The position numbers and the translations under genes were made by a program. A DNA stretch of 29,583 nucleotides from a virus, in the IMG/VR virus record IMGVR_UViG_3300013233_000053, positions 1 to 29,583 of that record; one strand, 5' to 3'. Positions 1-29,583 of the stretch are shown piece by piece; position 1 is the stretch's first letter, and each line of letters begins with the position of its first letter. The notes under the pieces are model-generated. The model was not told the origin of the DNA. It did no database searches and worked only from the letters and a program-made list of their open reading frames with translations.

Positions 1-568
1 GGGCTGTATTATTAACATATTTGCTAAAATTATCCGAAAATGGAGACATTGTACCGTTGTGCTGATATCCTGGGTTCTTGTCACCTGTTACTCTTGCCGA
101 CTTTACTTCTCGCTTAGTAACGGCTATCTCCTTACCGTATCGCAACGTTAAGTATTCTAATGTTTCGCCTGTGGCTCTGTGGTTATTACTTAAATGAATA
201 TCGAGTTCCTTATATCGCTTAAATAATTCATACGCATTTTCTGTGTCTGCATGTGCTTTTTTAGCTAATATATCGCGGAATACTGGTAATCTAATAGAAA
301 AATGATATGACTTTATTAGAAGTAATAACTTGGCTTGACTTAAGGTTAACTTACCGAAATTTGTCTTGGTGATTACTCCTTTTGGTATTATTTTATTATT
401 TACAAAGACATAGTTTTTGGTTTTATTATCTAATTGATCACTGTTGTTATTAAAATATTCTTCTTTACTTATATTATGCGTGTTAGTGAAATGATTTTGG
501 TAATTATAATTGGTTATTGCTGTGTTACATATCTTACAAGTACACGATTTTGGTAATACTTTTTCCAT
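1..568 (-). CDS. Putative free-standing homing-type endonuclease inserted in the split terminase gene (partial)
   Basis: An open frame starts at ATG 568 and runs off the left edge (189 complete codons visible). It begins 5 nt after the stop of the terminase N-fragment, preceded by a short AAGG. Residues about 9-31 form a zinc-finger pattern: C-x2-C (CKIC) followed by H-x4-H. Near the visible end lies a GDKNPGYQHNG...SPFS segment, which I recall from nuclease-like ORFs of marine T4-like phages; this is memory, not a search. The codons are AT-rich and rich in Asn and Lys, unlike the flanking structural genes. Its place directly behind an N-intein matches fractured genes, where a nuclease gene separates the two intein halves. 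No catalytic motif is visible in this part. Inference: a homing endonuclease that spreads the interrupted terminase allele. Confidence 0.65.
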   Translation of the reverse strand, partial: MEKVLPKSCTCKICNTAITNYNYQNHFTNTHNISKEEYFNNNSDQLDNKTKNYVFVNNKIIPKGVITKTNFGKLTLSQAKLLLLIKSYHFSIRLPVFRDILAKKAHADTENAYELFKRYKELDIHLSNNHRATGETLEYLTLRYGKEIAVTKREVKSARVTGDKNPGYQHNGTMSPFSDNFSKYVNNTA

Positions 569-573
569 GTGCC

Positions 574-723
574 TTAATTTTGTTCGTCCGATTTTGCCAA
601 GTTCACTAGCCAATTTTCTAATTTTGTTACTGCTTTTTGCTTTAATGTCATTTCGTTCCATAGTAATTCACCGATTTGTGTGTGTGTATTATTATTTATG
701 ACAGTTGTGTTGTATGCGCAACA
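574..723 (-). other. N-terminal half of an atypically split intein (IntN, 49 residues)
   Basis: After Walker A residues S81-R-Q-T-G-K86 the protein changes to CCAYNTTVINNNTH. This fits intein block A: a Cys at position 1, then Asn-Thr-x-Val (C-x3-N-T-x-V). Splicing would rejoin GK to a downstream Thr or Ser and restore GK[T/S]. The segment ends with a stop after 49 residues and has no block B (TxxH) or later block. The break therefore lies between blocks A and B, as in the known AceL-TerL split intein, whose IntN is about 25 residues. The IntC half is expected beyond the left edge. Confidence 0.8.
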
Positions 724-981
724 TTTTCCAGTTTGTCTCGATAATAAATTTATACTGAAGCGATTATTAGTATACGTCTCAATCAGTTCTTTTTGATATT
801 CAAAAGGGTCATATAGTAGTTTACCTTTAGTAGGATGTTGTATGTGGAAGTATTTACTAAGGAAGTAAGCCGGGCCAGTTTTTGGGTCGCAGCATTTAGC
901 AAAATCAAGTAATTCTGTATTATCGTAAGATAGTGTACTGTGGGGTTTTTTAATTAGTCCAGTGTCGTTGCTATGTGCCAT
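574..981 (-). CDS. terL (N-fragment): Terminase large subunit gp17, N-terminal fragment fused to IntN
   Basis: 135 residues. Residues 1-86 are the start of the T4-type DNA-packaging ATPase. DPFEYQKELIETY (about 58-70) is the adenine-binding region, and FSINLLSRQTGK ends in the Walker A Lys at 86. Residue 87 begins an intein, so this polypeptide cannot be an ATPase alone. It must be trans-spliced to a C-terminal fragment to give gp17, the motor that pumps DNA into the prohead with small subunit gp16. The ATG lacks a Shine-Dalgarno. TTAAATA ends 5 nt before it, and a terminator lies just upstream, so the gene is probably transcribed on its own. A plain truncated pseudogene is the alternative. 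I consider it unlikely because the intein start is precise and the gene is essential. Confidence 0.85.
   Translation of the reverse strand: MAHSNDTGLIKKPHSTLSYDNTELLDFAKCCDPKTGPAYFLSKYFHIQHPTKGKLLYDPFEYQKELIETYTNNRFSINLLSRQTGKCCAYNTTVINNNTHTQIGELLWNEMTLKQKAVTKLENWLVNLAKSDEQN
693..700 (-). promoter_or_regulatory. Possible late promoter for the inserted nuclease ORF
   Basis: CATAAATA (minus strand) differs at one base from the T4 late consensus TATAAATA. It lies inside the IntN coding sequence, about 125 nt before the nuclease ATG. The region is AT-rich, so this could be chance. Confidence 0.3.
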
Positions 982-986
982 AGTAG

Positions 987-993
987 TATTTAA
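987..993 (-). promoter_or_regulatory. Late promoter element abutting the terL start
   Basis: TTAAATA ends exactly 5 nt (CTACT) before the ATG at 981. No Shine-Dalgarno is present. It is one mismatch from the ATAAATA core and has the same 5-nt spacing as the elements before the gp13, gp14 and 12222 genes. Confidence 0.5.
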
Positions 994-1014
994 CGTTATA
1001 TTATATTAAGCAAT

Positions 1015-1036
1015 AAAAAACCTGCCGGAGCAAGTT
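1015..1036 (-). terminator. Rho-independent terminator between the 828-aa gene and terL
   Basis: On the minus strand AACTTGC pairs with GCAGGTT (one G-U) around a TCCG tetraloop of the UNCG class, followed by a run of T. It lies about 90 nt past the stop of the 828-aa gene and ends its transcript before terL. Confidence 0.7.
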
Positions 1037-1124
1037 AGTTTCACTTTTAAATAACAGTAGCGATGCTGTCATTGCGGCTGTAAACGCCAACCGTACCCAT
1101 AAGGGTCCTAAGGTTTATTCTTTA

Positions 1125-3611
1125 TTAGCCACGTTCATTAAATGCTTTATATAATTTCATAAAGCTGGCTGATTCATTAACTGCCATTGGGTTATCGCCG
1201 CCTGCTACTGGTTTATAGCTATTCTTTGGATCATTTAATCCGCCACTTAGTTTGTTAATAACAACGTCTGCCTTAGCAATCAATTCCTGTGGTGTGTTTG
1301 AATGTTGAATATCACGTTCTTCTTCTATATTATCATCTGGTACCATCCCTTCGCCATCACAAGACACGCATATTGTCATCTCTGTGCCTTGGGGGGCTAG
1401 CATTTCCATTTCACCGGTGCCATTGCAATCTGGGCAGGTTTTATACCCAGTCATATCAAAATCACTTGAGCTGTAATCTTTATCGTACTGTAACCCTTTG
1501 CCGTCATCTTCATCTTCTTCGACGTATCCGGAGAACTCGCCTTCTCTGTCGAAATTTGATTGTTTTGTGCCTGAACCACCGCACGTACTACAGCTATATG
1601 ATTTACCGTCTATTGTTACTTCCTGGTCTTCGCCGTTACAATCTGGGCACGCTTCGTCACGCACATCGGAATGTGCTATACCGGAACCACCGCAATCATC
1701 GCACGTTTGTCCTCTATAGCCGCCATCACCATCACACGTTGAGCATACTTCAGGAGCTGCTGATTCGTCTGCTATGACATATTCATCAGCATCGTCTTTT
1801 GTCCATTCGCCGCAGTAGCCGCATTTTGAATCTTGTGCTGCGCTGCTATACGTCATTTCACCGGCTTCACCACAGTGTGGACAAGTACTTTCATCATCCA
1901 TTTCTGTAACTTGTCTCGCTCGATCATCATCTTCGTAGTTACCATCATTATACATATAATCAACATCCTGTGCTTTAGCTTGCGATGTGACATCATCTTC
2001 GTAGTTACCATCATTATACATATAACCATCAGCTTGTGTCTTGTGTTGTGCTGCGCCGGCTTCGTCAATTTCGCCTGTTAAGCTAAATGATGGTGCTTGT
2101 GCGTCCATTGGCATCATTTCGTCTGTTACTGGCTCCTGTACCGGAGCATCAACCATTGCCATCATATCGCCCATTGTTAGTCCTTTACCTGCTGGTACCG
2201 ATTGTGTTACTGGAGCACCGGTATCTACTACGTCAGCTTCTGCTTGGCCGAAACCTGCGTTTGCTAGCATTGCTGATAATTCATCAACTGATTCACCGCT
2301 GCCTGTGATTGTCATTGTATCGTTATCAGGCTGATCTGGGTTTTGTGTTTGTGTGATTGTTACTTCTTCGTTTAAATCCATTAACTTATTGAACTCAGTT
2401 GTCATACTTTCGTATACACTGTTGTTAGTGATATCAGCCGAAACGATGTCGCTTAAATGAACGTTAATTGTTTTGTTATCTGCGTTGCGTACTACAGTGC
2501 CATAATGGCCACTTGGGCTACGTGTTGCGAAAATGCCAGTGCGATCGCCTTCGGGGTCACTGCAGATACTAGGATCTAATACAACTGGTGTGCCATCTTG
2601 TAACCGTTTTCTGTGATCTGGGTTTGTGCTATCAAAGGTAGTGTACTCAATTTCGTCTTCGTTAAAATCGTCGTACTCGCCAAATGCTTCATTTACATTT
2701 TTACTTTCATCATTTGATGAACCACCGCCATATCCATTGTAAAAATCTGCGCTTTTATTATATCTTTCATTTGGGTGTTGAACTTTTCCGCCTGCTTTTT
2801 TAATATACTTTTGCTGGTCGCCCATTTTAAGTGATCCGTAATCTTTACCATCTGCTTTGGCAAGAGATTGTGCTTTAGTTAAAATAGTATCTCTATCAAC
2901 TGATTCTGTGCTAAATTGATTATCTTCTTCTCCGTTGTTCATCATTTTGAATGTTTCTTCGTCGTAAGTAGTAGTATCGCCGTTTGCTGTTACTTTAACA
3001 TTATTTCCTTGTTTTTGAATTTGTGTGTTATCTTCTTCTAATTCGCTGTTTAAATCAGCTAATACTCGTTGTACTAATTCTTCTACGCTTTCACCGCCTT
3101 GTGCTACTGCTGCTTCTACTGCTGCGAATGTTGCTTCTGCTCCGTGCTCTGCTATAGTTTGTTCTGCGGTGTCCATGATCGCTTGTGCTACTTCTGTAGT
3201 ACTAATGCCTGTATCTTCGCCCATGAATTTTTCGTACTCTGGGAAATCTTTTTCTGCTTTATTAGCGTCTTGTTCCCACGGTTCGCCTTTGTAAGATCGT
3301 TGCTCGCTATCAAACGCATACGCATCTTCGTCGTTAGCTGGATCGTAATCTTCGATTTCACCTTCTGTTGTTTGTTGCTTAACACTAGCGTGGCCTGCGC
3401 GGAAATCACCACCTTCATGTGCCCATTGATCAGATACGTTAATATCACTAATCTTTGTACCGGCTTCTGCTGCTTCTTTGCCTGCTGCGTAAGCTTTTGG
3501 ATACTCAATTTCACGGCCTTCGTATCCGTTGATATTATTTTCTGTTACTGGCGTATACGCTATAGTATCCATACTTTCTAGTAATGTTTTCATTGTTTGC
3601 ATTTGGCTCAT
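1125..3611 (-). CDS. Large acidic protein with DnaJ-like zinc modules, probable virion/prohead component
   Basis: 828 residues, very acidic. The N-terminus reads MSQMQTMKTLLESMDTI, and L-L-E12 fits the (L/I)-x-E cleavage site of T4-type prohead proteases. Residues about 545-590 hold two 22-residue repeats with core YMYNDGNYEDD. Residues about 575-755 hold eight C-x2-C pairs, most of DnaJ type (CSTCDGDGG, CDDCGGSG, CPDCNGED, CSTCGGSG, CPDCNGTG, CVSCDGEG). There is no J domain, so this is not a DnaJ co-chaperone. The C-terminus, rich in ESASFMKLYKAF, resembles marine T4-like structural proteins as I remember them. Its ATG overlaps the preceding stop (ATGA), so it is translationally coupled to the 195-aa gene. 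It lies between gp16 and gp17, where T4 has nothing. Function is inferred only. Confidence 0.75.
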   Translation of the reverse strand: MSQMQTMKTLLESMDTIAYTPVTENNINGYEGREIEYPKAYAAGKEAAEAGTKISDINVSDQWAHEGGDFRAGHASVKQQTTEGEIEDYDPANDEDAYAFDSEQRSYKGEPWEQDANKAEKDFPEYEKFMGEDTGISTTEVAQAIMDTAEQTIAEHGAEATFAAVEAAVAQGGESVEELVQRVLADLNSELEEDNTQIQKQGNNVKVTANGDTTTYDEETFKMMNNGEEDNQFSTESVDRDTILTKAQSLAKADGKDYGSLKMGDQQKYIKKAGGKVQHPNERYNKSADFYNGYGGGSSNDESKNVNEAFGEYDDFNEDEIEYTTFDSTNPDHRKRLQDGTPVVLDPSICSDPEGDRTGIFATRSPSGHYGTVVRNADNKTINVHLSDIVSADITNNSVYESMTTEFNKLMDLNEEVTITQTQNPDQPDNDTMTITGSGESVDELSAMLANAGFGQAEADVVDTGAPVTQSVPAGKGLTMGDMMAMVDAPVQEPVTDEMMPMDAQAPSFSLTGEIDEAGAAQHKTQADGYMYNDGNYEDDVTSQAKAQDVDYMYNDGNYEDDDRARQVTEMDDESTCPHCGEAGEMTYSSAAQDSKCGYCGEWTKDDADEYVIADESAAPEVCSTCDGDGGYRGQTCDDCGGSGIAHSDVRDEACPDCNGEDQEVTIDGKSYSCSTCGGSGTKQSNFDREGEFSGYVEEDEDDGKGLQYDKDYSSSDFDMTGYKTCPDCNGTGEMEMLAPQGTEMTICVSCDGEGMVPDDNIEEERDIQHSNTPQELIAKADVVINKLSGGLNDPKNSYKPVAGGDNPMAVNESASFMKLYKAFNERG
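1925..2025. repeat. Pair of exact 35-bp direct repeats inside the 828-aa gene
   Basis: Bases 1925-1959 and 1991-2025 are identical and offset by 66 bp (22 codons). They encode the two copies of the YMYNDGNYEDD module. The perfect nucleotide identity indicates a recent in-frame duplication. Confidence 0.9.
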
Positions 3612-4195
3612 TTTAGTAACTCCGCTACGCTTTTGCGTTTTATCTTTGTCATTGGGCTATCAGTGTTCATTTTCCCATCTGTGTCGAATTTAGCTTTTGG
3701 TGCTGCTTCGCCTGCAATCTCAAATGATGCCCCATCTTCATTAGCAAATTCTGCTGCTGCTGTTTGATAGCTGCTAGCATAATCTGCTGATGCTTGTGTT
3801 TGTTCTTTATTTGGTTCAGGATATTTTTCTGTTTCTAGAATACCATCTTCTACTTCTGGCGCTGTATCTAAACTATCATCAAATGATTGTGTTGTTACTA
3901 CTATCTTATTTGGATTAATTCCGCATTGCTTAGCTTGTTCAATGATTTGATCACTGTTAGCTGGGTAGTTTAACGATACATCAAATATGTTTATTTCTTC
4001 GTTTTCGATATTATCAAATCCAGTTGGATTCTTTTGAATTGGTGTTTTCTTTGGTTTCGAACATGATGCGATGTCAAACGATGCTAATAGCATTTTGAAC
4101 TTATCATATGTTTCGGTTGTTAATTCACCTGCTACCTTAACTCTGTAGTCAAATGTTCTTGCTGATTCTGTTATATATTGTGTTAAAGGTCTCAT
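3608..4195 (-). CDS. Conserved marine T4-like phage protein, probable virion component
   Basis: 195 residues. The start MRPLTQYITESARTFDYRVKVAG and the motif TPIQKNPTGFDNIENEEINIFDV resemble a conserved protein of cyanophage and pelagic T4-like genomes (recalled, not searched). I-T-E10 fits a T4 prohead-protease (L/I)-x-E site. The C-terminal third is acidic, low in complexity and Ala-rich. It has a good Shine-Dalgarno (AGGATAAACTATG) and a late-type promoter 26 nt upstream, and its stop overlaps the start of the 828-aa gene. Its role is unknown; scaffold or internal head protein is a guess. Confidence 0.75.
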   Translation of the reverse strand: MRPLTQYITESARTFDYRVKVAGELTTETYDKFKMLLASFDIASCSKPKKTPIQKNPTGFDNIENEEINIFDVSLNYPANSDQIIEQAKQCGINPNKIVVTTQSFDDSLDTAPEVEDGILETEKYPEPNKEQTQASADYASSYQTAAAEFANEDGASFEIAGEAAPKAKFDTDGKMNTDSPMTKIKRKSVAELLK

Positions 4196-4220
4196 AGTTT
4201 ATCCTAATAATTCGTTACTG

Positions 4221-4730
4221 TTATTTATCCGTTTTTGCTTGCTTTAATACTTCGGCAAGCAATTCATTGCGATCTAATACTGATCCACTTGATGTTGTTG
4301 TAGCTTCATTGGGGTTATCTAAGTCTAACTTAGCTTTTTTAAGTTGTAATTCTATCAGTTTTAGTTTTCTGTTTAACTTAGCATTCTTAGCTGATATTGC
4401 GTGACCTAGCATACTACTTGCTGCGTTAAATAATTCTGCTGAAAATCTTGCTTCTGTTTGCTGGGCAACATCTATTAGATCTTTAAATCCGTCCTTGGCT
4501 AAATTTGCTAGCTCATCCATTTCTTGATCGGATTTCTCTAAGTCACGTACTGCAGGCATTGCTTGATCTATTTTCTCTAAATTAGATAACGCATTATCTT
4601 GTTTAAATACTAAGTCTTGTGCTTCTTGTGCGTCTTGTGTTTCTTGTGCTTCTTGTGGTACTAGATCATCTTCTTTGAATTGTGATGATTCAGGTAAATT
4701 GAATAGCGATTCTAAATTCTTATTTGTCAT
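4221..4730 (-). CDS. 16: Terminase small subunit gp16-like
   Basis: 169 residues, matching T4 gp16 in size (164). The N-terminal third is acidic and Glu/Gln-rich. Residues about 70-135 are predicted helical and coiled-coil (ARFSAELFNAASSMLGHAISAKNAKL..., then LKLIELQLKKAKLD), as in the oligomerising core of gp16 proteins. gp16 binds phage DNA and regulates the gp17 packaging motor. The gene lies upstream of terL in the same direction but is separated from it by two genes. AATAAATA ends 6 nt before the ATG and there is no Shine-Dalgarno. Assignment rests on coiled-coil pattern, size and context. Confidence 0.7.
   Translation of the reverse strand: MTNKNLESLFNLPESSQFKEDDLVPQEAQETQDAQEAQDLVFKQDNALSNLEKIDQAMPAVRDLEKSDQEMDELANLAKDGFKDLIDVAQQTEARFSAELFNAASSMLGHAISAKNAKLNRKLKLIELQLKKAKLDLDNPNEATTTSSGSVLDRNELLAEVLKQAKTDK
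4222..4229 (-). promoter_or_regulatory. Late-type promoter for the 195-aa/828-aa pair
   Basis: GATAAATA (minus strand) overlaps the stop codon of gp16 (GGATAA) and lies 26 nt before the ATG at 4195. The following AGGA serves as Shine-Dalgarno, so here a normal leader is possible. Confidence 0.6.
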
Positions 4731-4736
4731 AAACAG

Positions 4737-4744
4737 TATTTATT
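4737..4744 (-). promoter_or_regulatory. Late promoter abutting the gp16 start
   Basis: AATAAATA is followed by 6 nt (CTGTTT) and the ATG at 4730. No purine-rich Shine-Dalgarno exists in between, so a transcript from here would be leaderless or nearly so. Confidence 0.6.
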
Positions 4745-4765
4745 GACATTTGCGACTAGGGTACT

Positions 4766-5203
4766 TTATTGTCTGAACAATTCGCGTTCCGTAATTATTC
4801 TGAACTTTAAACCGTTTTGTGCGCACCACTTCCGAGCCGCACTCCATTTGGCCATATTTACTGCTATTGTTGCTCTAGCATTAGCGTTCATGCCTTCTTT
4901 TAATACAGCCTGACCATACGGCTTTATCTCAATCAATTCAGTGATTACATTGTTTTTCTTATCGCGGTAACGTATTAGGAAATCAGGCACATACGTTGTC
5001 ATCTTGTTCTTTAATGGATGCTTATATGGTATGCGTATGCCTTCGCTGTTCCACTCAAGTATATTATCATTTAAATCAAGGAATGAGGCGAAGCTAGTTT
5101 CCCATGAACTTCGCATGCGAATGCTTCCTTTTCCAATATACTTCTCTGGGTTTTTTGGAACAAAGATTGACTGAGCAAACTTACTGCTGCCTCTGCGCCC
5201 CAT
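4766..5203 (-). CDS. 4: Head completion protein gp4, nuclease-fold
   Basis: 145 residues (T4 gp4 is about 150). The pattern YIGKGSIRMRSSWE / ILEWNSEGIRIPY / VPDFLIRY / ELIEIKPYGQA / KWSAARKWCAQNGLKFRIITE follows T4 gp4 block by block (YRSNWE / IIAWGSE / IEIKPK / WKAAQSLAEKRGIKFRILTE). E35, D74, E92 and K94 form an E...D...E-x-K set as in TnsA/PD-(D/E)xK enzymes. gp4 acts late in head assembly, closing the DNA-filled head and enabling tail joining. Its start overlaps the stop of the 120-aa gene (TAATG), so it is translationally coupled. Confidence 0.85.
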   Translation of the reverse strand: MGRRGSSKFAQSIFVPKNPEKYIGKGSIRMRSSWETSFASFLDLNDNILEWNSEGIRIPYKHPLKNKMTTYVPDFLIRYRDKKNNVITELIEIKPYGQAVLKEGMNANARATIAVNMAKWSAARKWCAQNGLKFRIITERELFRQ

Positions 5204-5565
5204 TAGATTAGCACATTCCTAGCAGCATAGAAATTAGATTTTACTGACTGGCTAACTCCTAATAATGTGCTAGGTGAACGTGTTCCATTTAAATAATATG
5301 CTATACTTGCTGTTAACTCTAATCCAGTCTGACCTTTTAACGTATCTACCATTTCTAATATATTTAGGTCGGCTTGTCTGGATACTTGATATAATGATTC
5401 TGTGAAGTTTTTAGCTGTATCTGGATCTTTCATCTGTGATTTAAAGAACGATAATACATAATCATATTGATTGCTGTCTACTGAGAAGTTTATATTATTG
5501 AATTTATTTACTATATTGCGATTATTACTGTCTGTGGTTACTGAATTATTACTTAAATCACTCAT
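5203..5565 (-). CDS. Conserved T4-like phage protein of unknown function
   Basis: 120 residues. The N-terminal 28 residues are Asn/Ser-rich and probably disordered. The rest (QYDYVLSFFKSQMKDPDTAKNF..., LELTASIAYYLNGTRS, STLLGVSQS, FYAARNVL) is a compact helical block seen in many marine T4-like phages between tube and gp4 genes (recalled). It has no catalytic motif, signal peptide or membrane segment. TAAATG links its start to the previous stop, and it sits in a tail/head completion operon, so a virion or assembly role is likely. Confidence 0.7.
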   Translation of the reverse strand: MSDLSNNSVTTDSNNRNIVNKFNNINFSVDSNQYDYVLSFFKSQMKDPDTAKNFTESLYQVSRQADLNILEMVDTLKGQTGLELTASIAYYLNGTRSPSTLLGVSQSVKSNFYAARNVLI

Positions 5566-6741
5566 TTATGTACTCGGTGTGTTGTTGTTTGCTGCTTTTA
5601 ATGCTCTTAGCTCTGCTTCACTTACAGGACGACCACCTATTGGCGTTGCTTGTACTGGCGTTGCTACTCTGTTAAAATTACCTGCTATGCTATCTTGTAC
5701 TCTTGGAAATACTTGCTTCGCAGCTTCTTTTAAAACGCCAGTGCCTTGCATTTTTACTTCAGATAATATCTCATTCTTTATTGCTTTACCTAGATCAACA
5801 TTCTTAAACGTACTCAATAATCCCTTAGCATTACTAAATGCTCCGAAGAAATTGCCTTGTGCTAAATCTTCACCTATGCTACCTATGTTGCTAGCTAATC
5901 CATCTTGCCCTAATATTGACCCATCACCTTTACCACCCAATGGGCTGGTTGTTTTGTCGTAACGTGCGGTATCTGCGAAACCATTGACTGGGGATCCGGA
6001 ACTGCCTATTTTTCCCCTAGCATATTTTACTGCTTCGTACTTAATATCCATTGTATGCTGCATGGTTCCATTCGCTTGACTGTAATCATACTCATCATGT
6101 CGGAAGTTTGTAATCATTGGATTAATTAATGTGTATTGCTGGTAGTTGCCTCTTGACATTCCGTATATTTTGATATCTTTAAAGAATGCTGGCTTTATAA
6201 CACCTTGTGGTGAACCTGTGTGTTTACCCCATGTGTCCTGTGACCATTCTACGTCGTAGATATCGCGGTTAGCCCAGTACCCATACGCATTGCCTGCTTT
6301 ATTGAACGGCTTTTGTCCTAGCTCGTGCTCATACTGATATGATGAATCTGCGAAGTAATAATTATAATAATTAAACCACATCGTACGCACTATATCAGAC
6401 GCGTCATCATGCAATGTTATTGTTACTGGCTCGTATTCTAATCTATTATGAACTAAACGTTTTCTGTTATACTGAACGTATTCCTGTGTGTCTAATTTAT
6501 ACGACGGTAGTTGTACTTTTTTAACAAGTGCTCCTATTAATCCGCTATCATCCGACACACCTGGAATACCGGTGTTTAGTGTAAAGTATACGTGGAAATT
6601 GAATTTTGTATTAGGCGTTAACGCTAATCCGCCCGGGCGCATTAACTTGCTAGCATGCCGGTAATCTCTTAAATTATCGTTGCCGAAGAATCCGGCACCT
6701 ATGCCAGTGCCTCCGCCTAATACATCATCGAAAAAGTCCAC
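5566..6741 (-). CDS. Tail-tube-fold protein, gp19 paralogue or tube initiator (gp54-like)
   Basis: 391 residues, GTG start at 6741 (MDFFDDVLGGG). Residues about 40-245 have the tube-protein plan: KFNFHVYFT, VKKVQLPSYKLDTQEYVQYNRKR, then YEPVTITLHDDASDIVRTMW, ending in a strand pair TMQHTMDIKYEAVKYARG. The adjacent gp19 has the equivalent FRVVF, DIPVYNSTIKLAG and NCQLRDDASGNVAKLV. A Gly/Ser linker and an Ala-rich tail of about 140 residues are extra. In T4 the tube starts on gp54, a larger tube-fold protein, which would fit. A second tube subunit or tube terminator is equally possible. It begins just after the gp19 stop and is probably cotranscribed with it. Confidence 0.7.
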   Translation of the reverse strand: MDFFDDVLGGGTGIGAGFFGNDNLRDYRHASKLMRPGGLALTPNTKFNFHVYFTLNTGIPGVSDDSGLIGALVKKVQLPSYKLDTQEYVQYNRKRLVHNRLEYEPVTITLHDDASDIVRTMWFNYYNYYFADSSYQYEHELGQKPFNKAGNAYGYWANRDIYDVEWSQDTWGKHTGSPQGVIKPAFFKDIKIYGMSRGNYQQYTLINPMITNFRHDEYDYSQANGTMQHTMDIKYEAVKYARGKIGSSGSPVNGFADTARYDKTTSPLGGKGDGSILGQDGLASNIGSIGEDLAQGNFFGAFSNAKGLLSTFKNVDLGKAIKNEILSEVKMQGTGVLKEAAKQVFPRVQDSIAGNFNRVATPVQATPIGGRPVSEAELRALKAANNNTPST

Positions 6742-6748
6742 TATCTAA

Positions 6749-7366
6749 TTACCCTGTTACGACGTCACCGAGTGATCTTCCCACATTCACACCGATGCCA
6801 CTATCTAATGGCGTCTGTAAAGCGTTATCAAACCGTATTGTTAACGCAATAGTTGCTGGCTCTGAAGTTGCGTAGTTAACCTCGCCGTAGTCTACTGAAT
6901 GCAAGTAACAACCATAAATTTCCCAAGTTTCTAGTACTTGTGGCTCGTGTGCTCCGTTACCACCGTCTAGCATTTCTAAACGTGTGATGAATTTGTAATC
7001 AATGCCCGAACGTGCTGATGCTTGTTCCATGAAATCGAATTGCTTCTGCATCTGTTCACCTACTAATTTAGCAACATTACCTGATGCGTCATCACGTAGT
7101 TGACAATTAACATTTTCCCATGAATGCTTGCCTGCTAATTTAATAGTAGAGTTATAAACAGGTATGTCTATTTCTGCGAATGTTACTGATGGACGTTTAA
7201 AGTCAATTACTTGCTTCGTCATTTCTGAACGTGGAGCAGTGATGCCTAGGTTCTCGAATACGACTCGGAATCTATACTTTAATTTTGGCATTAACAAGCC
7301 CTGGCCTGTTGCTGTTTGATCGTTTGACAACGGTGTTGTCATCTTTGTTAAACTTGATACTGACAT
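6749..7366 (-). CDS. 19: Tail tube protein gp19
   Basis: 205 residues (T4 gp19 has 163). Stacked hexamers line the channel through which DNA passes inside the contractile sheath. Supporting pattern: MPKLKYRFRVVFENLG near residue 28, QVIDFKRPSVTFAEIDIPVYNSTIKLAG, CQLRDDASGNVAKLVGEQMQKQFDF, WEIYGCYLHSVDYGEVNYATSEPATIALTIRFDNA. These are the beta-strand signatures of T4-type tube proteins. It has a strong Shine-Dalgarno (TTTAGGAGACATAGTATG) and a late promoter 29 nt upstream. The usual order 18-19 is kept but interrupted by a homing endonuclease gene. Confidence 0.85.
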   Translation of the reverse strand: MSVSSLTKMTTPLSNDQTATGQGLLMPKLKYRFRVVFENLGITAPRSEMTKQVIDFKRPSVTFAEIDIPVYNSTIKLAGKHSWENVNCQLRDDASGNVAKLVGEQMQKQFDFMEQASARSGIDYKFITRLEMLDGGNGAHEPQVLETWEIYGCYLHSVDYGEVNYATSEPATIALTIRFDNALQTPLDSGIGVNVGRSLGDVVTG

Positions 7367-7394
7367 ACTATGTCTCCTAAATATATTATACTGT

Positions 7395-7402
7395 TATTTA
7401 TG
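7395..7402 (-). promoter_or_regulatory. Late promoter for gp19
   Basis: CATAAATA followed by ACAGT lies 28 nt before the gp19 ATG, leaving room for a leader with the AGGAG Shine-Dalgarno. It gives the tube gene its own start after the inserted nuclease gene. Confidence 0.65.
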
Positions 7403-7419
7403 ATGTTAGTAACGTTAAA

Positions 7420-8658
7420 TTACAACCAGTTTATATCTGATAGTACCTTACTTAAATCATTATCAACATTGCCGGATATTGCTTGCTCGATTAGCACTAA
7501 GTGATCATCATAATTCTCCCACAAGTGTAATAACTGTATTCCTTTTTTAGCACATAAATCTATCTTACTTTGGTGATACTTCAACCAACCATCATAACCC
7601 CCATATACTTCTGGCCTATGCCAGTACGTGCCATTAAACTCTATAGCCAAATGAAACTCCGGCAAGTAGATATCAATCTCCTTGGGCGGTATTATATTCC
7701 TTGTATTTTGTATTACTACGGTCTCTATGTTTTCATTGATCATTAAGACTACATTTTTTTCAGCAAACGATACGTTCTTACTTACTACTGTTAAATTATG
7801 TGTTTTCATATAATTAGATACTGTAGTAATATCAACTGCTAAGTTAGCAGCTATCTCAGTTAACGTTTTGTTTTTATTGTGATGCTGATCTGACATCCAC
7901 GTTGCGTCAGTTAACTTATTCCTAGAATCTTCGGATATATGTGACTGATTAAAGTATTCTACTCCGTACCGTAATTTAGAAGTATTTGCTGCTTTTTTTC
8001 GATTAGTATATGCTTGATCGCCGTACTTTTCTAATTTAGTTAATCGCCCCTTTTCTACATTACCGTATCCTTTAGTACTGTACTTTTCTAAGCAAGTTGA
8101 TATGCGTTGTTGTGCGTTACAATAATTAGCATCTCCGTACTTCGCTAACTTAGTCTGACTTGCTTTGATTCTATTATTGAACGTTGCGTCGCTGTACTTC
8201 GCTAACTTGGTACTCTTTATTTTAGATGGATTGCAGTAATTTGCGTCGCTGTACTTCGCTAACTTAGTACTCTTTATTTTAGATGGATTGCAGTAATTTG
8301 CGTCTCCGTATTTTTCTAACTTAGTTGTGCGAGACTTCAGCGTTATGTCCGCATATTCTGACTTTGATTTTTTTGGGCGGGTTAAACGTTGCTCGCTTAG
8401 GTGGTTAGATAAACACTTGCAGTCCTTTTCGTTTCCGCAATTCAAATAACCGAGTTTTATGTTTTTAAATGGGCGAAGTTTGTTGTACTTACATTTATTA
8501 CTTTCTTGCGACATTGCGCTATATACTTTATCAGCAAAATTATCACTAGAAGATAATGTATTATCATTGACCCATTTGACTAACTTTTCATCCTTCTTGA
8601 TCATGCTAGTGTAGTGTCTAGGGTATTGATTGATTATGTCTTGTATTATAGTCTTCAT
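7420..8658 (-). CDS. Free-standing homing endonuclease, Vsr-like EDxHD type, with 19-residue repeat array
   Basis: 412 residues from ATG 8658, chosen because AGGA precedes it; the ATG at 8679 has none. The N-terminal third has a Cys set (C56, C74, C80, C82 from this start) that may bind zinc. Next come about seven 19-residue repeats of type TKLEKYGDANYCNPSKIKS, then a helix-turn-helix (KTLTEIAANLAVDITTVSNYMKTH). The C-terminal nuclease domain reads EIDIYLPEFHLAIEFNGTYWHRPE...YHQSKIDLCAKKGIQLLHLWENYDD, the Vsr-related signature of phage homing nucleases. The repeats probably read DNA modularly. It lies between sheath and tube genes, whose DNA is the likely target. It has a canonical TATAAATA promoter. 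Confidence 0.85.
   Translation of the reverse strand: MKTIIQDIINQYPRHYTSMIKKDEKLVKWVNDNTLSSSDNFADKVYSAMSQESNKCKYNKLRPFKNIKLGYLNCGNEKDCKCLSNHLSEQRLTRPKKSKSEYADITLKSRTTKLEKYGDANYCNPSKIKSTKLAKYSDANYCNPSKIKSTKLAKYSDATFNNRIKASQTKLAKYGDANYCNAQQRISTCLEKYSTKGYGNVEKGRLTKLEKYGDQAYTNRKKAANTSKLRYGVEYFNQSHISEDSRNKLTDATWMSDQHHNKNKTLTEIAANLAVDITTVSNYMKTHNLTVVSKNVSFAEKNVVLMINENIETVVIQNTRNIIPPKEIDIYLPEFHLAIEFNGTYWHRPEVYGGYDGWLKYHQSKIDLCAKKGIQLLHLWENYDDHLVLIEQAISGNVDNDLSKVLSDINWL
7927..8325 (-). repeat. Array of seven 19-codon repeats in the homing endonuclease gene
   Basis: Units begin TKLEKYG, TKLAKYS, TKLAKYS, TKLAKYG, TCLEKYS, TKLEKYG and TSKLRYG, each followed by a D/xNYxN core and a basic stretch. Two neighbouring units near 8211-8324 are almost identical in DNA with a 57-bp period, so the array has recently expanded. 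Confidence 0.85.
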
Positions 8659-8730
8659 GGTTCCTATATAAATACCCATTGGTTACGGTTCATTCGTTAA
8701 TACTTATACCACAAGAATGCGAAGTCAAAA

Positions 8731-8755
8731 TAAAACCCCAATTACGGGGCTTTAT
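8731..8755 (-). terminator. Terminator after the tail sheath gene
   Basis: On the minus strand AAAGCCCC and GGGGTTTTATTTT form a GC-rich stem around GTAATT, followed by T-rich sequence. It lies just after the sheath stop. Confidence 0.7.
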
Positions 8756-8760
8756 TTATA
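8753..8760 (-). promoter_or_regulatory. Canonical late promoter nested at the sheath terminator
   Basis: TATAAATA is a perfect T4 late consensus immediately before the terminator hairpin. Initiation 5-7 nt downstream would start inside the hairpin, so the new transcript would not fold it. It drives the homing endonuclease gene (ATG 8658). Confidence 0.7.
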
Positions 8761-8776
8761 TTACTGTTAGTGCTAT

Positions 8777-11700
8777 TTAGCCACTAATTTCACCAGTGTT
8801 CAGAATCCTTACAGGCAAAAATATGAATTCCACAGCCTTCACAGGTTCTATCGCAATATCCGCCCACAGTTCGTTTCTATCTATACGTGCGGGGGTATTA
8901 TTAGTAGAATTGCAAACCACAGCGTAATCATATAGCGCACGTTTAGCTACTAAGTCATTCATTAGTGATTCAATAACATTCTTAAACTCATTACGTGTTA
9001 GTTCATCATTTGGTTCAAACAAGAATGGTTTAGCAAGTACGTCAAGTTGCACGCGAATGTAGTTAACTAATCTAGCTACGTTAATGCGATCTAATGCGCT
9101 ACCTGGCTTAGTTGTTTTGTTACCGTAGTTAACAATACCTGCGCCTGGAAGAACAGCAATAGGGTTCACATTGTTTTGATATAAAACATCACGTAAACCT
9201 TGACGATTAGCCATTTGCTGGAACTCACCTGTGTTAGCATCTACGTAGCCTAAGCCGATAACGTTATCAACTTGTCCACGTCTAATGCCTGCTGGTGCAA
9301 ACCATGGATAGCTTTGGTCATCGCTGTGTAATATAGTGCGCATAATCATGTGGCTAGCTGGAACAATAATCTCGGAGCCTGTTAAGTCTGTTGTCTTACC
9401 TGATGGATAAAATACAGCTAAGTATTCATCTGCTGATACTAAACCGTCTTCATTATCTAAGCCCAATCCGCCGTTGTTTGTAGCCCATTCAACTAAGTCA
9501 TTGCCGTTGTTAGCTAAGCGTAAAGGAGTATCACCTACGATGAAACCAGTATTTTTACGTTCGTTGTTTAATGCTACCATATTAGGAATAAGTTCTGGAT
9601 ATCCCGGAGCGCATAGTAAGTTAAACTCACTTTGTTCTTCGCGTATATCTTCACTTGTATCAATAGCTGCTCTCATTGCTGCTACTACTAAAGCGCGTTG
9701 TGCTTGGCGGCCCATATTAGCTCGGCCGTCGTCTTTAAGACCTGATACTGTTACCCATGCGTTACGTTCTGTTGGTAATACGCTATCGCCAAAATCTGCT
9801 GCGTTGAAATGATCTACGCGGAATTCTTTAACGTTATAACCACTACGTCTTGTATTCCATAACAGCATGCCTTCTGGATATAAATTAGGATTAGGAACGT
9901 CAACATCGACATAATCACTGCCTAGCATATCAGCTATAACTGGTAATTCTGCTGTAATTGGATCTGTGTTATCGTTGTTACCCCAGCGTGCATCAGCAAA
10001 AACTAAACCTGCTGTTGATGTACCGTCTGCTGTATCTATGCGAACCCATTGATCTAATCCGTTGCTTTGTTCCCAACGTGATAGTGCTGGATAATTTTCT
10101 AAGTCACTTGAGTCAATCCACAAATCGCCGTATACTAGTGGTGATCCGTCTTCTTGGTCTACTGGAGCGTTAAATGCTAATTGAGGTCCATTGTCATTAG
10201 TTGTTGTTAGATCAAATCCGCGCATATCGTTAACTACATTCTTATAGCCTCTCCAAGCGCCATTGTCGTTAATCATGATATCCATTTCGTCTACAGCACT
10301 GTAATACCAGCGTGACCCATCTAGCGGATCTTGTCCTGGGCCGTCAGTTGATGCGTAATAATCTTGAACGTTCCAGTTAGATAGAATGTAAGCTTGTCCG
10401 CCATTAACTACTGTTGTTAAATCGCTGCCTAGGCGAACGTTTTCACTAGCATCGGTAATACCGGTTGCTGCTACTGCTACGCCTAAGTTAGTGTCTTGTA
10501 GTACCATTACGCCGCCACCTGTGTGTGTTAAGCGGATTCTACCATTGGTAGTTACTTCTGCTGTAACAAACGGAATACCTGCGCTAATAACGTCAGTAGC
10601 AAATGCTTCTGGTGTAGTGCCAGTTAATGTGATTGTGGTTTCAGTTAAAACGTCACTGTTTAATGCTGATGAGCCGATAATAAATTGATGACCTGCTACA
10701 AATACTGGGTTCTGTGTAGGTAATGTTATTACTGTCTCGCCTGGGTTGCGTGAGAAGATTTTATAAGTACCGATGTTGCCGCCTGTTTCACCTTCTACTG
10801 CTACGTTATATTGAACGTATGTATCACCTACTGCTATTGATTTGCCACCTGCTCCTGGATCTAGTGCTTTGTTAGCTGCTTGATCACTAGCATAAGCTGG
10901 TGCTGCTTGTTCTACAAAGGTATCAGTTACTGTGTCATATTTCTTAAGTACGAAATTCAAACCTGCGTTTACTGCTGTAGTTTTAATCCATAGTGATCCA
11001 CTTGGACGTGGGCTTGTATCTGTGCCTCTCCAACGTGGGACTTCTGTGTGAGTTGCGTGCTTTACTACAGGAGCATTATATGTACCAGATACAACACCAG
11101 CGTCAGCAAGTACTGTTCCGCCATTAATGTCAGTTACTGTAATGTTTGTGTCAGTTGAGCTAAAATCAGCACCTAGACCAGATTCTACAAAAACTTCTAA
11201 TTTGTTATCTATAATTGATGCTTTAATTTGTGTGCTGCTGCCTGCGTTGATAGAGTTAACTAAATCAATTAACGCTGTGCCTGCTACAGTAACGTTAGTT
11301 GCTAATCCGCCGTTAACTTGTACTGTAAAAGTACCCGGTGTTATTGTTGGATTAGATACTGTACCTTGTACTGTTGGAAGACCAGCTTTCCAATCATCTG
11401 ATCCTACTAGAACCCATGCTGCTGTTCCTGTACCTTGTGCTTTAAGCTTTCTATACACTGGATTATTTGCGTTAGTTGCTACAATCGCATATTGTCCAAC
11501 TTGTCCAACTGTTTGTGCTGGAATACCAGCTTCAAGTTGGCTAGTGTTAGTAATAACGATAGTATTTTGTACTGTAATAGATTCTTGATTGTTGAATGTA
11601 TTCGAAACTGAATTCCATTCAAAGATGCCAAATTCTGTTTCATTTAAATCTAGCCAAGTAGTACCATTATTTGGCGCGCCTGTTGGACGAACTAAAGAAG

Positions 11701-12061
11701 CACTTAATTCTGCTAAGTCAACATCAACACGATGAACGTATGCTCTGTTTGATGCTCCTAGTGTAGAGTATGCTGTCATTAATCCATATTCATTTAATTC
11801 ATATCCGTGAATTGAGTTTCCACCACTTGTCTTATAAAAGAATGGTTCGCCGAATGTGTTTACTAGCTCGCGTTGGCTAGTGATTAAGTATACATCGTTG
11901 TTTGCTGATGCTACTGTTCCTGGTGCTATCCCTGTTCCTGCAGCATTGATTTTATTTTCTGCTGTAGCTAATAGGATGTAAGGTACTGTGTTAATTCTTG
12001 CAGAGGCGTATTGACTTTCATCAATTATCTGAACCTCAATTCCTGGGCTTACTAGTGCCAT
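8777..12061 (-). CDS. 18: Contractile tail sheath protein gp18, greatly enlarged
   Basis: 1094 residues, against 659 in T4. The N-terminus (MALVSPGIEVQIIDESQY..., SQRELVNTFGEP, GYELNEYGLMTAYSTLGASNRAYVHRVDV) and the C-terminal part (YPWFAPAGIRRGQVDN, YQNNVNPIAVLPGAGIVNYGNKT, SALDRINVARLVNYIRVQL, AKPFLFEPND) are classic T4-type sheath. The C-terminal domain holds the linking arm and contraction core. Residues about 150-700 are Thr/Gly/Val-rich beta sequence (NPTITPGTFTVQVNG, ETTITLTGTTPEAFATD) that would be displayed on the outside. It has a good Shine-Dalgarno (ACAGGAGATTATACC) and a late promoter 34 nt upstream. Hexameric rings contract to drive the tube through the host envelope. Confidence 0.92.
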   Translation of the reverse strand: MALVSPGIEVQIIDESQYASARINTVPYILLATAENKINAAGTGIAPGTVASANNDVYLITSQRELVNTFGEPFFYKTSGGNSIHGYELNEYGLMTAYSTLGASNRAYVHRVDVDLAELSASLVRPTGAPNNGTTWLDLNETEFGIFEWNSVSNTFNNQESITVQNTIVITNTSQLEAGIPAQTVGQVGQYAIVATNANNPVYRKLKAQGTGTAAWVLVGSDDWKAGLPTVQGTVSNPTITPGTFTVQVNGGLATNVTVAGTALIDLVNSINAGSSTQIKASIIDNKLEVFVESGLGADFSSTDTNITVTDINGGTVLADAGVVSGTYNAPVVKHATHTEVPRWRGTDTSPRPSGSLWIKTTAVNAGLNFVLKKYDTVTDTFVEQAAPAYASDQAANKALDPGAGGKSIAVGDTYVQYNVAVEGETGGNIGTYKIFSRNPGETVITLPTQNPVFVAGHQFIIGSSALNSDVLTETTITLTGTTPEAFATDVISAGIPFVTAEVTTNGRIRLTHTGGGVMVLQDTNLGVAVAATGITDASENVRLGSDLTTVVNGGQAYILSNWNVQDYYASTDGPGQDPLDGSRWYYSAVDEMDIMINDNGAWRGYKNVVNDMRGFDLTTTNDNGPQLAFNAPVDQEDGSPLVYGDLWIDSSDLENYPALSRWEQSNGLDQWVRIDTADGTSTAGLVFADARWGNNDNTDPITAELPVIADMLGSDYVDVDVPNPNLYPEGMLLWNTRRSGYNVKEFRVDHFNAADFGDSVLPTERNAWVTVSGLKDDGRANMGRQAQRALVVAAMRAAIDTSEDIREEQSEFNLLCAPGYPELIPNMVALNNERKNTGFIVGDTPLRLANNGNDLVEWATNNGGLGLDNEDGLVSADEYLAVFYPSGKTTDLTGSEIIVPASHMIMRTILHSDDQSYPWFAPAGIRRGQVDNVIGLGYVDANTGEFQQMANRQGLRDVLYQNNVNPIAVLPGAGIVNYGNKTTKPGSALDRINVARLVNYIRVQLDVLAKPFLFEPNDELTRNEFKNVIESLMNDLVAKRALYDYAVVCNSTNNTPARIDRNELWADIAIEPVKAVEFIFLPVRILNTGEISG

Positions 12062-12095
12062 TGGTATAATCTCCTGTAATTTATTATGTTAACTC

Positions 12096-12103
12096 TATTT
12101 ATT
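12096..12103 (-). promoter_or_regulatory. Late promoter for the tail sheath gene
   Basis: AATAAATA lies 34 nt before the ATG at 12061, with AGGAG in the leader. Confidence 0.6.
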
Positions 12104-12141
12104 CGGTTATACGGTATACAACGGTGTAGGCTGGCCTTTTC

Positions 12142-12206
12142 GACCTTTTCTAAGTGGTAGTAACCGGCAGTGAGAAAATATTTTTACTTTTTTAGGAGGA
12201 AAGGTC
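12142..12206. repeat. Inverted repeat upstream of the plus-strand zinc-finger gene
   Basis: GACCTTTTCT (12142-12151) pairs with AGGAAAGGTC (12197-12206), 10 bp with one G-U. The right arm contains part of AGGAGG, so folding would hide that purine-rich tract. It sits between divergent genes. Confidence 0.45.
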
Positions 12207-12208
12207 TA

Positions 12209-12216
12209 GATAAATA
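12209..12216 (+). promoter_or_regulatory. Late promoter abutting the 12222 start
   Basis: GATAAATA is followed by CCTTT and ATG (5-nt spacing). The AGGAGG at 12194-12199 is 22 nt from the ATG, too far for normal use. Confidence 0.6.
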
Positions 12217-12221
12217 CCTTT

Positions 12222-12530
12222 ATGGAAAGACCGAAGTGCCGGTGTGGCAGACAAACATCAGTTAATTATAAAAAGAACGATAAGACTTACTATCGTAAAT
12301 TCTGTAATAAATGTATCGCAGCAAAGAAGGCTCCGATTAAATCGCAATGGGAATTAGATTCCTACAATAAGAAAATGAAGTGTGATAAGTGTGGATTTAA
12401 AGCATCGTTGCCTGTGCAAATTGAAGTCGTGAATATACCCACTAAAGGGTATAAATCAATTTGTAAGAATTGCGAAGCAGAAGTGCTTCAAGTAGGATGG
12501 GCGTTTAGTGCGCTAGAGGCAGATAATTAG
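12222..12530 (+). CDS. Small zinc-finger protein related to HNH-type phage proteins (degenerate)
   Basis: 102 residues with four Cys pairs: C6/C8, C28/C31, C54/C57 and C81/C84. The second half (CDKCGFKASLPVQIEVVNIPTKGYKSICKNCE) has the treble-clef layout of HNH proteins of marine T4-like phages. The catalytic region normally carrying His-Val-Asp/Asn reads EVVNIPTKG, with no His at all, so nuclease activity is unlikely. It may act as a DNA/RNA-binding or structural zinc protein. It is the only plus-strand gene in the left half and points convergently at the 153-aa gene. An in-frame TAG five codons upstream fixes the start at 12222, which has no adjacent Shine-Dalgarno. Confidence 0.75.
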   Translation: MERPKCRCGRQTSVNYKKNDKTYYRKFCNKCIAAKKAPIKSQWELDSYNKKMKCDKCGFKASLPVQIEVVNIPTKGYKSICKNCEAEVLQVGWAFSALEADN

Positions 12531-12624
12531 AAATAAACTTATTAGCATAATTATTAGTCTTAAACGATTGTGCCCTGAACTAAAATCAGTTAGCTCTGCT
12601 AGGTTAATTATCATTAGAATTTTG

Positions 12625-13086
12625 TTACGCTGCTGCTTCTAAATTAGATTTTTGAGCTTCTAGTGCTGCTCTTAATTCTGCCGACGGGATAATGTCAAAA
12701 TCAATCATCATATCCCACATTTCATACTCAACAATCTTGCCTAAAAATGCATATTCTTTTGCCCATTTGTTCGCTTCTAACTGTTGGATTTTTTCAACTC
12801 TTGCTGCGATGTCCTGAATTTCAGGAAACGGTTGTGGTTCGCCAAATTCACTGTCTTCTATTTCGTCCTGAATAGATTCTGATCCTATACCTCCTTGGAT
12901 TGTGATTGTCTGTGAGTGGCCGTTTAAGTAATCCAACACATACTCACTTTGGCTTCTACCGGCGTCGACGATGTCAACTTGCCCATCGTCTTCGTCGACG
13001 TAGATGCTAATTGATGTGTTTTCGCTGATAGTCGATATTCTATCTATTGATTCTGTTAGTCTCTTTAAAAAATTTAATTCATTCAT
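12625..13086 (-). CDS. Hypothetical protein with possible prohead leader peptide
   Basis: 153 residues, acidic, family not recognised. The N-terminus MNELNFLKRLTESIDRIST is an amphipathic helix whose L-T-E12 fits a T4 prohead-protease site; two neighbours between gp16 and gp17 start similarly. Residues about 95-150 are predicted helical (IAARVEKIQQLEANKWAKEYAFL..., AELRAALEAQKSNLEAAA). There is no membrane segment. The ATG at 13086 follows TTAAATA with 5 nt spacing. A GAGG lies further off, and a second late-type element sits at 13120. Confidence 0.7.
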   Translation of the reverse strand: MNELNFLKRLTESIDRISTISENTSISIYVDEDDGQVDIVDAGRSQSEYVLDYLNGHSQTITIQGGIGSESIQDEIEDSEFGEPQPFPEIQDIAARVEKIQQLEANKWAKEYAFLGKIVEYEMWDMMIDFDIIPSAELRAALEAQKSNLEAAA

Positions 13087-13091
13087 TTATT

Positions 13092-13127
13092 TATTTAACC
13101 TCGTTATAAATATTATTTGTATTTATC
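13092..13127 (-). promoter_or_regulatory. Two late-type elements before the 153-aa gene
   Basis: TTAAATA (13092-13098) stands 5 nt (AATAA) before the ATG. GATAAATA (13120-13127) overlaps the TGA stop of the exonuclease gene, as another one overlaps the gp16 stop. Either could be the real start; the farther one leaves room for GAGG as Shine-Dalgarno. Confidence 0.5.
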
Positions 13128-13632
13128 AGAATTTTGTTACGTTTAATGTTTTAAGAGCGTTCTGTAACAGATCAATTTGATTAACACAATCTGCTAACGC
13201 ATTATGATTATTGCCTAATTTCTTTGATCCTGCTATTTTATATATTGTCCTGGTATCCATTAATTGCCAAAATTTCCACGGCACGCTTACACCGTATTGC
13301 TTCATAGCATTTTCCAATATAACCATATCAAATGTTATGCCGTTTGCCCATATACGATTATGCTTCCAGGCGATTTTTGATAAGCGTTCAAGTGATTCCT
13401 TTATATGTACTCTGCTACCTTCGCCTAGTGCTTCTTCTTGTGCTTCGGCACTTTGTCTGCCCCACCATGCTACTGTGCCATTGTCTATTGTGCGATCCTG
13501 CTGCGATTCTAGATCTAATCGTTCGTAGAATGTAACATCGCCGAAATCTTCACTGAATGGGTCAAAGGATTGTGCTCCTATGGTTAATATAGTTGCTGTG
13601 GGGGTTACGTCTAACGTCTCGATGTCGATCAT
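13126..13632 (-). CDS. DEDDh 3'-5' exonuclease (Rv2179c/DexA-like)
   Basis: 168 residues from ATG 13632. The frame can be extended to TTG 13656 (176 residues), but MIDIETL is the natural family start. Exo I: D3, E5 (MIDIETLDVTPTATILTIGA). Exo II: D102 (WANGITFDMVILENAM). Exo III: H143 and D148 (NNHNALADCVNQIDLL). This is a complete DEDDh metal site in the RNase-T-like fold. The WWGRQS segment after the Exo I strands is typical of the Rv2179c-like group, to which T4 DexA is also related. It probably trims DNA or RNA 3' ends and is not a structural protein despite its setting among tail genes. A stem-loop lies upstream. Confidence 0.8.
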   Translation of the reverse strand: MIDIETLDVTPTATILTIGAQSFDPFSEDFGDVTFYERLDLESQQDRTIDNGTVAWWGRQSAEAQEEALGEGSRVHIKESLERLSKIAWKHNRIWANGITFDMVILENAMKQYGVSVPWKFWQLMDTRTIYKIAGSKKLGNNHNALADCVNQIDLLQNALKTLNVTKF

Positions 13633-13668
13633 TAAATCTTGCAAAGTTTTCTCCAAATAAAATAAGTT

Positions 13669-13724
13669 AATAAGTCTTGAAGCTAGTGGTTATACATCGG
13701 GGCTGCGACACCCTAAGACTTATT
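13669..13724 (-). other. Long structured stem-loop between the 77-aa and exonuclease genes
   Basis: AATAAGTCTT (13669-13678) and AAGACTTATT (13715-13724) form a perfect 10-bp stem. A GGGTG...CCCC inner pairing is possible in the 36-nt loop. On the minus strand it is followed by TTATTTTATTT, so it may be a terminator or a 5' RNA element of the exonuclease mRNA. It lacks a tRNA cloverleaf. Confidence 0.5.
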
Positions 13725-13757
13725 CATACTTTATTATAACAGGTTTACTCGGGGGTG

Positions 13758-13991
13758 TCAATCGTCATCTTCTAATTTGCTAATCTTTGGCTTGGTAGAG
13801 TCTGCGTCGCGTATGCTATCGCTTTTGTGTGGTACTAACATAAAGGCACCTGACTTAGTCTTAGTGATGCTCGCATTAACCCGGTTAGCTGCTGCTTTTG
13901 CTGCTTCCAGACTATTATAAATCATTGGACCGGATCGTCCGGGTAATGTTACACTACCGGTATACTCAACTATAAATTCGTGTGCTTTCAT
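13758..13991 (-). CDS. Small hypothetical protein
   Basis: 77 residues: MKAHEFIVEYTGSVTLPG, then an Ala-rich helix (SLEAAKAAANRVNASITKTKSG), ending in a charged tail (ISKLEDDD). Good Shine-Dalgarno (AGGATAATTTATG). It lies 3 nt after the gp13-like gene stop, so it is in that operon. I-V-E9 near the start could be a prohead-protease site, as in three other proteins here. Family not recognised. Confidence 0.65.
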   Translation of the reverse strand: MKAHEFIVEYTGSVTLPGRSGPMIYNSLEAAKAAANRVNASITKTKSGAFMLVPHKSDSIRDADSTKPKISKLEDDD

Positions 13992-13994
13992 AAA

Positions 13995-14744
13995 TTATCC
14001 TATTATCCAAGATAACGCATCTGAACCATCTACATAATTCTTAAGGTCTTCAATCAATGCTTCGATTTCTGCAGTGGCTTCTGACTTCATTGCTGCGCCA
14101 TTTAACGTTGTGCCACCTTGTGGGCCAGCAATTGAACTAAATTTCTCTCTTGCTTCACCTATAATGTGTTTACACGAACTATACGTGAAGTCTTTGATCC
14201 ACTGTGCTATCTGTAATTCTGTTAGTAGCTGTACTTCTGGCTTTAAATTATATGTCCATAGCAATACGGTTTCACCACTTGCTGTAATGTTACGCACAAA
14301 TGCAATCTTCTTAGTACTTGGATTAAACTGAAAGTTCATAAAACCGCCAAACATTCTAGCAGCAAGTTCTAATTTCTGTGTGTATAATTCCCACGTAGCT
14401 AATCCACCACTGCCACCTAAGTTCATAACATACGTGTTAATTACTGCTGAACTAAACGGATCAAACGCACTATCGCCGCCTACTGATCCGAATGTTCTTC
14501 TAAAAACTTGTCTAACTTCTGTTACTTCTTGTGGTAACGTATAAGCATTTTGGCCTTCTTCAAGTTCTAGCCACGTGTAACTTTCTTCTGTGGAATTAGA
14601 TGCTCGCTGTCTGTATACTCCTACGGCACGCGAATATGCTGTTTCGTAGTGAATTGGGTCTAATTCAATATCAATTATACCAGAACCTAATCTTGCTGCG
14701 ACGTAATCGAATACGTCTTGTTTCATTTCTTTTAATGTTGCCAT
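13995..14744 (-). CDS. 13: Neck protein gp13-like
   Basis: 249 residues (T4 gp13 has 309). Start MATLKEMKQDVFDYVAARLGSGIIDIELDPIHYETAYSRAVGVYRQRASNS is helical, as in adaptor/neck proteins. TYTLPQEVTEVRQVFRR-type text (NAYTLPQEVTEVRQVFRRTFG), ARMFGGFMNFQFNPSTKKIAFVRNI and ETVLLWTYNLKPE are conserved in the marine T4-like neck protein as I recall it. gp13 and gp14 form the collar joining head and tail. In this genome gp14 and gp15 are on the other strand 4.3 kb away. The ATG stands 5 nt after GATAAATA with no Shine-Dalgarno. The gp13 name is moderately certain. Confidence 0.7.
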   Translation of the reverse strand: MATLKEMKQDVFDYVAARLGSGIIDIELDPIHYETAYSRAVGVYRQRASNSTEESYTWLELEEGQNAYTLPQEVTEVRQVFRRTFGSVGGDSAFDPFSSAVINTYVMNLGGSGGLATWELYTQKLELAARMFGGFMNFQFNPSTKKIAFVRNITASGETVLLWTYNLKPEVQLLTELQIAQWIKDFTYSSCKHIIGEAREKFSSIAGPQGGTTLNGAAMKSEATAEIEALIEDLKNYVDGSDALSWIIG

Positions 14745-14749
14745 ACTGC

Positions 14750-14757
14750 TATTTATC
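14750..14757 (-). promoter_or_regulatory. Late promoter abutting the gp13 start
   Basis: GATAAATA, then GCAGT, then ATG (14744): 5-nt spacing. Confidence 0.65.
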
Positions 14758-14765
14758 TAAATACA

Positions 14766-14960
14766 TTACCAGATTAATAGAATTGTAATACTCGTTATTC
14801 CTACTACTATCATAGTCGTATACGCACTAAATAAACTCAAATCATACGGGGCATTGTTTTCGCGCTTGGTGCTAGCGTCATTTAAGAATCCTATACTAAA
14901 CATTGCTAAGATGATTGTTAATCCAGCTAGCATTTTTATTACTAATTCTTGCTGTTCCAT
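14766..14960 (-). CDS. Small two-helix membrane protein
   Basis: 64 residues with two hydrophobic segments, about 8-26 (IKMLAGLTIILAMFSIGFL) and 44-63 (AYTTMIVVGITSITILLIW), joined by a polar loop (NDASTKRENNAPYDLS). It starts 1 nt after the stop of the 68-aa gene, with GGGG nearby as ribosome site. A holin, anti-holin or superinfection-exclusion role is conceivable, but nothing in the sequence decides. Family not recognised. Confidence 0.65.
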   Translation of the reverse strand: MEQQELVIKMLAGLTIILAMFSIGFLNDASTKRENNAPYDLSLFSAYTTMIVVGITSITILLIW

Positions 14961-14961
14961 A

Positions 14962-15168
14962 TTATACCCCGTGTGTTAGTCTAAACATGATAGCATCAGA
15001 CTCTAATTCAAATTCGTATGTTTTTGGCTCGGTGAACCATTTATCCTGGGTGATAAATACTAGGCGATCAAAGTACTTGCCTGTTAACTTATATTTTAAA
15101 TACGTTAGCCTGGCTTGGTATTTCTTATCGCTATTTGTTTGGGCAGTTACTTTGTATTTGTATAACAT
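14962..15168 (-). CDS. Small conserved T4-like phage protein
   Basis: 68 residues (MLYKYKVTAQTNSDKKYQARLTYLKYKLTGKYFDRLVF...KWFTEPKTYEFELESDAIMFRLTHG). The layout suggests a small alpha/beta domain; similar short proteins occur in cyanophage-type genomes (recalled). Strong Shine-Dalgarno AAGGAAACGCC before the ATG. Its first 38 nt overlap the end of the preceding 55-aa frame. Function unknown. Confidence 0.7.
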   Translation of the reverse strand: MLYKYKVTAQTNSDKKYQARLTYLKYKLTGKYFDRLVFITQDKWFTEPKTYEFELESDAIMFRLTHGV

Positions 15169-15298
15169 GGCGTTTCCTTGGCAAGTTATTTGTTAATTTA
15201 ATTGCAACTATTTCTGAACGTACTAACATTGCTTTTTCAATGCGACCGACTAGCATTTCAAAGGTAAGTTGCTTCTCGAGCTCTGCTAACGTATTCAC
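15131..15298 (-). CDS. Possible 55-aa gene with GTG start overlapping the upstream stop
   Basis: The frame starts at GTG 15298 inside TAGTG, where the TAG ends the 382-aa gene, and has AAGG 8-9 nt upstream. The product begins MNTLAELEKQLTFEMLVGRIEKAMLVRSE when GTG is read as Met. The first 35 residues are amphipathic helix; the tail is basic. It fills a gap that would otherwise be empty and overlaps the next gene by 38 nt. Family not recognised. Confidence 0.5.
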   Translation of the reverse strand: MNTLAELEKQLTFEMLVGRIEKAMLVRSEIVAIKLTNNLPRKRHVIQIQSNCPNK

Positions 15299-16446
15299 TA
15301 CCAGACCTTCAATAATAGCATTTCTTCTGAGAATCGTCCGCTTATTTTAATCTCCACTGCATTTGTATTATCATACAATTTACGCGATCCGGGCTTGCTA
15401 GCTGACATAAACTCTTTAAGCTGCTCCTTTGGTTTGCGTATGGTTTTTTGTGTGGACTTCACTGCGTCAAACCCGATGATAGTATTATTCTTAACTACTA
15501 ACTCGTTACCTGCGTGCTCGTCGGCTAAGAAGTGCATTAATTTTCTCTTCTTAGTATTATACACAAACATTTCTTTAGAACCCACAATCTTTGTAGGCTT
15601 TTGTGATTTAATGTTTAATGCTTTATCTTCTCTCTGAAACTTTAATTTAAATACAATTTGCTCAGGAGTCTTAACCTTGCGCTTAGCTGGTTTACGTGTA
15701 GTTTTCTTAAACGCCACATAGCTATTTAAATCTGAGATTACTAATTGACTAAACTTAATTAAATTCCGTAGCTGGATTTTCTTAAAATTGCTGTATCCTT
15801 CTTTAAGATCAGCATCTTCACCTTTATACGCTTCTTCTAATTCAGCTTTCACATTGTGCCAATGTGGCATTAATAATCCGATGTGTTGTGGTAAGATATT
15901 TGCTAGCTTTAACACGCTAATTGGCTTTAGTGTATGTTTTGGGTTGCAGTTATCAGCTATAAATTCATCGAACATACCTTCTAACTCGCCGCCTGCTTCT
16001 AGCGCACGTTCACGCATAATATCTTGTACGTTACGCTTAGCTAGGCCACTATCCACTGTTGCTATTTTAGCAGGTACCTTACTGATTGCTGTTTTAATAG
16101 CATCATCTATTAGCTTTTGTTCTTCTTTATTAGTTGGCCATTGCATTAAATCCATACGTGTTAGCCATGCAATCGCATTAGGTATGCTACGGTCTGGTAC
16201 TTTTTTAAGAGCTTTTAAATCACTGACGCGATCCTTTACTTTTAAATAGTCCAGGATGAAATCATTAATATCTTTGTGATTATAATGATAGTTATACCAG
16301 TTGATAGCACCCATTAGCTGTTCGCTACGCTTATTATCTGTTAAATCTACGTTCTCCCAAAGAGGCTCTTGTCCGGTGTACTTAGCCGCAGCAACCGTTA
16401 GTTTCATTTGACGCGGATTAATCACGTTTTTTGTTTTCTTAGCCAT
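15298..16446 (-). CDS. Conserved T4-like phage protein of unknown function
   Basis: 382 residues, basic (many Lys). Residues 1-140 carry NWYNYHYNHKDINDFILDYLK and PNAIAWLTRMDLMQWP; about 140-200 hold RNVQDIMRERALEAGGELEGMFDEFI. I recall this arrangement (a WYNY block, then an IQDxxRE block) from an uncharacterised protein shared by marine T4-like phages. Its C-terminal half is rich in Lys, Thr and beta strand. No nuclease, ATPase or membrane motif. Shine-Dalgarno AAAGGAGCAAAGAAG. It has its own sigma-70 promoter, so it is expressed early rather than with the late neck genes downstream. Confidence 0.75.
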   Translation of the reverse strand: MAKKTKNVINPRQMKLTVAAAKYTGQEPLWENVDLTDNKRSEQLMGAINWYNYHYNHKDINDFILDYLKVKDRVSDLKALKKVPDRSIPNAIAWLTRMDLMQWPTNKEEQKLIDDAIKTAISKVPAKIATVDSGLAKRNVQDIMRERALEAGGELEGMFDEFIADNCNPKHTLKPISVLKLANILPQHIGLLMPHWHNVKAELEEAYKGEDADLKEGYSNFKKIQLRNLIKFSQLVISDLNSYVAFKKTTRKPAKRKVKTPEQIVFKLKFQREDKALNIKSQKPTKIVGSKEMFVYNTKKRKLMHFLADEHAGNELVVKNNTIIGFDAVKSTQKTIRKPKEQLKEFMSASKPGSRKLYDNTNAVEIKISGRFSEEMLLLKVW

Positions 16447-16477
16447 CTTCTTTGCTCCTTTATTTAATATACTGTGT

Positions 16478-16506
16478 ATTATACAGCCATTTACCGAAAT
16501 AGTCGA
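16478..16506 (-). promoter_or_regulatory. Sigma-70 early promoter for the 382-aa gene
   Basis: -35 TCGACT (16501-16506), 17-bp spacer ending GGCTG, -10 TATAAT (16478-16483), on the minus strand. The surrounding AAAGGTCGAC and GGCTGTATAATACA match the plus-strand early promoters at 17385-17413. Confidence 0.75.
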
Positions 16507-16510
16507 CCTT

Positions 16511-17086
16511 TTATTTATAATAATGATTATTTATATTAGTTACAAACTCAACCTCGCCGGCCACAACATCATACAAATATCTAAGAAACTTTGGCTGAAA
16601 TTTGCTGCTATTTGCCTGCAACGTTGCTTTATCTGCCACATATAGTATCTTAAACGAGTCGTGATTCATATAATGCAATGGAATAAGATCGTAATTACCC
16701 CATCCTTTGCGTACTGCAGCCTTGTAATAAGAAGCAATCGCATCAAATGTTATCTCGAATCGATAATACACTTCCCCTGTTGCTTGATCTGAGCCAACTA
16801 ACGTTATTACTTCGTTAGACTTAATCTTCTCATTATATAAAGCCTCAGACGGTGACCCGTACTTGCCACGTCCTAGCAATTTGAAATTACCTTGATAAAT
16901 CTGAGCTTTGATCTCAACAGCTTCATCTGCTAAGTACCCGTCTGGGCCGCTTGTATCTTCTGATATTGTTGCTCCCATGTGATCTAATTCAAGCTTTTCG
17001 ATTAGTAAACCGTTAATATCTATTAGATTTAATAATTCTTGCTTTGATAATTTCGACAATATATCTGCTTTATAGTTTGTTATCAT
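16511..17086 (-). CDS. Hypothetical early protein
   Basis: 191 residues, family not recognised. Residues 1-35 are a Leu-rich helix (LSKLSKQELLNLIDINGLLIEKLEL). The rest looks alpha/beta: YLADEAVEIKAQIYQGNFKLLGRGKYG, NEVITLVGSDQATGEVYYRFEITFDAI, GNYDLIPLHYMNHDSFKILYVAD. E-I-K in AVEIKAQ is compatible with a PD-(D/E)xK nuclease centre, with D49 or D54 upstream, but this is weak. It begins downstream of a sigma-70 promoter and is divergent from the early module. An early nuclease or host-takeover role is speculation. Confidence 0.65.
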   Translation of the reverse strand: MITNYKADILSKLSKQELLNLIDINGLLIEKLELDHMGATISEDTSGPDGYLADEAVEIKAQIYQGNFKLLGRGKYGSPSEALYNEKIKSNEVITLVGSDQATGEVYYRFEITFDAIASYYKAAVRKGWGNYDLIPLHYMNHDSFKILYVADKATLQANSSKFQPKFLRYLYDVVAGEVEFVTNINNHYYK

Positions 17087-17119
17087 TGCTTTCTCTCTGT
17101 AAGTAATTAATGTGCTGTA

Positions 17120-17148
17120 ATAATAAACGATTATTATATTCTAGTCAA
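17120..17148 (-). promoter_or_regulatory. Sigma-70 early promoter for the 191-aa gene
   Basis: -35 TTGACT (17143-17148), 17-bp spacer, -10 TATTAT (17120-17125), minus strand, 34 nt before the ATG at 17086. Confidence 0.7.
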
Positions 17149-17205
17149 CTGTTTATTTTTAATACCTCCTACTATAGTAATAGCAGAATTTTAGTTAGAT
17201 ACTTG

Positions 17206-17283
17206 TAAGTCATTGATTTATATAGAGTTATAGCGATGCTTATGTAGTTCACTTAAACCACTAAGTCATTGATTTATATAGAG
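17206..17283. repeat. 22-bp direct repeat in the divergent early control region
   Basis: TAAGTCATTGATTTATATAG plus AG occurs exactly at 17206-17227 and 17262-17283 (56-bp offset, about five helical turns). The 361-bp gap 17087-17447 has no gene; it holds this repeat, a minus-strand promoter and the first plus-strand early promoter. The copies may be operator or activator sites. Confidence 0.8.
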
Positions 17284-17384
17284 AAAGTGAAATATTTGGC
17301 GCGTGTAAGATAAATTCTAGCGTATTGATACACCTAGGCGTACAAAACGGGGTTATTTGAGATATAAATTAGTTAAAATAAAGG

Positions 17385-17413
17385 TAGACCTTTTGGGATT
17401 TTGGCTGTATAAT
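17385..17413 (+). promoter_or_regulatory. Sigma-70 early promoter P1
   Basis: -35 TAGACC (17385-17390), 17-bp spacer, perfect -10 TATAAT (17408-17413), 34 nt before the ATG at 17448. Confidence 0.75.
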
Positions 17414-17447
17414 ACAACGTATATTGAATAACAGAGCGAGAAATGAT

Positions 17448-17627
17448 ATGAAAAATGATAAGAGTGTATTTGTTTATGTATTGTACAGAGGTGGTATACA
17501 CGGTGTTTATGATACCGAGGCTAAAGCAGAAGCTAATCGTAGACAAGCAGAACACAATATGGGCAGCAACGGTGAAAGTGATACTCGCGTTTTCATCCGC
17601 AAAGTTAAGATGAACGAGAAAGTTTAA
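17448..17627 (+). CDS. Small early protein, unknown
   Basis: 59 residues from ATG 17448; a TTG at 17424 in frame is less likely. MKNDKSVFVYVLYRGGIHGVYDTEAKAEANRRQAEHN is a beta-hairpin followed by an Arg/Ala/Glu helix, then a basic tail (TRVFIRKVKMNEKV). Similar 50-70-residue early proteins in T4-like phages bind host enzymes, but no specific family is visible. First gene of the plus-strand early module, driven by P1. Confidence 0.65.
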   Translation: MKNDKSVFVYVLYRGGIHGVYDTEAKAEANRRQAEHNMGSNGESDTRVFIRKVKMNEKV

Positions 17628-17635
17628 AATAAAGG

Positions 17636-17664
17636 TTGACAGTTCAAGTAATAAACTGTATAAT
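17636..17664 (+). promoter_or_regulatory. Consensus sigma-70 early promoter P2
   Basis: Perfect TTGACA (17636-17641), 17 bp, perfect TATAAT (17659-17664). Expected to be very strong on host RNA polymerase. Confidence 0.9.
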
Positions 17665-17692
17665 ACACGTACTTTAAATAGGTGGAAATAAT

Positions 17693-17902
17693 ATGAGTAA
17701 GTTTATACCAAGCATTATCACCGTAGATAACATCCAAGCAACGCGGATGATTACAATAAATGGTAACAAGTATATTGCCCGAACAAGCAACCTGCCGTAT
17801 TACGGCAACTTCATTAAACGTTTTATTGCAGCTTGCTATATTTTAGCAGGAAAAGGTATGGTTGTTCGTTACACCGAAGATTTATACAAAAATAAAGGTT
17901 GA
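17693..17902 (+). CDS. Small early protein, unknown
   Basis: 69 residues, basic. MSKFIPSIITVDNIQATRMITINGNKYIARTSNLPYYG is beta-rich; FIKRFIAACYILAGKGMVVRY is a hydrophobic amphipathic helix, too polar at its ends for a clear membrane span. Shine-Dalgarno GGTGGAAATAAT. The stop codon TGA lies inside the -35 TTGACA of promoter P3, so gene end and next promoter are interlocked. Family not recognised. Confidence 0.7.
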   Translation: MSKFIPSIITVDNIQATRMITINGNKYIARTSNLPYYGNFIKRFIAACYILAGKGMVVRYTEDLYKNKG

Positions 17903-17927
17903 CAGTTCAAGTAATAAACTGTATAAT
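17899..17927 (+). promoter_or_regulatory. Consensus sigma-70 early promoter P3 (copy of P2)
   Basis: TTGACA (17899-17904), 17 bp, TATAAT (17922-17927), identical to P2 through the leader. Confidence 0.9.
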
Positions 17928-17959
17928 ACACGTACTTTAAATAACAAGGTGGAAATAAT

Positions 17960-18298
17960 ATGGGCTTTGAAGCTAACGCAAGAACTAACGCAAACGGAAG
18001 TCCTTTTTCGCTTTACTCATCGGAAAATATGAGTACTAGCGGACTAGGTAACTTAATTAAAGTTGTTGAGAAAATAGAAATTAGTCACAGCGACTTAGCA
18101 GAAGCTACGTTAACCGAGCTTTTAGAAACTCCGAAATATAGCATGGGCGCATTAGCTATGCATAACGATTTTAATCTATCTATGAATACCGTAGTATTTT
18201 ACGGGTCAGCTAAGAATGTACACGTTATACAAACAGACGATGGACGAGGCTATAAGATTAAAGGCTCGCGTTTATTTAAACTTAAGAAGGGGAAATAA
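17960..18298 (+). CDS. Small early protein, unknown
   Basis: 112 residues: a Ser/Asn-rich start, an acidic helix (KVVEKIEISHSDLAEATLTELLETPKYSMGALAMHN), and a beta-rich basic end (NTVVFYGSAKNVHVIQTDDGRGYKIKGSRLFKLKKGK). GGTGGAAATAAT precedes the ATG. It is translated just ahead of the 79-aa gene (stop and next ATG adjacent). Family not recognised. Confidence 0.7.
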   Translation: MGFEANARTNANGSPFSLYSSENMSTSGLGNLIKVVEKIEISHSDLAEATLTELLETPKYSMGALAMHNDFNLSMNTVVFYGSAKNVHVIQTDDGRGYKIKGSRLFKLKKGK

Positions 18299-18299
18299 T

Positions 18300-18539
18300 A
18301 TGTCAGAACCTAGAATTGTTAGCACAGGTACAGCAAGTGATATCTCACTAATAGATATTATGGAGTACAGCGAAGTGGGTGTTGGAAATCATTCACAGAA
18401 TATGACCTGCATTAAAGCTGGTGATATAGAAATTAACGGAAACGTTGTTGTTGACCCTGGATTTAGAATCCCTGCTAGCCCATTTGTATTAGAATTAACA
18501 AATGGTGACGAGAGCGAATTTATTATTATCCAATCTTAG
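18300..18539 (+). CDS. Small acidic early protein, unknown
   Basis: 79 residues from ATG 18300, chosen because AAGGGG precedes it. The frame is open back to 18216 but that part overlaps the previous gene. The sequence (MSEPRIVSTGTASDISLIDIMEYSEVG..., AGDIEINGNVVVDPGFRIPASPFVLELTNGDESEFIIIQS) looks all-beta and acidic. Small acidic early phage proteins often mimic nucleic acid or bind host enzymes; here that is only a possibility. Confidence 0.7.
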   Translation: MSEPRIVSTGTASDISLIDIMEYSEVGVGNHSQNMTCIKAGDIEINGNVVVDPGFRIPASPFVLELTNGDESEFIIIQS

Positions 18540-18548
18540 GAGAATTCT

Positions 18549-18728
18549 ATGAAAACATTATTTTGGTTACCTACGTTACTAGGCAATGTTGCTCAATCGT
18601 TATTGCCCCGTTCGTTGTTTGTTATGTTGTATAAACCGGCTACTAGCGAATATGCTGCTATTGAACAAGATACCCGCAATAAGATGAGATTAGCTGCTTA
18701 TCATTTAAAGAAATCACTCGGGGCATAA
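18549..18728 (+). CDS. Short basic hydrophobic early protein, unknown
   Basis: 59 residues. It starts MKTLFWLPTLLGNVAQSLLPRSLFVMLYKP, a hydrophobic N-terminus that could be a membrane anchor or amphipathic helix, followed by a charged helix (AIEQDTRNKMRLAAYHLKKS). Shine-Dalgarno TTAGGAG overlaps the preceding stop, and its own stop is followed one base later by the next ATG. Clean spacing on both sides supports a real gene. Confidence 0.7.
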   Translation: MKTLFWLPTLLGNVAQSLLPRSLFVMLYKPATSEYAAIEQDTRNKMRLAAYHLKKSLGA

Positions 18729-18729
18729 T

Positions 18730-19035
18730 ATGAAATTCGCAGATATGCTTACTTACTGGAGATTAAATGGTATGGCTTCTATGGGTGAATTGATTTGCCA
18801 AACTAGCCAATATCAAGCTGATGATAAGCCTGCTAGGCCCGACCATTATATAAAGACTATTAGAATAGCCGATGATGGATTTAAGCACGCCGATGTTATT
18901 TTCAGAACAGAAGGTGATAATGTCGCATTTATATACGCTGATATCAAATTCTCTAAGTGGATGGAAGGTTCGTCGGATTTGATCTTTATAAAGAATTGCA
19001 AGGTGCAGCATTTAGAAAATGAGTTTATTGGGTAA
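18730..19035 (+). CDS. Small early protein, unknown
   Basis: 101 residues: MKFADMLTYWRLNGMASMGELICQTSQYQADDKPARPDHYIKTIRIADDGFKHADVIFR..., VAFIYADIKFSKWMEG, FIKNCKVQHLENEFIG. Mixed alpha/beta with several strands, acidic; the two Cys are far apart. It is last of the early module and uses CGGGG before the ATG. A palindromic late promoter for gp14 follows 4 nt after its stop. Family not recognised. Confidence 0.7.
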   Translation: MKFADMLTYWRLNGMASMGELICQTSQYQADDKPARPDHYIKTIRIADDGFKHADVIFRTEGDNVAFIYADIKFSKWMEGSSDLIFIKNCKVQHLENEFIG

Positions 19036-19038
19036 ATT

Positions 19039-19068
19039 ATCTCGGCATAAATACACTTATGCCGAGAT
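19039..19068 (+). promoter_or_regulatory. Late promoter and gp14 start codon inside one perfect hairpin
   Basis: ATCTCGGCATAA (19039-19050) and TTATGCCGAGAT (19057-19068) are perfect 12-bp arms around ATACAC. CATAAATA (19046-19053) spans left arm and loop. The gp14 ATG (19059) is in the right arm, 5 nt after ATAAATA. No Shine-Dalgarno. Confidence 0.75.
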
Positions 19069-20255
19069 TAAGTTTATATAGACCGAATAAAACAAACGAT
19101 TATAGATTCTTTGATAGAACTATATCTGAACAATTTCAAGTGGGTGGCCTCGACGTTTACCTACACAAATACAAAGGCGTCGCTACTGGAAATAATAGTG
19201 GTGATGCCACCATACCTAGCTACGATGAAGAGAATCCCCTTTTCATCGAAGACTTACTCCTGCTAGAAAATCGTAATCGCAAGTACGAAGAAGATGTGTA
19301 CACAATGCGTGGCATCTACAATGTAGAAAATATCGATTTCGATCTTTCGCAATTTGGCATATTCTTGCAAAATGATACACTGTTTATGAACTTCCATTAT
19401 AACGATATGATTGATTATGTCGGGCGTAAGTTAATGAACGGTGACGTTTTTGAATTTCCTAATCTTAAAGATTATCATCCACTTGATCCTGCGAATCCTA
19501 TCGCTATACCTAAATTCTACGTCGTTAACGATGCAGCGTATAGCAGTGAAGGATTTAGCCCAACGTGGCTACCCCATTTGTGGCGTGTTAAATTAACACC
19601 GCTTGTTGGGTCGCAAGAATATGCTGATATTTTAGACAAGTATGCGGATAATACAGGTGGCATTGATGGAGATGATGGTACCGGCAATGGACTCGGTACA
19701 CTCGCTGATTATATGTGCCAGCATAATAAGAATCTTGACGTCAATGATGCTATACTAACACAGGCGCAAGTGGAGGTTCCGCTGAGTGGTTACGATGTTA
19801 GTAAGTTTTATATTCTTAATCACGATGAGAATGGTGAACCTATTGACGGGAATGGTATCACAATGGATAATACGTTTATTACTAGCGATGGTGATTTAAT
19901 TAGTGCGGATAAATCTGCTGTGACACCTGAGAGCAACGGATATGCTAGCGGTTATTTAACAGGTGATGGCACTGCCCCGAATGGTTTTCCTGTGACGCCG
20001 GCTACTAGCTTTCCACCAGTTCCAGAAGATGGGGAATATGTTTTGCGATTAGATTATAGCCCGAACAGATTATTTAGATTTAATGGAGTCACTTGGATTA
20101 AAGTAGATGATAATTTAAGAACAGATTTATACTTAAATGGTAACACACAGAGATCGGGATTTGTTAACAATAATACTGTCCTTAGTACTAACAGAGGCAA
20201 TGTTAATTCTAAACAAGGATTGAGTGATCTTCTTAAACCAGGAGCAGATAATTAA
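19059..20255 (+). CDS. 14: Neck protein gp14-like
   Basis: 398 residues (T4 gp14 has 256). MPRLSLYRPNKTNDYRFFDRTISEQFQVGGLDVYLHKYKG, then NPLFIEDLLLLENRNRKYEEDVYTMRGIYNVENIDFDLSQFGIFLQNDTLFMNFH. GDVFEFPNLKDYHPLDPANPIAIPKFYVVND corresponds to T4 gp14 SFFSNFGMQVQDEVTLSI / [20 protein letters not shown]. Residues about 200-350 are an Asp/Gly-rich extension (GGIDGDDGTGNGLG...). gp14 and gp13 complete the head and accept the tail. gp15 follows immediately (stop and ATG adjacent). The start sits in a hairpin. Confidence 0.72.
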   Translation: MPRLSLYRPNKTNDYRFFDRTISEQFQVGGLDVYLHKYKGVATGNNSGDATIPSYDEENPLFIEDLLLLENRNRKYEEDVYTMRGIYNVENIDFDLSQFGIFLQNDTLFMNFHYNDMIDYVGRKLMNGDVFEFPNLKDYHPLDPANPIAIPKFYVVNDAAYSSEGFSPTWLPHLWRVKLTPLVGSQEYADILDKYADNTGGIDGDDGTGNGLGTLADYMCQHNKNLDVNDAILTQAQVEVPLSGYDVSKFYILNHDENGEPIDGNGITMDNTFITSDGDLISADKSAVTPESNGYASGYLTGDGTAPNGFPVTPATSFPPVPEDGEYVLRLDYSPNRLFRFNGVTWIKVDDNLRTDLYLNGNTQRSGFVNNNTVLSTNRGNVNSKQGLSDLLKPGADN

Positions 20256-21647
20256 ATGGCTTATTTTTACGATTCACAAATAAGAAGATTTTTACTACAG
20301 ATTACTAGAATGTTTAGTCACTTCGAAGTAGAATATAAATTAGACGATAATGGCAATCCTATTACTATTAGAGTGCCGGTTAGATACGGTGATGCTAGCA
20401 AACAAGCAAGCGTTATTCTTCAAGAGAATAGTGCGAATAATGTTCCTTGTGCTCCGTTGATAAGTTTTTATATTACGGATTTAGAATACGATCGTCCTCG
20501 CATGCAGGAACCGTATTATGTAGATCGTAAGTATATTAGAGAACGTGAATATGACGAAACATCAGGCACGTACGGGAATAAACAAGGTAATGCGTTTACA
20601 GTAGAACGTCCTATGCCAGTTCCGTATAATATGTCAATTAACGTAGATTTTTGGACTACTAACACGCATATGAAATTGCAATTAATTGAACAAGTTGCTA
20701 CACTGTTTAATCCATCACTAGAGATACAGTCAACTGATAATTATCTTGATTGGACTAGTCTAAGTACTGTCGAATTAAAGCGTACGAAGTTTTCTAGTAG
20801 AAGTATCCCCAATGGAAGTGATGATATTGATATTTTTACATATTCATTTGATATACCGATTTGGATTGCTCCGCCTGCTCGTGTTACTAAAGAAGGCGTT
20901 ATACATAAGATTATTGCTAACATCTACGATGATGCTGGGGAATTTGTTCAAGCGATTAGTGGGGACGATATTTTAAACGGTACTAGAGTTACTGTTACAC
21001 CGCATGGTTATCAGATTTTATTAATTGGCAATCAATTACAGATTTTACGCCCTAGTAATCCTAGTACCGCACAGAATGCTACGCTAGATGCTGTGGGCTT
21101 GCAGGATACTACAATCGCATGGAAGCCAACTATTGACGAATATGGCGTATTGCGTAACGGTATAACACAGATACGCTTACAGAGCAATACAGCAAGCGAC
21201 ATCGTTGGTACTGTTGCGTATCACCCAACTAATGAAGATATCTTATTATTTACTATTGATCCAGATACATTGCCGGCTAATACGCAATCACCCATTGATG
21301 CTGTTATAAATCCTCTTAATAGTGGGCCGGCTCCGGCGGGTACAGAGGGGATGCTTGCTCCGGCTGTTGTTGGACAACGTTATCTGCTAACCGAGGGCAC
21401 CGGGGATTTAACAGACACTAGCTTAGCAGCTTCGTGGGCAGGCACTATTGAGCTTGTTGCTAACTCAAATGATATTATTGAGTATGATGGCGCCAACTGG
21501 GTGGTTGTGTTTGATAGTATTAATGCTACTGATTTGCAATATGTTACTAATATCACTACTAGCTTACAATACAAGTGGGATGGTGAAGGGTGGGTGAAAT
21601 CTTTCGAAGGAATTTACAACGGAGGAGACTGGAGTCTCACATTATAA
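20256..21647 (+). CDS. 15: Tail completion and sheath stabiliser protein gp15
   Basis: 463 residues (T4 gp15 has 272). The N-terminal 220 residues match T4 gp15 in order: MAYFYDSQIRRFLLQITRMFSHFEV (T4 GYFYNSSFRRYATLMGDLFS), ITIRVPVRYGDASKQ, PLISFYITDLEYD, PMPVPYNMSINVDFWT, QLIEQVATLFNPSLEI, FTYSFDIPIWIAPP. It forms the hexamer capping tube and sheath and binding the neck. The C-terminal 240 residues are an added beta-rich Asn/Thr region (DATLDAVGLQDTTIAW-type, LLTEGTGDLTDTSLAASWAG), perhaps a collar decoration. AGGAGCAG precedes its ATG. Its stop overlaps the Nudix start. Confidence 0.88.
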   Translation: MAYFYDSQIRRFLLQITRMFSHFEVEYKLDDNGNPITIRVPVRYGDASKQASVILQENSANNVPCAPLISFYITDLEYDRPRMQEPYYVDRKYIREREYDETSGTYGNKQGNAFTVERPMPVPYNMSINVDFWTTNTHMKLQLIEQVATLFNPSLEIQSTDNYLDWTSLSTVELKRTKFSSRSIPNGSDDIDIFTYSFDIPIWIAPPARVTKEGVIHKIIANIYDDAGEFVQAISGDDILNGTRVTVTPHGYQILLIGNQLQILRPSNPSTAQNATLDAVGLQDTTIAWKPTIDEYGVLRNGITQIRLQSNTASDIVGTVAYHPTNEDILLFTIDPDTLPANTQSPIDAVINPLNSGPAPAGTEGMLAPAVVGQRYLLTEGTGDLTDTSLAASWAGTIELVANSNDIIEYDGANWVVVFDSINATDLQYVTNITTSLQYKWDGEGWVKSFEGIYNGGDWSLTL

Positions 21648-22075
21648 TGCATGCTAAGATAAATGCTGTGGGCATATTCATTCACTGTCTGAAGACTAAG
21701 CGGCATTTATTCTTAATGCGCAATGATGCTAAATTCAAAGGGCACTGGGCTATTCCTGGGGGTAAAGTGGAAGGTGACGAAACGTTACTTGCTGCACTAG
21801 AACGTGAATGCACTGAGGAGATGGGTTATATGCCCGAGCTTATAAAGATTGTGCCTATAGAGAAATTCACGGCTCCGCATAATAACTTCGTATACAATAC
21901 GTTTTTTTGTTTAGTAGCTGAAGAATTTATTCCTACATTAAATCACGAGCATATCGGCTATGCGTGGATTGATTCAGACGTGATTCCTAAGCCGTTACAT
22001 CCTGGCTGTTGGAACACGTTAGCGAATGATGATGTTAAAGATAAGATTGATATTTTAACGAATCTTTATACATAA
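21647..22075 (+). CDS. Nudix hydrolase
   Basis: 142 residues from ATG 21647, inside TAATG at the gp15 stop; the frame extends to 21590 but that overlaps gp15. The Nudix box is complete: G-x5-E-x7-R-E-x2-E-E-x-G (GGKVEGDE...ALERECTEEMG, about residues 38-60), preceded by FKGHWAIPGG. Such enzymes remove nucleoside diphosphates linked to X; phage members may clean nucleotide pools or decap RNA. The substrate cannot be read from sequence. Coupling to gp15 means late expression, odd for a nucleotide enzyme. It is convergent with the adhesin gene, with 5 nt between stops and no clear terminator. Confidence 0.88.
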   Translation: MHAKINAVGIFIHCLKTKRHLFLMRNDAKFKGHWAIPGGKVEGDETLLAALERECTEEMGYMPELIKIVPIEKFTAPHNNFVYNTFFCLVAEEFIPTLNHEHIGYAWIDSDVIPKPLHPGCWNTLANDDVKDKIDILTNLYT

Positions 22076-22080
22076 ATTAC

Positions 22081-22854
22081 TTACACTGAAAATTGATTGA
22101 TAATACCGTTTGAATCACTAACGAAAAGTTTTGTCCCGTTAGCATTGAAGGTTATCCCTTTAGCGTTAGCCAACAAGATGTCAGCAGAAACATCTCTATT
22201 ACTTGTCTCTGCCCCTAATGTTGTTGCATCATACGGTGTAGCCATTGGGTATTCATGGATGATCTCAGCCGCATCAATGCTGTAAAGAATTAAACCATCG
22301 GAAGATATGGCTATATTTTTAGTTGTATGATTAACAGTTGAAATAACTGTGGATGCACTTAAATCATAGGCGGTTGCTAATGACACATTTAGTAAGGATA
22401 AATCACTGTCATTTATTAGGGCGTTAAAGCCGCCGTTATAAAATATAACATTATCTACAAACTGGATAGAAGTGATGACTGTCCCTGTAGCAGACGTTAG
22501 ATCAAAAGCAGTTGCCAATGCGTACCCATATATACTTTCGCCCCCTTTTCCCGCATAAATAAATAAACCATCATCTGAGAAGTGAACTTTTCTATTTTTA
22601 GTAGTACTGTAGGCGTTAAACGTCCCTGCACTTACTAAGCCAGTAATTGAGTATGGAGAAGCTGTGTTATAGATACCAAGATTGCTTGAGTTATCAGTTA
22701 TAACTAATTGACTTCCATCCCCGTTAAAACAGAAATCCTTGATAGTTGCAAATGCCGCAGTAACCCCATCAGCTACTGCACCACTTATTGCCCCCGCAAG
22801 CCAACCACCTGTTGAGGCGACTGTCCTATCTCTACTTCCAAGTAATAATCTCAT
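22081..22854 (-). CDS. Beta-propeller-like adhesin/tail-fibre tip protein
   Basis: 257 residues. Repeats of about 40-50 residues have the form F..DG..L/F...(S/G).I..Y.(L/M)ATPYD(L/A)(T/S): FNGDGSQLVITDNSSNLGIYNTASPYSIT, FSDDGLFIYAGKGGESIYGYALATAFDLT, DLSLLNVSLATAYDLS, ISSDGLILYSIDAAEIIHEYPMATPYDAT, FNANGTKLFVSDSNGIINQF. This is a WD40/NHL-like propeller pattern common in phage receptor-binding parts. The start overlaps the stop of the 231-aa fibre gene (TAATGA), so the two are made together and may form one fibre. There is no signal peptide, as expected for a virion protein. Confidence 0.75.
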   Translation of the reverse strand: MRLLLGSRDRTVASTGGWLAGAISGAVADGVTAAFATIKDFCFNGDGSQLVITDNSSNLGIYNTASPYSITGLVSAGTFNAYSTTKNRKVHFSDDGLFIYAGKGGESIYGYALATAFDLTSATGTVITSIQFVDNVIFYNGGFNALINDSDLSLLNVSLATAYDLSASTVISTVNHTTKNIAISSDGLILYSIDAAEIIHEYPMATPYDATTLGAETSNRDVSADILLANAKGITFNANGTKLFVSDSNGIINQFSV

Positions 22855-23549
22855 TACACGCCCACCAGTACAGCTTCCATTGTTGTTAATGTATTGCTGT
22901 GCTTAACAATCTTTACTTCATACGTCGAGTTTGCCGCTAATGTTGGGTATGTACCGATAGCTGTTACACCAACACCAGAAGATAAAGCATAGCCACCTGT
23001 TGCATCAATCGTTAGTAAGATTAAGCAACCCCCAAAAGTACCATCAGTAGGCTCATTAACTGTTAAGTTACCTGTGATAGCGCATGACTGTAACCAAGGG
23101 ACTAACAGGCTAGGAGTGATTGTTGCAGCGTAAGTGATAACGTTAGTGTTTGTTGTAAAGCCTACAGTTAGGTTATCAGCTACATTCGCTTTTAGAATAT
23201 CAGCGTTAGCAGGTTCTTTAGCGTCTAAAGTAGTTTGTAGAGTAGCAACCTCTGCTATTGAATGAGTAGCAGGATGCACATAGTTATTTGCGCTAGTGGC
23301 AACACCGGTTAATTTAGTTTTTTCTGCGTCGGTATATGCATTGGTATCTGCGTTAGCTTCATATGCTATTTTTACTTCAGCACCTGTTGTTGTTGATGTG
23401 TGATCTACTAGATCTACAACTACACCTGAGCCTAACTTAGCATATAATTTACCATCTGCTGTATTGATTGCTACTTCGCCTAACGCTAACTGACCTGCTG
23501 TAGGTACGTTAGAAGCTGTTGCGCTTTGTTTTAAAATGATTGTTGACAT
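22854..23549 (-). CDS. Tail-fibre protein sharing an N-terminal module with the 203-aa fibre gene
   Basis: 231 residues. Residues 1-50 (MSTIILKQSATASNVPT..., LALGEVAINTADGKLYAKLG) nearly repeat the start of the 26505-27116 product. This module is typical of phage fibres and probably docks to the same partner. Then comes a stretch with AYTDAEKTKLTGVATSANNY and NYVHPATHSIAEV, also fibre-typical. The C-terminal half is a different beta-rich domain (ITPSLLVPWLQSCAITGNLTVNEPTDGTFGGCLILLTIDATGGYALSSGVGV). Shine-Dalgarno AGGAAAAG; canonical TATAAATA upstream. Receptor-binding role inferred. Confidence 0.75.
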   Translation of the reverse strand: MSTIILKQSATASNVPTAGQLALGEVAINTADGKLYAKLGSGVVVDLVDHTSTTTGAEVKIAYEANADTNAYTDAEKTKLTGVATSANNYVHPATHSIAEVATLQTTLDAKEPANADILKANVADNLTVGFTTNTNVITYAATITPSLLVPWLQSCAITGNLTVNEPTDGTFGGCLILLTIDATGGYALSSGVGVTAIGTYPTLAANSTYEVKIVKHSNTLTTMEAVLVGV

Positions 23550-23574
23550 ATTATCTTTTCCTATTTATTAACTA

Positions 23575-23582
23575 TATTTATA
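23575..23582 (-). promoter_or_regulatory. Canonical late promoter for the 231-aa fibre gene
   Basis: TATAAATA, perfect consensus, 26 nt before the ATG at 23549; it overlaps the stop of a gene remnant. Confidence 0.75.
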
Positions 23583-23655
23583 CATCGCAGTAAGAAATAT
23601 ATTCGTTAAATCCTATTTTAGTAAAGTTTATCTGGTCTTTATACAGAATAAGCAC
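23578..23655 (-). pseudogene. 3' remnant of a second copy of the 221-aa gene
   Basis: The frame reads KDQINFTKIGFNEYISYCDV then stop, against REQRNFTSMTVEQYISYCDV at the end of the 24348-25013 gene. Upstream an in-frame TGA and a terminator follow within about 25 codons, so only the tail of the old gene survives. The final six codons and what follows are identical to the intact gene. Confidence 0.75.
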
Positions 23656-23660
23656 TCAGA

Positions 23661-23688
23661 AAAATACACTCTCCGGAGAGTGTATTTT
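23661..23688. terminator. Perfect 28-bp palindromic terminator
   Basis: AAAATACACTCTCC and its exact complement GGAGAGTGTATTTT, with T runs outward on both strands; it can act in both directions. It is a relative of the terminator at 26455-26482 (same AAAATACACTC arm and following ATTTTGGTTATA). Confidence 0.85.
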
Positions 23689-23695
23689 ATTTTGG

Positions 23696-23775
23696 TTATA
23701 TTGCTACTATTTCAATAACAGCATCGCCTGTGGAATTTTCTAAAGCTCGTGCAAGTACAGTAGCTAAAGTTTTCT
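23696..23775 (-). pseudogene. 3' remnant of a fibre gene with the conserved C-terminal domain
   Basis: The frame ends TLATVLARALENSTGDAVIEIVAI-stop, matching GSVIGKALQDSEGDAVIEIVVGRM at the end of the 26505-27116 gene. The same terminator follows. The 5' part has been replaced by the 177-aa gene, whose stop is 10 nt away in another frame. Confidence 0.75.
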
Positions 23776-23784
23776 TCCGGTCTA

Positions 23785-24318
23785 TTAGATAACCACTTTA
23801 TCCTCAACATAGTTACCACTGGCATCAATAATGACTGCGTTAATATCTAAAGGATTTAAACCATATGCTTGCTCAATGTCGTATCTAAACTTCATTACTG
23901 AATCATTAGCTAACTCAGCAGCGTTAGACATAGCTCGAATAGTTACCGATAAAACACCCTCAGCTTTCAATGTAGCTAATTCAGCTAACTGCTCAGGTGT
24001 AGCTAAACCATCAGCCTTTAGATCAGTTAAGATAACCGCTGCGGCTAGTTTATTGTTTTGCTTAAGTGAGGCTTGCTCGAAGTCTTCTGTACCTGCGACA
24101 CGGCCAAAGATTTGTCTACGAGCTTCCATCTTAATATTCTTAATTCGCTTTTCTTCTTCTTGTGAGGCAACCAAAGTAGCATCGACTACTGGTTTATATA
24201 ATGAAATACCATCAGCTAATGCCTCAGCTTCATTACTCGAATTTATTTCCCCGTAAGTTTTACCGGAGTTACCTTTTAACATTCTGTTGCCAATCTTATT
24301 GCTTATATCTTTATACAT
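23785..24318 (-). CDS. Probable tail-fibre-associated or assembly protein, unknown family
   Basis: 177 residues, mostly helical: MYKDISNKIGNRMLKGNSGKTYGEINSSNEAEALADG, then a charged stretch (QEEEKRIKNIKMEARRQIFGRVAG), then Leu/Ala-rich helices (LAAAVILTDLKADGLATPEQLAELATLKAEGV) and a short end (NAVIIDASGNYVEDKVVI). The EAARRI-like charged helix recalls fibre chaperones of the DUF4376/tail-assembly kind, but I cannot confirm the family. It has a TATAAATA promoter and AGGAAAAG ribosome site inside the 46-bp repeat. It apparently replaced a fibre gene of which only the 3' end remains. Confidence 0.65.
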   Translation of the reverse strand: MYKDISNKIGNRMLKGNSGKTYGEINSSNEAEALADGISLYKPVVDATLVASQEEEKRIKNIKMEARRQIFGRVAGTEDFEQASLKQNNKLAAAVILTDLKADGLATPEQLAELATLKAEGVLSVTIRAMSNAAELANDSVMKFRYDIEQAYGLNPLDINAVIIDASGNYVEDKVVI

Positions 24319-24344
24319 AATTATCTTTTCCTATTTATTAACTA

Positions 24345-24352
24345 TATTTATA
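24345..24352 (-). promoter_or_regulatory. Canonical late promoter for the 177-aa gene
   Basis: TATAAATA, identical in sequence and context to the one at 23575-23582. Confidence 0.75.
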
Positions 24353-25013
24353 CATCGCAGTAAGATATATACTGCTCTACTGTCATTGATGTGAAATTAC
24401 GCTGCTCCCGCCATTTGTCTGGAGAACGTGTGTTTGTTACGTTGATGAATTCTACATTCTCGTACATTCGCATTACAGCTTCTACACTGTTGATCATTTT
24501 ATGCTGCTCTGTGCCATCTGCTAATGTACGCTCATATCCTACTAAGTAGATTTTTTTATGTTCATCAAAACATGCTAACCATACTGCTAACGCCGATGCT
24601 GGCATTGCTATCTGATACGGTACTATGAAGAATTCACCGGGGTTGTCAAGGCATAATCTAGTGGATGTGTATACTACACTTTTTTCAGCGTAATCTTGTT
24701 CTATCATTTCTTTAAGAGATTCATCTTTCATTGACACTAAGAAATTAGGAGTACAATGATTCCATACGTCCTCTACACCGTATGATACCATATGCTCACG
24801 TCCTAGTAATTTCCCTCTGTTTTCTACAATACGATTATATAATGTATCTTTTAATGTAGTGTCTTTCATGAAGCATACTGCTAGATTGCTGTCGTGTGAT
24901 ACTTCTATAGGATTATCTACCCACTCGCGCTCTTGTTCTTTTTTACCGTTTTTAAACACGGTGCTAGTTATAACGAATTCACCGGGATAATCTCGTCTGT
25001 ATTGTTCCGTCAT
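24348..25013 (-). CDS. Conserved phage protein of the fibre locus, unknown function
   Basis: 221 residues: RRDYPGEFVITSTVFKNGKKEQEREWVDNPIE, LLGREHMVSYGVEDVW, VVYTSTRLCLDNPGEFFIVPYQIAM, ALAVWLACFDEHKKIYLVGYE, MYENVEFINVTNTRSPDKWREQ. The layout (alternating strands and helices, FDEHKKIYLVGYE) suggests a Rossmann-like enzyme domain. I recall similar proteins beside fibre genes in marine T4-like phages, without known function; a role in modifying or assembling fibres is a guess. Its ATG overlaps the stop of the 243-aa gene (ATGA). A tail remnant of a paralogue lies at 23578-23655. Confidence 0.7.
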   Translation of the reverse strand: MTEQYRRDYPGEFVITSTVFKNGKKEQEREWVDNPIEVSHDSNLAVCFMKDTTLKDTLYNRIVENRGKLLGREHMVSYGVEDVWNHCTPNFLVSMKDESLKEMIEQDYAEKSVVYTSTRLCLDNPGEFFIVPYQIAMPASALAVWLACFDEHKKIYLVGYERTLADGTEQHKMINSVEAVMRMYENVEFINVTNTRSPDKWREQRNFTSMTVEQYISYCDV

Positions 25014-25741
25014 TCTGCTGTTACCTCTAGGTTGATTGCATTTACTTGTGCGACACTAGCTGCTTGCGCTATTTCAGCTTTTTTAGTCCAACTCCATTGG
25101 TATGCGTCTTGGATTTGCTCACGTATCTTTTTGTTTATTTTCTCTAAATCTTTATTGCGTAATCTTACTACGTTATTATTCATTGTCTTCCAATAATCGC
25201 CAATGGGTAGAATTGCTTCATCTTCTCTCGAGTCTTGTAACAAAGCATTAATCATTGTTATATCCCATTCGCTTACACTATAAAGATTGGTTTCGTATGT
25301 TATAGGTAAGTATTTTCTGCGATCGCGCTCACCACTAACTAACGCATTAGCTACACGCTGGGCTTCGGCTAATAAATCAGGAGCAGTTTCTAGCGGTATT
25401 ACTACCTCGTCTTCATCTTTTGCTGCTTGAAATATGGTGTCCTTATCTACTCCTAAGCCTTTTGCTACTATAGCCATAATCGAATCTTCTACATCGATTT
25501 CGTCTGAGTTATCCCAATCATCTATATAAACAGGATCTGATTCTTTAATACGTTTAATGAATTTCCATTTGCCTATTTTTTTAAGATGTTTTTTAAGCTT
25601 AGATTTTTTAACTTTTTTTGGATTGTCTTCTACTGCTTTAATGCCGCCTATGCGTCTCCAAGCATCATTGTTAGCATCATATCTATATATTGAGCTGCCT
25701 ACTGTTACTTCTCTTCCATCAATTTTTTGTCCGAATGACAT
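25010..25741 (-). CDS. Probable tail-fibre assembly/chaperone protein (DUF4376-like)
   Basis: 243 residues. N-terminal 45 residues: GREVTVGSSIYRYDANNDAWRRIGG, a short beta domain typical of fibre proteins. A very basic stretch follows (KKVKKSKLKKHLKKIGKWKFIKRIK), then an acidic part (DDWDNSDEIDVEDS). The C-terminal part has TNLYSVSEWDITMINALLQDSREDEAILPIGDYWKTMNNN..., the pattern of DUF4376-type tail-assembly proteins. Shine-Dalgarno GGGGGAACATTCT. Its stop overlaps the next start. Cotranscribed with the 218-aa fibre gene; probably helps fold or attach it. Confidence 0.65.
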   Translation of the reverse strand: MSFGQKIDGREVTVGSSIYRYDANNDAWRRIGGIKAVEDNPKKVKKSKLKKHLKKIGKWKFIKRIKESDPVYIDDWDNSDEIDVEDSIMAIVAKGLGVDKDTIFQAAKDEDEVVIPLETAPDLLAEAQRVANALVSGERDRRKYLPITYETNLYSVSEWDITMINALLQDSREDEAILPIGDYWKTMNNNVVRLRNKDLEKINKKIREQIQDAYQWSWTKKAEIAQAASVAQVNAINLEVTAE

Positions 25742-26397
25742 TAGAATGTTCCCCCGTCTATTTTACCGTGTAAATTTGTAGCATATATATTTGCTAGAGT
25801 TACTGCCGGACTACCGATATCGTGTGTATTTGTAGTATTAGCTAAAATATTTGCTGTGATGTTTTCGCTGCCATTTAAACTGTTGTTTGGCCCCCATTCA
25901 ACAAATTGCTGACCTATGCCATCATTGATATATTTGTAAAATGTACCATCTGTTGTATCGTACCATTCATCGCCGTCTGCTGGGCTGCTAGGTGCTGCTG
26001 CTTGCGCTGTGTACGTGTATGTTCCGGCGCCTCCACTTACTGACGTAAACGTTAAATTGCCGGCTCCATCTGTAGAAAGTACTTGGCCATTTGTGCCATC
26101 TGTTGTAGGGAATAATAAATTAGCTATTTGTAACTCACCTACTTTTAATTTAGAATAACTGTTAAATATTAAGTCGCCAGTGCTAGCTCCAGTTGCGGTT
26201 GTTTCTACTAGCACGAATTCTTGTGCTGAGCGATCCCATAGTATTCCTACGTTATCGCCTGATGCTCCGCGATTTATTATTATGCCTAAATCGTTTGTAT
26301 TGGCTCCTGTGGCATTTTTATTTAATTCAATTACCGGATCGTTAATTTCGAACGATGACGTATTAATTTGATGTAGCTTTGGTCTAGTTAAACCCAT
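25741..26397 (-). CDS. Tail-fibre protein
   Basis: 218 residues. MGLTRPKLHQINTSSFEINDPVIELNKNATGANTNDLGIIINRGASGDNVGILWDRSAQEFVLVETT is a repeat-type shaft seen in cyanophage-like fibres. A middle part follows with LLFPTTDGTNGQVLSTDGAGNLTFTSVSGG. Then AAPSSPADGDEWYDTTDGTFYKYINDG is a common fibre tip/collar motif. The end NTHDIGSPAVTLANIYATNLHGKIDGGTF resembles the end of the long fibre (YDLGTPTKQWKSLHV...ISGGTY), so the two may share an attachment surface. Shine-Dalgarno AGAGGATTCAC. Confidence 0.78.
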   Translation of the reverse strand: MGLTRPKLHQINTSSFEINDPVIELNKNATGANTNDLGIIINRGASGDNVGILWDRSAQEFVLVETTATGASTGDLIFNSYSKLKVGELQIANLLFPTTDGTNGQVLSTDGAGNLTFTSVSGGAGTYTYTAQAAAPSSPADGDEWYDTTDGTFYKYINDGIGQQFVEWGPNNSLNGSENITANILANTTNTHDIGSPAVTLANIYATNLHGKIDGGTF

Positions 26398-26454
26398 AGT
26401 GAATCCTCTTATAATTTATACTGTATTTAGCCAGAAAAGTGGTGGCTTAGTCAG

Positions 26455-26482
26455 AAAAATACACTCCGAAGAGTGTATTTTA
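26455..26482 (-). terminator. Terminator after the 203-aa fibre gene
   Basis: On the minus strand AAAATACACTC and GAGTGTATTTT surround a TTCG tetraloop, followed by T residues. Its arms match the palindromic terminator at 23661-23688. Confidence 0.85.
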
Positions 26483-26504
26483 TTTTGGTTATAACTATGT
26501 TAGC

Positions 26505-27116
26505 TTACATTCTTCCTACTACGATTTCTATTACTGCGTCGCCTTCGGAATCTTGAAGAGCTTTACCAATTACAGAACCCATTGCTGGATTAGCTTCGGC
26601 GCGTGCGCCACCGTTGCCGTTAGATACCATCATATCGCCTTTTTGTACGGTACCGCTTACTTTACACGGAACACGACCAGTTAACGCTACTGCTACGCCA
26701 TCTAGCTCGCTATTCATCAAGTATGCTGGGTTTGTAGAAACAATTCCTGCTACTTTTGTATCGGCATCTGTGCTGCATGCTGTTACTTCGTTGATGCCGC
26801 CAAAGCATACTACTGTGGCAGGTTCAATGATTGTATCACCCATATACATTTCAGCTAAATCAGCGTATTGTGCTGCTGCTGCTGTGCCTTGAAATACGTT
26901 GGCATATAAATCACCTGACGCATCGCGCTTGGCTATAGTTGATACTGTAGCTGCTGTATCTGCTGCAGAATCAACAATATCAATGACTGTGTCATTGCCT
27001 AGTTTCATATGCATTTTGCCATCTGTTGTGTTTACTGCTACTTCGCCTAATGATAGTTGTATAGCAGTTGGTACATTGGATGCTACTGAGCTTTGTTTTA
27101 AAATAATTGTTGACAT
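26505..27116 (-). CDS. Tail-fibre protein with conserved C-terminal domain
   Basis: 203 residues. Residues 1-48 (MSTIILKQSSVASNVPT..., LSLGEVAVNTTDGKMHMKLG) are the shared fibre N-terminal module. From about residue 85 (QYADLAEMYMGD) comes a C-terminal domain widespread in marine T4-like fibres: ATVVCFGGINEVT, TKVAGIVSTNPAYLMN, VALTGRVPCKVSGTVQKGDMMVSNGNGGAR, MGSVIGKALQDSEGDAVIEIVVGRM. It is a beta-rich G2-peptidase-like/intramolecular-chaperone type fold by recollection, and I see no certain catalytic residues. Shine-Dalgarno AGGAGACATTAAT. It follows the long fibre after two hairpins. Confidence 0.8.
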   Translation of the reverse strand: MSTIILKQSSVASNVPTAIQLSLGEVAVNTTDGKMHMKLGNDTVIDIVDSAADTAATVSTIAKRDASGDLYANVFQGTAAAAQYADLAEMYMGDTIIEPATVVCFGGINEVTACSTDADTKVAGIVSTNPAYLMNSELDGVAVALTGRVPCKVSGTVQKGDMMVSNGNGGARAEANPAMGSVIGKALQDSEGDAVIEIVVGRM

Positions 27117-27144
27117 ATTAATGTCTCCTGTTGTTGTGGGTCAG

Positions 27145-27192
27145 GTTCGCTCCACAAAATGCTCTAGTGTTAAAACACTTTGTGGAGCGAAC
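27145..27192. terminator. Long hairpin downstream of the long fibre gene
   Basis: GTTCGCTCCACAAA (27145-27158) pairs perfectly with TTTGTGGAGCGAAC (27179-27192); the 20-nt loop contains a further AGTGTT/AACACT pairing. There is no T run after the stem on the minus strand, so processing or transcript stabilisation is as likely as termination. Confidence 0.6.
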
Positions 27193-27206
27193 GCCCTGTT
27201 GGTCAA

Positions 27207-27234
27207 ATGCGAGAAGCATCATTGCTCCTCGCAT
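27207..27234. terminator. Second hairpin after the long fibre stop
   Basis: ATGCGAG/CTCGCAT stem extended by AGCA/TGCT past one mismatch, loop TCAT. It lies 13 nt past the stop codon of the long fibre gene. No clear T tail. Confidence 0.5.
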
Positions 27235-27246
27235 GCCGTTTCTTAC

Positions 27247-29583
27247 TTAGTAAGTACCGCCGCTAATAGTAGTACCCGCATCAAGTGGAGCACTAATAGG
27301 TAGTGGTGTTACACCGTCAGCATCTAATAACTTAAATGTTCCAGCATCGTTCTTTAGTTGCATGCCACCTAAGTAGATAGTCGCACCTGACACATGTAGA
27401 CTTTTCCACTGCTTAGTAGGTGTTCCTAAATCATAAGTGATATCAGATGATGGTACTAAACTACCTGTTACATCAATGTCAGTTACGCCATCGTTAACTT
27501 TAATCTCTGCTGTTGCATCACTGTTACGCAAACCAGTTAATGTAGTAGTAGTAGTTAACTCGCGTACTTCAATTACGTCGCCTGAAGCTGGTGCTTCAGT
27601 GAATGTTAAAGTAGTACCTGCTACAGCATAAGCCGTAGTTGGTAGCTGCACAACACCGTTAATTGCTACAATACAAGAAGCAGTTGTTTGATCGCTGCTT
27701 AATGTGAATGTAGTAGTAACGTTATCACCTGCGAATGTTTCAGAAGCAATTACTGTAAACTCAGTTCCGAATGTTAACCACGCGCTTGACGCACCATTAA
27801 AGTACTCGTACTTGTCAATAGTTGTGTTATAACGAATCATACCAGCTACGCCAACTAATGGACGTTGTGCTGTATTACCTTTTGCTAGTATAGCAGAAGT
27901 GATTGCGCCGACTTGGAAAGCTGCTTCAGTTACTGGAGTAGCTGTACCAATGTTAACACTGTCTGTACCAGCATCTACGAATAACAAGTTAGTGTTAGTA
28001 TCGCCTTCAACGCGGAAGTTAATGTCTGCGCCTAGTTCGTTAATAACAATCTCTGTACCGCTGTTAGCATCAATTGCGTTACCATCAATAGTAATACCAT
28101 CAATAGCAGCTGATCCTGTAACAGTTAATACACCTGTAATACCAGTATCAACTAAAGTCGATGTACCTGATACGCCTAATGTTGTAGAAATTGTTGTAGC
28201 ACCCGTAACAGCCAATGTTGTTCCATCGAATGTTAAGAAAGCACTATCTTCAATCTCGCCGCCTACGCCAGCTAATACAACACGACCAGCAGTTAAGTCT
28301 TCAACAATAGCTGTAGTAGCACTAATGCCGCCGTTAGCATCAATTGCGCCAGTTGTTGTTAATGTACCTTCAATTGAAGTGTTACCAGTCTGAGAATCAA
28401 CTAAGAACTTAGTTACAGCGCCATCATTGATTAAGAATGTTTCAGCTGCACCACCGTCTACAATAACACCAGCATTAAAAGTAGCTAAACCACTAACACC
28501 TAATGTTGTTGATACTGTCGCTGCTCCTGTTACTGCTAATGTTGTTCCATCAAACGTTAAGTTTGCTGAATCTTCAATCGCACCACTAACACCAGCTAAT
28601 ACTACGCGAGTAGCTGTTAAATCAGATACCGTAGCACTTGACATTGTAGTTTCACCAGAGTTAACAACACCTAGTGTTGATACGCCAGTTACGCCTAATG
28701 TAGTACTAATCGAAGCACTATTTAAAGTAGCTAAGCCACTTGTAGTTAATGTTGCTGTAGAAGTTAAGCCTGTAATAGCTGCTGATGCTGCTGATGCTGC
28801 TCCGGTTACTGTTAACGCATTAGTAATAGTTACGTCATCTGGCAAGCCAATTGTCATAACATCTGTGGCAGATACTGCAACATTTACTTCGTTAGCTGTA
28901 CCAGTTAATGTTAATGTATCACCACCCGATATGACTTGCGAAACGCTGCCGTCTGTTAATGTGAAACCAGCTGCTGAAATACCATCAACGTATGATTTTG
29001 TAGCCGCATCTTGATTAGCTACTGGATCTAGTACGTTAGTTACTAAGTTAGCACCCATATCAACTGTAGATACTGCGTCTACTGTGAAGCCAGCTAATGT
29101 TGAAGCTGAATCTACGTTTAACGTACCTGCGATAGATGTGTTACCTTGGATATCGGTATCACCCGATAAAGCATTAACACTAAAGATTGTAATCGGCACG
29201 CCGCCACCATCTGTAATCTTAAATAACTCACCAACACCACCACTTAAAGTTAAGGTGTTTTCAAAAGTTGAAGCACCAGTTACATCTAATGTACCGCCAA
29301 CTGTTACGTTGCCTGTAGTATCTAATGTTGCTGAATCAATGTTGCCTGCGCCCATATCACCAGTGAAAGTAGAAATACCTGCCACACTTAATGTACCTGC
29401 TGTTGCTATATCACCGGTTACGTCTGCTACTGTGAATTGACCTGCGTCAACATCAATGCCGCCATTTGCGTTAAGTAAACCACTCAATGTAGTTACGCCT
29501 GTTACTGCTACTGTAGAAGTAAAAGTTGCTGCGCCACTGTTCATTGAAGCTAAAGTAGCTAAACCACTTGTTGATACTGTAGA
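27247..29583 (-). CDS. Long repetitive tail-fibre protein (partial, 5' end outside)
   Basis: 778 codons visible; the frame is open to the right edge, so the ATG at 29544 is internal and the true start lies outside. The shaft is made of short beta repeats (VTGVTTLSGLLNANGG, LSVAGISTFTG, TLGVSGLATFNAG), rich in Thr, Gly, Val, Ala with no Cys until near the end. A longer repeat of about 108 residues contains LTA.RVVLAGV.G.IEDSA.LTFDGTTLAVTGA twice. Near the C-terminus come KGNTAQRPLVGVAGMIRYNTTIDKYEYFNGASSAWLTFG, a FAGDNVTTTFTLSSDQT domain, and the end SDITYDLGTPTKQWKSLHVSG...YLGGMQLK. This is a trimeric fibre architecture; host recognition is inferred. Confidence 0.85.
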   Translation of the reverse strand, partial: STVSTSGLATLASMNSGAATFTSTVAVTGVTTLSGLLNANGGIDVDAGQFTVADVTGDIATAGTLSVAGISTFTGDMGAGNIDSATLDTTGNVTVGGTLDVTGASTFENTLTLSGGVGELFKITDGGGVPITIFSVNALSGDTDIQGNTSIAGTLNVDSASTLAGFTVDAVSTVDMGANLVTNVLDPVANQDAATKSYVDGISAAGFTLTDGSVSQVISGGDTLTLTGTANEVNVAVSATDVMTIGLPDDVTITNALTVTGAASAASAAITGLTSTATLTTSGLATLNSASISTTLGVTGVSTLGVVNSGETTMSSATVSDLTATRVVLAGVSGAIEDSANLTFDGTTLAVTGAATVSTTLGVSGLATFNAGVIVDGGAAETFLINDGAVTKFLVDSQTGNTSIEGTLTTTGAIDANGGISATTAIVEDLTAGRVVLAGVGGEIEDSAFLTFDGTTLAVTGATTISTTLGVSGTSTLVDTGITGVLTVTGSAAIDGITIDGNAIDANSGTEIVINELGADINFRVEGDTNTNLLFVDAGTDSVNIGTATPVTEAAFQVGAITSAILAKGNTAQRPLVGVAGMIRYNTTIDKYEYFNGASSAWLTFGTEFTVIASETFAGDNVTTTFTLSSDQTTASCIVAINGVVQLPTTAYAVAGTTLTFTEAPASGDVIEVRELTTTTTLTGLRNSDATAEIKVNDGVTDIDVTGSLVPSSDITYDLGTPTKQWKSLHVSGATIYLGGMQLKNDAGTFKLLDADGVTPLPISAPLDAGTTISGGTY
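28175..28650. repeat. Long tandem repeat (about 324 bp) in the long fibre gene
   Basis: The stretch beginning CCTAATGTTGTTG at 28499 recurs diverged at 28175. Both encode the LTFDGTTLAVTGA...TLGVSG segment. It is an old duplication with many third-position changes. Confidence 0.7.

What the first reader, a model, noticed from the sequence alone, without database searches (positions are those of the whole stretch)
1..981. Fractured large terminase gene: very short N-intein in Walker A, then an inserted nuclease-like ORF
The gp17 frame reaches the Walker A Lys (SRQTGK), switches to an intein block A (C-x3-N-T-x-V), stops after 49 more residues, and is followed after 5 nt by a separate zinc-finger ORF. 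The split lies between blocks A and B, giving an atypically short IntN, as described for AceL-TerL. Rejoining exactly at GK|T would restore the ATPase site, so packaging would depend on trans-splicing. The visible nuclease part has no known catalytic motif and may be a less usual family.
Basis: partly seen in the sequence, partly recalled or inferred. Interest (0 to 1): 0.9.

Follow-up and report, generated by a model that had tools for sequence, protein, structure and literature searches.

The report
Phage motor gene split by intein
A virus keeps the gene for its essential DNA-packaging motor in two pieces with a DNA-cutting gene wedged between them, and self-joining tags at the cut ends should weld the two protein halves back together exactly in the motor's ATP-binding loop; comparison shows that this arrangement is common in environmental phages.

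Summary
On the minus strand, a T4-type large-terminase (gp17) N-half (86 aa) ends at Walker A ...SRQTGK and continues into a 49-aa intein N-fragment. Five nt later starts a zinc-finger nuclease ORF that runs off the left end. A sibling contig (L004; 343-nt dovetail, 98% identical) supplies the missing part: the nuclease's EDxHD/Vsr-like catalytic domain, then one ORF of intein C-fragment (138 aa, ...ILSHN) plus the remaining 438 aa of gp17. Joining the exteins gives SRQTGK|TTTACGYLLW, identical over that stretch to an uninterrupted relative (L035). The family search recovered 56 split and 18 contiguous TerL inteins at this site; 37 of the 56 have the same nuclease between the halves. So this is a "fractured gene" with a split intein and an EDxHD homing endonuclease. 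The system type is known, but the site differs from the AceL/GOS-TerL site as I reconstruct it. Two features look new: amphipathic helices on both split ends (a cut hairpin, intact in one contiguous relative), and relatives that encode the nuclease out of frame inside a still-contiguous intein. Trans-splicing and homing are inferred, not shown.

The parts
724..981 (-). gp17 (large terminase) N-extein, 86 aa, ending at the Walker A Lys (...SRQTGK)
   Evidence: PHROG 36964 E 4.8e-13; 57-67% identical to uninterrupted relatives L035 and L056
577..723 (-). Intein N-fragment, 49 aa: Cys1 and block A (CCAYNTTV...IGEL, about 25 aa), then an amphipathic helical tail (MTLKQKAVTKLENWLVNLAK); stop codon at 576-574
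   Evidence: alignment with IntN of Atu_ph07, LR756500/LR756501, L007, L036
1..568 (-). N-terminal part of the EDxHD/Vsr-like homing endonuclease ORF (start ATG 568; alternative ATG 661); runs off the contig and continues in L004:343-951, giving about 390 aa in all
   Evidence: catalytic domain in L004: DUF559 3e-7, I-Bth0305I
476..538 (-). Zinc-finger-like segment CKIC...HFTNTH (C-x2-C-x11-H-x4-H)
   Evidence: sequence; an equivalent finger is present in most complete relatives and the family profile matches the Ros zinc finger weakly (2jsp, E 0.022)
1125..3611 (-). Upstream 828-aa acidic, Cys-rich protein: context only. In intact relatives a comparably acidic ORF lies upstream of gp17, and gp17, a ~390-650-aa protein, gp32 and uvsX follow in order; L004 shows the downstream part (gp17 C-half, 813-aa protein, gp32)
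   Evidence: homology of the upstream ORFs was not tested

Best explanation
The gp17 gene of this jumbo-phage relative (closest TerLs are of the PA5oct / Atu_ph07 / Phosso / RaK2 group) is fractured at the Walker A codon pair GK|T by a mobile split-intein element. Three genes are made in order: (1) gp17 N-half fused to a 49-aa IntN; (2) a separate, zinc-finger-bearing EDxHD/Vsr-like homing endonuclease; (3) a 138-aa IntC fused to the other 438 aa of gp17. Proposed working: the two translated halves find each other through the intein fragments, probably helped by the amphipathic helices at the end of IntN and the start of IntC, which would re-form a helical hairpin on the Hint fold. Cys1 and the IntC His-Asn with Thr+1 then carry out trans-splicing and restore an unbroken P-loop (SRQTGKTT) and a 524-aa motor protein. 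The nuclease would cut gp17 alleles that lack the insertion at this conserved codon stretch, so that repair copies the whole cassette. Shown: the gene order, precise junction, catalytic residues, nuclease family and patchy distribution. Inferred: splicing, helix docking, cleavage specificity and homing.
For: Continuation: window 1-343 dovetails L004 343-1 at 97.96% identity without gaps; in the shared nuclease codons 5 changes are synonymous and 2 not. IntC + C-extein in one ORF, L004:1051-2781; PDB matches to T4 gp17 (3e-38) and to gp41-1, VidaL and CatC inteins. Precise rejoining: SRQTGK|TTTACGYLLW equals uninterrupted L035; extein lengths 86+438=524 against 520 and 528 in L002/L003. The family search recovered 56 split and 18 contiguous inteins at this site, 37 of the 56 with the same nuclease between the halves, including cultured Atu_ph07 (split without nuclease). 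Nuclease: invariant D, E-F-D-G-x-Y-W-H and E in 15 sequences; DUF559 3e-7; profile match to I-Bth0305I E 3e-4; fold matches I-Bth0305I (prob 1.0, TMt 0.69) and Vsr. Mobility: closest TerLs lack the element (L035 83%, L056 81% C-extein identity) or carry another intein (L034 78%), whereas the closest IntCs (L113, L114, Atu_ph07, L115; 44-49%) sit in TerLs only 49-55% identical. No RNA intron found. No second gp17 in the window.
Against: The two halves come from two contigs of closely related, not identical, genomes; no single contig spans the locus in this lineage. The genome is a fragment, so an intact gp17 elsewhere cannot be excluded. Splicing, nuclease cutting and homing were not and cannot be tested here. 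The IntN is divergent (23-36% identical to other N-extein+IntN segments). The nuclease model is confident only in its C-terminal part.
Confidence: 0.9

Rival explanations
1. gp17 is interrupted by a self-splicing RNA intron with a homing endonuclease, and the halves are joined at RNA level.
For: A homing-type endonuclease ORF lies between gene halves, as in group I introns; phage terL introns are known (ICP1, PMC10448857).
Against: No Rfam intron match in window 1-1500 or L004 1-3000 even at E up to 1 (one irrelevant cspA match, E 0.89). The flanking ORFs extend in frame into intein blocks A, B, F and G with catalytic residues, and relatives carry the same region as one contiguous intein ORF.
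Confidence: 0.02
2. The gene is broken: the N-half is a remnant left by invasion, the element no longer splices, and packaging uses another terminase copy elsewhere in the genome.
For: The genome is incomplete. Some relatives carry extra TerL-like ORFs (261-aa ATPase-type paralogue in L034; 272-aa in LR756500).
Against: All splicing residues and both extein halves are intact; the locus sits in the gp17 position in gene order; the paralogues seen elsewhere are truncated; the window has no second copy; dozens of lineages keep both halves open.
Confidence: 0.06
3. The contig end and L004 are an assembly chimera, and the true gene is contiguous.
For: Two contigs had to be combined across a 343-nt overlap.
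Against: The IntN stop codon and nuclease start lie inside the window itself, hundreds of bases from its end. The same order N-IntN / nuclease / IntC-C occurs on single contigs elsewhere (L005-L008, L133, L136, L190, LR756500 and more).
Confidence: 0.02

Closest known systems
Fractured genes with split inteins and an interposed homing endonuclease (Dassa et al. 2009, NAR 37:2560; cited in PMC12350094, PMC7891396; the paper itself was not held)
   Same: Essential phage gene in two ORFs, IntN at the end of the first, IntC at the start of the second, free-standing EDxHD/Vsr-like endonuclease between
   Different: TerL Walker A site; split before block B instead of at the usual central break point; helical tails on both fragments. 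Whether Dassa et al. already listed a TerL case could not be checked
AceL-TerL and GOS-TerL atypical split inteins (PMC11766414)
   Same: Split intein in phage TerL with a very short IntN (25 and 37 aa), broken between blocks A and B
   Different: Other insertion site: GOS-TerL uses +1 Cys, and VP-1 and Va1 show such split inteins at |CSFLGS / |CNFLGS far downstream; here the site is GK|T. IntN is 49 aa with an added helix
Agrobacterium phage Atu_ph07 TerL (GenBank ASV44708 + ASV44707)
   Same: Same GK|T site, IntC 47% identical, same helical tails on both fragments
   Different: Ser1 instead of Cys1, and no nuclease between the two ORFs
I-Bth0305I (PDB 3r3p), EDxHD homing endonuclease
   Same: Catalytic domain fold and motif
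   Different: The PDB record calls it a mobile intron protein; here it sits between split-intein halves and carries an added zinc finger
ShiLan-type out-of-frame HNH endonuclease (PMC11855218)
   Same: Precedent for an endonuclease hidden in an alternative frame of a continuous host ORF, as in relatives L118, L121 and L153
   Different: ShiLan lacks any detectable splicing domain; in these relatives the nested gene lies inside a true intein and is of the EDxHD type. The window itself is not overprinted

Membership tests
Fractured gene / split intein (Dassa type) | Host gene in two separate ORFs whose joined exteins restore a conserved, uninterrupted protein | tested here: met
   86+438 aa, junction identical to L035
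Fractured gene / split intein (Dassa type) | IntN (block A, Cys/Ser1) ends ORF 1; IntC (blocks B, F, G, His-Asn) begins ORF 2; +1 Cys/Ser/Thr | tested here: met
   CCAYNTTV; ADKH; HLYYSNDILSHN|T
Fractured gene / split intein (Dassa type) | Homing endonuclease ORF between the halves | tested here: met
Fractured gene / split intein (Dassa type) | Trans-splicing yields the full-length host protein | not testable with these tools
   needs co-expression of the two ORFs
EDxHD/Vsr-like homing endonuclease | Conserved D ... E-x-D-G-x-Y-W-H ... E pattern and Vsr/I-Bth0305I fold | tested here: met
   (invariant D248, E259, D261, H266, E295 in L004 numbering)
EDxHD/Vsr-like homing endonuclease | Cuts the uninterrupted allele at the insertion site and promotes homing | not testable with these tools
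   only the patchy distribution supports it
AceL/GOS-TerL intein (same allele) | Inserted at the same TerL codon with +1 Cys | tested here: not met
   GK|T with Thr+1 here; GOS-TerL is Ser1/Cys+1 (PMC11766414). The exact AceL codon is recalled, not looked up
Atypically split intein (works like AceL/Cat) | Break between block A and block B, short IntN | tested here: met
   IntN 49 aa, IntC 138 aa with block B in IntC
Group I/II intron | Recognisable catalytic RNA | tested here: not met

The most novel reading that the evidence does not exclude
This TerL site shows how fractured genes arise. A homing endonuclease gene is first carried out of frame inside a contiguous intein (L118, L121, L153/L155; partial L117, L120), with the intein frame kept open across all 279-304 nuclease codons. 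A single stop codon then turns the intein into a split pair with the nuclease between the halves, and the other frame decays. In the lineages with helical tails, including the window, the split falls in the loop of a helical hairpin, whose two helices then serve as docking handles for the short IntN. Deletion of the nuclease can re-fuse the halves into one mini-intein (L119).
Probability: 0.4. Interest if true: 0.8.

Novelty: new variant of a known kind. Interest (0 to 1): 0.62.

Why it matters
TerL powers genome packaging and is a standard phage marker gene; here it is functional only if protein trans-splicing works, and gene callers will report two short fragments. The same site holds dozens of divergent, naturally split inteins with IntN fragments of 30-77 aa, a class of which few members have been described and which is sought for protein labelling. 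The contiguous, overprinted and split forms at one site make the origin of split inteins testable.

Tried and rejected
RNA intron: Rfam at E up to 1 gave nothing relevant. A second gp17 or C-extein in the window: none. The nuclease part visible in the window alone: only chance-level Pfam/PHROG matches; it was resolved only with the L004 continuation. Single-sequence PDB search with the nuclease: chance matches only; the profile was needed. A scan of genome contigs with IntC plus C-extein found no relative. Window-versus-AceL alignment from memory was not used as evidence. The Dassa 2009 paper is not held, so whether a TerL GK|T case was already in it stays open. Structure prediction of the two window fragments as a complex was not available, so a contiguous relative (L175) was folded instead.

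Full report
What is in the window. On the minus strand, ORF 981..574 encodes 135 aa. The first 86 match the N-terminus of T4-type large terminases and end at the Walker A sequence SRQTGK. The next 49 begin CCAYNTTV and end at a stop. Five bases further on, an ATG at 568 (AAGG upstream) opens a zinc-finger ORF that leaves the contig.

The missing half. A search with the nuclease fragment found L004, a 23-kb viral contig that dovetails with the window's left end: 343 nt, 97.96% identity, no gaps. It carries, in order: the rest of the nuclease (to L004:951), a 99-nt gap, then ORF 1051-2781 (TAAGG upstream) with an intein C-fragment ending ...LYYSNDILSHN and 438 aa of gp17 starting TTTACGYLLW. Joining the exteins gives 524 aa. 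Uninterrupted L035 reads SRQTGKTTTACGYLLW over the same stretch. L002 and L003 have intact 520- and 528-aa gp17 in the same gene order. The C-half matches T4 gp17 structures (3e-38) and intein structures including gp41-1, VidaL and CatC.

The nuclease. Its C-terminal domain matches DUF559 (3e-7, above the curated cut-off). A 15-sequence profile matches I-Bth0305I (3e-4) and, weakly, the Ros zinc finger. The predicted fold (reliable only in the C-terminal part) has I-Bth0305I as best match (probability 1.0, TM 0.69 on the target) and then Vsr. It is an EDxHD/Vsr-like homing endonuclease, the family named for fractured genes (PMC12350094 citing Dassa et al. 2009).

How general it is. A search with the IntC profile gave 80 viral loci. 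With other loci, 74 could be resolved: 56 split, 18 contiguous; in 37 of the 56 the same nuclease family lies between the halves. These are recovered counts, capped at 80 loci and including near-identical contigs; 48 distinct IntNs remain after removing duplicates and two unclear cases and adding the window and LR756501. Cultured or named cases include Atu_ph07 (two adjacent ORFs, no nuclease), Ackermannviridae such as Vibrio phages Kuja and VP-1 with contiguous inteins, LR756500 (nuclease between), LR756501 (halves about 12 kb apart), and Salicola phage SCTP-2, where terL pieces lie at 429, 256 and 216 kb.

Mobility. The closest TerLs lack the element (L035 83%, L056 81% over the C-extein) or hold an unrelated LAGLIDADG-type intein at the same codon (L034, 78%). 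The closest IntCs (L113 49%, L114 47%, Atu_ph07 47%, L115 44%) are in TerLs only 49-55% identical. Intein and host gene do not share one history, as expected for a mobile element.

The split point and the helices. The break lies after block A and before block B, the atypical position of AceL- and GOS-TerL (PMC11766414). In the window, Atu_ph07 and about fourteen others, IntC is long (138-156 aa) and both the IntN tail and the IntC start are amphipathic helices by prediction. IntN tails of this group have a mean hydrophobic moment of 0.46 against 0.28 in 32 short-IntC loci (no permutation of 20,000 reached the difference; related sequences are not independent, so this is descriptive). L175 has the same two helices joined in one chain; its model (mean pLDDT 79.5) shows helices 33-47 and 51-70 as consecutive elements between the first strands and the block B region of a Hint fold. 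I infer that the split inteins are cut in the hairpin loop and dock through the helices.

An unexpected neighbour state. In L118, L121 and L153/L155 the TerL ORF is contiguous (intein 421-443 aa), yet the complete nuclease gene (279-304 codons) sits in the +2 frame inside the intein. That frame has no stop over its whole length. Synonymous shuffles of the nuclease average 15-18 stops, with none at zero in 5,000; in eight complete split-locus nucleases plus L004 it has 21-64 stops. Between L118 and L121 the nuclease is 62% identical and the overlapping intein-frame reading only 30%: the nuclease is conserved and the other frame is merely kept open. A single stop would turn this into the window's arrangement. 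The direction of change is inference. [quoted passage not shown]

Verdict. The finding is real: a fractured gp17 with an atypically split, probably trans-splicing intein and an EDxHD homing endonuclease. It is a new variant of a known kind, at a TerL site that differs, as far as I could reconstruct, from the AceL/GOS site. Splicing, helix docking, cutting and homing remain to be shown at the bench.

Noticed in passing
L118:3090-3929, L121:3201-4040, L153 and L155:3033-3947 (partial L117, L120): Homing endonuclease gene nested in the +2 frame inside a contiguous TerL intein whose own frame stays fully open (0 stops against 15-18 expected, 0 of 5,000 synonymous shuffles).
   Followed up: partly
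L006:1826-4485 compared with L007 and L008: TerL is split a second time...FRQEFE|CVDGDT IntN, a GIY-YIG-like ORF, then IntC ...VISHN|TEFIGSS, giving three gene pieces; near-identical L007 and L008 have the empty site FRQEFETEFIGSS. L123, L133 and L135 also show a second IntC.
   Followed up: partly
L012, L021, L025 (Salicola phage SCTP-2, MF360958): TerL appears to be encoded in three pieces at about 429, 256 and 216 kb of a 440-kb genome; the N and middle pieces carry split-intein ends. The C piece was not examined for an IntC.
   Followed up: partly
L034:1482-4076 and 719-1504: Close relative with a LAGLIDADG-type contiguous intein at the same GK|T site, starting with Ala and showing a Trp in block B and a Cys in block F, as in class 3 inteins; next to it a separate 261-aa TerL ATPase-type paralogue with an intact Walker A.
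   Followed up: no
L018:6684-8573 and L015 (LR756500, LR756501): IntC ends SSQ|T and NLN|T instead of SHN|T: the penultimate His is replaced in both and the last Asn by Gln in one, so splicing chemistry may differ or be lost.
   Followed up: no
window 7420-8679 (-): Second Vsr-like endonuclease (419 aa, repeats of KLEKYGDANYCNPS type) between a 1094-aa ORF and a tail-tube gene; PHROG 3339 homing endonuclease E 1e-28, and 98.6 bits with the TerL-site nuclease profile: an apparent free-standing homing gene.
   Followed up: partly
L019 (Vibrio phage Va1) 4113-7575: TerL split at the downstream site ...QNFE|CVSGST with the nuclease and IntC read as one ORF before |CNFLGS: an EDxHD-type nuclease fused to the IntC side.
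   Followed up: no
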